DNA of 64,000 nucleotides from Mucidula mucida (taxonomy: Eukaryota; Basidiomycota; Agaricomycetes; Agaricales; Physalacriaceae): positions 62,001 to 126,000 of the forward strand of contig JADNYV010000010.1 in the NCBI GenBank assembly GCA_015501055.1, written 5' to 3'. The notes below the pieces were generated by a model that saw nothing but the letters and a program-made list of their open reading frames with translations, had not been told where the DNA came from and made no database searches. The position numbers and the translations under genes were made by a program. Numbering within the stretch: the stretch's first letter is position 1; every line of letters starts with the position of its first letter. Positions 1 to 64,000 of this stretch are shown here, piece by piece.

Positions 1-432
1 GTGAGCTCTGCCTCGGATCTAGATACACAGTGGATGACTTACTGAGCCAAATGAGCGACACATCGTTCAGAGCATCGTCGTTTCCCCAGTTGTAAACAAA
101 CCAATGGAAAGCATCGTATGTCACGAGCGCAGTTTGCAACCATTCGAACGCTACGAGTCCCAAAACTAGAATGAAGAAATAAGCCGAGCGGTACGCCACC
201 GATTGAAAACATACCAAACCACCTGACCCTTCGGCGAGGACCACAATCGCGACCAGAGGAGACCGAGGACTGATTGAGGTCAAATAAATCTACGCATCGT
301 CTTATTAGAGCCCATGTTGTTACAAGGAGCACATAAATGAAGGCTTACAAGCTTGCACGGTCAAAATACCTAAGAGCCACCATGCTAGAAACATCCCCAA
401 TATCTGTTGAATGACACCATCAGGCTGAATTT
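1..432 (-). CDS. DUF6534-like multi-pass membrane protein, partial at window edge
   Basis: On the minus strand an open stretch around positions 10-190 reads like the core of the basidiomycete DUF6534 membrane family: a hydrophobic helix, then FEWLQTALVTYDAFHWFVYN, which resembles the family's usual helix followed by Q-T-x-L-x-T-x-D-A. A second hydrophobic exon at about 365-430 (QQILGMFLAWWLLGILTVQ) fits the preceding helix. The protein is cut by the left end of the window and the 5' exons are not resolved. Function is unknown for this family; several transmembrane segments suggest a plasma-membrane or endomembrane location. The junction between the two exons (about 190-330) could not be placed with certainty, so decay of the gene is possible. 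Confidence 0.4.
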
Positions 433-1385
433 ACGATAAGTATGAGTTGCAGGTACATGAGGCCCGGTTCTTCTCAAAAATCGAATCAATGTATGTTCCG
501 TACCGCTGAGAAACACGAGTACTCACAGCATAGGTATAGACGCGTCCCCATTCCTAGCGACGGCCTGTGAGAGCATTTCCAACTGGCCGTAGTGGTTTAT
601 GGTAAAGACCGCAGTGATGGGAGTGGACACAACGCGGCATCATATGTTGAGTGGTCATGGTGTCCCGTCAGCAACACGGCTTCTCGTCATGTCTGCATCC
701 TATATATCTTCGCGACATATAATCGATGATGCGGTTCGCGGAAGGGGAAGAATACTCACACGACTTATGCGGACAGAAGAGTAGGAAAGAGCCTTCTCAT
801 GGCGTTAGAAAGGCAAGCCGCGGCCGGCAAGACGTCTCGCCGCTGCTCGGAGTAAACGTCCTTCTGTCCGATCTACCACCACATGTCTACAGTCATGCAG
901 CACTCTTGTAACCAATTCCTAGCGCAATAATTATGAAGGTCTCACTTTCGCGCCTCCGAATACGTCTGTCGTGTCTGGAATGCGTTAGTGCCTGGCATCG
1001 ACGCGTCACGCGACAGACTCCCATGGGATCTACATAACCACACGCAACATCTACGGCGCTTCAATCAACGAGACTACCTCAATAATGTCAATCCTTCTAT
1101 CACGATACCGGTAACCAAACAGCAATATCTGAACGGTCAGGGCGCTCACAGTAGTCTACATCATCGACTACGGCGTTCCGGGCGCTGTGCATGCTAACAG
1201 CCCTATCACTAATAGGAGTGTGGCCAAGAAGACGGAAGCCGCCCTCGCGAGCACGAAGACTAATGTGAAGAATAGCTACACTTTTGGGGTAAACATCCGG
1301 TTCTGAAGCTAGGAAGCGAAAAGAGCGCAGGGGAAATCAATAGCTAACAGTTTAGATGCAGTATAGTACAAAGCCAAAAGATATT
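433..1385. other. Region without a resolvable gene
   Basis: About 950 bases between the DUF6534-like gene and the 3' end of the urea transporter gene. Short open frames exist on both strands. The longest reasonable one is minus, about 1095-1320, starting near the sequence LASEPDVYPKSVAIL and open for about 70 codons, with no recognised motif and no clear start. It could be leader and promoter of the left gene or remnant coding sequence. I cannot support a gene here. Confidence 0.4.
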
Positions 1386-4300
1386 TCATATTTGCTTTAG
1401 AGCAACTAAAGACCGGACACTCCCTCTCAATATATTTCCTATCTCTTGTCGCGACTCCCATACAGGAAGAAGGACCGAGAATGTCCCACTAAGAAGGACC
1501 CAGATACTGATCCCTTATCGTGAGTGGCACCAGACGGACGAACGATGTTGACGTACATGCTAACCGAGATCCAAAACTTGTAGAATGACTTTCCATAAAC
1601 GTAATGCGAGAAGAACATTGGCAACGGGACTAGTGGGAATGTTAGATCAGGCACAGAGAGAATTATTTCTCAGAGCGTACCTAGAACGGTCACGATCACT
1701 GTCAAGGCAAGAGAATACCACATCACCCTTTTCAACGAAGCAACGAGCATTCTCGTGTCATCGTCGATTGGGACTTCATTGCTTCCAACTTCCACGTCGC
1801 CATTCTTGTCCTTAGACTGGGCGTCTTCGTTGTTCACGGAGGCTGATTCGTGTTGTAGGACATCCAAGTTAGCAATCGCTCTGGTACCACTGAAATCATA
1901 TTTATCAGGACCTTTGACAAAGTCTTCAATAGAGATAATGAAGTCCGGGAAAAGACTCACTCCATAAAGACACCCCAACAGTGATGATTCCGGAAAAGAG
2001 GAGACCCGTGAGCCCACTGCACACTGCCGAGTATGGATTAGCCAAGTTGGTGATCGTTATGCTACCTTTAAGATACATCAGTTGCTCACCACGAAGTACC
2101 GAAAACAAAGTCACCGTATATCTTCAAACATCCAACCATCCATGCGGTCATGCCCAACGCCGCACCCATGACTGAACCAGCAATCACACCCGCTCGAGTT
2201 AGCTTGCGCCACATCACGGTGAGACCAATTGGGATGACAGCGGGGCTCAGGACAACGCCCCTAACGACCGACAGTAAATAGGATGACTGGAACTGCACGA
2301 AAGAGCTTACTGGACATAGAATAGCTGTAAATGGACATGAGAATTGAGACGAAGAAAGGGTCAATGTACTCAACGTACCCAGCCCAGATCAACACCTGCT
2401 TCGTGAAGCTATGGTACACATCAATCACTTCCTCGAGATCGACAGAGGAATCCTTACAATGACCGCCCAGCATCCCATCCATACTGCCCAGAAACAAATG
2501 AAGTAGTGCGACATCCGTACAATTTCTGGGCCCTTAGCGTCTGGACGGAAGTACGTCTTGTAAATGCTGCAACGCACATATGAGCATCGAATACTGTGTG
2601 ACATGGCTTGACATACTCATAAGAGCTAGAACCATACTCAAAATTCAATCGAATGTGAGCACAGATGTCACGTACAAAATACTTGATACAGCAATCAATT
2701 CTGCGCTTGTAGCAGAGGTAACAGCCATGCTACATATTGTCATTCAGTCATCAACAACAAGCATAGGGAAGGCTCGACTCACAAGACAACGAGTAGAACC
2801 GCAACAGCGCCTCCCTTGCCCATCAGAACAGCAGCCGCGGCGGGTGCGGCTAGTCCAGCGCTCGTCTGAGAAGCCGATAGTGGGTTGGGATACGTCGGAA
2901 AGTTCGGCTTGAAACGGTCTCAGAGCCAAGATGAACGGAGAATGAAATGAAGCTGAACCGACGTTATGAAGAAGTGCGCGCGCTGAAAGTCCGAGACACG
3001 ACGCAAACGCGAAAGGAACTGCAAACCAGGAGATTCCTCCGAGCATCTATGATTGTTGTTGCAGTGCTCGAGCAGAAATTCGAGAAATACACCTACATAG
3101 GCCTTTGTGGTTGTACCCGGATTGCTTGCGATCGCCTTGTGGAACTTTGATGAGCTGTGGCTTCAGATGTGGGGACTTATACTTACCCGCTGCCAGTATC
3201 CTGCATGCCTTTCAGACAATGGCATGATGCTCTAGGATAAATACACCTACCTTGGTCGCAGAAGATGCCGGCGAAGCCACTCAGTATTGTGGCCGCGCCA
3301 AAGACCAAGCCTTGGTTGCTCTTCATCGTCAGGTAGCTTCCGTTCTGATTACCATCCACTGGTACTTCGTTGCCAGCTTCGATGAGAAGATCATACAGTC
3401 CTGAAATACCGCCAGTTTCGTCCGAGGTGCAGCTTGTTGGACGTGAGAACGTAGACTGGAGATGATATGAATGGCATACTAGACTTTGAAGATGAACTAG
3501 ATATCAACAATGTATGAGCGCCAGACAACGATCGCAGGTCATGGGGGCTCACGATGTAGATGATCACGAATAGTATGATTGTATGGCTCCAGTCGCAGAT
3601 GAACGTTGCGCGCAGGCCACTAAGAGACACAGTAAGTCGGCGATCCGCAAGGCTTGTCAGAAGGGCTAACCCTACGAGGACGTATACGGCGATACCAATG
3701 GGGAGCAAGAAACAGGCCGCGACTGTCCATGGGTCGTCAAGTTGATCGCAAAAGCTTATCAAAGAACGTACTCGTGTTCATCCCGGTAAGAGCAGTCACC
3801 GTTGCCGCTCCGCCCACTGACGATAGCTCAGTTTCATGCATAGGAAGGTAAGCACTACCCACACTCACATAAGAGAGATCCACAAACCACCATGTTGCAC
3901 AAGAATGCATAGAACATGTACAGCAAGTGCGCGCCTGTGCCAAAGCGGACTTGTACGATCTATACGGTCGAATCAAACGGGTTGAATATGACTCCTAAAC
4001 GTGTACCTCAAGAAAGGTATGTGCACCGTTGGCGTTCATTTTGACCTTCGCAGCGACCATGCCGAAGATGGCAAGCTGAATGGTCCCGCCTACGCCGTAC
4101 CACCTGGGAGATTCCGACACTCAAAGCCTGCACTACGAATCGGAGCAGCGGACTCACCAGGGACCGCTGATACCAAAGGTGTATGCTGCGGTACTTGACT
4201 GTAAAAGTGTTGCACTCCAGGTCCACGCGCTCACGCTATTGAACTATGGTTCATTCAACATTCACCTCGATAAATGCGCACTAACATTCCACAACAAACT

Positions 4301-4691
4301 AGCCCAGGCTGTCCAAAGAGTAAGCGTCAATTGAAGAATTTACATGCAAGTCCAGCGAACCTTGACGCTTCTGGACGCGCTCTAAGATAAGACGGTTAGG
4401 GACTGAAAGTCAAGAAAGCAATTGGCGCACAGTGAATTCCTCTGACGATGACGGCGACATGTTCGTAAACTTGCTTTGGAGATATGTCAAGACAAGCATA
4501 ATGCCCGCAAAGAAGAATCCGACGCCTGAAGAGCGATTCAACACAACTTGACGTAATTCACAACTGAAGACCCACCAACGACGACCCCATATCCCACGCT
4601 TTGGTCTAGGAAAGTACTGTCAGCTACATACGACAACCTGACTTCGAGGTAGAGGAACGGCACCAAGTAACGGCTTGAAATCAGACGACAT
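1386..4691 (-). CDS. DUR3: Urea active transporter (DUR3 family, sodium:solute symporter superfamily)
   Basis: A multi-exon gene whose pieces join into a complete DUR3-type plasma-membrane urea/H+ (or polyamine) symporter. The start ATG at 4691 gives MSSDFKPLL, then a 41-nt intron, then DQSVGYGVVVGVGFFFAGIM, the conserved first helix. Downstream exons read AWTWSATLLQSSTAAYTFG, GTGAHLLYMFYAFLCNMVVC, VAACFLLPIGIAVYVLVGG, LRATFICDWSHTIILFVIIY, YWQRAIASNPGTTTKAYVGG, a later piece with KLTRAGVIAGSVMGAALGMT, and PLPMFFSHYVYGKSFYKFWI near the C terminus. Stop TGA is at 1386-1388. At least a dozen short introns explain the fragmented reading frames; no inactivating change was found, though not every junction was checked. 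Members import urea under nitrogen limitation in fungi. Two NCS1 permeases lie 7-13 kb away, which fits purine/pyrimidine nitrogen salvage, but no co-regulation is visible. Confidence 0.88.
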
Positions 4692-5304
4692 GGTGTCGAA
4701 GTACGAAAGGCGAAAACTATATCTGAGCTATCTTTAGCTGCAAGATAAGCACAAGCGGTCACATTCTGTCCTGTGCCCGATGGATTATGAGAAGCGCGGC
4801 GTGGACACTGCATACCCTAAAAAGGACACATTTCCATACACCTTTTAGTGGTCCAAGGCATAAAGCACTCTTCGACGAAGCGGGAAGGAGGTTTTCGAGC
4901 CGGGCCGATTGATGCGCGCGAGTCTCTCGACATGATGAACTGCGACACGCATATATCATTCAAAAGCGGCTATGTTATAGAGATAGCTGGTATGCTGAGT
5001 ACACGTCGCGACCCGCGAGACACGTCGAAGTTGGGTCAAAGCTGGGAATTTGAAACAGCGCTACGGTCACGTTGACGTTATTACCCTGGTCCGCCGACTC
5101 TTGACTCACAACGCCGACGATCGTTCGGGTGGCGACGAGCAACTTACCGTCTCCCACAACATGATAACCCAGACCAGCTTAAATCTTCGTCGGCTGCCCA
5201 GCAAACGCCGTCGTAGCCGTTCCTGCTCCCTTCTCTTCACGACTGTGCCCAGAGTTGGCCTGCGGCGATCGCGCTCCAGCTTTGCCTTTCAAAGAGTTGA
5301 AGCG
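4692..5304. other. Divergent intergenic region
   Basis: About 610 bases between the DUR3 start (minus) and the start of the next gene (plus). It must hold both promoters. The short open frames show no recognisable domain. No clear GATA-factor cluster or TATA box was identified with confidence. Confidence 0.45.
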
Positions 5305-6377
5305 ATGTCGTCTTTGACTTTCCCATCTATACTCGATATTGAGATGAAAGAAACCGCAAAGGTGTGAAATGGTCGTTGCGTGGCTGCAGGGGTTCTGACA
5401 CGTCGATCCAGGATACTCCGCGCTGTCCTTCCCCGACGCCTACCGAAATCATTCCCGAAGAGGAATCATACAATCCCGACACCCATGCCATAACCCTTGC
5501 TGCCTTGGGCATCAAAGTTATTGACTATGCCACCTCCTGTTACCCCCTTCGCGCCCCGGAAACCTTCCATGTCCGACGTGCCATGATGGAGTTAGCTTAC
5601 TACGTCCAGAACACTGACGCGAGTAGAACGCCCGTGTTCTCAAAGCAATTGCATCGTCTCATTGCCTCAGGCTTCCTCCCCGAAGATGAAGCCATGACGC
5701 GCTGTTCACCCAAGGACGTTGCCGTCCTACGTGCATATCGGACGTCTCCTCGTGTCAACTATCCTTGGGTCGTCGTATGCCCGCCAGAGGTTGAACAGGC
5801 TAGATCATGGACATCCAATCAGCGCGATACCTTCCTTCTTGATCCAGAATTTATCTTTACGGAGCCAGTGCCGCCTCCACGAACTCAGAACACTGTAGTA
5901 CCCAATGATGACAATATGGTTGTCGATACGCCACCTCTAACCGCTCCTGACCCTACCGCCTCCAAGGTAATTCCTACTCCAATATCACATGCTCTAAGCT
6001 TACTATCTGTTGACTAGAAACGTAAACGGGCGTCATCCACCGATGGTAAACCCCAAAAGAAGATATGTCGTCGAGGTAGTCGTTCGGGAACCGACCCACA
6101 TACCGCAAAGCCTGCATTAACGAAACGGTCCAAGAAAGCAAAGCAAGTCAGTGGCTCAGCTCTACCGCGAGACGTCGCCGACATCGAGGTACCTATTTCG
6201 CCAAGAGCGGTCGTCCTTACATTAATGGCGGTGAGGGCGCGCAATGGTGTCGGCAAGTTGGTAGGGCCTCGGAGACAAGACATATGGGTACGGACAGCCT
6301 CTCCATTGAGGAAGGAGGTGCTGCCTAGTTGGAGGATGGCGATGCAGGAGAAGGTCTTGAGCGACGATTACTGGTGA
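5305..6377 (+). CDS. Unknown protein with basic, nuclear-targeting-like C terminus
   Basis: Three exons are proposed: 5305-5361 starting MSSLTFPSILDIEM, 5412-5966, and 6018-6377 ending SDDYW then TGA. Intron 1 (5362-5411) and intron 2 (5967-6017) are GT..AG, about 50 nt, and both preserve the frame. The upstream exon is needed because the long exon has no in-frame ATG near its 5' end. The central part (about residues 40-150) is a compact, mostly helical segment; the middle is proline and acid rich; the third exon opens with KKRKR and carries RSKKAKQ, typical of nuclear localisation signals. I do not recognise the family. A nuclear or DNA-associated role is only an inference from the basic clusters. 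Confidence 0.6.
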
Positions 6378-7207
6378 TGGGACACTGTTTCTGCTTTTAC
6401 TATTGAACTCATTCGCTGTTGTATTTCATTAATGTTTGCCTAGGGCAGTAGACTTTGTTGATTATTTATCGTGTTGTTGTAGTTGTGTGTAAAGTCTGGT
6501 TGTATTGTAATGAACGTATCCCAACTTTGAGTCGTGTTTTCTTCGAGTCCAGATGTTCATGTGTACCAACCAGCGTATTGATTACCTTCCGTTCTTCCAT
6601 TTCTATTTGCTTATCATCAAACGAGAAACGTGACCGTGCAAATTTCCAAATCATGCCAGCGCTTCCTTGCAACCTGCCCCGAAAGGCCCCACAGCAAAAT
6701 CTATATCCTAGACTTCCTCGCGAAAGACTGGCGAATCCGTCAACGCGGTGGAAAATCTTTACTGTAGATGGAGGTTGGAATTGGCACTCTCTCGCAGACG
6801 CGTGTATTGACACAGTGCATCGCGTATCGGAGGTACATGTACGATCAAACAATGAATCCGTGGTGGCTCTTGAACTGGCGTCGTGATTCAAACACTTTCG
6901 TCATGCCGGAAATCTTCAGACGGCAAAAATGCGAGTGCCTACACTTCATTTGATTAGCGAAGCTATTGATCGGCTTGCTTCTCTTCTCCTGACTCTACAG
7001 ATGTGCTTGAGGTATGACAAGCGATCTGGTCTTCTCCGAATAGCCTGACTGATGGTTGCAAGCTACAGGCCAACGATGTGTCGCACGACCACATCACTTA
7101 ATATCAACCAGAATCGCTGTCCCGGACGCGTTGGACGTCATGATACCTTCAGTTAAGCGTACTATCAGTCTCTCCGTCGAGGAAGTATCACTGATAGCAC
7201 GATACAT
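6378..7207. other. Convergent intergenic region with uncertain exon-like frames
   Basis: About 830 bases between two convergent genes. On the plus strand, 6652-6830 has a reasonable open frame (MPALPCNLPRKAPQQNLYPR followed by WKIFTVDGGWNWHSLADACI), and an overlapping frame continues to 6953 with MNPWWLLNWRRD. Together they could be exons of a small gene or of an old element. An antisense frame over the same bases is also open, so coding is not established. Confidence 0.3.
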
Positions 7208-8486
7208 TCAAATCCATTCGCCTTTGATGGGTTCTGATGTAAATACTTCTTTATCCAAGCCCAATTCGCGGAAGACATCTTCGATTGACCCGTCGCTCTC
7301 TTTGTCTTCAATTTCCTTTAACGCTACGAACAGTTAGAAATCACGGAAGAAGACTATGGAGTTGGGGAGCGTACCTTCCCCGCGATGATCGCCCAAGCTC
7401 GTCTCAAGGCCCTCTTCGCCTCCCCGTGCCCCGATAAGAAGCAACTGTGCGCCTTCGTAGTCCAACAATTCCGGAGTCTGGCATGATGCGAAGCGAAGAC
7501 CGTATAACTCTCGTCCTTTCGATCCACGTCCAAAGACCGACTTGAGAATACTCTCAGGATACTGCGCGCCTTTCGCGTTGCTCTGCCCTGGGGCCATAGC
7601 CGGGGCCAGGGGATTCTTCACCTGCAACACGTACGAAGATGCAATCTCAATGCCCAAGTCTTGCTGAACCTCGCCCATCTCCGTAGGGTGGGATATGTGG
7701 TAACCAAAGTGCGTCGATGATCCCGAGGCGTTCGTAACGATGGCGTATCCGCCGCGTCCTGCCAAACGCGCGGGGGCTTCGTGTCGCGTGCCTTTTAATG
7801 GTTAGATAACTAGCTAAAGCTAGAACAAAAGCATTAACCACGCGTCTTCGTTTCGTACGTTTTCTCTCCGAGGGTCTGTTCCAGAGCCGAGAGATCGCCG
7901 CCCACTTTCGTGACAGTAGCCCAGAACGTGTCCTTCCGTCCTTTGCCAGCTCCTCCATGCTTTGGGTCAGGGAGTTTCTTCTTTCCAATGATCGCTAGGC
8001 GATACGCTTGCTTTTTTGTACTGTCCAGAGGCTGACGAGACGGTACAGCGTCAGCTCCTGGTTGAAGTACCGCCATCTCATCAGCTTCCTCGTTTTTAGT
8101 GCTACCGGAATGCTTGTCACTAGCGAAACTGGGTGGACGAGGGAGGAGAAGCATCTGGAAATTGCGGATATCGTCTATCGAATGCGCCTCGTCGTGCTCG
8201 ACCCGAGGGCGGAAGAAAAAGTAAATGTGGCCACGTTCAGTTGTGGTACCTACGAAGACAGTGGTTACAGAACTCAAATTGTCGGTAAAAGGATCAACAT
8301 ACCTCCATGACTAGGATCTGGTTTCGATGTATCCTCGTCCTTTTTGACTTTGGTGGCCTTCTTCTTCGGCTCCTTGGAGGGAGGCGCTTCCGCTTTGCGT
8401 TTCGCCGGACTCTCGGGTTGGGCAGGCTTTTCGTCACTTTCCTTTTCTTTCACAGCTTCAGCGGCTTGCCTGCGTGTGGTAGTCAT
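7208..8486 (-). CDS. Conserved fungal protein of unknown function, lysine-rich N terminus
   Basis: The start ATG at 8486 gives MTTTRRQAAEAVKEKESDEK. A lysine/proline-rich, nuclear-localisation-like region follows (EPKKKATKVKKDED, about residues 40-55). The conserved part begins after the first intron with VFVGTTTERGHIYFFFRPRV, then WATVTKVGGDLSALEQTLGE, and the hallmark stretch FGYHISHPTEMGEVQQDLGI followed by SSYVLQVKNP. The last exon ends with KEVFTSEPIKGEWI and TGA at 7208-7210. Ascomycete relatives are often labelled BTB-domain transcription factor, but I see no BTB fold in this sequence, so the label should not be copied. The gene is complete, with three short introns (around 7800-7840, 8278-8305 and 7330-7375). 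It is divergently arranged with the thioesterase gene, 295 bp apart. Confidence 0.7.
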
Positions 8487-8781
8487 GGTTCTCGTTAAGA
8501 GTTTGTGTCTAGGGCAAGTCCAGCTTCCGATGCGATATAGCTTTTGACGTCATATTCAAGTCATCGAACACATCAGTGTGGCGCGTCGGTCGTCCTATGT
8601 TCAGTAGCCTCATGTTGGTATCAGTCCTCACAGAAGTTCAATAACAGGTGTTGGCCAGTGACAAGTAAGAAAAGAAAAGACGCGGAAGCTATCGGACCGG
8701 ACCGGATTTCCGCCAGGAAAAAACCCGTTCCGCTACTTTCCATGCTAGACCCATCACTACGAATCTAGACGTTGACGCGAA

Positions 8782-10671
8782 ATGCTTAGACTCGCGTCAA
8801 ATAGGAATCTTCTACGGAGCTCGAGCCGACGTGCTTTCTCTGCTACACATTCTACTCGTGATGCTGCTCTCCAGCGTTCCGTTGTGGAAGAATTCCAGGA
8901 TGTTAGAGTCATGGATGATCTCCTCAAGGCGGTTCGTGAGTTCTTTGCATGTTCTCTGATACTATCATGTTAATATCGTGTAAACAGGAACACGATCCAA
9001 TCCTGCGTATAACGGGTACGTCTTCGCTCTTCTATAGATAGCCGGCTTTCGCTCACAACCGCTGGTAGCATCATGCCAATGAGAAGTCCTATTCTGTGGT
9101 CCGAAGCCCTCCTCAACACTTCCCCGCAATCCGAAGAAGAAGCTAAAGCCTCTGCCCCACCGGACCTGTCTCCTAGGAATATGTACGACTCTTACACCGA
9201 GCTTATATTACCATTCGGATCCTCTGTTCAGTTACTTGAGGAATACACGAACGCGCATGGTGGTATCCGAACGGGCAAGTGAGTCTAACTTGTGTTTAGA
9301 TAAGAACATTCTTTTTGAACTGTGCTCCTAGGCTCATGGAACATTTGGATTCGCTGGCAGGCTCCATAGCGTATAAACATATGCTCGGGCCTAAGGTGGA
9401 GACCCTGGGACGCATCCACGAGCGGGGATTTTACATCGTCACGGCTTCCGTCGACAGGTCTGTGCTATACCACTGTTGATCTACCGCCTATGCTGACGTC
9501 GCACCCGAGACTGGACATCCTTACGAACCTCGACCCTTCCCGCGATCTCCGGCTAAGTGGACAAGTCATATATACAGGTCGGTCTTCTATGGAGGTTGCG
9601 GTGAAGATGGAGAGTATTGGCGGGCATCAGCCTGAGGTGACTGTCCTACTCGGTATGCCATTACGTGCGTGTTGGAAATAGATCTGAGCGCAACTTTGAT
9701 AGGACGGTTCTCGATGGTTTGTCGTGATGCAAATACGCATAAAGCGCGCCAGGTTAATACCCTTAGCATCAGCACCCCGGAGGAACACGCGTTGTATTCT
9801 CTAGGCGAAGGTGTGTTACAATTCCACAGGAGTCATAGTTCTGATCTTCAATCTTTTGATAACGGATAAGGCATCAAACGACGTCGTCTTTCCGTCGCTG
9901 AGCGCTCATTAGATCGCGTTCCCCCTACATCAGCTGAAGCAAAGGAATTACATTCATTCTATCTGACGCACGGACAACACGAAGAGCATCCCAAGAAGCA
10001 GGATGCAGGACGTGTTTGGATGGGGGATACATCCATAGAAAAATGTATGTTGATGTTTCCCCAAGAGCGCAAGTCAGTCCATTTCTATCTGCGAATTTCT
10101 TGAAACGCTAACTCGTTGTGCTTAGCGTACATCAAAAAGTATTTGGCGGCTACCTCATGAGATTAGCTTATGAACTTGGGTTCACCAACGGGAGCATGTT
10201 TGTGCGGGGACCCATGCATTTTCTATCGCTAGACAGTATTTCGTTTGCGCAACCGGTACCCATCGGCTCGATATTACGGCTCACATCGACCATCCTGCAT
10301 TCTACGATGCCATCCCCGGAACATCCTTTGACAGTGGTCAGTCCCTTGTGCCATCACTTTCCTAGTAGGCTGATTCCAAGGTCGACCTTGAAAGCATGTC
10401 GGCGTGACTGCCAATGTTGTTGACGTCAAGACGGGCGCGGAACACACGACGAATGAGTTCAGATTTACTTGGTGCAAGGATATGACCGAAGAGGATCCTC
10501 AAGTCATCGCACGAAAGGTTGTTCCCAGGACGTACAAAGGTATGCCATCCTTCCTCGCGTTTACATTGTGCTTAAAAGTGTTCCACAGAAGCGATGCTGT
10601 GGCTTGAGGGGAAACGAGCACTTGAACTGGGCGACCAGATCCGCGGTATCAGGTATCATGCAACAACTTAA
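8782..10671 (+). CDS. Mitochondrial acyl-CoA thioesterase (ACOT9-like, double hotdog)
   Basis: The start ATG at 8782 gives MLRLASNRNLLRSSSRRAFS, an Arg/Ser-rich presequence typical of mitochondrial import. First hotdog half: MEHLDSLAGSIAYKHM, then ERGFYIVTASVDR and LRLSGQVIYTGRSSMEVAVK. Second half: VHQKVFGGYLMRLAYELG, the family signature, and MHFLSLDSISFAQPVPIGSI, ending KVVPRTYKEAMLWLEGKRA and TAA at 10669-10671. The order and motifs match ACOT9/ACOT10-type thioesterases, which hydrolyse long-chain and branched acyl-CoA to fatty acid and CoA in the matrix. There are about nine short introns and no frame break. Ascomycete and animal homologues are of similar size (about 430-480 aa). Confidence 0.87.
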
Positions 10672-11631
10672 AGGTATATAGAAGTACGTGACTATGGATT
10701 TAATCTTTTGTATAAGCATCATCAGCTTTGTCCAACCATCACAATGGTTATCATGGCATGTACCAGGCATCAAGCAAAGCCAACTCTCCAACTACACTAG
10801 TCAACTGTCGTGCGCATACGAGATAACGAGACATTGGTCAGAGTCCAATCAGAGACGTTCGGCGGCGTATCCGACTTAGATGGTCGTCTGAAGCGATGCC
10901 GCATTGTTGCCGAAGAGGCTGTAGCACGCCACCAGTCCACCTCCATTCTGACCGGAACCCTGACAAGGAACAGCACTACTTGTATGTAACTTTCTCGTAA
11001 GTCTCTCATTCTTGCTTTTCCCAAGTTCAACAAGCCTCTGGTGCATGATTAAAAGGATTCTCAACAACTGCCCTACATTGTTGTAGATTGGACCACTCAA
11101 AAGCATCGTATTAAAATAAGAAACGCCCTCAAAGGATCCAACAGAACCATTCAACTTGTCGACTTCGTTTCCCGCCAGTGTCTGGGTCGATCCTTTTTAA
11201 GCCTCTTTTCTGCAGGTGAGCACTTGGTTTCGGTCGTTGAGGCTGCTCACATTCTGTGTACTGAATACAAACAACAGAGAGCGTTTTCCCGATCAACCAC
11301 CACAATGCACCCGCGGGCAGTCGTAACTCGCGACTTGCTCCACATGTCGCGTCCTTTCATTGAAGCATGTCATTATCCTCGAAGCGGTAAATTACTATTC
11401 CACCTGCCCCTTGATCCCTTCCTCCGAAGATAACCAGCGATATGCGGACCGATGAGTGTTTCCGTTACCCCCAACGTACCACGTATGAATTGCGGCCATA
11501 AATCCCTCGATAAACATTAACGCGTGATTTTCAACCAGGGAACATTGATTTCTCTTTAGGGCCGTGGCATCACCCGGAAGTCTCCTTTAAATAGAGGTCC
11601 CAAGGGCGAGATAGCGTTTCCCAACTTTGTC
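10672..11631. other. Intergenic region upstream of the first NCS1 permease
   Basis: 960 bases. A plus-strand open stretch at about 10799-10986 can follow a splice acceptor (cactag) and reads RDNETLVRVQSETFGGVSDL, which has a coding-like look, but no start or partner exons were found, so it may be a remnant. A TATA-like tttaaata lies at 11586-11593, about 40 nt before the permease ATG, and is a plausible core promoter. Confidence 0.35.
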
Positions 11632-13731
11632 ATGCCAGGCTCTCGCAGCTGGGTTCGGCCTTCTTTGTGGGTTCTTGAACCTCCACCGTCCTCCGTCGCA
11701 CCCAGTGGACAATGGAGCAATGCCGATATGGATCCCGTGCCAGTTAGTTTGAGGACATGGACGACTTGGAACTTTGTCGCCTACTGGATTACTAGCGCTG
11801 CCAATATTGCTGCATGGGAATTGGCGAGCTCGATGTTGGCCGTTGGTTTGTCATGGTCTGTGCTTCTCTTCGAAGAAGACATGATGTCAATAACCGGCTA
11901 ACGTAGGCGCCAAGCTCTCGTCGCCATTGCCATCGGTCACACCCTTATTTCTGTGGTAATTGTTCTTAACGGGACCATCGGGGCGAGGCTGCATATCCCA
12001 TTTCCTGTTCTCATCCGGTCGTCTTTCGGGTTTTGGTTCAGCTACTTTGCAGTTATCAGCAGGGTGGTGCTATCTATGTTTTGGTTCGGTATTCAGGTAG
12101 GTTCGATACTCAACCCTTCTCGATATTCATGAAGATGACGCGTCTCAGTCATATACGGGAGGTGAAGGTGTCTATCAGATGCTCAAGGCTATATGGCCGT
12201 CTATTGGCCACCTTCCGAATCATCTCCCGGATAGTGCTGGGATAACAACTACGAGTATGTGAACCGGGCTGTCAATCTAACTGTCTCTGACGCGTGTGGC
12301 CAGGTATGCTGACCTACTTTCTGTTCTGGACTGTCCAATTCCCGTTTATGCTTCTCTCACCTCAAAGAATTCGGTTACTCTTTGTCGTCAAATCCATCGT
12401 TGTGCCCGTCACTTGGTTCGCGATGCTCATCTGGTCTATCGTCCGCGTTCCGACCTCAATATCTTTGAAGCCTCAACACACTGCTCTGAGTGGAGTAGAG
12501 CTCGACTGGGCATATATGAGCGCGATAAACAGTGCTCTCGGCGTGTGGCTCACTGTCGGCGTGAACATTCCAGACTTCAGTGTAAGTGTTCTTCAGCACA
12601 TTCGAATAGCTAGCACCTGCTGATCGGCGTTATGATACACGCAGAGATACGCCAAACATGAGAGATCGTGCGTGTCATTCTGATTGAGCACTGTGGAATT
12701 TACCGTTGATCGGCAGTCTCCGACTTTAGTCAATTAATTCAGCTTGTCGTGATCCCGCAAGCATTCACTCTCGTCGGCTTCATCGGAATTGCGGTGACCT
12801 CTGCGGGGCAGACGCTGTATGGAGAGACAATCTGGGATCCATTGAAGCTCGTGGACCGTTGGGACAACCGGGCTGCAGCGTTTTTCGTGGCTCTTAGCTT
12901 TGTCTTGGCCACCATTGGAACCAACGTCTCGGCCAACAGTCTGAGTGCCGCAAACGACATGACAGCTCTTCTTCCACGGTACATTAACATCCGCCGCGGT
13001 CAAGTCTTGTGTGCGATTCTCGGTGGCTGGTCTCTGTGCCCATGGAAAATACTGGATAGCGCACCCGGTTTCCTATCGTTCATGTCAGGGTACACCATCT
13101 TTCTAGCCCCATTTGCAGCAATGTGAGTTCATGTGATGTCGTAAATCTGTCTACTAGTGAATAGCTGCTGATTCACAAATTTTCTTAGCATGGCGACAGA
13201 CGTGAGTAAAGCTTAATTGGTACTATCGATATTTTGATATGGAGCGTTGTAGTACTGGCTTGTCCACAGCGGCCGCGTGGATGTGCCCGCCATGTACAAT
13301 CCCAAGGGGAGATACCGATATTGGCATGGAATCGTGAGTGTGTACTATCGGATCCGAGAATAGTCTCCCTGATTTTCCCCAGAACTATCGAGCTTTGGTC
13401 GCTTTACTGCTGACTGCACCACCTGCTATACCAGGACTGATCGCTTCCATTCGTGCAGAAGTCAATGTCGGCGGAGCGTTGCATCTTTTCCAGATCGACT
13501 CGCTGTTCGGTGTAAGTCGTAGGTGTGTTCCTTGACGCTTCAAGTCTAACGTGGCAGTTGCCTCAGTTTTTTGCGGGCGGCTTCGTGTATTGGACGTTGT
13601 CGACGTTGTTCCCGAATTCCGAGGCGCGCTTACCAGACAAGCCTAGCGATGTGGAAGCGATGACTAGCGAGGTGGAGAGTGAGGGAAAGGTGGACGAGGA
13701 CCCAGAAAAATGTAAGAGCTTCTCTTCATAG
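11632..13731 (+). CDS. NCS1-family nucleobase/allantoin permease, copy 1
   Basis: The protein starts MPGSRSWVRPSLWVLEPPPS and runs through about 12 membrane helices to a hydrophilic, acidic tail ending PEKCKSFSS. NCS1 hallmarks are clear: TTWNFVAYWITSAANIAAWE (helix 1), RSSFGFWFSYFAVISRVVLS, LSMFWFGIQTYTGGEGVYQM, INSALGVWLTVGVNIPDFSR, LYGETIWDPLKLVDRWDNRA and NSLSAANDMTALLPRYINIR (helix 8 and following loop). Fungal members (FUR4, FUI1, DAL4, THI7 groups) import uracil, uridine, allantoin or thiamine by proton symport at the plasma membrane; sequence alone does not choose the substrate, though an allantoin/uracil type is most likely. There are about nine introns and no breaks. It is paralogous to the gene at 17605-19640, with nearly the same exon pattern. 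Confidence 0.87.
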
Positions 13732-13901
13732 TACCTACTTAGAGGTATGTATGTATAGTTCCTGGATGTAGGCTATTAGGGCGTGAAATGGCATAGGATC
13801 TGCGATCACGCGTGGTTCGCTGATCGCATTTGATCAAACGTCTATCTTGCCTTCACTCGCTCAAGTACAAATACCTTGTCAGTCCCGCCTTTGTTGATCT
13901 C

Positions 13902-14819
13902 ATGACGACCTCTGGCGCCCCAAATCTGCAACGTATTCGCGACTCTTTCGATTTGTGTACTTCGATGGGACGCCACTCTTTTCTCTACTCTTGCGAAATG
14001 CTTCTTCGTGCTGCAGAGTCTCACTATGCAAGTGAATCGACGGCGTTCCAGACGTCGGTGAGACGAATGCGATGCTCTATTATGCTCTTCGTTGACCTAA
14101 GTGAGATGCAGATGGTTCATGTTCTGGAGCACGCTGTATTCCTGTCTTCTAGCTTCCCTGATGAGACGTGTCGCGACACCATCTGGAGAGTCTTCACTGC
14201 TCTAGATGAAATGGTTTCCAGCCATTCACAGTGGGATCTCATGTGTACGCCGTTTCCTCGTTCTGTGGACTAAATGTAACGCGTTCCATTAGTGCGAATG
14301 GCTGGCATACAACTGTTTCTACCGCACAAACATACTATACAAGCCGCATCTTCTGCCATTGAACCCGTCGTACTCCCTGCGCCAGTCACGTACCCAGCTA
14401 GTCCTCCTCCTGCACAACAACCGCTGCATACTGAGCAAGTCATCGATTTCTCTAAATCCTCTCCACCGACGTCGCCCAAAACCGATTCAGACGGGCTGGA
14501 AGGCATTCAGGAACTTCTAGACACGTCGTCTCTCAATGACGTCGAAACGCCAGAGAAGAATCAATTCATGCCGCGTCGCTCGCGAAGACGTACCCGATCG
14601 GTGAACGTCACTGCCGCTGCTCTTCCTGTCAGTCCAGAAAAGCGTCGGTCGTCTAAACGTATCCTTCACAAGCGCGTCGTTTCCGCTGATCAGACCATGG
14701 AGATGCCAAATACGCGTGCATCGACGAAGCGCCAATCACATCGACGCGTCGCTTCGGCTAGTGTATCTCGTCGCCAGGAGAAAGAAAATCAGAGTCAGGA
14801 CGAAGTGATGTTCGACTGA
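13902..14819 (+). CDS. Unknown protein with basic C-terminal region
   Basis: The first in-frame ATG is 13902 (MTTSGAPNLQRIRDSFDLCT). The frame is open further upstream, so an extra 5' exon is possible. Exon 1 ends at about 14241 and a 48-nt GT..AG intron links it in frame to exon 2, which begins LRMAGIQLFLPHKHTIQAA and ends SQDEVMFD, TGA at 14817-14819. The N-terminal half is predicted helical; the C-terminal half is Pro/Ser rich and then strongly basic (PRRSRRRTRSVN, RRSSKRILHKRV), suggesting a nuclear protein. I do not recognise the family. It lies between the two NCS1 permeases, in the same direction, and shows no functional link to them. Confidence 0.55.
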
Positions 14820-15106
14820 GAGGACCTGGAGTGGAGCAAACAACATACAGTTACAATAGACCGGGAACCGTAGCCTCAGTAATACCAAATCATAGATAAT
14901 AAAGCTAGAATAGAGTACTTAATCGCATGACATGTCCTCTGGGGTATCGTACGAACAATTCAACCACTACGAGCTGTCGAATCAAAGAGCTCACCGAGGC
15001 TGGCGATGGACCGGCTCATCGGACCGATGCCGATCAGAAATTTTGCAACCAAGCTCATTGCTTTACCTCCTTCGACCAGGACCGTCGTTCTTTATGCGCC
15101 ACTTTT

Positions 15107-16827
15107 ATGTTTAGAAAGGCGCTGTTCTCTAGACAAGTCGCATTACCTCGTCGCTCTTTCTCCGTTGCCCGTACTCAACTCAAACCGGCCGAGACAAAAC
15201 TTCTCGCCTCGCTCAATGCACTCGACAAACTGTTGTCTGCCCCAGAGCCCGAGACGAGCGAAGTGCGCGCGTACACGGAACAAAAGCTGAAGGACCCCAG
15301 AGCTTTCCAGTCCCGACGCGAGCGCTTGGCTGTTTACGAGAAATTGGCGCTTATTCTCACTCGCCATCGACAGGCGAACGAGGCATCATGGCTTGTCAAA
15401 CGCATGGAGGAGGAAGGCTTGCAACCGCGGCCGCTTACCCGCGCGCGTCTTATGGTCGCGGAAATCCTGCAATGTCCGCCTGAGGAACGCGAGAGTTTAT
15501 TTTCCTCGTTAAAGGACATCATTCGACAGACACCTCTCAAACAGGACGACCTGCTTGCGCTCGTGGACTCATTCGAGTGGTCCGTTGACAAGTCCTACTA
15601 CATCCCCGCCCGCATAGTTCGCGACTTTATCGACTGCCAACGGCAGCCATACGTGCCGTCAGCAGAGCTCGCAACACTTCTCGTGAACATGCAAACACGA
15701 GCTGGCCTTTTGGACGACGCGTATATCACCTTGCGCGACTTCAAGCCCACAACTTCCGCCCAGGAGGCCTCCCGTCCATTTGCTTCCACCATTTCCAGCT
15801 TGGCGGCAACCAATCCCGCCGAAGACGTTTTCTTCGGCAAGGTGATGGGGCTCATGCAGGACGGAGCGGTCGGCGGGGATGCCGATACGTTCAACGCCCT
15901 CATCGAGCGGGAGCGCGCCCTCGGTGACCACGAACGCGTGCTAGCATTCTATGACCTTCTTCGGCAACTGCATTCAGACGGTGCCGTCTCCCCGGATGGT
16001 ATCACCTTTATTAATGTCTTCACTTCCATGGCTCTCGCCAAAAAACCGGGCAAGTTCACACCCCGTCATCTATTTCGCGACTTGTACTCGTTTTACTTCT
16101 ATTCCGCGGATCGCTCTCCCCCAATCGACACCGACATGATGAGTTTGGACCAAGAGATCCTCGACCGTGCCCTGCTCGCGTTCCTCAATACCAAGGATCC
16201 TGCAGCTGCTTTGATCACTCTTCATATGTTCGCGCTCCTCGGCCTTCCAGTTAGCACCAATACGTACCGCCGTATCGTCAACTACGTCGCTGTAAAAATC
16301 AAATTCTCGGGCATAGCGTGGCGGAGGCCGTTTTACAGGAACTCGATTACACTCCGCTCAATCCAGATGCAGTCCTGCAGCTGACACAACTGCGTGGAGT
16401 GGATTCGAGACTTGTTCAATCCGTCCTCGATTCGTTGAGGAAAAAGCGCGGGGCGCGATACGTTGTGCCTTCGTACGGTATGATGCAGGGCGAAGCACAC
16501 ATCCCGAACAGTGCACGATGGGATGTGATTCCCCTTGAGGACATCATGACCCTCGTTATCCGGACGGATTTGCGTGTAAAGCTGGAGAAAGACCCGGAGT
16601 TCACGGAGGAACTTTTGTCGGAGGAAACGCGCGCGCTTGTGCGAGAGACAGAAGCAACGATGATGCCCGGTGATGTTACGCTCCGGAATTGGGGCAATGC
16701 GCCGCGCTCGAGAGGCGTAGGTGAGAGGAAGAAGGATTATGGTCGACGATCCAGGAAACAAGGTACTTGCAAATCTATACCTTTTGAGGTCAAGGGATCT
16801 AACGCCCTTGTAGCAGGAGGAAGCTGA
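15107..16827 (+). CDS. PPR-like mitochondrial protein, with apparent 1-nt frameshift
   Basis: The start ATG at 15107 gives MFRKALFSRQVALPRRSFSV, a clear mitochondrial presequence. The frame is open upstream to about 14927, but that part is not presequence-like. The body is built of helical-pair repeats of pentatricopeptide type (EKLALILTRHRQANEASWLV; DTFNALIERERALGDHERVL; ITFINVFTSMALAKKPGKFT). Such proteins bind organellar RNA. At about 16294-16298, a run of five A, the frame closes shortly after in one register while coding resumes one base shifted (HSVAEAVLQELDYTPLNPDA). No GT..AG intron of workable length explains this, so it is either a real frameshift or a base-calling loss in the A run. 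The C-terminal frame ends at 16827 whether or not a small intron near 16762-16816 is removed. Confidence 0.65.
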
Positions 16828-17604
16828 TAAAGTGGTCGTCTTCGAGCTTAGACGTGTCCACGGGGGCTTGCTTGTTGCGGTCAAAGGTGCACTGCCATTA
16901 CCTCATTGACGGTTAGTCTGAGTGGCGCACTGAGATTACATATATCCTCCCGAGAGAAGGAGAAATGGAAAACTTCGCGAGGGGAGAAAAGCCAAGCGCT
17001 ATGTGCGCTTCATACGCAAGTACATATCATTACAACATAATATTCTAATGTATACTCATACGCTATCTAATGAGTTGTAGATATTGAGCGTGTAACAATT
17101 GACATGGTTCGTCCATGTTCACCGATGCCAGCGTCCTTGGAGAAGTTTACAATAAGTAATGTAGGGCATTACTCCAGCAGTAATCCATATGCCGCGGCGA
17201 GTAGGAGCGTGCATCGGTGCAGATGAGTGACCGAAGTGGAGATAGCAACAAGATGAGTCGGGGTTCCGGTCATCCCTACACTACGGCATCGCTTCAAATC
17301 TATTCATGATCCTGCCGCTTCACCATTTTCGACGATACGCCTCCTCAACGAGTCAAACGTCGGTCCCTTTATCTGACAGCAGTCTCGGGAACTTGGCGTG
17401 TACTTGACATGCACACTCAATCGAGGTGCCTCCAGCGGGGTTTCATCACATGACGGCTAGCCTATCGCATTCCAGCTTGTTATCTCCTCCTCTTTATCGG
17501 CCACCACAGAGCATATGGCGGATCAGTCTGGTCCCTACTCCAGATGCGTATATAAGTAAGCGCGGAAGCGATTTTCACTTTGTTTCGCGATTTCCCTGCT
17601 TACC
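16828..17604 (+). promoter_or_regulatory. Intergenic region and core promoter of NCS1 copy 2
   Basis: About 780 bases without a supportable gene. A TATA box-like tatataa lies at 17549-17555, about 50 nt before the permease ATG at 17605. Copy 1 has a TATA-like element at a similar distance, so the promoter core may have been duplicated together with the gene. Confidence 0.5.
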
Positions 17605-19640
17605 ATGTTCAAGGCGTCAAAGTGGGCGCTGGAGCCGTCTCCTTCTACGTTTGCGCCCACATCGAAATGGAGCAACAAGGATATGGATCCAGTCGCTCCG
17701 GAGGACCGGACATGGTCGACGAGGAACTATGTTGCGTACTGGATCTCGGATGCGACGAATACTGCGGTTTGGGAGCTGGCGAGTTCCATGTTGGCTGTTG
17801 GGCTCTCGTGGTATGTCCTCGTAAAGATCCCTGTTTCTCGTGTTGATTGTGAATAGGCGACAGGCGCTTCCAGCCATTGCCGTTGGACATGTTATCATAT
17901 CCATTGTCATGGTTCTTAACGGAACTGTGGGAGCTCGTTTACACGTCGCGTTTCCCGGTAAGGAAGCTAGTCCAACAACGTAAGCCGCGTATCTGACTGT
18001 CAACAGTGCTTAACCGATCTTCATTCGGTTTCTGGTTCAGCTATTTCAGTGTGATTAGTCGAGTCATTCTGGCTATGTTTTGGTTTGGCATCCAGACATA
18101 CACGGGCTCAGAATGTGTCTACCAAATGCTCAAGGCGATCTGGCCCTCGACAGCAAGGATTCCCAATCATCTTGCTGAAGGCGCGGGGATAACCTCGGTC
18201 GGGATGATGTGCTACTTCCTGTGGGTCCAAATCACGACTCTAACAAGGCCCCATTAAACGTATCATCTAGATATTGGCTAGTACAATTCCCGTTTATGCT
18301 GGTCTCACCGCAAAGGATTCGCCATCTTTTCATGGCGAAGGCCATCATTGTGCCGTTCGCATGGCTGGCTATACTCATATGGGCTATGGTTAAGGCACCC
18401 CCACGAGTCTCTTTGGAACCCAAACATGCCACTATCAGCGGCAGTGACCTGAGTTGGGCATGGTTAAGCGCACTCAATAGTGCTCTCGGTATTTACGCGA
18501 CTCTCGCAGTAAACATTCCCGATTTTACAGTGAGATATATAACCATGGCGCTTTTTACCCTCTTTTCTAATCGTATGCCCAGCGTTATGCCAAAAATGAA
18601 CGAGCGTAAGACCTATTCCAAAGAGTCTCTATAGTTTATCTAACATTGCGAACAGACAATACGTGCAGCTCGCCATTATTCCCACCGTATTCACTCTCAT
18701 CGGCTTTTGCGGAATTGCAGTCACTTCTGCAGGCGAAGTTCTCTATGGCGAGACTTTATGGGATCCGCTACAACTGATTGACCGCTGGGACAACCGGGCT
18801 GCGGCTTTCTTTGCTGCTTTCAGCTTCTTCCTAGCTACCATTGGCACGAACATTTCAGCTAATAGTTTGAGTGCTGCAAACGACATGACGGTTTTGTTTC
18901 CGAGATACATCAACATCCGGCGTGGCCAGATCATTTGTGCGATCATTGGTGGTTGGGCACTTTGTCCTTGGGAGATCCTCGCCACGGGTCAGGGCTTCTT
19001 GACCTTCATGTCGGGATACACTGTATTTTTGGGCCCGTTTTCTGGAATGTAAGCATCTCATGTCAAGTGATTATATTCCGTATAGCTAACGAAACGCAAC
19101 AGAATGGTCGCAGATGTGTGTTCATGTATGCCGCCGCCTTGAGTGCACTTAACTGATATCACGATAGTACTGGCTCGTGCACAAATGCAAGGTCGATGTT
19201 CCGGCGATGTACGACCCCCACGGTCGATATCGGTACTGGAATGGCATTGTATGTTGTTCCTTCGTGTATCTCCCTTATCCTTTCTGACATCGGAACAGAA
19301 CTGGCGTGCTGTAGTTGCTTTGCTCTGCGCGGTACCTCCAAGCATGCCTGGTTTGATACACAGTATCAACAACAGTATCACTGTTGGTAACGTCTCTCAC
19401 GTCTTCGACATTGCTTGGTTATATGGCGTACGTCCTGTCCTGTCTTCTCTGTACTTGAATAACGTTGTGTATTAGTTCTTCGTTTCACTTATTTTATACT
19501 GGGCCTTGAGCTCGTTCTTCCCAGCAACGGAGACGTATTTGGATTCAGCGGACCACGGAGACGACCGTTTTGCGTCGCGTCCTGAATCTCCAGAGAAGGA
19601 AAAAGCTGCGGATGTCGAAGCGTTTGTGAAGAATGTATGA
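17605..19640 (+). CDS. NCS1-family nucleobase/allantoin permease, copy 2
   Basis: The start gives MFKASKWALEPSPSTFAPTS; the end is a charged tail closing VEAFVKNV, TGA at 19638-19640. It aligns along its whole length with copy 1: RNYVAYWISDATNTAVWELA, RSSFGFWFSYFSVISRVILA, LYGETLWDPLQLIDRWDNRA, NSLSAANDMTVLFPRYINIR and DVPAMYDPHGRYRYWNGIN. Helix-8 and loop residues are conserved, so both copies look functional. The differences (for example TNTAVWE for AANIAAWE, GSECVYQM for GGEGVYQM) may change substrate range. The intron sites match copy 1 closely, which indicates tandem duplication after intron gain. No breaks were seen. It is most likely a plasma-membrane proton symporter for uracil, allantoin or a related base. 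Confidence 0.87.
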
Positions 19641-19812
19641 CAGCTTGATGAACTCACGCGTCGCTAGAATGTAGAATTAATGTGTGCCTGTATGGGCGTC
19701 CATGTACTTATCTTCTGTACATGTACCTTCAGGTTGATCACGCGCTGCAAGGAAAGATTACACGTGCAGAATATGACGGTTTGTCTTGAGTTAATGCCAA
19801 GTCTGAATTCCG

Positions 19813-20867
19813 CTACATTATGAGGCAATCTCGCGTTGAATGCTCCATGTACTCAGGCGGAATAAATCGACTTTCGCTCTCGCGAAGCGCCACCTCCCTT
19901 TCTGCAAACTCCCAAATTTCCTGGTTTGTCCTTAACAGACTAGAAATGACTGATGGAAGAAGATCTCCTTCTACAAATCCTACGTGAGGATCATGCGAGT
20001 CGGTACCCGGAAGCAGACGGATGCAGCGAGGGTCTTTCACTTCGCGCACCCAATCCGCTCTCCAACATTTGTCCCCCGCGAACGTGTTGACAAGGTAAGG
20101 GTATGGAAGTATAACGAGGACTTTGAGTGCGGGACACTCGGACATCACAATGCCGCATATGGCGGATGTGATACTGAACATATCACCCTGATTGCGCTCT
20201 GCGCTGTGGTAGCTTGAGCTCTTCATGGGCATCATGATATGGGTGAGGGAGGGGAAGACCTCGCGCAAGGTCTGAGGGTCTTCGAGGAACGGAATCCGGC
20301 AGCACTGCGCCGAGTCCGAGCTATCGGTGTCCCACCAGATGTGTGTGGCGGTTTGGAGGGCCCGGAGGAAATGGGCAGGGTTCACGCCGTCGAATGCGAT
20401 GTGTTTGGGACGGAGGGAGGAGATGGCGCGCTCGACAGAGTCGATGCAGGTGTGGTCTTTGGGTTCCCGACTTGAGCGCGTGATGTAAAGGCATTGGATG
20501 TCTGTGCATGCTTCGAGGATGTGAGCCATTAAGGTGTCGTTGATGTCCCAGTTGAGAGTTAGTTCTTTCACGTGAGTCGCAAAGAATGAGGTGGAGGGAT
20601 CGCGTTCCCGACGCAATTGTATGGATGAACAAAATTTGGTGGCTGTCTCAGAGTCTAGAATAGCGACAGTATGGTATAATGAGGGCTCCATCCTAGTACA
20701 TCATGTATGTGAGCACGTAGCCCGTATAACGAAGAGGAACCATACCATTCTTTCACGGCTCTACAAACACCGATCAGAGTGATAGTAACGGATGCGCTTT
20801 CTGAGAGCGTTATAGCAGTCTTGAATATGACATGTAGCACTTCTGGTGGTAGTACGCTGTCTGACAT
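19813..20867 (-). CDS. F-box-like protein
   Basis: The first ATG (20867) gives MSDSVLPPEVLHVIFKTAI, followed by ITLIGVCRAVKEW, the pattern of an Agaricomycete F-box-like domain (Leu-Pro-Pro-Glu-Val, then a Cys-Arg-x-Val-x-x-Trp). A GT..AG intron of about 50 nt near 20690-20740 joins in frame to EPSLYHTVAILDSETATKFC. The rest is a leucine-containing variable region (FATHVKELTLNWDINDTLMA; PSLTHIMMPMKSSS; CPALKVLVILPYPY), as in substrate receptors of SCF ubiquitin ligases. The stop is TAG at 19813-19815. Such genes are greatly expanded in mushrooms and the specific target cannot be inferred. The gene converges with NCS1 copy 2. Confidence 0.65.
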
Positions 20868-20995
20868 CAAGATTTGAGGTCCGGTGATGGTGATGGTCTG
20901 TGGTCGCGTCAACTCAAGGTCCTTTATGATCCTGGTGATTGGAAAGCCGCCGAGGGATTCCTATCATTACGAGGTTTCATCTACAATCTGTCAAG

Positions 20996-21016
20996 GATAG
21001 ATAGATAGATAGATAT
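20996..21016. repeat. GATA tetranucleotide microsatellite
   Basis: Five perfect copies of gata followed by atatat. On the minus strand it lies about 180 nt beyond the stop codon of the split reverse transcriptase remnant, so it may be the simple-repeat tail of that non-LTR element; this is inference. Confidence 0.8.
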
Positions 21017-21218
21017 ATTTTAGCCTGCGTCTAGCCCTTAAAGAACACAGCAGGGTCCGTACTACAATAACAACTATACAGTATACTGCTACGGCACCAA
21101 ACCCTTTCCCAACATTGTTAACACAGGTCAGCCCCCGTAAGGTACGCCCGGATTAAGTCTGCTGGGGAGGATGGAATACAATCAGACATACCAGTCAGGT
21201 ATATACATAGGTACCCCC

Positions 21219-21223
21219 CGTAC
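21219..21223. repeat. Target site duplication, left copy (CGTAC)
   Basis: Five bases directly before the left LTR. The same five bases follow the right LTR at 27749-27753. Five-bp duplications are usual for Ty3/gypsy integrases. Confidence 0.92.
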
Positions 21224-21752
21224 TGTTAGCGACTGACTAAGCCACGAGACTCAACCAGGTACCACAGCAAGAACTAAGGAAGAAAGCGTTCGCGTTCGTA
21301 AGACTAGGCTAGGCCAGGTGTATAAACGAGATCGGAACTAAAGTACAATGATACTACACTACTGCTTATATACTAGTAAGTCTGTATTTGAAGCTCCTTG
21401 TCCATACGCGTTTCCACTAGGAATGCTCCACGCCCTTAACCCAGTGTTGTATGCTACTAGTCCGTGAAACCATTAAATACGAGTGGTGACTGCATGTAAG
21501 TAATAATACTGAAACGACCATGTGTACTACGAGTGTCGGCGGTGTGTATACAATAGGGAGTCCATGAGGTATCGGCATGTATGATGTCATCCATGTGTTG
21601 GGCGTGTGTCCGACATGAGTACGGCTTCGGTAATGAAAAGGGGTATGATCGGTGACGAAACAGATGATGAAACGGTCCGTTGGTTGATAAGACAAGGCTC
21701 CCGATAAGATATGATAAGATGTGAAAATGTGAAAATATGGCGATTCATAACA
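21224..21752 (-). repeat. LTR (3' LTR in element orientation)
   Basis: 529 bp, TG..CA ends. Read base by base against 27220-27748, no difference was seen. It contains short open frames that are not genes. Confidence 0.95.
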
Positions 21753-21763
21753 TCACCCCCTCC
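21753..21763 (-). other. Polypurine tract of the retrotransposon
   Basis: On the minus strand, a purine-rich run containing GGAGGGGG lies directly before the 3' LTR and just after the pol stop codon (21764-21766). Position and composition fit the plus-strand primer of reverse transcription. Confidence 0.75.
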
Positions 21764-24700
21764 TTAAGGCGCAAGTTCCATTCTGCGCCAGAGTCGCTCC
21801 ATGAGGGCTGCAGAGGGTAGCGTGACGTCGAGGGGTTCGGTATCGGGCGGTGGCATGGGTCGGAATAGATGTGATGGAAATTGCGACATGGGGACTTCAA
21901 TGCGAGCAACCGCGGGTGGCTTTGGCTTGTTCGGATATTGTTGGTGGAAATCGCTGATAGCTTCGTCGGCATTTTTGAGATTGCATGCCGGTTCCCATGT
22001 CTGCTCGTGTGTACCGTAACCCTTCCAGTGAACCTTGTATTGGAAACCCCCGCGGTACTTCCGGGAATTCACCACTTTCTCGACCTCCCATTCCGGTTCG
22101 GCTCCTTCCAGCACAGGTGGTGGACACGTGTCTCGGGGTTGCGTCGGAAATTGCGGCTCGTGGTAAGGCGTCAGCAGGGCCTCATTGAACACGGGATGAA
22201 TGCTTTTCCACGTGTGAGGAATCTGGAGCTTGTAAGAGCTCGTCCCGACTTTCTTGATCACTTTGAACGGCCCGAATCGTTTGTCATCGAGCTTCTTCAT
22301 TGGTCGATCCGTGCTGAGATTCGTCCCTTCCAGCCATACTTTGTCGCCTTCCTTGTACTCTACTGCCTCTGTTCGCTTCCTGTCATAAAACCGTTTCATG
22401 TCCTCTTTTGCCATCTTCAATGCTGACCCCACTTCATCCCATGTCTTCCTCATACCGTCGGCAAACTCCTGCGCAGTCTCATTTCTCGATGCCGTTTTTG
22501 GAGCGGTGCCTTTGTAGGGATGTCTGCCCATGTCTGCGAAGAACGGAGTAACTTTGGTTGCCGAGTGAACTCGATCGTTGTAAACGAATTCAGCAGAGGG
22601 TAGCCATTCGTGCCAGTCGTTCTGATGGTAGTTGACAAATAACCGTAAGAAATGTTCTATCTCTTGGTTCAACCGTTCTGTTTGCCCATTTGCCTGTGGA
22701 TGGTACGCCGTCGTGAAGTTCCCTTCAATGCCCAACAGCCGGTATAACTCCTTCATGAAACGCGAGTGGTATTGCGGACCTCGATCGTGTATCATCTGTC
22801 GCGGCAATCCATGTATGGGGAAGATTCGATCGCGGTAAATACGAGCCATGCCTTCTGACGTCAGGGTGGTGTGTGTTGGTATAATGCGTAACCGCTTTGT
22901 GAAATGGTCCACAAACGTGCTGATCGCATTGTATCCTCCCGACTCCGGCAACTCGCCGATCATGTCCGTCCCAACTTTCTCCCATGGTTCGCTTGGTACG
23001 TCTATAGGATGGAGGGGTGCAGCCGGTTTTGTGCGATGTGACTTTGTAACTTGGCATTTTTGACACCCTTCCACGTATTCGCGGACGTCTCGGCTAATTC
23101 CTGGCCACCAATAGGTGCGTGTGATCAACTCGAGAGTCTTGTACCGTCCCGGATGCCCTGCAAGCTGTGCATCATGATGCATTCCAATAACTCTTCCCCG
23201 CAATTCCTTGTCCTTCGGTATGTAAATACGATCCTTCCACATAATAAGTCCATTTTCCTTCTCTTCCCATCCTTTTTCTTTGTTTTCTAATGCTTTTTGT
23301 ACGTATCTGTCTTTGTTTCCTTTTCTTTGTTTGATTTTGTTAAGTAATTTGTCCTCCGGTGTATCTACTGTATGTAAAGAAAATTGAATTTGTGAAATAA
23401 AAAACTCCGGTTTGAGCAAAACAATGTTTTCGTTATCTTTTTCCCCCTTCTCAAGGCCTGTCATCCTTGACAAGGCATCAGCTTTCCCCATCGTCTTGCC
23501 CGGCTTGTGAATCATCTGTATGTCATACTCCGCCAACTCCATGACCCATCGTGCCTGTCTCCGGTTCAACTTCTGCGGCTTCCGGAAGTACTGAAGGTTT
23601 TGATGATCGGTAAAAACCTCCACCGTCTCCGTTGCTCCTAAAAGATACTGTCTCCAGTCATCAATTGAGTCCATGATGGCCATCATTTCTTTGTCGTAGA
23701 TCTCGTAGTTGCGTTCAACTTCATTCAACGCGCGAGATCGGAAAGCCACTGGTCTCTATTTGCCTTCGACGGACTGGGATAGAACAGCCCCGTTGGCATA
23801 GTTCGAAGAATCTGCCTCGACTCGAAACTTGCCGTTGTCGCGTGGTACGATCAGAACGGGTTCTTCCGTCATCCTCCGTTTCAACTCCTCAAACGCCTCA
23901 TGCTGCTCCTCTCTCCAAACCCATTCGCCCTTCCCGGTTAACGATGTCAACGGCTTCGCTACTCCCGCAAATCCCCGAATGAAACGTCGGTAGAAGTTGC
24001 AGAAGCCCAGGAATGACTGCACTTCCTTCTTCTTCGTCGGCTCCTTCCATTCCTTCACTACGGCCACTTTTGCCGGATCCATCTTCACTTCTCCTCCTCC
24101 AACAATAACTCCTAAGTAATCTACAGTCTGTGCCTCAAAACTACATTTCTCGGGTTTTAAATATAGCTTATTTACTCGTAATATCTCCAATACCTTTCGT
24201 ACAATCTGTCTATGCTCCTCGAGAGTGTTTGTAAAGATAAGTATATCATCTAGGTAAACTATAACATGTCCGCCGTCAATCAACTCCTTCAAGATGTGAT
24301 TCATGAACGATTGGAACGTTGCCGGCGAGTTTGTGAGTCCGAAGAACATTACTAATGGCTCGAACAGCCCTCGGTTTGTTCTAAACGCCGCTTTCCACTC
24401 ATCACCGTCTTTGATCCGGATGTTGTTGTAACCCCATCGGACATCCATCTTTGTGAAACACTTCGCTCCCTTCAGCTTGTCGATAAGTTCTTGGATCAAC
24501 GGCAAGGGATATCGGTTTTTGATCGTCATGTCATTCAATTTCCGATAATCCTGCACGGGCCGAAGACTTCCGTCCTTCTTCTTGACAAAGAAGAATGGTG
24601 ACGCCATGGGTGAGATTGATGGCCGTATGCGTCCCGTGCGTATGTTTTCCTCCAAGAACTCGTCTAATGCCTTCTGCTCGGATGGACTAAGGGGATAGAC

Positions 24701-25711
24701 CTTGCAGTCGACCGGTTTGGAACCAGGCGTGAGTTCTATCGCGTGATCCCAGGGTCTTCGCTCCGGTAACTTATCAAAGTCCGCCTTGCTGAATACATCG
24801 GAAAATTCCTCGATGTAAGGTGCAGCAGCAGATGAAGGCTGTTGTGATCTCAGCTTTTCACCGCTTTTGCGATAGTTGTCCCAGTCCATCCAGAATAAGC
24901 GCTCTCCCTCTTCCAACTTCTCTTCTACATCTTCTCCTTCGTCTTCTGGCGAGTCGTACTCGGGTAGATAGCCGCAGCGGTCTGGGCATCGATCAAAAGT
25001 CAATGTGGATTCCGTCCAGTTGATCGTGGGGTTGTGATATCGTAGCCAATCTAGCCCCAGAAAGATACTTGTTTTGCCGAGATTGGTGACGGCCAACTCA
25101 ATCTTTTCGGCGTGATCTCCGATCTTCATCCGGACCTCCACAAAACCTTCGATTGCTCCTCCCTCGTTTAGGGTTCCATCCGCATTGTAGACAGGGAGCT
25201 TGACCGGTAACTCCTTGATCGGGAGTCCGTTCTTCTCGACGAATTCTTTATTGACACAAGAACCCGTTGCTCCACTGTCAAGAAGGGCACTCGTTTCCCA
25301 TTCAGAGCCTGTGTGTACGCTCTCTATGGTTACTCGGAGTTTCATGTCCTGCCCCTTTGTTCCCCGGATGTACTTCCTCGACTTTTTCAACTCCGTCACA
25401 ACTTCCACCGCAGCTTCCTTCGTCAACGCTCTGATCGCCATCACTTTCTCCTCCGTCGCTTCTCTCTCTCTCCGCTCCGGCATCCATGCTCTCAAGATTC
25501 CCACTGCTCTCGACACGTCATCCTCTCTTAGCCGTTGTGCGATCCACTTGGGCGTATTTGGCTCAAATCTTTCTTTCGCAGGTTTTGGTGGTAAAGTTGT
25601 CGATGATATTTTAGGTGTATCAGTATCAGTACTATAAATAGATTCTGCATCTGACAACTTTTCCCTTGATGACTGCTCCGGCAGGACTGCGTCTACTGCG
25701 GGAGCTTCACA
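21764..25711 (-). pseudogene. pol: Chromovirus pol (PR-RT-RNaseH-IN-chromodomain), one premature stop
   Basis: The frame is open from the gag/pol slip site at 25711 to 23759, then TAG at 23756-23758, then open again in the same frame to TAA at 21764. Domains in order: aspartic protease (LLDSGATGSCVNKEF), reverse transcriptase (catalytic YLDD in VIVYLDDILIF), RNase H (VFTDHQNLQYFRKPQ), integrase zinc finger (H-x-H then CQKC) and core with GQTERLNQEIEHFL, and a C-terminal chromodomain (EWEVEKVVNSRK, YKVHWKGYG, QTWEP). The stop sits between RT and RNase H, before RPVAFRSRALNEVERNYEIY, where relatives usually carry Trp, so a single G-to-A change (TGG to TAG) is the simplest cause. The protein has no own ATG near its start, consistent with production by frameshifting from gag. 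Confidence 0.93.
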
Positions 25712-26622
25712 AAACCCAATTCTTCGGCCAGCTTCTTCTTCTCCTCGTCATTCATTTCGGTCCATAAACCCCGAATCGTCTGGGGTCGACCCTTCTTCGG
25801 ACAGAACCTGCTAACGTGGCCGTGTTCGCCACAGCTGAAGCAAAGTCCTCTTCGACGTGCGTTGTCGATGTCCATCGGCCTGCCGGCTCCTCCATAGGTC
25901 ACGCCGGTGGCATCTCGTCGTGTGGTCGGCATTGGGGGTGGGTTCGTAGGATTGGCTCTCGATGTAGCCGCCTGCGGAGCTAGGGGTCGGGCCTGCATGC
26001 CGGACCTCTTGCTCGCCGCCCGCCTTCTCCACAGCTGATCGATCTGAAGGATCTGTGCCTTCCAATCTTTGTACTTCTCTGGCAACCCGTCTCGGCTGCC
26101 ATAGATCTGGTCGATGATCTTCTCGTTGACGTTGGTCTCGAGAAGTCGCACGACGAATGCGTCATCCTTCGAGTATCCTGCCTGAGTGAGCAGGACCTCG
26201 AACTTCTGGAAGAAATCTTGAGCGGTGTCTTGCCCCTGGCGCAACCGCTCGATCTGGTCTTGCGCGTCTCGCGCGAGGTTGGAATCCACAAATTGCTCCT
26301 TCAAGTCTTCTTTGAACTCCGTCCAAGAAACTGTCCATTCCTCTTCTTCCTCGTCGAAGTTCTGGTCCGAGTAGTTCTGGACCCATGCATCTACATGATC
26401 TCCTCGGATATAGGAAAGAACAACATCGATCCTTTCGGAGTCAGATGTGAGGTTGTTCTTCTTGTCACGGATATATGTGAACATCGATCGCCACCAGCTC
26501 TTGTACTTGGACTTGTCCCCGTCATAGTCGTAAGGCTTGTTGACAACGGATCGGCCTTTGATTTCGACATCGGCATGATGAGCGGGTGTGTGAGGAGCGG
26601 TTTCGGGTGCTTCGTTGGACAT
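25693..26622 (-). CDS. gag: Chromovirus Gag (capsid and nucleocapsid)
   Basis: ATG at 26622 (MSNEAPETAPHTPAHHADVE), TAG at 25693-25695, 309 aa. The retrotransposon capsid region is around residues 30-190 (YDYDGDKSKYKSWWRSMFTY; FEVLLTQAGYSKDDAFVVRL), followed by a Pro/Arg-rich linker and one CCHC zinc knuckle (CFSCGEHGHVSRFC, about residue 262), which binds element RNA. The ORF is intact. The last codons overlap pol in the -1 frame, with a GGGTTTT heptamer 15 nt before the stop codon. Confidence 0.93.
   Translation of the reverse strand: MSNEAPETAPHTPAHHADVEIKGRSVVNKPYDYDGDKSKYKSWWRSMFTYIRDKKNNLTSDSERIDVVLSYIRGDHVDAWVQNYSDQNFDEEEEEWTVSWTEFKEDLKEQFVDSNLARDAQDQIERLRQGQDTAQDFFQKFEVLLTQAGYSKDDAFVVRLLETNVNEKIIDQIYGSRDGLPEKYKDWKAQILQIDQLWRRRAASKRSGMQARPLAPQAATSRANPTNPPPMPTTRRDATGVTYGGAGRPMDIDNARRRGLCFSCGEHGHVSRFCPKKGRPQTIRGLWTEMNDEEKKKLAEELGFVKLPQ
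25711..25717 (-). promoter_or_regulatory. Candidate -1 ribosomal frameshift site (GGGTTTT)
   Basis: On the minus strand, a heptamer of the X XXY YYZ type lies in the correct phase of gag (codons GGT TTT). After a one-base backward slip, the next codon begins at 25711, exactly in the pol frame, and there is no stop between there and protease. This would yield a Gag-Pol fusion. A downstream structure was not assessed. Confidence 0.7.
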
Positions 26623-27219
26623 GATGGATCGGGGTGATGGGATCGGAGAGTGAAAGGGTGAAAGTGGGGATATGGGAGATGCGGATTTTGATGAAACGGG
26701 TGAGGGAATAGAGGTTTGGATGAATAGGGAGGGATCGCCTAGATCTGAAATAGAATCCAGGACTTGGTAGGGTGGGGAATGATGATGTGTATCGTAAGGT
26801 AAGTAGAGTAGGTAGGTATCGTAACTGTCTACTCTATTTTACCGGCTACTGACTACGTGTCTACGGAGCCCAAGAGCTCGTCACAAGTTCGCAATTGCCC
26901 AGCCGACGTCCCTCTGGTGTGAGGTAAGCCGAAGTTTTCCTGGGAACGGGGGTTGACCCGTAAACAGCGCCCACTGAAGTGCAACTGCCAAAAGTTCGTT
27001 CTCGTGAGAGCGGCTACTTCCAGCACCCGAGGCAGTTATCTCTAACTGTTAGCCGGCGCTACTGGGACCAATACACACGTATGCGGACGTGCGCTGGAAT
27101 TAGGATTCCGTCGATCTGTAAACAGGAAAGGGGATGGGGAATGTGCGATGATCAAACAGCGAAGTGCTGATCGACGATCAGGGATGTGTGGTAGGTGGTA
27201 GAAAGTAGTTCTGATCTTC

Positions 27220-27748
27220 TGTTAGCGACTGACTAAGCCACGAGACTCAACCAGGTACCACAGCAAGAACTAAGGAAGAAAGCGTTCGCGTTCGTAAGAC
27301 TAGGCTAGGCCAGGTGTATAAACGAGATCGGAACTAAAGTACAATGATACTACACTACTGCTTATATACTAGTAAGTCTGTATTTGAAGCTCCTTGTCCA
27401 TACGCGTTTCCACTAGGAATGCTCCACGCCCTTAACCCAGTGTTGTATGCTACTAGTCCGTGAAACCATTAAATACGAGTGGTGACTGCATGTAAGTAAT
27501 AATACTGAAACGACCATGTGTACTACGAGTGTCGGCGGTGTGTATACAATAGGGAGTCCATGAGGTATCGGCATGTATGATGTCATCCATGTGTTGGGCG
27601 TGTGTCCGACATGAGTACGGCTTCGGTAATGAAAAGGGGTATGATCGGTGACGAAACAGATGATGAAACGGTCCGTTGGTTGATAAGACAAGGCTCCCGA
27701 TAAGATATGATAAGATGTGAAAATGTGAAAATATGGCGATTCATAACA
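27220..27748 (-). repeat. LTR (5' LTR in element orientation)
   Basis: 529 bp, reads as identical to 21224-21752. It is expected to hold the promoter of the element on the minus strand. The leader between this LTR and the gag ATG (26623-27219) has no long open frame. Confidence 0.95.
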
Positions 27749-27753
27749 CGTAC
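27749..27753. repeat. Target site duplication, right copy (CGTAC)
   Basis: Five bases matching 21219-21223. Confidence 0.92.
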
Positions 27754-28446
27754 CACCGTCATCACATCAACATCGTCGCACTCCATCACCAATTTCCACC
27801 ATTGCAGCGGTGCCTGTGCACGTCCTTTCAACCCTGGAAACAGCCACCACACATCGCTCAACATGACCGAGCATAATTGGACTAGGACCGGCACAGCACA
27901 CTCCAGCATCACATGAAACTCATCCTCAACGCCTTCCCCACACAGGCGGCACAGGCACCACTCCCGAGGGAGAGGGTTGTGTTGTCCTTCTGGTCTTGGC
28001 ACCCATCTGGCCGCCTCCACCACCAAGACATGAGAGCCTGTAATCATACGCACTAGAGCCGTCCGGTGAGCAGGTACTCGAAGCATCAAATAGTTCCGGA
28101 GTATAGCTGTCTCGTAAGTCCACCAACCACTGCTAAGCCGTTGCCTCCTGTTCAGCAAGAGAGGAAGGCGCTGTGCTGCTAGTTCCACTCCTATTTAATC
28201 CTTCCATGCTTGTCCCACCGAGGTGCGCAGGCCGTCGACGCCTTGAACCGTAGATAAAGTTGCCAACCAATCTTGAGGCTCAGTGACCCCCAAACGTTGC
28301 ATTACAATCACAATATCACTCAACCAGCCCAATCGGCTTGCTTCCCATAGTGCCACGGTAGAACCGCGAATGAACATGAAAGCGGGGAATACGCGCGGCT
28401 GAGCATAGTAATATGTCCCACGCTTCACAGCCACCGTGCGCGTCAT
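27754..28446 (-). pseudogene. Non-LTR reverse transcriptase remnant (C-terminal zinc-binding part)
   Basis: Minus-strand frame from ATG 28446 (MTRTVAVKRGTYYYAQPRVF), with one in-frame TAA at 28195-28197, then open up to the LTR insertion. The C-terminal part reads LRVPAHRTALVRMITGSHVL, then EWCLCRLCGEGVEDEFHVML and EC, the Cys-rich zf-RVT motif found after the polymerase domain of LINE-like elements (C-x2-C, H-x4-C). The polymerase domain itself is missing, so this is a 5'-truncated or decayed copy. The frame would continue for about 13 codons on the far side of the LTR element (21218 downwards). It is the target into which the chromovirus jumped. Confidence 0.6.
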
Positions 28447-28654
28447 AGCCCCCGCTTACGCATTTGGGGCCCAGCAACCTTAAAAATGTGCAACTGTGCA
28501 GTTATTCTCGCCGCCGTAACAGCCTTTGGTGGGCGTGTAGTGACTGCACCAAGACATGCCTTTCTCTGAACAATATTACATCAAGACCTCCCCAGTGTGC
28601 ATTGTACGGTAGCCCGGCCCCTCTCACAAATATTGCCAGCGGGCGACCTCCATT

Positions 28655-28929
28655 ATGCATTGGCAACCCAGGCGCAAAAGCTCAGGGCACGCTCTTTCCT
28701 TGCTCTGGCGCAAAAGCTCAGAGCGCAAACGGAATGGTAATTACATCTGGGTGTCCCAGCGCAAAAGCTTGGTCAACCTCCATTATGCATTGGCTACCCA
28801 GGCGCAAAAGCTCAGGGCACACTCTTTCCTTGCTCTGAAGCAGGCGAAACAAGACGAAACCTGCATCATTCGCCATATGCATTGGCTACCCAGGCGCAAA
28901 AGCTCAGGGCACGCTCTTTCCTTGCTCTG
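28655..28929 (+). repeat. Three dispersed direct repeats of about 53 bp
   Basis: Near-identical units at 28655-28707, 28785-28837 and 28877-28929. Each begins atgcattggc and contains ggcgcaaaagctcagggcac before ending cttgctctg. They differ at one to three positions. Partial copies of the ggcgcaaaagct core sit between units (about 28708-28733 and 28758-28770). Spacers are 77 and 39 bp and unrelated. The short plus-strand open frame across them is probably not a gene. Confidence 0.85.
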
Positions 28930-29040
28930 GCGATGGCGCGGACGACCGAGTCCCGCTCGAATGGTTTTACTAAGCGAAGAATGAGCGATTGAATGAAATC
29001 GACAGATGATACGGGGCGTACCAGACTGAGAACAGGAAAC

Positions 29041-29598
29041 TCATTCAAATGCCTTCCCGATGATGACATCAAACAGCCCATCGACGCCGTACTCCATGGG
29101 TATCTCCCAAATGGCCGCGTCCTCCAGTGAGCACATAATCTTCAGCGTCCACATCGCCGTCGCCCATCCCGCGGGGCCGCACACCCGCCAGCCATCGTCG
29201 TCGGACGGATGGTCGCGAATAAACTCGTCCAGATCTTCGCCCGGAATATCCGTCGTCGCAAACTCCAGCACCCCGCAGAACGCCTCCTCCTCGCGCAAAT
29301 ACACCCCGCGGCGCGCGCGCGGCTCCCACCGGCGGCTCTTCGCCCCCAGCGCAATATCGTACACCACGACCTCGCCCTCCGCCCATGCGCCCTCCGTCGT
29401 CGCTATCGCCCAGCTAAAGTACGGATCCGGGGCCGAGGCGCTCTTCGAGAAGAGTGCGACCCCAACGCGGATACTGGTGGAATTGCGGAACGACTGCCTG
29501 CAGCAACGCTGGCATGTGGCAGGGGGCTGTACGCAACAACACAACTGAACACAGCGACGGCGTCTACCGCCATGCGTTGATGCTGCTTGCACGGCCAT
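29041..29598 (-). CDS. Unknown small protein
   Basis: A single-exon frame from ATG 29598 to a stop at 29041, 185 aa. The first 35 residues (Cys/Arg-rich, with CVQLCCCVQ) look unlike the rest and may not be translated; an upstream or internal exon boundary near 29490 is possible. The main part reads RVGVALFSKSASAPDPYFSW, then EGEVVVYDIALGAKSRRWEP and LREEEAFCGVLEFATTDIPG. The GC content is higher than that of neighbouring genes. The pattern (short beta strands, a central FSWAI and a V-V-Y-D) recalls small fungal proteins of the DUF6914 kind, but this is a weak impression. No function can be given. Confidence 0.5.
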   Translation of the reverse strand: MAVQAASTHGGRRRRCVQLCCCVQPPATCQRCCRQSFRNSTSIRVGVALFSKSASAPDPYFSWAIATTEGAWAEGEVVVYDIALGAKSRRWEPRARRGVYLREEEAFCGVLEFATTDIPGEDLDEFIRDHPSDDDGWRVCGPAGWATAMWTLKIMCSLEDAAIWEIPMEYGVDGLFDVIIGKAFE

Positions 29599-30469
29599 AA
29601 TCAGGCACCATCAAGAAATGTGCGAGAGCTGGGAATAATGTGCTCGTGTAGTGAATAGAATCTTCGGATATGTAGCCATTGCAAAAGATGATACTGCCTT
29701 TAACGTACCACAATAAGTGAGTCGCAGGTACCTTGCTCGCACCGCGCACTGTATTGAGGACATGTGCAGGATCCGTAGCACCCTAAAGGGTGACGTGGGG
29801 GTAGGGTATAAGGAAAGGGAACGCTGTAGTCCTCCGGCAGCCTTGCTTGGATTTCGAACTCGACACGGTACATGCCCCCGACTCGCTCAGAAAAGCTTCA
29901 ATCGTCAGCGTCACAGCAGATAGTGAGATCGTTAACCGAAGTCGTGAAGAACCAAAGGTCGTTTTTGTAGCGCGAAATGACAGACGTCGTAACCTGAGAA
30001 GTGACCCCAATTCACCGAGCGTCTCGTATGAGAGTGGCTATATCCCGTCAGACAGTGAGAAGCGTCTGTGCGGTAATTGTTACCTGCACACAGCCTCAAG
30101 ATATTCCGTAATACTTCTGACGGTCGAGAAACTCTCCCCACTATCCAAAACTAGCATGTAAAAACGAGGTTGGAAATGAATCGAAAGAGCAACGTGACTC
30201 TCGGTATATAGCATATTCAAACGCTCAGCCGTGACCCAAGGGACGTCATAATGAGTATGATAATGATTGCACTTCTCTCTGGGGGTGGTAGTGTGAAGAT
30301 GAAACTCGAATTGCGGGGGACGTCGTGTGATGAGTACTCGTATCGCGGACCGCCTGCCCGAATGCGTGGCGCTGCTTCCTTCTTTGTTCCCGACCACCAC
30401 CACCACCACCCGATCTGCACTGCCTGTGCTTCATTGGATATAAATCCTCCTGGAGAGAGTCAGACAACA
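29599..30469 (-). other. Possible F-box/LRR-like gene fragment and promoter of ARMT1-like gene
   Basis: On the minus strand two open stretches can be joined by a GT..AG intron at about 30045-30090: one ending LDSGESFSTVRSITEYLEAV and one reading PLSYETLGELGSLLRLRRLS and continuing to a stop near 29783. The second resembles leucine-rich tails of mushroom F-box proteins. No F-box or start codon was found. The right part of this region holds the promoter of the downstream phosphatase gene, with tataaa at about 30439-30444. Confidence 0.3.
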
Positions 30470-32672
30470 ATGTTTGAAGCACCTTACCCGCCTTACGATC
30501 CGACAGATAAAGCTGGGTAGGATTATGGCACATCCTTCGTTGCTTTACTCACTCGCAATCTAGATTCTCGTGAGCAAACATACTTGTTCATTCATTGTAA
30601 ACTTGACATTTTACTGTCTCGAAGATATGAAACCGTTCTCAAACGATGGCCCGTTATCCTCGCTGGTGTCGTCGACCAACTGCATCGCGAAAACCATGAT
30701 CTCTTTGTTAGCGGTGGTGGCTACGAAGAGAAGATCGAAGAAGGAAAAAAGTTTATTGAACATATCAGTAGACTAAAATACGAGATGGCGAGAGATCACG
30801 CCCTTGAGTGAGTGTTGACCAGCTGTTGTCCTATCTTCTGACGACATTAGACCTATCCCTAATGACGGTGAAGCTCACGTAGCCACATACAACACAGAAC
30901 TTGACCGACTGGCCACTCTGGGCAAGAATACCTGGTACACTGCTCCTTGGCTCTTTGCAGAGTATGATCTACTTGCATGACACAGTTCACGCTCCTAAAT
31001 ACTCCTAGGTGTTACCTGTCCGTCCACTACCTTCTTCAGGGAATGCTCTGAGGTCTAATATCCCACAAGATATCGCCTTATACGCGCGTTTGGAGCCCAA
31101 ACAAAGCACTGGCGTGCCTACGATCCCTTCTTAGCGCAAAAAGTTGACGCGTTCCAAAAGTCCGGAGTGTCAATTCATAGTGCGTTCTCTTCCGCGCTTT
31201 ATATACGCATCAATAATGGAAGACAGAAATTGCCACCAGCATCAGGGAGCTTGAGGACGAGAAAGTCAAGCTTGAAGGTGATCCCGAGAATCTCACGGTC
31301 TTATTTCGCGAGATGACCCAGATGTGCTTATGGTGGGTGCCTTCTACACCTCTTGCTAAGACCGCCTGATGATTTCATAGGGGAAATGCCACTGTAGGCT
31401 GTTTTATTGTCTTTACTCACGTCGTGTGGCCTACAAGCACTTTAGGATCTGTCCTTACTGACGAATCTTTCATTATCGGATATCGAGCATTTACAATCTG
31501 TTGGCAAAGACGCCCAAGCAGCGAGACAGGCATTCATCTTGAAGGACGACCAAGACACGGTTTGGAAACATATTCAAGGCGTTACGAATGGGCGAGTCGA
31601 CTTTGTTCTCGACAACGGTCAGTATGGTTCCTACTTCCAATGTGCCATATTGACAGTCTACAGCTGGCTTTGAGGTACTACTTTCGGTCTTCGGGATTTG
31701 CGCCGTATGACTTACCTTCTAGCTTTTCACCGATCTCGTGTTTGCCGACTTTTTGGTTACATATACACCTCATGTTTCGAAGGTCGTCTTTCAGTAGGTT
31801 CATTGTCGTCCCATTTAGCTCATTATTCATTTTCCATTCCAGCCCGAAGCTTATTCCGTGGTTTGTTTCTGACGTGACGCCTCCCGACTTCAAACAAACC
31901 ATTGAACTCCTCCTCGACGCCTCCTTCCTCTCAGCTTCGTCTCCTTCGGAAGCCGAAAAGGACAATCTGCAGCACATGGTCACGCGCTGGAAGGATTACG
32001 TCGAGAAAGGAGTTTTCAGTCTCCCTGTCCCGCGAGAGACGCCTTTAGGTGGAGGAACGGGTTCAATCGCCGATTTCTGGACGACAAGTCTGCCGTACTG
32101 GGATCTCAAGATCCATGCACCAAATCTGTGGCAAGACCTGCACGAAACCAGTTCTTTAGTTATCTTCAAGGTATGTGTTTTTTCAGCCACCATTAACACT
32201 GATCTCCACCATCAATTCCGTAGGGCGATTTGAAGTGAGTTTCTCTGATTGCATGACCTACAATTTGGATTTAACCGATTGGTTCACCAACTGAACAGTT
32301 ATCGCAAGTATGTGCTTATCCAAGCTCTCGTTGCCCTTGCTAAACCATGATAGGCTTACCGGTGACATCGCTTGGCCCGCCGACACTTCCTTCGAAACCG
32401 CTCTTGGTGAGTTTTGAATATGACATCAACACGAGCAATAGTTTGAATGAGGCATAGGTCCTCTCGCCGGATCGTTCCCGCTCCTGAGTCTACGAACGAA
32501 TAAGGCGGATGTAGTCGTGGGAGTGGACAAGGAAGTCGCTGCTAAGCTCGATGCAAGTGACGAGAAATGGCGCGTTAATGGACGGTATGCAGTCCGTTCT
32601 AGAAATCCTCACTGATACTGAGATATGTCTCGAAGATACGCTTTGATCTCGTTCAGTGCTAAATCTGACTAG
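30470..32672 (+). CDS. Damage-control phosphatase ARMT1-like (DUF89 family)
   Basis: ATG at 30470: MFEAPYPPYDPTDKAG, then two short introns, then FSYETVLKRWPVILAGVVDQ, the standard N terminus of fungal ARMT1/YMR027W proteins. Catalytic DUF89 elements follow: the helical region (EMTQMCLWGNATDLSLLTNL), FELFTDLVFADFLVTYTPHV, PKLIPWFVSDVTPPDF (the Asp-containing metal site), and FKGDLNYRKLTGDIAW (the K-G-D-x-N-Y-R motif). The C terminus is GRYALISFSAKSD with TAG at 32670-32672. The family removes phosphate from damaged or reactive sugar phosphates using a divalent metal in the cytosol; carboxyl methyltransferase activity has also been proposed. About 11 introns; all expected motifs are present, so the gene is probably functional. 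Confidence 0.88.
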
Positions 32673-33795
32673 AGTCTAGAATGTCAAGAAGTACGGTAAT
32701 GCAAGTTTCGAGGTGGTGTCGCACCGACGCAAGTTTCTCAAGCCCTCATTTCTCCTGGTTCGAACTCTTCATGAGGACGTCCAAGCAGTCGGTACCGGTG
32801 CTAGTATGTATACAAACCGCATTTCATTGGTTGGCGTCGTCGGAGACACATGAGGTATAGGCTAACTCATGACTTTGATGATCAAAGTCGTGGCTGAGTG
32901 ACGAGGCTCGAGGCATTTTACATCGCGACAGACACCTGTTCGCAATGCATTGCTGTGTGTAACGTTCTGACGAGACTTGAACACCGACGAGCGTCAACCT
33001 TCTGTCCTTGCAGTGGTCTGGACCATATGATATCCTCATTTCGACTTCGGTTGCTGTGGTTGCTGTTCTTCCGGGAATTCAGCACTACACTGAAATAGCG
33101 TGCTCAGGGCGATTAGACGGAGAGGAAGGACTGAGCCTCACCACAAGTATGGAACGTTGCAATCCTGTACATTCAACTGGAGTGCCTGTGGGTACGAAGG
33201 TGTTGTCGGCCGCTACGCCAAAGCGCACGTCACCGAGCTCCATTCTGCCGCCCTGCTGGGCGAACTATCAGATCGTGTGCTTGGTTGACGAAGGGCTGCG
33301 GTATCTCGGTTCAAGCTTACAGTTCGGGTTTGAAAGAGGTTCCCTCTGGCAAATGTCAGGAATAGCACACCGTGTAGACCGTAGAGAGTGTGTCGGGGTC
33401 AAGGTGATGTTTAGAATCAGGACCGGTAGAAGAACTCGAGTGCGGCAAAACTCATAGACTCGCGGTGCACTGCGCAGATTGAATTGACTCCAACGGAGGG
33501 TTGCTGGAGCCTGGAGGGATGTTGCTAAGATGAGACGTAGTTGATGAATTGATCCAGGTTGCCAAGCGACTTCATACCTGGCCTTTGGCCCGACTGCCGT
33601 CTGGAATTTCCGTCGATCTTCATGAGACAGGCTTTATTTCACCTTGTTTTCTTCCAACTTCCACCCACCCTTTTATGCTACTTTTACGCTGAAGGGATTT
33701 TCTTTCAACGCCTTGGGTGCGTTTCTGACGGCGTCGTGTTGCCATTCTTTTTTCCTTCAAGTACCTATACGACGGGTTCGTAGTCGTCTTTCGCG
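32673..33795. other. Intergenic region of about 1.1 kb
   Basis: A short open frame directly after the phosphatase gene (32678-32810, reading VVSHRRKFLKPSFLLVRTLH) and a longer one at 33008-33457 (QWSGPYDILISTSVAVVAVL near its start, 149 codons) have no recognised domain and no reliable start. I see no gene I can support. The right part holds the promoter of the membrane protein gene. Confidence 0.4.
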
Positions 33796-36265
33796 ATGCT
33801 CAGGCAGCGGTCCCGGAAATTTGTGAAGCAGGCCCTTTGGTGGTCGCGAATAAAGCTCGTGGTGCGTGGCGATCGGTTGGGACACGTCTTATTTGTTCAA
33901 TCTATTTAGTATGCCAGGATCACTCTCAACCGGTTCACCACGCTCTATTTCGGTGTCGCAGTCATCAGCTGCATCGTGCTCTCCAGCCTCCAAGCCGTAG
34001 CCTATCATGACAACTCTGAAGCGTCCGATTTGATCTCCGTCGTTTTGAGCAAGTCCAACATCACCAGCGGATTGACTTTCTTCAATAACAATGCCTTTTC
34101 GTTCTGCAATGACATACCGAACCAGGCGGGCGCGCACTGTGAAGAGATACGCCTTGGGAACTCCACGTTTTTTGACATAAACGCGGCAGTGGTCGGGGTG
34201 CGTGTGGATGTTTATTGTCGCCCATCTCTCATTGACCAGAAATCGCAGCGTGCCCTTTCTGCCGTGCCCGTGTTTGATGCATCAGGAACAACCATTGCTG
34301 TTCAAATCAACACTGGGGAGGTGCTGCCCATTCCTTGTCTCGAGTCGTTACTCTACATTCGGGATATGTGCGTGTCGTTGATGGATGGTGAGATCTATAC
34401 TGATTTGCGTACTTTGGCAGTTTACGCGACGCTAGACGAGAGGATGTCGTTACGCTGCTTTTCCAGATATGGATGCTCTCGTTGTCACTCGTGACGGTAG
34501 TGCCTCATGTATATCCCATCACAGTTTGACTTACCTTTGACAGATTTTAAACGAATCGCTACCACATCTTGGAGCTTCATTGGCCGGTCACGTTCTAGGT
34601 ACTGCATGGGCAGGTTTCAGGGTTTCGAACTCCAAAATGTTGCAGGAGCGGTACAACAACCTGATTGTGAATGGGACATGTGATGGTATTGACTTGCTGG
34701 GCAATTGGTGGGATATTCGGACACAGCATACGGTGAGTTGTCGCGTACACCAGATGGTTCTTGTGTCTGACGAAGAAGTTAAGATTCCCGTTATTGCAAT
34801 CCATGTCGCCGCTCTGTTGATCTACCTCTACCTTTCAACGAATATTTACAAGGTAGATATCCCGCCCCTTCTAGTTATTGCGTCTCACACGCGGTCCTCC
34901 AGGTTTACGCGAACCAGTCGTTCAGCCGTGTTGGAGCTTCCGCGGAGATCAATAACATTTACAAAGTACGTCCATTCCCGAAAGTTCAATGAATCCGACT
35001 TAGTTGTCGCTTACAGGCTGTCCTATTGTTGTCCGTCTTCCTGCAACTCGTCGGGTTCTTTAGCCTGGCGTCTACCGGCATGTGGATAGATAAAATCGCC
35101 AATAGCAGCATACGCCCTATGGCGAGGCATCTTCCATTGTACCTGGCAGCGTTTGCGGTTACGGCTGTGGTGAGTACCTAAGGAACCTCAGCTTCTTAGT
35201 TATACTTACTGTCGGGCAATTCGGTTAGATTGAAATCCCTTGGGTTGTCCTCGTAAGTCCCTCGCATATTACGAACTATCCGCGTACCCATACGTTTGGT
35301 ACAGGGGTGGCTTTCTGTGCGCCGCGAATACCGCAAACTCTTCGTTGTTTTTGGGATCCTCTCGGTGTTTCTTTTGAGTGTATCGTCGTTTATGTTTGCA
35401 AGCAACTGTAAGTCTGTCCGTTGTTTCTGTTTGACTAGTGATGTGACCGTAGCAGTGTATCGCCTCATCTTCGATAGCTGGCCCTTCTTCGCCACTATAA
35501 CAGTTACGGCGTACGTCCTGCTGGTTGTGACCTCATTCCTCGCTGTCGTTTGTCGACTGCACTTTGGAAAAGGGCTCAAGGAATATTGTATGTCAATTCG
35601 CCATTTCATCGATGCATGTACTCTGATCTAGGATAGTGCGCGTCACTGAGGCATTGGAGGGCATGGACTTTACACCGGTCAATTTCTCGAAGAACGACGA
35701 TGCGAAAAGTGTGACCTTGAAACGCAGCTTCAGCGACAAGTCGTACGCCTCCTCTACTTCGAAAGAGAAGTACGACGTAGAGACTCTTCCTTATGTGGAC
35801 GCACCTCGCCAGCCAGCGCCGAGTCATCAAGGCGCGTCGGTTCGGGGAATGCATTCCCTGTCCATCTATTCTGATGCAGCAAGACCCACCATGAAATTCT
35901 CCACCACGCCTCCCGTCGCGCGGAGCATCATGTCGAAGAAGTCTTCCCGATTCTCATCCTCGACGACATCGACGGGGATCACCACGTCGTCCGCGGCGTC
36001 CTCTGTGCCCCCAAGTCCGTCCTTGCAGCAAGGAGCGTGGAGGAAGGAGGTTCCACCCGTGCCTGTCATCACCGTCAAGCGAACGGCCTCCCAGGTCTCG
36101 CGCAAGCCTGTGCCGCCTCTTCTTGCTCCAGCGTCGAGTTCCGAGTCTTCGCCGACCGCGAGCAGCCCCGTTCGTGGGCTGCCAACGAATCCGCGCCCAG
36201 GATCCCCGGTGAACATCAAAGTCCAGCGGGTCCAGCAGCAGCAGCCAAAGGAAGGGTACTTTTAG
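33796..36265 (+). CDS. Multi-pass membrane protein of unknown function, paralogue A
   Basis: ATG at 33796 (MLRQRSRKFVKQALWWSRIK), then an intron and YARITLNRFTTLYFGVAVIS, the first helix. A Cys-containing extracytoplasmic region follows (CNDIPNQAGAHCEEIRLGNS), then about six further helices (IPVIAIHVAALLIYLYLSTN; AVLLLSVFLQLVGFFSLAST; LPLYLAAFAVTAVIEIPWVV; LFVVFGILSVFLLSVSSFMF; FFATITVTAYVLLVVTSFLA). The conserved C-terminal motif HFGKGLKEYL, then EALEGMDFTPVNFSKND, precedes a long Ser/Pro-rich cytoplasmic tail ending QQQQPKEGYF. The topology resembles a seven-helix protein but no receptor family is recognised. Paralogue B lies tail-to-tail. The first intron falls at the same place (before Y-x-R-I-T) in both genes. 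Confidence 0.72.
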
Positions 36266-36457
36266 GAGAGACTAGTCGTGTGCCGGGTACCGACGTGGTC
36301 ATTACGTTCATTTTTTGTTTGAGACTCAAGATCCAACTTCAACTCACCGTCAATAATCGCAGCTGGGGGGAAGCGGAGGTGTTCAAATGCATGTGTTGCA
36401 GTATTGTACATAGATTGTATGAATACATGTGAACTTGTGTGTTGATTTGTTGAACAT

Positions 36458-38596
36458 TTATTGGCGTATCCAATCATCCATTACAAAAGTGTAGGGGGAT
36501 TTTGTGTCATTGTCTGATGCGTACGACTGTTTACGAAGCAGTCTTTTGGGTTTCGTCTCGACTAGGGTGATGTGGCTTCTTGTGACATCGTGCTCAAAGA
36601 CTTCGGGAGAAAAGTCCATGGATTCCAATACTGATTCGGCGTGCACTTTGAAGTTGGTTAGTTAGATATAGATGTTCGACGCTTGACTTGATTTTGACTG
36701 ACGGTACTGCGCTAGTCCCTTGCCAAAGTTGCGCATGCAGATGATCCCGAGTATCAAAGATGCCGCGATGAGGAGCATCGATGCTACCGTAAAGCATGCG
36801 AGGTTTGCCCAGCTAATGAACGTCCTGGAAAGGGCGGGCGTCAAATAATACCCTTCAAGTTTGTCATAGGAGCACGTACCACCGATATACTTGCGAATAG
36901 AACATGATACACTCGGTGAAGAAGAACACGAACGCGGTGAAGATGAATATCCCCATCAAAAACTTTCTCTCGTAGCGGATCGAGTACCACCCCTTTGGTC
37001 TCAATGTGAGCAAGATATCGTAAAGGGGCCTAGACGTGCTGCGTACATACCAATATCAGCCATGGAAGGACGAGCTGTCCGGTGTTCAAAAAAGAAATTC
37101 GTGAGAACACAAGGAAACTTCTTACCGCATTGAAGAACACGAACACGGCCACGTACCAGAATGTGTGCTCAGAGATGACCCGGATGTACGTATTGAGCAG
37201 CTGGTCGATCCAGAGGCTCATGCCCGCGATGAGCGCGTATACCTCTAGTTGTAGACATGCTTGGACCGCCAAGTAGAACTGTGATGATGGTCTGTTAACT
37301 TTGCACGGATGGCAGATTAAAGACTCGAAGGCCTCACCCGGTACATGCGGACGATTTTGGGCGGTGCCCCGACAGTAGTAAACGACCGCGTTTGGTATTC
37401 CTTTCCAAAGGAAAAGAAAGACTCAGACGAAGCACAAAAAGGCAAGGCAGGAACCCACCCGGAAGAGCGTCCAGGAAAGGTGACCGGCAATGTAGAGTGC
37501 CGTGACATTGAGCACTAGATCAGGAATCTGAACCGCCGTTGTCAGCTACCATCCATGCGCTTGGAAGACAAGAGAATTTCCCACCTCGTAGTTCAATCTG
37601 ACCTTGAAGTATATCGGAAAGAGGTCGACCGAGCACGGGGTGCCCGGGTTGGCGATGAGCTGCTGGTATATCTCCCTCTTTGACTGCGTTCTCCAGATGG
37701 CGTACGCGGACCACGCCGTCAGAAGCGTGCGCGCTATAACGCCTGCCACGCTGCAATGGGAAATCAATCAAGTTTTCTATGAGTTTAACGCGGTGGTGGT
37801 CGGGGGCTTACACATGGGGCACCGAGTCGTACACCATCGCGACGACAGACAGGATGAACAGCCAGAACTGGAAAAACACAAACGCGAGGTCTTCCCGTGC
37901 GTTATTCTTGAGACTTGAAAGGTTATTTTAGTGCAAGCCGTCGCGAGAGAACAACGACGACGACCGACTGACTCTTGCGCAGGGAACGTCAGGATGCCGG
38001 TGCATTGCATCGACAGAGTGACGTTTTCGTTTTCGTTTTCGCTGACAATGACCACGTTGGACAGAGGCGCGTTGGAATCAACAAAGACGGGATGCCGAAC
38101 CGAGAGTTGGGATCGGAGCTGAAAAAAATGAAGACGCGCCCATAAACTAAACTGAAAATGTCAACCTACCAGCTCTCCTCGATTCGCAGTATCGTTCGCC
38201 GTCAGCGGCCCCCCGCTGTCAATGGCCGATTGAAAGACATACGAACAATTTTGATCAACATGCGGGATCCAATTGCACATCCTCAGCCTATAGTGCTCGT
38301 CCGTGCCCTCAAGCCATGTATGGTTATGCGGGTCCATATGCGCCGCATGCTCAATCTTAGATAGGAGCGTGCTGTACTCTGCATCGATGGTATAGAGAAG
38401 AGACTGTATGATCCCTTGCGCCCAGCAGTGGAAGAAACCAAAGAGAAAGAACGTCGCGGTTAGACGATTGCGGGTAATCCGGGTATACTATACGCGATTG
38501 ACGTCAGAGGCATGAAGTGGAGGGAAGGAGGAGGGGTGGACGTACGCAGGACTTGAGCTTGAGTTTGAACTGTCTAGCAGTCCAGTAGAAGTGCAT
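36458..38596 (-). CDS. Multi-pass membrane protein of unknown function, paralogue B
   Basis: ATG at 38596 (MHFYWTARQFKLKLKSC), an intron, then YTRITRNRLTATFFLFGFFH. Extracytoplasmic Cys residues follow (LRMCNWIPHVDQNCSYVFQS), then helices such as FFQFWLFILSVVAMVYDSV, FWYVAVFVFFNAVRSFLVFS, FLMGIFIFTAFVFFFTECIM and SMLLIAASLILGIICMRNFG. The C-terminal motif FGKGLAQYL, then ESVLESMDFSPEVFEHD, matches paralogue A (identical F-G-K-G-L, Y-L and M-D-F-x-P). The cytoplasmic tail is much shorter than in A and ends DDWIRQ with TAA at 36458-36460. The two genes converge with only 192 bp between their stops, so their 3' UTRs may overlap. Confidence 0.7.
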
Positions 38597-39635
38597 GGTA
38601 GAGACAGACAGACAGACCGGGAGAAACGGGGGGTTCGGGGCCAGTGACGATGGGAACAGAAGCAGAGGACAGACTGCCTGGCCCCCGGTTATGTATACAT
38701 ACTGGGAGGCGGAAAGATGCCAAGTTTGACAGATGGGAATGAAGAATGGAAATATGGAAACGGGGCCTCTCCCTCGACATCACGTAGTCTGATCAATCAG
38801 CTGGCCCATCATCATCAAATCGTCCTCCCGTTCAGCCCGTGAATCGCTCTATTTAAGGGGGAGACCAGGCATCTTGCATCAAAGATTAGAGTGCTATGTG
38901 TGGAATCAGCATCACATTATAGTAGATACTAGATGGTAGCGGGCGGGCGTTGGAACAATTCGCAGATCACGTCGCAGGTAAATGAACGCGAGACGATAGA
39001 TCACGCCACAGAAATCGAAAGGCGTCGCATTTCTTGCGAGGGTGAGAAAGAACGTTAACGCCCTACGCCACCAACTCACGAATAGGTCTCTGGTTGCAAG
39101 CAACACTCAACAGGATGAGAGAAAACCCGCAACGTACTTGAAATTTGGAAGAAGCAAGTGGTACCAATCCGCCCGTCCAATTCGGACCAATCTGCAAATT
39201 ACTCTGCGAGCGGTGGCTGTGTAGATAACGATGAGCGGGAAGAACGAAGGAGAAACGTGAAACAGTGTTGACGCCAGCCACTAGTCGCTCGGATCTTTGG
39301 TCTCCATATTGTCATCGCTTCACAAAATCTACAACGACGAGGAGTAAGCTGGAAGTCGGAGAAGAGCCAGATTCCGTGAGAACACCGCCCGCTCGGACAT
39401 CAACAAAGTCGCACCGCGAAGCAACTGCAGGAGGCCAATGACTTTGACTTGGAGCGCATTCTTTTAGCCTGTTTTTTTGATGTTCCATTGCGTTCCAATC
39501 AGTGGTTACATGCAAATGCGCTGTACGTATCTATCATGTATGAATTAAATGCCAAAAGCTACGCGCTGCACCCCATTTGAATCGTAATAACGTATGGTAT
39601 GTGTAAGTATGTATACAGTCTTTAAAGCTCAATCT
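38597..39635. other. Intergenic region of about 1 kb
   Basis: Between the start of paralogue B and the 3' end of the BiP gene. Short open frames only, none with a recognisable domain. The left part should hold the promoter of paralogue B; a ctatttaa at about 38850-38857 is a weak TATA candidate on either strand. Confidence 0.45.
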
Positions 39636-41974
<2,339 letters not shown>

Positions 41975-42018
41975 GTTGGAGGTGAAATATTCTGCGGATC
42001 CTTGGCCAAACCCAGCTC

Positions 42019-42024
42019 TTTATA
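42019..42024 (-). promoter_or_regulatory. TATA box of the BiP gene
   Basis: TATAAA on the minus strand, 45-50 nt upstream of the BiP ATG, flanked by the UPR-like elements further upstream. Position and sequence fit a strong inducible core promoter. Confidence 0.6.
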
Positions 42025-42032
42025 ACGGAGCG

Positions 42033-42064
42033 TGACGTGTCCGTATACGTGGCATTCCACGTGG
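42033..42064 (-). promoter_or_regulatory. Candidate unfolded protein response elements of the BiP gene
   Basis: Two motifs within 32 nt: TGACGTGT at 42033-42040, close to the UPRE core TGACGTGG/A, and the palindrome CCACGTGG at 42057-42064, which contains the CCACG half-site of ER stress elements. They lie 60-90 nt upstream of the BiP start codon. Basidiomycete BiP genes are expected to be induced by the HAC1/XBP1-type factor; binding here is inferred from sequence only. Confidence 0.5.
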
Positions 42065-42254
42065 TATCTTTCCCACGCCTTCGAAGCTTCTCCTGCCTGT
42101 ACTTTCCATACTTGTACACAACTGACAAGTCTCTTTATTTCTCCGAACCTCGTGTCCTTTTCAGCTGCACCCTCGCGTACATCCGATGCATCCATTCTCC
42201 AAAAGGAGGCAGCGTCTGCTCATCACAAATTAACCTTGCTGAGATACTGTTGAA

Positions 42255-42874
42255 TCAAATTGTCACCTTGCCATCGTTGTCCAACACCGCGTAGTCATGA
42301 GCAGCTGAGAAACCGACTAGCACTTGATCACCGTCCTCTACGACGGGAAAATCGTGTCGTCCACCGTCCATCAGCCGCCACGGATACCCATACTTTGCTA
42401 GCGTTTCAAACAACTTGACCGGCGCTGGTGGCATCTTCCATCGCGCCATCAGGGGCTCAGTCATGCTGGGTGGCACAATCACCTCCATCACACCTCCAAC
42501 CAGCACGTCTCCCTTTTCATACGGTCTAACCTGCGATGCTGTGGTTTGACCTGTAATCCATTCCATCGCCTTGCTCTCCCAGGACATCACAGTGCCCCTG
42601 AAGAATGCACGCGGCCACAGATTTCGCGCTTCTTCGATCCTAAAGCTCCGGGAACGCGCTCTTGGGGACTCGCGCGTAACGTGCACGGTGAGACGTCTGC
42701 CACATATATTTCACGTTTTGGATCTGCTTCGTTTGGAATCCAGAGACGCGAATGACGTGGAGGAACATGTATGGGGTATTGCGCCTCGAAATTATTGGTG
42801 TATCTGATGGAGGCGAAGAGAGCTACTGCACCGCCAGCGATACCCAGAGACGTTTTCGTGACCAGTCGAGGCAT
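42255..42874 (-). CDS. Conserved fungal protein of unknown function, N-terminal membrane anchor
   Basis: ATG at 42874: MPRLVTKTSLGIAGGAVALF, a positively charged start followed by a short hydrophobic segment, suggesting a mitochondrial or membrane anchor. Exon 1 ends YVADVSP and a 46-nt GT..AG intron (42641-42686) joins in frame to IEEARNLWPRAFFRGTVMSW. The conserved part continues ESKAMEWITGQ, KGDVLVGGVMEVIVP, ARWKMPPAPVKLFETLAKYG and YPWRLMDGGRHDFPV, ending DNDGKVTI. A W-K-M-P then G-Y-P-W-R-L-M-x-G-G-R-H signature is shared by fungal proteins without assigned function, about 180 residues long. It is transcribed away from NAA30. Confidence 0.65.
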
Positions 42875-43176
42875 GATGTTTGTGAAGAATGCGCAGTGGC
42901 TTAAATATCTAAATCACGGAAGAGCCAATCTTCCGAACCACGAGAACACAACACCCTAGAAAAAGTTGCGGACCGACGCCGAGTTCACATCCATCTGACG
43001 GTTGAGAAACTGATTGATATGTGAATCCGTCCAGGCCAAATAAAAGTTAAAACGCCTCAAGGCTCGCTCGGCGCTCGGCAGCGTGATGATCACGTGTGTT
43101 ACTACGTTACGCGTTATGCGCTGCCGAAATTAAAAGTGACAGGCGAGCCGTCGCCACGTCTTCCTTTCCTGCCATC
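42875..43176. promoter_or_regulatory. Divergent intergenic region, 302 bp
   Basis: Separates the start codons of the fungal unknown (minus) and NAA30 (plus), so it must hold both promoters. No TATA box or other specific element was recognised. Confidence 0.4.
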
Positions 43177-44020
43177 ATGTCCGAGGTCATGTACCGTCAG
43201 TATATCGGCGAGCCCGACCTGCCCCATGTCATGGCACTCGTCCAGAACGAGCTAAGCGAGCCCTATGTCATCTACACCTTTCGCTACTTTCTGCACCAAT
43301 GGTACACTTTATTTCGCATGGAGGAGTCGTGTGACTGACGATGCCTCGCTGAATAGGCCCCATCTGTCCTTCCTGGTTAGCCTATCCTCTCTCAAGTACC
43401 ATGGAACCCTTTTCTGAGCATCCCACTCCAGGCGTACCCCAGCGATGCGTCCAATTCGGACCCCATCGGTGTCATAGTCTGCAAGCAAAGCATGCACCGC
43501 GACACCTATAACAGAGGTTACATTGCCATGCTCAGCGTGGACAAGGCATGGCGTAAACGTGGCATCGGTTCGTCGTTACTTCCATCTTTATAGCCGCTCT
43601 CACGCGAACTCTCAGATACTTAAAACCATCACCTTTGGTGACGGTTTTCTGTTTTTTTCTTTTTCACAGCTAGTGCACTTGTCCGCAATTCAATCGACGC
43701 TATGAAGGAGGAAGGGGTTGAGCAGGTGCGTGGTTTTGCCACTTTCAGGGTACCGTCTGGTGGACTGATCGGTTCCCTTTGCCTAGATCGTTTTGGAAAC
43801 CGAGTACGACAACCATGCAGCCCTTTCGCTGTACGAGTCCCTCGGCTTTATCCGCGAGAAACGTCTGTACCGATTCTACCTCAACGGCAAAGACGCCTTC
43901 CGTCTCATTCTTTCGGTTCCCCCCGATGAGGCTACCCGCACCACGCGAGCGAACGTATACCGAGCCATTCAAGTTTCAGATTACAGCGACGACGACGACG
44001 ATAGCGTTTCGTCGCGTTAG
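43177..44020 (+). CDS. NAA30: N-alpha-acetyltransferase 30, NatC catalytic subunit
   Basis: ATG at 43177 ([20 protein letters not shown]). It has the MAK3/NAA30 N-terminal signature [17 protein letters not shown] and W/PHLSFL across an intron, then [20 protein letters not shown] and [13 protein letters not shown] followed by [12 protein letters not shown], which is the acetyl-CoA-binding R-x-x-G-x-x-x loop of GNAT enzymes. [20 protein letters not shown] and [19 protein letters not shown] complete the fold. A short acidic-Ser tail ends [10 protein letters not shown]. It acetylates N-terminal Met followed by a hydrophobic residue, together with NAA35 and NAA38, on cytosolic ribosomes. Four or five short introns; intact. 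Confidence 0.93.
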
Positions 44021-44180
44021 CTTCTTTTTCTCTGTTTCCAATGGGTCTTAATCGCTTGTTATCTATTGTTTTGCTAGTCTTTTCCCCTTTGTATACCGTG
44101 TATTCTGTGTAAATGTACCTCTTACGACCTCTCTACTCAGTCTGATAAAATACTTGATACAATAGATTTCGTTGCTTTAT

Positions 44181-45289
44181 TTAACTGTTAAACACCTTGT
44201 GCATGAACGAGTACATATTTTCCATCTTGACATCGGGGTTCTTGTCAAAGAGATGGTCGACTCCTTCCAGCTCGTCGTATTGGACCTCTGGTGCAGCGGC
44301 TACGACATCCCTCGACTGTCTCGCTGGGACTTTATCGTCAATGTCACCGTGGACGATATACGTCGGCGGCAGCGTATACTTGCCCGACTTGAGCGCCAGC
44401 GCCACACTATACGTCTCCGGCGGGATCCCCGTGCCGCCCAACAACAACTCTGTCTCGATACCTCTACACCACAACGTATCAGCTTTTGTTCCCTTCAAAA
44501 ACAAACGAGACTCACTCCTGCAACATATAATGATAAAACAACGCCCTCGGACTGTCCAGAGCGGAAAACGCCACCTTGTCCGCCGCGGGATCCAGATAGG
44601 GCTCCAATTCCTTCTTATCGATGACCCGCGGGAAATAGGACAGGGCCTTTGCGGCGTCGTCCAGAACGCGTCAAGGAGGTCAGTGATCGGGTACAACGCC
44701 GCGATGCCCGCGACTGGCGGTGTCCCGATCGCGATACCAGCCCCACAGAGGAGCGCGAGCCACCCGCCCGCGGAGCTCCCGCTCAGCACGACCCGGCCCG
44801 CGTCGGCGCGGTGCCCCGTCGCAGTGGCGAACGCTGGGGAAGAGAGGAATGTGAGGGCGTCGGTGCAGTCTGTGAGGATGTCCGGGAGCCGGGTTTGCGG
44901 CGCGAGGCGGTAGTCGGCGGAGATGAAGCAGATGTGATGGGTTGAGGGGGAGAGGAGGTGGTGTGGGGAGGTTCCTACATACAACGTTAACTTAACTTTC
45001 AAGAGGGATGCGAACGAGGGGTAGAGATACCTTTTCGTGTGCCCTATACATAGTAATCGAGGAAGGTCAATATTGAAGTAAGATGTCCATGCATACCTGC
45101 AGCAGACCGCCACCTAGTACATGGTGTTAGAATCGAGGCGATAACGATAAACGTGAACGAACCATGCCACCACAAGACGATCGGCGCAGGACTCTCAGCA
45201 GTCACCGACTCCGGGATGTACACATCCATACCGATATCCAGCCCATCTACATGCTTGAACACCAGTTCCAACGGTGTCGGGGAAGCCAT
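44181..45289 (-). CDS. Alpha/beta hydrolase fold-3 esterase/lipase
   Basis: ATG at 45289 (MASPTPLELVFKHVDGLDIG). The oxyanion motif HGGG is formed across an intron (VLWWHG joined to GGLLQ). ISADYRLAPQTRLPDILTDC follows, then the nucleophile elbow GSSAGG, the acid region YIVHGDIDDKVPARQS, and the histidine in GVDHLFD near the C terminus (MHKVFNS, TAA at 44181-44183). The Ser-Asp-His triad and HGGG place it in the hormone-sensitive-lipase-like group. No signal peptide, so it is intracellular. Substrates are unknown; such enzymes act on short esters or acetylated xenobiotics. Several short introns, including one around 44470-44520. Confidence 0.85.
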
Positions 45290-45483
45290 GGTGCAAGATA
45301 AGGCGCCGCACCTACCACCATGAGAGCTTTATACGATCACCTGCTGATAACACACACTCTCTCGGCCGTGGCCGCGCACATACAACTAGAGTACAGTGTC
45401 ATTGAATCCAATAAGTAATAGTATATAAACAAACCAAGTAAGTACTGCGCACGAAAGCAAAAAGTCCGAGAACCAAAAATAAA

Positions 45484-47914
45484 TTACCGAGGAGTATATA
45501 CAGGCGGAAGCTCATCCGGGATATCCATATCCTCCTCCTCCATATGCGAATGAGAATGAGAACTATGGCCCTCGCTCGGCTCGGGCGTGTACATCCTAAA
45601 GCCACTATCGCGATGCACGACAGGCGCTCGACGCACAGACCCAGACGTCGACAGTCCGTCCACCGACAGCACCAACAGCCCATCAGGTGGTCGTTTGGCG
45701 TCACGCTCGGACAACGACCGTCCATCATCCGAGGAGGCTGCTTGGTAATTTCTGGGGTCAGGAAGCGGCCGGGAAGAACCACCAGAGGATGTAGACGAAT
45801 GTCGATGGGAAGTGCTTGCGAAAGCAGGATTAGGCGGGGCGTATGAAGAGGAAGCTGTAGCTGCCCAATCATCATGAGACGCGAATCAAGGTTGTGAACA
45901 AAATGACACTCTTACCGGGGTTACTTTGGGTTTACCATACCGAGTCGGTGGGAGGAAATAGTCATTATACTCGTTCACGGTGACGTTGTGCAAATCCGTC
46001 GAAAGTGTGCGCTTCTTCAAATCGGAGAGAGGCGGGAAATATCCTTCTGACGGGTCCAGAGCATGCAAGACTGTTTGCCGCGATGTCGTGGACATGTCGG
46101 AAGTGGACATATGACTCCCCGTTACAGAGGTTGGGAAGCGAGTGGCGTACCCAGGCGGGCCTATCAACGTATGTTTAATCAAGAGAACAATGCCGGAAGC
46201 AATGAAAGACCTACTACTCGGGAGATCATACGAAATTTCTGATTGCGCTTCACTACTCGTCACCACACTCTGCATCTTGGATTTCCTCCTCGGCACAAAT
46301 GAGCCAAACTCGGAAGGAAGAGAGTCCGTTCTCTGCCCACGTACGAGGCTGGTCTTGCTGCTGACAGATCCGTGGGAGCCAATGGTAGTCGGGGAAGGAA
46401 CATGGACTAAAGACAACGTGAGAAGACATGCACAAAGAGAAATGGGGTACTTGCAAGGATCGTCGTATACGGCATACACATCTGACTCCGTGTACTGGCC
46501 CGATGAAGATGAAGAACTTGCACCCATAGACATATGATGCTCTCTTCTTGGATCAGAATATAGCACCTCCTCATCAGAATGGTGTTTGTGGACACTTCTC
46601 ATCCTGGCATGCGTGGAAGGTCGAGCTGATGATGAAAAAGTGGTCGGAGAGCCCGGATCCATGTCCTGTTCCGTAGAATAGTGGAATGTGGCGGCAGACG
46701 GGGTTGGGGGGTAGGACGGAGAATAAACTATTTGATAATTGACATACGAGACGGACAGCTGGAATCGAAAGACTTACAAGATCCAGTGTCATCTGGCTTC
46801 GATGTCGTCTTTGATGTTGGGGCTTTCCATTTACGTCGAAAGAACCAGAATGCCAAGGCTAGAGCTGCGAGTAATACCGCCCCTCCCACAGCAGCCCCAA
46901 TGATTATAGAAGTGGGAGGGCCAGAATGCCCATCCGCGATGCCAGGATCGTTCTTTGTGGCAGGGTTCGAGCGCACAATGAAATAATCGATGGAGACCGG
47001 CGCGTCTGACCGTGCCGTCATAACAAGGGTGTGCTCGGTCTGGTCTAGGGTTTTGAGGAGAAAAATTCAACGTTGTGCTGCACGACATTGGAGGACGGCG
47101 CATTGAAGATTTCTGCATCTCCGCCATCAAGAGAGAAAGCGGCTTGCGTGGGGACGTTGCTATCCACTCGCCCGTAAACAGATGCTTTGGAACCTAAATT
47201 TTGTCAGTGATAATTGATGTGGCAAAACTGTTACCGCACCTGTGAACTTTAGACGTAATGACGCATCCTTCTGGAGGACGTGGCGTGTCGAATTAAAGTC
47301 ACCATCTTCGCCATTTTGTGTCCATTGACCATTCCATTCAACCTGACCGCTTGTGTCGTCGATGAAGTACTTGGCTCCTGATGGCGCATTACTTGAAGGT
47401 TCATAGAGAATGTAGTCAAACCACAGATACGGGTCTGAGGAGGAATTGCCCGAGCATGATTCGACGGAATAAAGGAGTGTGTGATTGGTGTCCGCCAAAC
47501 GCGTTGAGGACCAGATAGTCTGTTGATGGGAGGTTGCTGTGACGGAGGGCGAATTAAATTTGTGTTCGTCGCCGTCCAGAGAGACGGCGACAGAGCAGGA
47601 CCCGCCAGCGTCCAAGTTCCCAATTAATGAGATGGATGTCCCTAAATAATATAAGTATGTAACGGAGAGGCGCTGCGAGATAGGGACGACTACGCACCAG
47701 TGAAGCGGAAGGCCATCGAGGAAGCGGAGACATTGGATGCGTGTACGCTCTGGCCATAATCACTGCCAGCCCCCGCCACAGACCACTGCCCAGTATAATT
47801 GAGCTGGGCATCCTGGTCATCGACTATGATGTACGCATTAGACATGAAGAACAGGAAGGAACTAAGGAAAGGTAAGGTAACGAGCGTGGAGGAAGAAGAC
47901 AAGCTTAAGATCAC
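45484..47914 (-). CDS. Single-pass membrane protein with two Ig-like/sugar-binding-like outer domains and PPxY tail
   Basis: A signal-peptide-like segment (LVTLPFLSSFLFFMSNAYII) precedes two related beta-rich outer domains. Domain 1 begins VDDQDAQLNYTGQWSVAG, domain 2 FIDDTSGQVEWNGQWTQNGE; both have D-x-x-G/A-x-x-x-Y/W-x-G-x-W and end with FRFTG or LKFTG. A membrane helix follows (IIIGAAVGGAVLLAALALAF) with a stop-transfer WFFRRKWK. The long cytoplasmic tail is Ser/Pro rich and ends DELPPVYTPR, containing a PPxY motif that could bind WW-domain ubiquitin ligases. In-frame ATGs near the 5' end are absent except 47845, inside the hydrophobic segment, so the true start probably lies on an upstream exon. 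Several introns. Architecture common in Agaricomycetes; role likely at the cell surface, not known. Confidence 0.65.
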
Positions 47915-48754
47915 GTACCGTGTGTTTTTGGTTCCCTGCCTGTCGAATCAGGGCGCTAATGAAGAAGAGGGTGATGATGCGCTGGATGACATCCCGCGGT
48001 GATCGAATCGTTTCATATTAACGTGAGTCCACAAAGTTCTCTGCAGCCTCTCCGTTGGATAGTACGCCGACTAGTAGACGACCTATGATGTTGTGGAGGA
48101 ATCCGATTTCACGGTGACGCGAATCTCGGACGGGTATCAATCTCCGGCCCTTGTGTATGTCTGTTCCAGAGTCCAGAAGTGCGCAACTGCAACAGGAGGG
48201 GTGTCAAGAGGTAACGGTTCACATATTCAAGCATCAAGTCAACAGTAGGAAATGTCCATGGCCAAATGGTCAAAGTTGAAGATAAAGGGGTTACGGCATC
48301 TGCCGGCGGCGCGTTCGCGTGAACTCAGGCTGCAGCTTCCAGGCGCGTTGCAGTCAAAAGCGCGAAATTATCAAAGAACATTGATGTATTGCAAGTTCAT
48401 GTTGACCTCGACAGTTAATATTCTCCCAATGCTTTCCTTCCGCCTTTCGACCGGATCATGCAGACATCGAAAGCTTCCAATCAACTATTGATACTCATTG
48501 TGGTGGAGATACTCAATGGACGATGCACGGTTGTGATGAGAGATTGTATGCTATCATTCGTAGCACAAATGCTCAAGTCCGCTATGCACGTACGGTATGT
48601 GTTGTGTCGACCGTGAGAAAAACTCAAAATGGAACTCTTCTACCGACTACGACGCGTCTTTTGCTGAGCTCAACTTCTCTTTACTTGGGTTTGCATCTTT
48701 TGAACTCTCGTAAATGTCAAACCAACGTCTAGCATAGCCTGCCCTCCGCACCTT
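47915..48754. other. Intergenic region, divergent promoters
   Basis: About 840 bases between the surface protein gene (minus) and the first chromodomain gene (plus). No open frame with recognisable features. It may hold the unplaced 5' exon of the surface protein gene. Confidence 0.4.
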
Positions 48755-50407
48755 ATGGCGCCTATTCGCGAACGCGAAGGCTCCGACGCTTCCTCCACTC
48801 TATACTCCCCGTTCCCCTTCTCACGAGCTAGCACTGCCCGACAAACACGAAAGGGCTATAGCCTAGACGGTACTCCCTTCGGCTCACCAGTCCCAGAGAT
48901 CACTATTCCCGTCTATCACAACATTGACCTACTTGGACCACTGTCACCCTTGACTGATAGTGACGTTGACGCGGAAGGAGAAACAGACGTGGAAGAGGAA
49001 GAAGATTTGACTCGGCGTCAACTCCAAGAATCACTCGCTGAGCTTGAACCCGACGATGAGGAAACACCAGGCTCGTCCGGATCCATTCCCTTCATGTCGG
49101 CTGTGACAGCGCCCTTGCACGACCCGATAACCGTCAGAGGACAGACGCTCAGACCAAACATAGTCTACAACGTCTTCTTATGGCTCTCCGCGGAACGGCT
49201 CGGCATCACGAAGAGACGATGGTTGGGATTTCCCTCGCCGTAAGTGACCTGTTCGTACGCGTGATTAGTTATGAACTCACGTTGTAGATGGACAATCAAC
49301 AAGCTCCTCCAAAGAGAATTCTTTTGCAACACATTCCGCATCCTCGATCGAACAGCTCAATACCTCATCACTGAGGTTATCGAGAAAGGCTCGCAGGAAC
49401 CGAGAGAGTTGCTTTTCCGCACCCTTCTTTTCACCACGTTCAACAAGATCGCGACTTGGGAGTTGTTGGCTGAGAAGATTCCGTCGTTGACCTGGGCTAC
49501 CTATAAGCGGAAGCGATATGAAAAGGTGCTTGACACTGCGAAGAAAAGTGGTACGAGCTTGTTCTCGGCCGCGTACCAAAAGCAGAACGGGTTCTCTCAG
49601 CAGAAACGCAATGGCAGCACTGTCGACATGTGGCGGCATCACCTCGATATCGTCGAGGAAATGATGGGTGGAGATGTGCTTTTGAACAAGCTCCGGGCGC
49701 CGAATGTCTATCTCGACGATATCTTCGATTTCTGCAAAGACACCTTTTGGGGATTCGGCGACTTCAACACGTACCAACTCATCTTAAATCTCGGCTACAC
49801 CAATCTCTCAACACATTCGTCTTGGGACTTTGTAGTTCTCGGTCCAGGAGCGCGTTCTTGCCTTTACAAGATGTTCGGAGACCGCATCCTCGACGCGGAG
49901 AAGAAAGAGGCGGATATTTTCCAGGCTGCGCTTCGCAAGATCACGAGGTACCTCCCCGAGGATTTGGCGCGTCTTGGGTTCCAGTTCGAGGGCATCGATG
50001 CAGAGCACCGCGCGATGGAGCTCGCCGATGTGGAACACATGTTATGTGAAACGGACAAGTACGCGAGAGTGGTGTTTCCATGGATGAAAGGCCTCGACAA
50101 GGCGCACACTCTGCGGCTTCGAGAGCGGTTTGGGAGAAGGAGTCCGCCAGGATGTGTCTTTCCGAAGGCTTGGGATGTGCGGAGGAGCCTGAAGGATGTG
50201 AGAATTCGGAGGTGGGATCCGTTGGGTGATTATGTTGTGGACTGTATAAGGGACCATCGACAGGCAGCGGATGGGTCGTATGAGTTTCTGGTTGCGTGGG
50301 AGGACTATCCTGCGGAGATGGATACGTGGGAGCCGGCGGGGAACTTGAAGAAGTTGAGTATCTTGGAGTATCTTGAGGACCGCCGTGTTGTCCTTCCTGG
50401 ATTTTGA
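48755..50407 (+). CDS. DNA base hypermodification-like (5-hmdU kinase helical) domain fused to chromodomain, copy 1
   Basis: Two exons. Exon 1 starts MAPIREREGSDASSTLYSPF; a disordered acidic region (about residues 70-110) precedes LHDPITVRGQTLRPNIVYNV. The intron lies after FPSP and exon 2 opens WTINKLLQREFFCNTFRILD. The middle (residues about 170-460) matches what I recall of the family named 5-hmdU DNA kinase helical domain or putative DNA base hypermodification protein: REFFCNTFRILDRTAQYLI, RELLFRTLLFTTFNKIATWE, GFGDFNTYQLILNLGYT (helix-hairpin-helix-like), DFVVLGPGARSCLYKMFG and ELADVEHMLCETDKYARVVF. The C terminus (about residues 480-535) is a chromodomain with aromatic cage positions: DYVVDCIRD, YEFLVAWEDYP, DTWEPAGNLKK. 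There is no P-loop kinase motif. Family members act in, or are predicted for, phage thymine hypermodification; here a nuclear, chromatin-bound DNA modification or repair role is inferred. Complete and uninterrupted. Confidence 0.72.
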
Positions 50408-51507
50408 ACTGTAGCATATTCGAGTATATTTGTATATCTTTGGTACACGGTAAATAGTCGTTATGTAGTGTATTTTAGCTTTCTTGTCAATGCGCTGATA
50501 GATTTAATTGCTCTAGATTCAGTGGCGGCGCGTACTATTTTGAGGCAGCTCGTGCAGTGATACCGGTGGTTTACAAGGGGGTTTGCTTAGGGGGCTGGAA
50601 GGTGTGCAGAAAAGAGTTTTACCACTGCGTTTTCTGTTTGAATTCAAGCAGCAGTCTCGGTATACTTGGAAAGAGATCGTCGTTTGGGGAAAAGTCTATC
50701 AGTGCGCCACAAATCACATGTATGTTGTACTTTCTTCTTGCCACCATGTACTACTTTGTCTACAAAGGTGGCAAGCAGAGGGGTTATGCATCTCTTCCAG
50801 CTGCTTTGTCGGTTAATGTGGCTCGGGTTCTTACTGCGTGTTGATCAAACGACCATGACGACTCACGCGGCACCGTTTGGTGCATTTTAGTATTCCGGAG
50901 ACTGGGAGATATGCTAACTTGGCTGTGCATGACTCCTTCTGTAATATGTTGTGTTCCTCAGAAGCCCACTCTCTCGGCGCTATAGCTATCTCTAGATCAT
51001 ACATCTCCCAGTACCGGGGTCCTTTGACCAGTGGACAATTGAACTTAAGTGACTCAGATCTAGTATCTGGATAAATTCTGGGTCACCCAAGCTTGCGCAC
51101 TGCTACTGAGCTATCAACGAACCGAGGACTTGCACCCCTTGGTCTGAGCTATGTCGTCTAGTAAGTAGTAAATCGTTCTAGAAGTGCTGCGCTCATCAAT
51201 GTATGTATCACTCATCACTAGAAGTGTGGACAAATATAGAATAGCACATGTACGCCATACCGCGTCGTTGGACGCGAAGGAGAAAAAGCCGACATTTCGC
51301 GTTTAAGTGTGAGCGTCGCACTCATGGTGACACTCTTCAGTGGCCTTGCGGCGTGAGAACTTGATCAGGACTGATTTTCATCCCTTGTTCTTCGACGCGT
51401 CGTTTTTTGAACTTTCTGGCGGTCTTTCAGGTTCTCTTCTCTGCTTTCCGTGACGTCTCTGTAGACTAACAAGCCTTGTTCCAGAACGACTAGCGTGAAA
51501 TTGGCAT
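50408..51507. other. Spacer between the two chromodomain genes
   Basis: About 1.1 kb. The open frames at 50557-50890 show no domain and overlap in different registers. No repeat shared with the flanking genes was seen. The right part should carry the promoter of copy 2. Confidence 0.4.
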
Positions 51508-53045
51508 ATGCCCCCCTATCGCTCGGCGGTTGCGCCTCTGTTCGCGCTACTTCTGGACGTTCTGCGCGTTCCATCAACGCTAAAGAACTCGCACGTCAGC
51601 AGCAAGTCGCAGACCCCTTCCAGCTCATTCTGCACGCGTTGCGCCTCCCAATCCTCCTCCTCTCTTGATGCCGACGCCGATTTTGATTCAGACTTTGCAG
51701 AGCCTGCGCGTAAGCAAGGTGTCCCCGGATCCCTTCCTTTCACCGTAGCCACCGAAGCACCCCTACGCGAGTCCATCATCATTCAAGGGCAGGTCCTCAA
51801 TCCGACAATAGGGCTAAACGTCCTATGGTGGATGCTTGCAGAAAGAGTTAACGTGTTTCTATACCGCCAATCTGGCGCGCCCGGTCCGTGAGTGTTACTA
51901 TTATATGGACATCAGATGTGATTGACGGATCCTGTCTTTAGTTGGACCGACAACGTGCACTTGCGACAAATGTACACCTGTAATTCTTTCCGCGTCCTCG
52001 ACAAGGCCTGTCAGTTTCTTATCAAGGAGGTCATCCAGAAAGGCTCTCAGAAACCCAGGGAAATCCTCTTTCGTATCTTGCTCTACAACACGTTCACGCT
52101 CCCAGAGACGTGGATCCTGCTTGAAAAGGCTCTTGGTCCTCTCACTTGGGCAGCGTACGACCCAGCCGCCTATCGCACCGTCCTCGATGAAGCCAGAGCA
52201 AACGGCGTCACGCTTTTCACCGCCGCCTTCCAGAAACAGCCAGGAGGCAGAGGCACAATCATGCATCATCATCAACTGTCCATCCTCGAGAGAATGATGG
52301 CCAACGACAATCTGCTACAGCGTCTTCAAGCTCCTGGTGTGTATGCCAGAGATATCTTTGACTATTTGAAGACGTATCCCAGTGTTGGCGACTTCAACGC
52401 GTACCAACTCGTCCTCAATCTTGGCTATTCGAAGCTTCTCATCTTCAACGGCGATGATTTCGTTATTGCTGGCTGCGGAGCGTCCTCTGGGTGTCTCAAG
52501 TGTTCGGCAAGTCGATGGCCAAAGCCAAGACCGTGGAGGGAGTCAAGGACACCATTGAAGAGGATATTATGCGGTGGATGTGCGACAACCAGGAAGCCGA
52601 GTTTGCTCGCTTGGGGATTACATTCACCGGGGTGAACAAGCAGCTTCGTCGTCTGGAGCTTGCTGACTTTGAGCACGCGGTTTGTGAGGTCGACAAGTTC
52701 CTTAGGCTCACGCATCCTCACCTCAAGGGGTCGGACGACCGTACGAAAAGCAAACGGTCATTTCATGGCAAGGCGCGACCCATGCCGCCCGTTGTTCTGC
52801 CCAAAGTGTGGGCGCGCCGGCGCAAGATGGCGGTGAGGATTAGGCCTGTGCGGGAGGAGGACGAGCCGGTGTGGGTGATTGAGAAAATCGTTGAGCGCCA
52901 GATGGTTGATGGCATAATGATGTATCATGTCTTTTGGAAGGGGTGGGAAGAGAAGGACATGACCTGGGAGCCGGAATACAAGTTGGTGGAGGATATTCCG
53001 GACATGATGAAGCGGTGGCTCAAGGAGCACGGACATAGTCAATAG
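51508..53045 (+). pseudogene. DNA base hypermodification-like domain fused to chromodomain, copy 2, apparent frameshift
   Basis: Same architecture as copy 1. Exon 1 starts MPPYRSAVAPLFALLLDVLR, has an acidic stretch and then PLRESIIIQGQVLNPTIGLN. The intron (about 51890-51941) lies after GAPGP and exon 2 opens WTDNVHLRQMYTCNSFRVLD: same site and phase as copy 1. Motifs: REILFRILLYNTFTLPETWI, PSVGDFNAYQLVLNLGYS, GDDFVIAGCGASSG. At a GGG run (52489-52491) the frame is lost; coding continues one register over with VSQVFGKSMAKAKTVEGV, RRLELADFEHAVCEVDKFLR and the chromodomain (VWVIEKIVERQ, YHVFWKGWEEKDMTWEPEYK), stop TAG at 53043-53045. One missing G explains it, by real mutation or base-calling error; no intron fits. 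If real, the product would lose part of the domain and the chromodomain. Conserved reading frame on both sides argues for recent loss or an error. Confidence 0.68.
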
Positions 53046-53201
53046 ATGGGACACTTTACGCTTTCGCATTGCTTTCGTTGTCACCTCCAGTATATATCTT
53101 TTTTATATTTTTGTCGTATCTAGTACGTTGTACACACCTAACTCATATTTACTGATCGCTGTTCGAGTGGCGTCATCACCAGGCCTTGATCACGAACCAC
53201 C

Positions 53202-54138
53202 ATGCCCGCACCGTCCAACGAATCAAATTTCCGTTCGAATCTCTCACAGTTCCGATGGGCTAGAGGGCAGACCGACGACTCGCAGCAGCAGCAGCCCCCG
53301 CAGCAACAGGCGTCCGCCAACCCATTCTCCCGCTTCTACAACGCCGTCGCCGGAGATTATGTCCCATTGCGCTCCAACGAGCGGACAAACGAGGAGGAGG
53401 CGTGGTTCGCGCTGTCGAGCTGGGAACGGTGCGCTTTCTGGCTATTCAGAGAGAGAGAGATGCTGAATTATGATGGTGTGTAGACTGCTGGGATTCGGCG
53501 CTTGTCTTGTCGGTGCGGCGGTGTGTTTCTTTATCGCGTTCTTGACGCTTATGAGGTGTGCAATCCACACCATTTTATATGAGGCTTTGTTTTGATGGGG
53601 TTTAGACCGTCCAAGTTTGCGCTAGCATTCAGGTGTGTCTTCGCGTCCCCCCCGCATACGCAAAATAGCTTATACTAGTCTTCAGCCTAGGCAGTCTTCT
53701 CGTGATGTTTGGGTGCGCAATCAATCATCTTCGTTTTGCCTGGCTCAATTTCTTGGACCAGGTTCTCCGTATTAATAGGGCCCATAAATCACCTCAAACA
53801 TCTCGTCTCAAAGGAGCGACTACCGTTCACAGCAGTCTACTTTGCAAGTCTCGGTCTGACACTATATTTCTCTCTCGGGGTGCGCGCGTTTGTTTCATTG
53901 AATCTGCCCGCAACCTCACCTATTGCTCCAGCTTCATTCGTTTCTTGGTTCACTAATAAGTGGCGTCGTTCAAGTAGGCTCTTCCTCCGTAACCCCCCCC
54001 CATCAGTTGACCTCACACTGCCTCCAGGTCGTCGCGCTTATTGCATACGTTCTTGCATACTTCCCTGGTGGCACTTCCACACTACTACTTGGCGGACAGA
54101 TGGCAATGCGGGGCGCAAGCAGCCTTCTACCACGTTAA
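53202..54138 (+). CDS. SFT2: Vesicle transport protein SFT2 (GOT1/SFT2 family)
   Basis: ATG at 53202 in a good context (accaccATG). The cytoplasmic N terminus is Gln/Pro rich (SQQQQPPQQQASANPFSRF). Four membrane helices follow, split by short introns: LGFGACLVGAAVCFFIAFLT, PSKFALAFSLGSLLVMFG, FSVLIGPINHLKHLVSKERL with FTAVYFASLGLTLYFSLG, and VVALIAYVLAYFPGGTSTLL. The family hallmark YFPGG-x-x-x-L then GGQMAMRGASSLLP ends the protein, TAA at 54136-54138. It acts in fusion of endosome-derived vesicles with the Golgi. The exon junctions (near 53430, 53556, 53631, 53714, 53881) are GT..AG. The gene converges with NUP192, with about 100 bp between stops. Confidence 0.9.
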
Positions 54139-54236
54139 CAGTCCTCACACTTTCTCCTGTGTATTTGTGGATTAATACAGATTTCGGATGCAAAAATACA
54201 GTGTACATATGCTAACACGCCATATTTTCAAAACAA

Positions 54237-57200
54237 TCATGAAATCATCGACATATCGTCGCCCTCATCATTTTGGTGCAGGCCGACAGTGTCCCGTAAC
54301 CGTCGGTCCATAATTTCCATGTAGGCCTGGTTATCGCGCCAGTCCTCGCCAAGTCTCTGTGAATGGATCAATTCAGATCCAATGGATGTGGTGAAGCAAC
54401 AACGCACAACAGTTCTCAACCTTTGCAACACGGGCTGAAGGCTCCTTCCGAGTTCTTGCCGGAACGAGTCTGGCTCGGGCATCGATAACAATCGTATCGC
54501 ATAGCTTTTGCCTTCCGCAGGCTTGACATGATGTCCATCGCAATAGTACATTGCATGCCTCCACAGCAGCAAGAGCACCATCTCAGCCGTATGGATAACG
54601 ATCTTCACGTCCTTTTTGAGACCCTCCTCCAGTCGCTCGTATTCCTGGCAGACGAGGGTCCGCTTTTGATTGATATTAAGCTCCTGCAAAACTGCCGGCT
54701 CCAAATGAACGACCTGAACACGCAATGGTCAGCACCCGCGCGCGCGATATGAAAGAAATGCCTGCCCAACCTCTTGGATATTTTCGACAGTGACGTGCTC
54801 CCGTGCAGATAGCTCCGAAGCGATGAAGGCCATCTGGTTCAGCATTGCCTCAAGATCGCCCAGAACGTCATTCAGAGCTTGGATCGCATCGCCCAGGGTG
54901 GGCAGTGTCGCTATAGGCAGAGTTTTCAATACGGGGATGTCATCAAATGCCCTGGAAATAACGCACCAATGAAATGCGAGCTGCGCTCATCCAACCTAGG
55001 TACTGCCGTTGAAGGCGCCAACATCACGTTAATTTCTGGTTCTGCCGGCAAACATAAGGGATGAGTCTAAATGCACAAGGGTTAGCAAAATGACGAACTA
55101 ACCCGTAAAGTCATTAGCAGCGCCCAAGTATGCAACGACGGCTTTTCGAACAAGGCGCTCTTTTTGGCGAACAGCCGCTTGAAACTTGGACTCTGATCCG
55201 AAACCTACCAGTGATTGCATTTTAGTTTTATTACGCGGGAACAATTCAAAAATACCTGACGAAAGTGCATTCGAGCTGGCAATCTCCGCGTCTGTTATCG
55301 GTCGCACGTTTTCAACCCAGTGCCCTGCCCTAAGGTATTGCGTAGAAAGAGCCAAAATGGCAGCATGGATGGCGCCAAACCCAGAACCTGTAGATGCCTA
55401 ACTCGAACAGTCAGGACGTTCAGCTCGTATCGGCCGAAATTGAAAAGGGCAAACCAGATCCGTCTTTGGCACTACGTGCAGAACGTTGGTCGACAGGGAG
55501 ATCAGCAGGTGAATCTCCTCCAAAAGTGAAAGCGACAAGTCTTCAGTTTCATTTTTCAATAAAATGACGATAGTAGGGCTGTGCTTGGACAGGAAGTCTA
55601 ATGCCTACGCCAAAGGTTAGTTAGCACTGTTCCCATCGATAGTACAGAATCAGGTACCTGGTTCGTGGCAGACGCATGCTTTGAACCAAGGGTGGCAACA
55701 ATAGCATTCACAAGTTCGACAGCGGGCATAAAGAGCTGATGATACCGCTGAACCGCAGACGGCAAAAAAGTGTCTTGGTCTAACGAAAAGGAGGAAATGT
55801 CAGGACACACGCGCAGAGTATCCGTAAAGTAGTTACACATACCCATAAAGTCCTGATCTCCTTCAGGTCTAGCGTCGAGATAGTCGCATCTGCCCAACAC
55901 TGAAATAATGTTGGCATCCAATAATCGCTCGGCGCCAGCCCTTGAATGTGCTATCCGAATGAAGAGTGACATTTTCGACTCATAAACGTAAAGCGCGTTG
56001 AGATCATCTATTGAATCAATGCCGTTAAGTAAAAACTGTGCATTAACAAACACACATCTAGAGGCTTACCAGGATCAGGTTTGAGGATAGCCTGCAGATT
56101 CAGATCCGACTCCCCAACACCGTGGATAAAGTTGGTCAGGATGCCATGTCGTACGAGATAGGTCAAAACAAGGTATTGCTTCTCGGCCACTGATAACTGG
56201 CACAAAGAAGTCAACAAGTTGAATGCCACTGTCTTCCATACTTCCGACCCATCAATGGCGTCTCGAGCAATGGTTGTAACGAGTCGCTCAAGACCGCCCT
56301 TCATCAAAGCCAAACTGTTGGCCTGGATCGGCGAAGACGAGGACTGCCGGCCTTGAGGGATGAGAGCCTGATTGTCGTCGAAGAAGGTTTCACGGGCAGT
56401 GGCAGCCAGGGACATTGACATGGACAGACCATTCGGCAGAGAGGAGGCGGTAGAGGAGGAAGGAGAGATGAGGTGGATGTATTCGCAATCGACGCGTAAA
56501 GATTACCTCGAACGAGCTCTAAACGGCTGTTATCGATGATACATTCCAAAATGTTCTTCAAAATAGTGTACAGCCGCTCAGCGGGGAGAACGTTGCTCTC
56601 TGCATCTCCGGAAAGCGAGGAAAGGACGATTTGCTGCTGTCGGTCTTCGCGAAGTTTAGTAATCGCAGATAGCGTCATTTCCGCCAAGACCACCGCCGTA
56701 GAGTCTTCCACTTCAGAGGAGTGGAGGATGGTCGGTAATATTTGGAGAAGGTCGAACAGCGTGTTCTCCCGTAGATCGTGCGGTAGACGATGGAAACAGC
56801 GGAGAAGCGCCATGTCCAACATCTTTCGCCAGGATTCGAAGCCTGTCGCCGCAGCGTACACAACCTCCCGTCGGTGGTTTTCCACAGCACAGCTCTCCAG
56901 TATATACTGAGATTCAAGCGCGACCTGCTCCATATTTGCCGGAGTTGCGACTTTGCTCTGCGCCACTAATGAACGACGAGCAAAAGTCAACAACGAAAGC
57001 AGAGCCCCCCTATCGATGACTTCGCATCCCGAACTGTCTTTCCGTGTACATGAATGCAGAGGGAGTTGCGCGAGGTATTTGACATCTACAGGCTTGACAG
57101 TCAGATGGTCGGACCAGTCGAAAGCCAATGAATGCAGGTATTCAATGATCCGCATATTCGATTGCCCAACTTCTCGGAAGGTGTCGAAGATCGCGTCTTG

Positions 57201-60200
57201 CCACTCGGGATCTGCGTCATAGATGGGCTGAGTACTGAATAGAATGGCGAGCAGATCATCGACACCCTTGTGCTGATTCCGGTTCATGAGAACTTGCAGC
57301 TCTAACGCCACGAGATTGAAGATCCACGAGCGGGACCTCAGGAAAGCACTGAAAGTCGCCACTGTGGTTGGAAGACGCGTTCCATCGGCATACACAATCT
57401 CGATGAAGGGTTCAACTTCAGCACGAGGTCCCTGCGTTGGAATCGCAGCAAGATGGCGGGCAAAGAAGTCTTCCCGCGTCCGGAGATATCGCATAGTGAG
57501 TTCCGACGTCGACGAGTCGAGGCAAAGAGTGTGCAGGATATGATAACACCGCTCAGCAAGGGCGGGAATGGCCATAAACATCGGCGTGCCACGAACTTCT
57601 TGCTCCTTGCCCTTCCCTTTCAGCCTCGGTACGCCGATATTGAGCAACTCAATAACGAGATGAACGCAAGTTTGCTGAGAGCCCAAAGCATGTGGATCTT
57701 CGATCTGTTGGCTTCGCTTGGTGCTGCCGAAGAGTAACCAGCGAGCAAAGCTCTGGTAGGAACTGTTGGTCTCGGTGCTTTGAATCAATAAGTCAAGGAC
57801 TGCTAGCCTTGTCGCCTGGCTCAGGTCAATACTTAGATCAACATCAGGCGCACCAGCCCCGGTGCTCTGTTCTGCAACGGTCTCCGCACTCAAGACATCC
57901 TCCACCGATTCGGATTGTAGTATATGGATATATCCGGCCATGATGCGCTTCGAGTTCTCGCTTCGCTGAATTAGAACAGCCATACTCGACAATGCGACAG
58001 ACATTGAGAGGGCGGACATGATCTTTACAGAAAGCAAAACGAGTTCCGGATGAGCAGGATATGCGACATAAGACGCGATAGCGGGAACATAATGAGGACC
58101 AAAGGAAAGAGACTGGTCGAATCTGGTGAAGTACGAACGAGGATGAACCACACCAACGGATGAAGCGCCTTCAAAGTCAAAGAGTACAGGAATCAGAACA
58201 TCCAGGAAGAGGTCCTGAATCTCTAGCGCGCGCTGGACGATGCGCAAAGCCCGAACAATGGTGCTTGCAAAGAAGGGTTCTTCGTCCGCGAAACCTCTTT
58301 CGAAAGCATCAACACCCTCAACAATATAAGAGGTGATGCTCTGATGGAGAGGAGTGGCTGCCAGCAACATCTTCATGATGTCGTAACCGGGGTGTGCCAA
58401 CAAGGAAACGAGGCTCTCGGCTTTCAGCGGCCCCGCCTCTGCAGAGGCCAAGATCGACTCGACATCGAAACTTGCCAGTGACCGCTCAATGAAGCACAAA
58501 CAGAGATCGTTCATCTGCCACCGGTCCGAAGGACGCGCGTACTCTCGGGCGGGGATTTTGGCAAAAACATTGTCAACGACAAACGCGACGAATGGTCCAA
58601 TTCCAGGAAGTCGATAGGGTTGTCCCAAATTCTCTGGTATGGTGCTCAGTGTGCCGGGATCGGTTATACGTTCACGGAGAGAGACACGTTTCACAGTATG
58701 AATGAGTGTACACAGCAACTGGAGGAAAGGGATTGTGGCGGGATATACACCATGGGTAGATTCAATCTCCAGCTCAACTTCCAAGCCCTTGACGTTCATG
58801 AGGTTTCCACCGAAACCCGATTGCGAGGGCGGCCTGACGTTGATCACTTCATAGCGCTCCATTAGCGTCCACACCGCCTTGCAGATCTCGACTCCGACGC
58901 TCCCACCACCCGGCTGACAAAATGCAGAGAGTGTCTCAAATAGAGTGCCTTTGAGCTCGAGAGGAATACCGAGGGGAATGAGAGACACCATAGTGGGAAT
59001 CGCGCGGAATTGATGGTGAGACGTGATGGCGGCACGAACGGAGATGGAATGGGTAACCACGACTGCGAGTAAATGGAGGAAAGCCTGCGCCATGATGACA
59101 TCCTTGGGGTTGAGAACAGGATGCTGAACGGTTTGTTGTGGGGAATGAACGAAGCCGCGACCAAGAGATTGGGTAGGAGGAGCACGGGTAGAGGCACTAC
59201 TTGACGCCCATGTATCTAGCCGATTGAAAATGATCTCCCATGATAGAATTCCTCCGCTTGACGATGCGGGTGGCATGGTGCTATCTGGGACGACTTCAAT
59301 GCCGCCGCGCGCCATGAAATTATATGTCAACTCGCTACATTGCTGTCCCGTTGCCAAACCTGTCAGCATATCGTATAGCGCCGTTATCATTGTGGTGTCC
59401 TGCGGCGCGACCGACCAGACAGCCCACTGAAGGAATGCGGGAAGTTTAGCCGCCATGACTTCTGCTGCCTCCATGTGGGATAAGGTATGTCGTGGACTAG
59501 AACCCCAGAAAGGAAGGGCCGAATCATTGGGTAGACTGGAGTACAGGATGCCGAGGAGGGAATAGAGCATCGCAACGTCATTGCGGGGAGGTGACGATGG
59601 TGTGGGTGCTGCGAGAGGCGTCGCATAACGGGCAGGGCCACCACGAGTACTGCCGCGGGCACTTGCGAGGACAAGATCCTCTTGCCGCTGCTTGATCTTG
59701 CGTAATTCGGATGGCGCGAGAATCAAACACGCCTGCACCAAGGTTGCAAATGATTGGAGAACAATAGACTTGAAGTCTTCCTGAGGGATATCCCGCTTGT
59801 CGAGTTTCTCGATAGTCAGAGATTGAAGCAAGGCAGGAAGCTTGGACTTCCTTGCTTCCGCTGAAGATGAATTACGGCAGTTGACATAAACGCGAAAGCG
59901 TCACCCTGGACAGCCCCCCATATCTGAGCTTCCAACTGATTGGACATGAAACCATCCACACTCTCCAAACTCGCATTGCGACGTCGAATGTCCGTCGACA
60001 ACAGCGTCCACTTCATCAAAAGAGTGGCCTGCAACCCTGGCTCACTCCATTCCGACGAAATCAGCTTTGTCTTCATGAATGCTACGGTGGGCGGGTGTTT
60101 CGCAATTGCGTCGCGTCGTACGCCGGACGGAGAAGCGGGATCGACGATATCCAGCATGGCCATGATGGTGGTGAGCATATAATAAGTCATTGCGTGATTG

Positions 60201-61067
60201 GGATTGGAAGAGAGCCACTCGACAATGGTTTTCACGTCCAAGGGTGTGAGAAGGCCATGAAGAGAGATGAGATATAACGTGATGGCGAGCTGACGCCTTT
60301 CGTACTTGAGGGACTCGCAGCGCGCGTTGAGAATATCCGCGCCAAACTTACCACCATCTAGTCGGAATTAGCTATGCTTCAGACTACACGCGACAGATGG
60401 CTCACTTTGTGCAGAGGGTGCGACTGTATTGGTCTGAGCACTTCTCCGGGCGTTCTCGGTCGCTTCCAAGGTAGTACTTAAGAAGTCAATCTCTCTGAGC
60501 AGTACTGATGAAAACGAGCTCTGGGAAGGTGAAGCAGGGGCAGCATTCAAATCGGTCATCGCGTAATGAAGCATCCTGGAGACGGTAGGGTTCGCATTTG
60601 GATCATCGAGGTTGACCGCCTCAAAAATGAGGCGTAGGCAATCAGTTAACTGGCGTCGTCGTAGATGGTACTCCAGAAGAACCATGTCAACATATCTCGG
60701 CGCTGTTAGATTTGGATTTTCGGCAACAACGTCTAGTAAGAGTCCTGAAACTATTCGCTCGGAACAGTTGAGTTGTTGGGAAATGAAGTTGACTTGGTTG
60801 GCAAAGTCCGCGTTGATTGCCACCTGCTTGCCATGTATGGAGACCTTTCCTGTTGAAGATGAAGAAAGGCAAGTCCATTTTACGCTGAGACGTACCAGAC
60901 TGAACCTCTTTGAGTTCGTTTGCATTTCGTGGCGGTATATCGAAAATCTTCCACAGCGTCGTCTTGTGCAACATGAGCTGCTCGAAAAGAGCCTGCTCGC
61001 CCTGTGCGAGGGGGCGGCCATGGATTAGGTCGAGTAAATCATGTCGGAGAGAAGAAAAGGACTCCAT
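54237..61067 (-). CDS. NUP192: Nucleoporin NUP192/NUP205
   Basis: A very long gene with about a dozen or more introns. ATG at 61067 (MESFSSLRHDLLDLIHGRPL), then HKTTLWKIFDIPPRNANELK and GKVSIHGKQVAINADFANQV with FISQQLNCSERIVSGLLLDV, which are conserved N-terminal landmarks of NUP192/NUP205. The central exon is uninterrupted for over 1100 codons (LTIEKLDKRDIPQEDFKSIV ... LESQYILESCAVENHRREVV). The C terminus is TVGLHQNDEGDDMSMIS, stop at 54237. The product is an all-helical superhelical scaffold protein of the inner ring of the nuclear pore, about 2000 residues, in line with animal NUP205. Divergent from NOC2 with 127 bp between start codons. Confidence 0.9.
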
Positions 61068-61194
61068 GACAGTGGGGGACGCGTTGAAAGCGCGTACTGA
61101 CAAACAAGGCAAAAGACAGAAATGGACATCGCCTCCACGTGCTCCATCAAAATAATTTCGACAATCGACCGTCATCCATACTTGACTGCGAGCG
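61068..61194. promoter_or_regulatory. Bidirectional promoter of NUP192 and NOC2
   Basis: Only 127 bp separate the two start codons, so both transcripts must start within this stretch or inside each other's 5' region. No TATA box is visible, typical of housekeeping promoters. Confidence 0.6.
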
Positions 61195-63809
61195 ATGGGT
61201 AAAGCTTCCAAGGCTACGAAAAAGTTCGCTTCAAGTGGTCAGCTCAAGAAAACTATTGAGGCGCGTCGAAAGCACCAGCAAGTGCGGAAACGAATACAAA
61301 ACAAGAAAACGGGCAAGGGCAAGCAAAAGGCAGTCGAAGTACCCGAAGATGAGGACGTAGAAGACGACGAGGAGGAGAAAATATCCACCTCAAAAAAGAG
61401 GTGTGTTTAGTACTCTCATCCAAGAGGTCAGCTAAATCTTTGCAGGAAAATGACAGTGGATGACTTTCTTGGTGCCGGCTTCATGGACGGCAGCGACGAC
61501 GACGACGGCCAAGTAGAAGCCGACGAAGCCGACAGTGACAATGTTAGCTACTATCACAATCTTGTTACTTGGATTAATATTCTCACGTTAGGACATGGAC
61601 GAGGATGAAGATGACATAGACGATGCTGCATCATTTGCCGATGTAGATGACCTGGACGACGGTTCGTGATTTCCATTTTCCGCGTCCTATCTAAAGTCCT
61701 TCACAGACGAAGGCCAAAATCATCTTCTGGAATTGTCAAAACTCGCAGAAACCGATCCCGAATTCTACAAATACCTCCAAGAAAATGACAAGGAATTATT
61801 AGATTTTGATGCCTCAAAAATGGCCGGTCCCGAAGACGAAGATATGGAAGACGCTGCCGACATAGCCGATACACAGAGGCGACCTCCCTTGACCAACGAC
61901 ATAATACGAAAGTGGCAGAAAGGTCTACTAGAACATCGGTCTCTACGTGCTTTACGAAAACTGCTCATTGCTTTCCGCGCTGCTGTGCACATGAACGACG
62001 AAGACCAGGTTCTTGCTTGGAGTATAGATAGCTCGTCAGGTTAGTTTATACACCTATTCATACGCCTGTCTATTTTCTGACATCCAGTCAGTCTATAATA
62101 AACTCGTTTCCACATCACTCATGTACACGCCCATCGTTTTGGAGCATCATGTTCCGTTCAAAAAGCTTCCCAACGGCAAATTGTGAGTTGGCGCACGTTC
62201 ACAGGTTTTCGTTTCCTTAACAGTTCTTAGTAAACCACCCACGCAGACGAAAAAGTTAAAGGCCCTTCAGAAGCTTATCCTATCGTATTTCCACAACACG
62301 ATACAGCTTCTATCGCAGGCCACGGACTCTGAAATGATGCAATTAGCGATCACAGAGAGCGCGAAAATCATCCCGTATGTGGTTAGCAGCAGGAAGACCG
62401 TAAAGGTCTACCTTAAGGTACCCTGATTTTGTCACCGGGAAGCTTCAAACCTAACGTGTCGACTTAGAAATGTCTTGAGCTCTGGTCTGCAGATGCAGAT
62501 GACAGCACACGAATCGCCGCCTTCTTAGCGGTCCGAAAGCTAGCTTCGGCGACTGATGTCTCAATCATGGACAACGTACTCAAGGTAACAAATTCCCTAC
62601 ATCCCATGCGTTCTAACTTATACCCCTTCCAGGGAACATATCTGACACTCGTTCGGTCCTCCAAATCCACGAGTGCTTACACCTTGCCTGCCATCAATTT
62701 GATGAAGAATTCTGCCTCTGAAATATTCAGCCTGGATCACACGGCTTCGTATCAACTCGCCTTTGGCTACATCCGACAATTGGCTATTCATCTACGCAAC
62801 AGCATGAAGATCAAGACCAAGGTCGGTCTTAACATTATTGCCAGAGGTACACGTTCTCAACACAAGTACCCTTCTATAGGAAGCCTACAAACAGGTTTAC
62901 AATTGGCAGTATGTGCATTCAATCGATTTTTGGTGCCTCGTGCTTGCGCGAGCCTGTGACGCTGAGACTGAGAAGCAAAACGGTGGCCAGGCTAGCGAAT
63001 TGAAGCCACTCATTTACCCCGTGGTCCAGATTAGTCTAGGCGCCATAAAGTGGGTGTTCCCATCAATTCTTGACTGACGTTCATTGTTGAACTCACACCA
63101 AATCTATTTTAGACTCATCTCGAGCAGTCGCTCGTACCCTTTCCATCTGCACATCATTCGTTCTCTGCTTCACTTGATCCGCCACACTCACACCTACATC
63201 CCTATATCCCCATATATCCTTCCCATTCTCACTACCACCCTCTCGGCTCCCTCTCTCAAGTCGAGCACCCTGCGACCGTTGGACTTTGAGGTCCAAATCC
63301 GAGCGCCGCAACAGTATCTCAAAACCCGCGTCTACGCCGAAGGTCTGATAGACGAGGCGTCCTTCCTCCTTGCGGAGTGGCTGGCCAGTACGGCGGTCCA
63401 AGGGCAGATCGCCTTTCCCGAGGTCGTTATACCAATAGTTGTCACCTTGAGGAGAAGTCTCAAGAGCGCCCGGACAGGGTCGACAGCTGGAAAGGACCTT
63501 GCCCTGCTGAAGACGTTGATTGAACGCGTGGAGGAGAGCTCCAAATGGGTTGAATCACGTCGGAAGAATCTCCGGATAGCACCAGCCCAACAGGACAATG
63601 TTGCAATGTGGCAGAAAGAAATGCAGAGCAAGGTGGATGAATCCCCATTAGCGAGGTATGTGAAAGTACAGCGCAAGGCTCGAGAGAAGCGGCAGAAGCT
63701 GGTGGAAAAGGTAAGAATTTACCTTCAACGTGGGATTGCACAAGTACTCATCCGTTCACTCGCGTCCCAGGCTCGAAAAGGTGAAGATGAAATTCTCGAT
63801 CGGGAGTGA
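61195..63809 (+). CDS. NOC2: Nucleolar complex protein 2 (60S ribosome biogenesis)
   Basis: ATG at 61195: MGKASKATKKFASSGQLKKT, then a Lys/Arg-rich and an acidic region (DVEDDEEEKI; DMDEDEDDIDDAASF). Conserved NOC2 landmarks: HLLELSKLAETDPEFYKYLQ, ENDKELLDFD, SLMYTPIVLEHHVPFKKLPN, KKCLELWSADADDSTRIAAF, KGTYLTLVRSSKSTSAYTLP, YVHSIDFWCLVLARACDAET, RPLDFEVQIRAPQQYLKTRV and RTYAEGLIDEA-like helices. The C terminus KGEDEILDRE closes with TGA at 63807-63809 after a short intron. It pairs with NOC1 and NOC3 in nucleolar export of pre-60S particles. About ten introns; no break seen. Confidence 0.92.
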
Positions 63810-64000
63810 AAGGGTGAAGAGCGAGGTTTGGTTTGGAGTTCCCAAGGTTGATTTTGGGAGTGTCTTCGTCTTCGATGTATCTATCATCTCGACATCCCGA
63901 AATTCCAACGCTAGCGTGGGCGGCTTTTCAATATCTGCCTCGGTGCCTTAGCGGTTAGCCATCATCGAACTTGATACGTTGAACAACAATATGGTGTCCC
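63810..64000 (+). other. 3' flank of NOC2
   Basis: 190 bases, probably 3' UTR and beyond. No gene seen. Confidence 0.5.

What the first reader, a model, noticed from the sequence alone, without database searches (positions are those of the whole stretch)
48755..53045. Tandem fungal genes joining a phage-type DNA base hypermodification domain to a chromodomain
Seen: both genes carry the same order of parts: an acidic N terminus, a helical domain with D-F-N-x-Y-Q-L-x-L-N-L-G-Y, D-F-V-[VI]-x-G-x-G-A and E-L-A-D-[VF]-E-H-x-x-C-E-x-D-K motifs, and a C-terminal chromodomain with the W-x-x-[YW]-x-x-x-x-x-T-W-E-P pattern. Known: the helical family (5-hmdU DNA kinase helical domain / putative DNA base hypermodification protein) is linked by comparative genomics to modified thymines in phages and bacteria. 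Inference: a eukaryotic host has recruited it to chromatin through a methyl-histone reader, giving a targeted DNA modification, demodification or repair activity. No P-loop kinase motif is present, so it would need a partner (for example a TET/JBP-type oxygenase and a kinase) or have a different chemistry.
Basis: partly seen in the sequence, partly recalled or inferred. Interest (0 to 1): 0.88.

Follow-up and report, generated by a model that had tools for sequence, protein, structure and literature searches.

The report
Phage-type domain fused to mushroom chromodomain
A protein domain that phages and bacteria keep beside enzymes that decorate DNA bases has been joined, in mushroom-forming fungi, to a module that reads marks on chromatin, and the fungal versions found lack two residues that the other relatives almost never change, so the domain probably no longer does its old job.

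Summary
The observation largely holds. Copy 1 (48755-50407, one intron, 534 aa) carries PF18723 "5-hmdU DNA kinase, helical domain" (E = 4.5e-80) and a chromodomain (2e-10). Copy 2 has the same order of parts, but this assembly has a reading-frame break inside the helical domain; an intact orthologue exists in Hymenopellis radicata. The fusion is not unique: searches found 24 fungal-type protein clusters (17 named, 16 species), which form one clade; their chromodomain cage positions are aromatic in 24 of 24. In phage M6, which has hypermodified thymidine, the domain is encoded next to the P-loop 5-hmdU kinase; in four bacterial or viral ORFs scanned it is fused to a thymidylate-kinase domain. 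New here: the predicted fold resembles HhH DNA glycosylases and Qng1; and of 22 positions nearly invariant in 180 prokaryotic/viral members, exactly two, K277 and D330, are absent from all 24 fungal proteins, while K260 is present in all 24 and none of the 180. Best reading: a phage-derived base-handling domain re-tooled as a chromatin-bound DNA or base-recognition factor, no longer doing the phage reaction. A changed enzyme is not excluded. No partner enzyme was shown or excluded.

The parts
48755..49239 (+). Copy 1, exon 1 (start codon at 48755; acidic N terminus and start of the helical domain)
   Evidence: GT-AG model open over 534 codons; 86.5% identical to H. radicata P0001 over 535 columns
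49240..49287 (+). Copy 1 intron
   Evidence: GTAAGT...TAG; the one GT-AG pair found in the range tried; the spliced protein aligns end to end with P0001
49288..50407 (+). Copy 1, exon 2, to the stop codon
49163..50089 (+). Copy 1 PF18723 HMUDK_hel (residues 137-429, interrupted by the intron)
   Evidence: E = 4.5e-80; coordinates checked; model of orthologue P0001 mostly confident here
49787..49789 (+). Copy 1 codon AAT, Asn329 (= P0001 position 330), where 180 of 180 prokaryotic/viral relatives have Asp
50231..50356 (+). Copy 1 chromodomain (residues 477-518)
   Evidence: PF00385 E = 2e-10
51508..51887 (+). Copy 2, exon 1 (start codon provisional)
   Evidence: GT-AG model; the H. radicata relative does not support this N terminus
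51888..51941 (+). Copy 2 intron, at the position equivalent to that of copy 1
51942..53045 (+). Copy 2, exon 2, with a reading-frame break near 52500
   Evidence: an intact orthologue exists in H. radicata (P0042)
51940..52506 (+). Copy 2 PF18723, first part
   Evidence: E = 5.9e-58
52503..52730 (+). Copy 2 PF18723, second part, in another frame
   Evidence: E = 6.9e-16
52872..53024 (+). Copy 2 chromodomain
   Evidence: PF00385 E = 1.2e-08

Best explanation
What it is (shown): a gene family of mushroom-forming fungi joining an HMUDK_hel (PF18723, also called aGPT-Pplase1) domain to a chromodomain, here as a tandem pair whose second member is frame-broken in this assembly. How it works (inferred): the chromodomain docks the protein on methylated histone tails; the HMUDK_hel domain, predicted to have an HhH DNA-glycosylase-like fold, binds DNA and probably an extrahelical base. 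The fungal lineage lost the Lys and Asp that are nearly invariant in the prokaryotic and viral family while keeping 12 other near-invariant positions in all 24 members. The ancestral step in making hypermodified thymine is therefore probably gone, and the domain now acts as a chromatin-tethered DNA or base-recognition factor, perhaps in silencing mobile DNA, or as an enzyme with a changed active site.
Confidence: 0.5

Rival explanations
1. Active hypermodification: the fungal protein still takes part, with a kinase and an oxygenase encoded elsewhere, in making a modified base at methyl-histone chromatin.
For: Same family as M6 gp055, next to the kinase in a phage with chemically known hypermodified thymidine; 12 of 22 near-invariant positions intact in 24 of 24 fungal sequences. 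TET/JBP dioxygenases carried by DNA transposons are reported in Agaricomycotina, Agaricus bisporus included (passages of PMC12730594), and A. bisporus has a fusion protein (P0033).
Against: D330 and K277 absent from 24 of 24 fungal proteins; no P-loop in 24 of 24; no PF18748, Tet_JBP or 2OG-FeII_Oxy_6 exon found in this assembly, though controls were silent.
Confidence: 0.15
2. Re-tooled enzyme: an HhH-fold DNA glycosylase or other base-processing enzyme directed to heterochromatin, acting in repair or in mutating or silencing repeats.
For: Fold similarity to Ogg, AlkA and Mag1; polar residues constant in the fungi but not in the relatives: K260, K195, E412, H413.
Against: In the register suggested by hhalign, the place of the HhH-GPD catalytic Asp (about 347-350) holds 1 acidic residue in 720 prokaryotic/viral cells and 0 in 96 fungal cells; that register is weak.
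Confidence: 0.2
3. Structural chromatin protein: the helical domain is only a scaffold or protein-protein interface and has nothing to do with DNA bases.
For: Loss of two of the most conserved charged residues; no partner found.
Against: R179, D182, D410, C416, E417, K420 and R423 unchanged in 24 of 24 fungal sequences (174-183 and 416-423 overlap the patterns that fetched the prokaryotic and viral loci, but not the fungal proteins), which a pure scaffold would not obviously need.
Confidence: 0.15

Closest known systems
PF18723 HMUDK_hel / aGPT-Pplase1 (for example Pseudomonas phage M6 gp055, Sphaerotilus phage SN1_020)
   Same: Whole domain aligns; shared R179, D182, F322, G350, G354, C416, E417, K420. 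Fungi also share F-C-N-x-F-R-x-L-D and D-I-E-H with M6 gp055.
   Different: Fungal members lack K277 and D330, have no P-loop and carry a chromodomain.
Bacterial thymidylate-kinase-HMUDK_hel fusion operons (XRE regulator, M78 peptidase, thymidylate-synthase-like; MazG in others)
   Same: The same helical domain in a multi-domain protein.
   Different: The bacterial partner is an enzyme; the fungal partner is a histone reader. A defence function of this exact operon was not tested here.
HhH-GPD DNA glycosylases and Qng1 (DUF2419)
   Same: Best structural matches of the helical domain.
   Different: No Pfam HhH-GPD or Q_salvage match; the usual catalytic Lys and Asp are not seen in the suggested register.
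Chromodomain readers CDYL, CDY, CBX/HP1
   Same: Fold and aromatic cage.
   Different: Pairing of these with HMUDK_hel was not seen in any call here.

Membership tests
PF18723 HMUDK_hel domain family | Profile score over the curated cut-off along the whole domain | tested here: met
   269.5 bits against a cut-off of 25, profile positions 3-280 of 281
PF18723 HMUDK_hel domain family | Fold like predicted phage members | tested here: met
   Eight Foldseek hits at E <= 0.001 in the viral library, 2.3e-10 to 3.5e-7; six are named HMUDK or aGPT-Pplase1, two have no name (model of P0001)
Working 5-hmdU DNA hypermodification component (functional class) | Asp at 330 and Lys at 277, near-invariant in 180 prokaryotic/viral members (a criterion derived here) | tested here: not met
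   0 of 24 fungal proteins have either
Working 5-hmdU DNA hypermodification component (functional class) | P-loop kinase in the same protein or encoded close by | tested here: not met
   No P-loop in copy 1 or 24 of 24 fungal-type proteins; no kinase family among Pfam hits at 1e-5 of 38 of the 45 window ORFs of 140 aa or more (a kinase split by introns could be missed)
Working 5-hmdU DNA hypermodification component (functional class) | 5hmU source (TET/JBP or hydroxymethylase) and 5-hmdU kinase in the genome | tested here: inconclusive
   No exon hits for PF12851, PF20515 or PF18748, but all 14 controls were silent
HhH-GPD DNA glycosylase superfamily | Overall fold | tested here: inconclusive
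HhH-GPD DNA glycosylase superfamily | Catalytic Asp (and Lys in lyases) | tested here: inconclusive
   Not seen at the equivalent place in the hhalign register, but the register rests on a weak match
Methyl-lysine-reading chromodomain | Profile match and three aromatic cage residues | tested here: met
   PF00385 over cut-off in both copies; cage positions aromatic in 24 of 24 fungal-type proteins; which positions form the cage is from my own knowledge
Methyl-lysine-reading chromodomain | Binding of methylated H3 | not testable with these tools
   needs a binding assay

The most novel reading that the evidence does not exclude
Mushroom-forming fungi took a base-hypermodification domain of the phage M6 type and turned it into an epigenetic factor that couples a methyl-histone mark to recognition or processing of an unusual DNA base, implying a thymine-derived or other non-canonical base, or a base-flipping silencing step, not yet known in fungi.
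Probability: 0.25. Interest if true: 0.87.

Novelty: new variant of a known kind. Interest (0 to 1): 0.62.

Why it matters
If right, it is a clear case of phage DNA-modification machinery domesticated into eukaryotic chromatin, present in at least 16 named mushroom-forming species, with a residue-level prediction (K277/D330 gone, K260 gained) that one purification and a few DNA substrates can test. It would also help explain a phage domain whose own role beside the kinase is not resolved in the passages I could read, by pointing to a DNA-glycosylase-like, base-presenting fold.

Tried and rejected
1) A second AlphaFold job (P0017, given without an alignment) failed (mean pLDDT 33.6) and was not used; it should have been given an alignment. 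2) My first guess put the HhH hairpin at F-V-x-x-G-P-G-A and the catalytic Asp at D410. The hhalign runs moved the hairpin to y-P-s-i-G-d-F, so I dropped it. 3) hhalign against HhH-GPD groups: probability 1 to 28%, P 6e-4 at best; against ADDT P 8e-3; ADDT against HhH-GPD P 0.02. This suggests a register; it does not prove descent. ADDT proteins also have an Asp in this helix, one residue earlier (12 of 13, some near-identical; one lacks the motif), so I do not call it the same residue. 4) A crude regular expression for position 330 hit other places in some sequences (158 of 180 prokaryotic/viral D; 0 of 24 fungal D) and was dropped in favour of the alignment. 5) Sequence search of solved structures with the family alignment: one match, E 0.5. 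The 50 PDB rows that Foldseek listed were all chromodomains. 6) PF10343 (Qng1): no match in 8 bacterial genomes, controls silent; found in the fungal one. 7) TET/JBP and kinase searches were silent with silent controls, so no absence is claimed. 8) No dN/dS was attempted: no orthologue DNA was held. Identity of copy 1 to P0001 by region does not separate domains from disordered parts (N terminus 103/119, helical 271/316, chromodomain 42/46), so it gives no evidence of selection by itself. 9) Literature: the nine searches listed no paper on this fungal fusion; two computational papers that I recall as the likeliest places (Iyer et al. 2013 and 2014) are not held, so prior mention is possible. 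10) PADLOC: of four proteins, only the kinase half of one bacterial fusion matched.
Full report
WHAT IS THERE. The window lies on contig C2 of a 59.9 Mb, 1047-contig assembly, fungal by its nearest relatives. Copy 1 runs 48755-50407 with one intron (49240-49287) and encodes 534 aa. Pfam finds PF18723, "5-hmdU DNA kinase, helical domain", at residues 137-429 (E = 4.5e-80) and a chromodomain at 477-518 (E = 2e-10). The closest relative is Hymenopellis radicata P0001 (87% identity over 100% of the query; 86.5% over 535 columns). Copy 2 (51508-53045) has an intron in the equivalent place and the same order of parts, but its frame breaks near 52500 within PF18723. Its two halves are 165 of 185 and 156 of 178 identical to H. 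radicata P0042, so both paralogues are older than the split from that species. An intact orthologue exists there; whether the break here is real or an assembly error cannot be told. The assembly has PF18723 only at this tandem (three exon matches), and the locus is single-copy by DNA search.

HOW COMMON IS IT. Three searches of the large protein set (each scored only the roughly 8,000 candidates sharing most words, so counts are lower bounds) gave 24 fungal-type clusters besides the window's own. 17 are named, from 16 species of Hymenopellis, Desarmillaria, Armillaria, Amanita, Suillus, Dendrothele, Asterophora, Imleria, Lyophyllum, Agaricus, Chiua, Hohenbuehelia, Moniliophthora and Mycena; 7 are unnamed and classed by me as fungal from their architecture. 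Three looked up are Agaricomycetes, in Agaricales and Boletales; the placing of the rest there is recalled. Pfam calls a chromodomain in 22 of 24; the two Mycena exceptions (P0039, P0041) still align with the cage residues. The three cage positions are aromatic in 24 of 24: 478 Y17/W4/F3, 500 W24, 503 Y23/W1. By sequence, the nearest solved chains to the copy 1 chromodomain are CDYL, CDY1 and CBX1. The other 33 relatives have no chromodomain in the Pfam column. In a quick tree of 109 of 206 possible rows, the 26 fungal rows (24 plus the two window copies) are one clade (SH-aLRT 88, below the program's star; it also warns of long branches). Copy 1 with P0001 and copy 2 with P0042 have 100 each, and these four together 97. 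This fits one acquisition and one fusion, with a duplication in the Hymenopellis line.

WHAT THE DOMAIN DOES ELSEWHERE. Of 75 bacterial loci, 47 have a thymidylate-synthase-like neighbour within six genes, 50 an M78 peptidase or XRE regulator, 50 a MazG-type cluster, and 17 a P-loop either in the same ORF (8) or within three genes (9). Of 73 viral loci, 40 have thymidylate synthase, 25 a P-loop and 13 an ADDT neighbour within eight genes (cluster names come from one or two Pfam-scanned representatives each, so they are approximate). Pfam finds Thymidylate_kin fused to HMUDK_hel in 4 of 4 fused ORFs scanned (10 of 148 ORFs have the P-loop motif) and a glycosyltransferase fused to it in one viral ORF. 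In Pseudomonas phage M6, gp055 is HMUDK_hel, gp054 matches the 5-hmdU kinase PF18748 and gp051 matches ADDT. SN1, a near relative, annotates the same cassette as aGPT-Pplase2, PLP enzyme, radical SAM, P-loop kinase, aGPT-Pplase1, Nmad5 and thymidylate synthase/hydroxymethylase (passages of PMC9476957). M6 DNA carries 5-(2-aminoethyl)deoxyuridine, thought to be made from 5hmdU through a phosphorylated intermediate (search listing and passages of PMC6449724). A 2026 study reports a 5-hydroxymethyluracil kinase domain and a thymidylate synthase domain among newly validated anti-phage systems (PMC13092281: abstract, sections 5 and 7 and passages). I could not see whether that domain is PF18723 or PF18748.

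THE KEY DIFFERENCE. In an alignment of 180 prokaryotic/viral and 24 fungal domains, 22 columns (of those filled in at least 150 and 15 rows) are at least 97% one residue in the former. Twelve are unchanged in 24 of 24 fungal sequences, among them R179, D182, F322, G350, C416, E417, K420 and R423. Ten are not; eight of those are partly kept (from 4 of 24 at N214 to 23 of 24), and two are gone entirely: K277 (176 of 180; the exceptions are 3 R and 1 D) and D330 (180 of 180; in fungi N18, S5, G1). Both window copies have Asn at 330. D330 and K277 are also present in M6 gp055 and SBSphiC. Motif columns near 174-183 and 416-423 were used to fetch the viral and bacterial loci, so their invariance is partly forced; 277 and 330 were not. 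K260 is in 0 of 180 and 24 of 24. Fungi share E412 (21 of 180), H413 (21 of 180; both together in 17), all of these viral contigs, and C175 (40 of 180, 39 of them viral contigs) with phage-type members, and M6 gp055 shows F-C-N-I-F-R-E-L-D and D-I-E-H. This hints at descent from the phage M6 side of the family, though overall identity is higher to bacterial-type members in the searches made and the tree does not settle the root.

READING. Joint loss of two charged near-invariant residues, with strict keeping of twelve others, fits a domain that still binds its DNA target but has lost or changed the ancestral reaction. With a working-looking methyl-lysine reader attached, the simplest account is a chromatin-tethered DNA or base-recognition factor. 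Steps shown: domain identity, fusion, spread, residue losses, cage. Steps inferred: DNA or base binding, loss of catalysis, histone docking, role in silencing. I give the mechanism 0.5. A changed enzyme is the main rival.

SURROUNDINGS. Nearby ORFs match Got1/Sft2 (53706-54212), Nup192 (56307-59900, minus), Noc2 (63078-63806) and an alpha/beta hydrolase (44184-45113, minus), so the tandem sits among ordinary genes. A Ty3-type retroelement with its own chromodomain lies at about 21.8-26.8 kb.

Noticed in passing
window 21767-26838, minus strand: Ty3-type retroelement ORFs (reverse transcriptase, integrase, chromodomain). In the genome 150 chromodomain matches were scored (of 656 candidates), most with near-identical scores, which suggests a large chromovirus family.
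   Followed up: no
G000 C872:8428-9532 and C727:122775-123882 (L197, L199): Two very similar copies of a Qng1-like (PF10343) gene on two contigs, perhaps two haplotypes or a duplication, whereas the HMUDK locus is single.
   Followed up: partly
L028 4459-6972 (viral contig): A viral ORF of 837 aa fusing a glycosyltransferase (PF00534) to HMUDK_hel; may mark a different thymine hypermodification.
   Followed up: no
bacterial loci such as L126, L133, L137, L163: Recurrent neighbourhood of XRE regulator and/or M78 peptidase, divergent thymidylate-synthase-like protein, P-loop kinase with HMUDK_hel, and thymidylate synthase (MazG in other loci); looks like a candidate defence or base-modification island.
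   Followed up: partly
L137 6422-7267: A divergent thymidylate-synthase-like neighbour with no Pfam match at E 0.05; its cluster mate L106 matches PF00303 only at 0.0018, below the cut-off.
   Followed up: no
P0029 and P0038: Dendrothele and Moniliophthora members appear to carry a second chromodomain-like stretch, after and before the first respectively (alignment).
   Followed up: no
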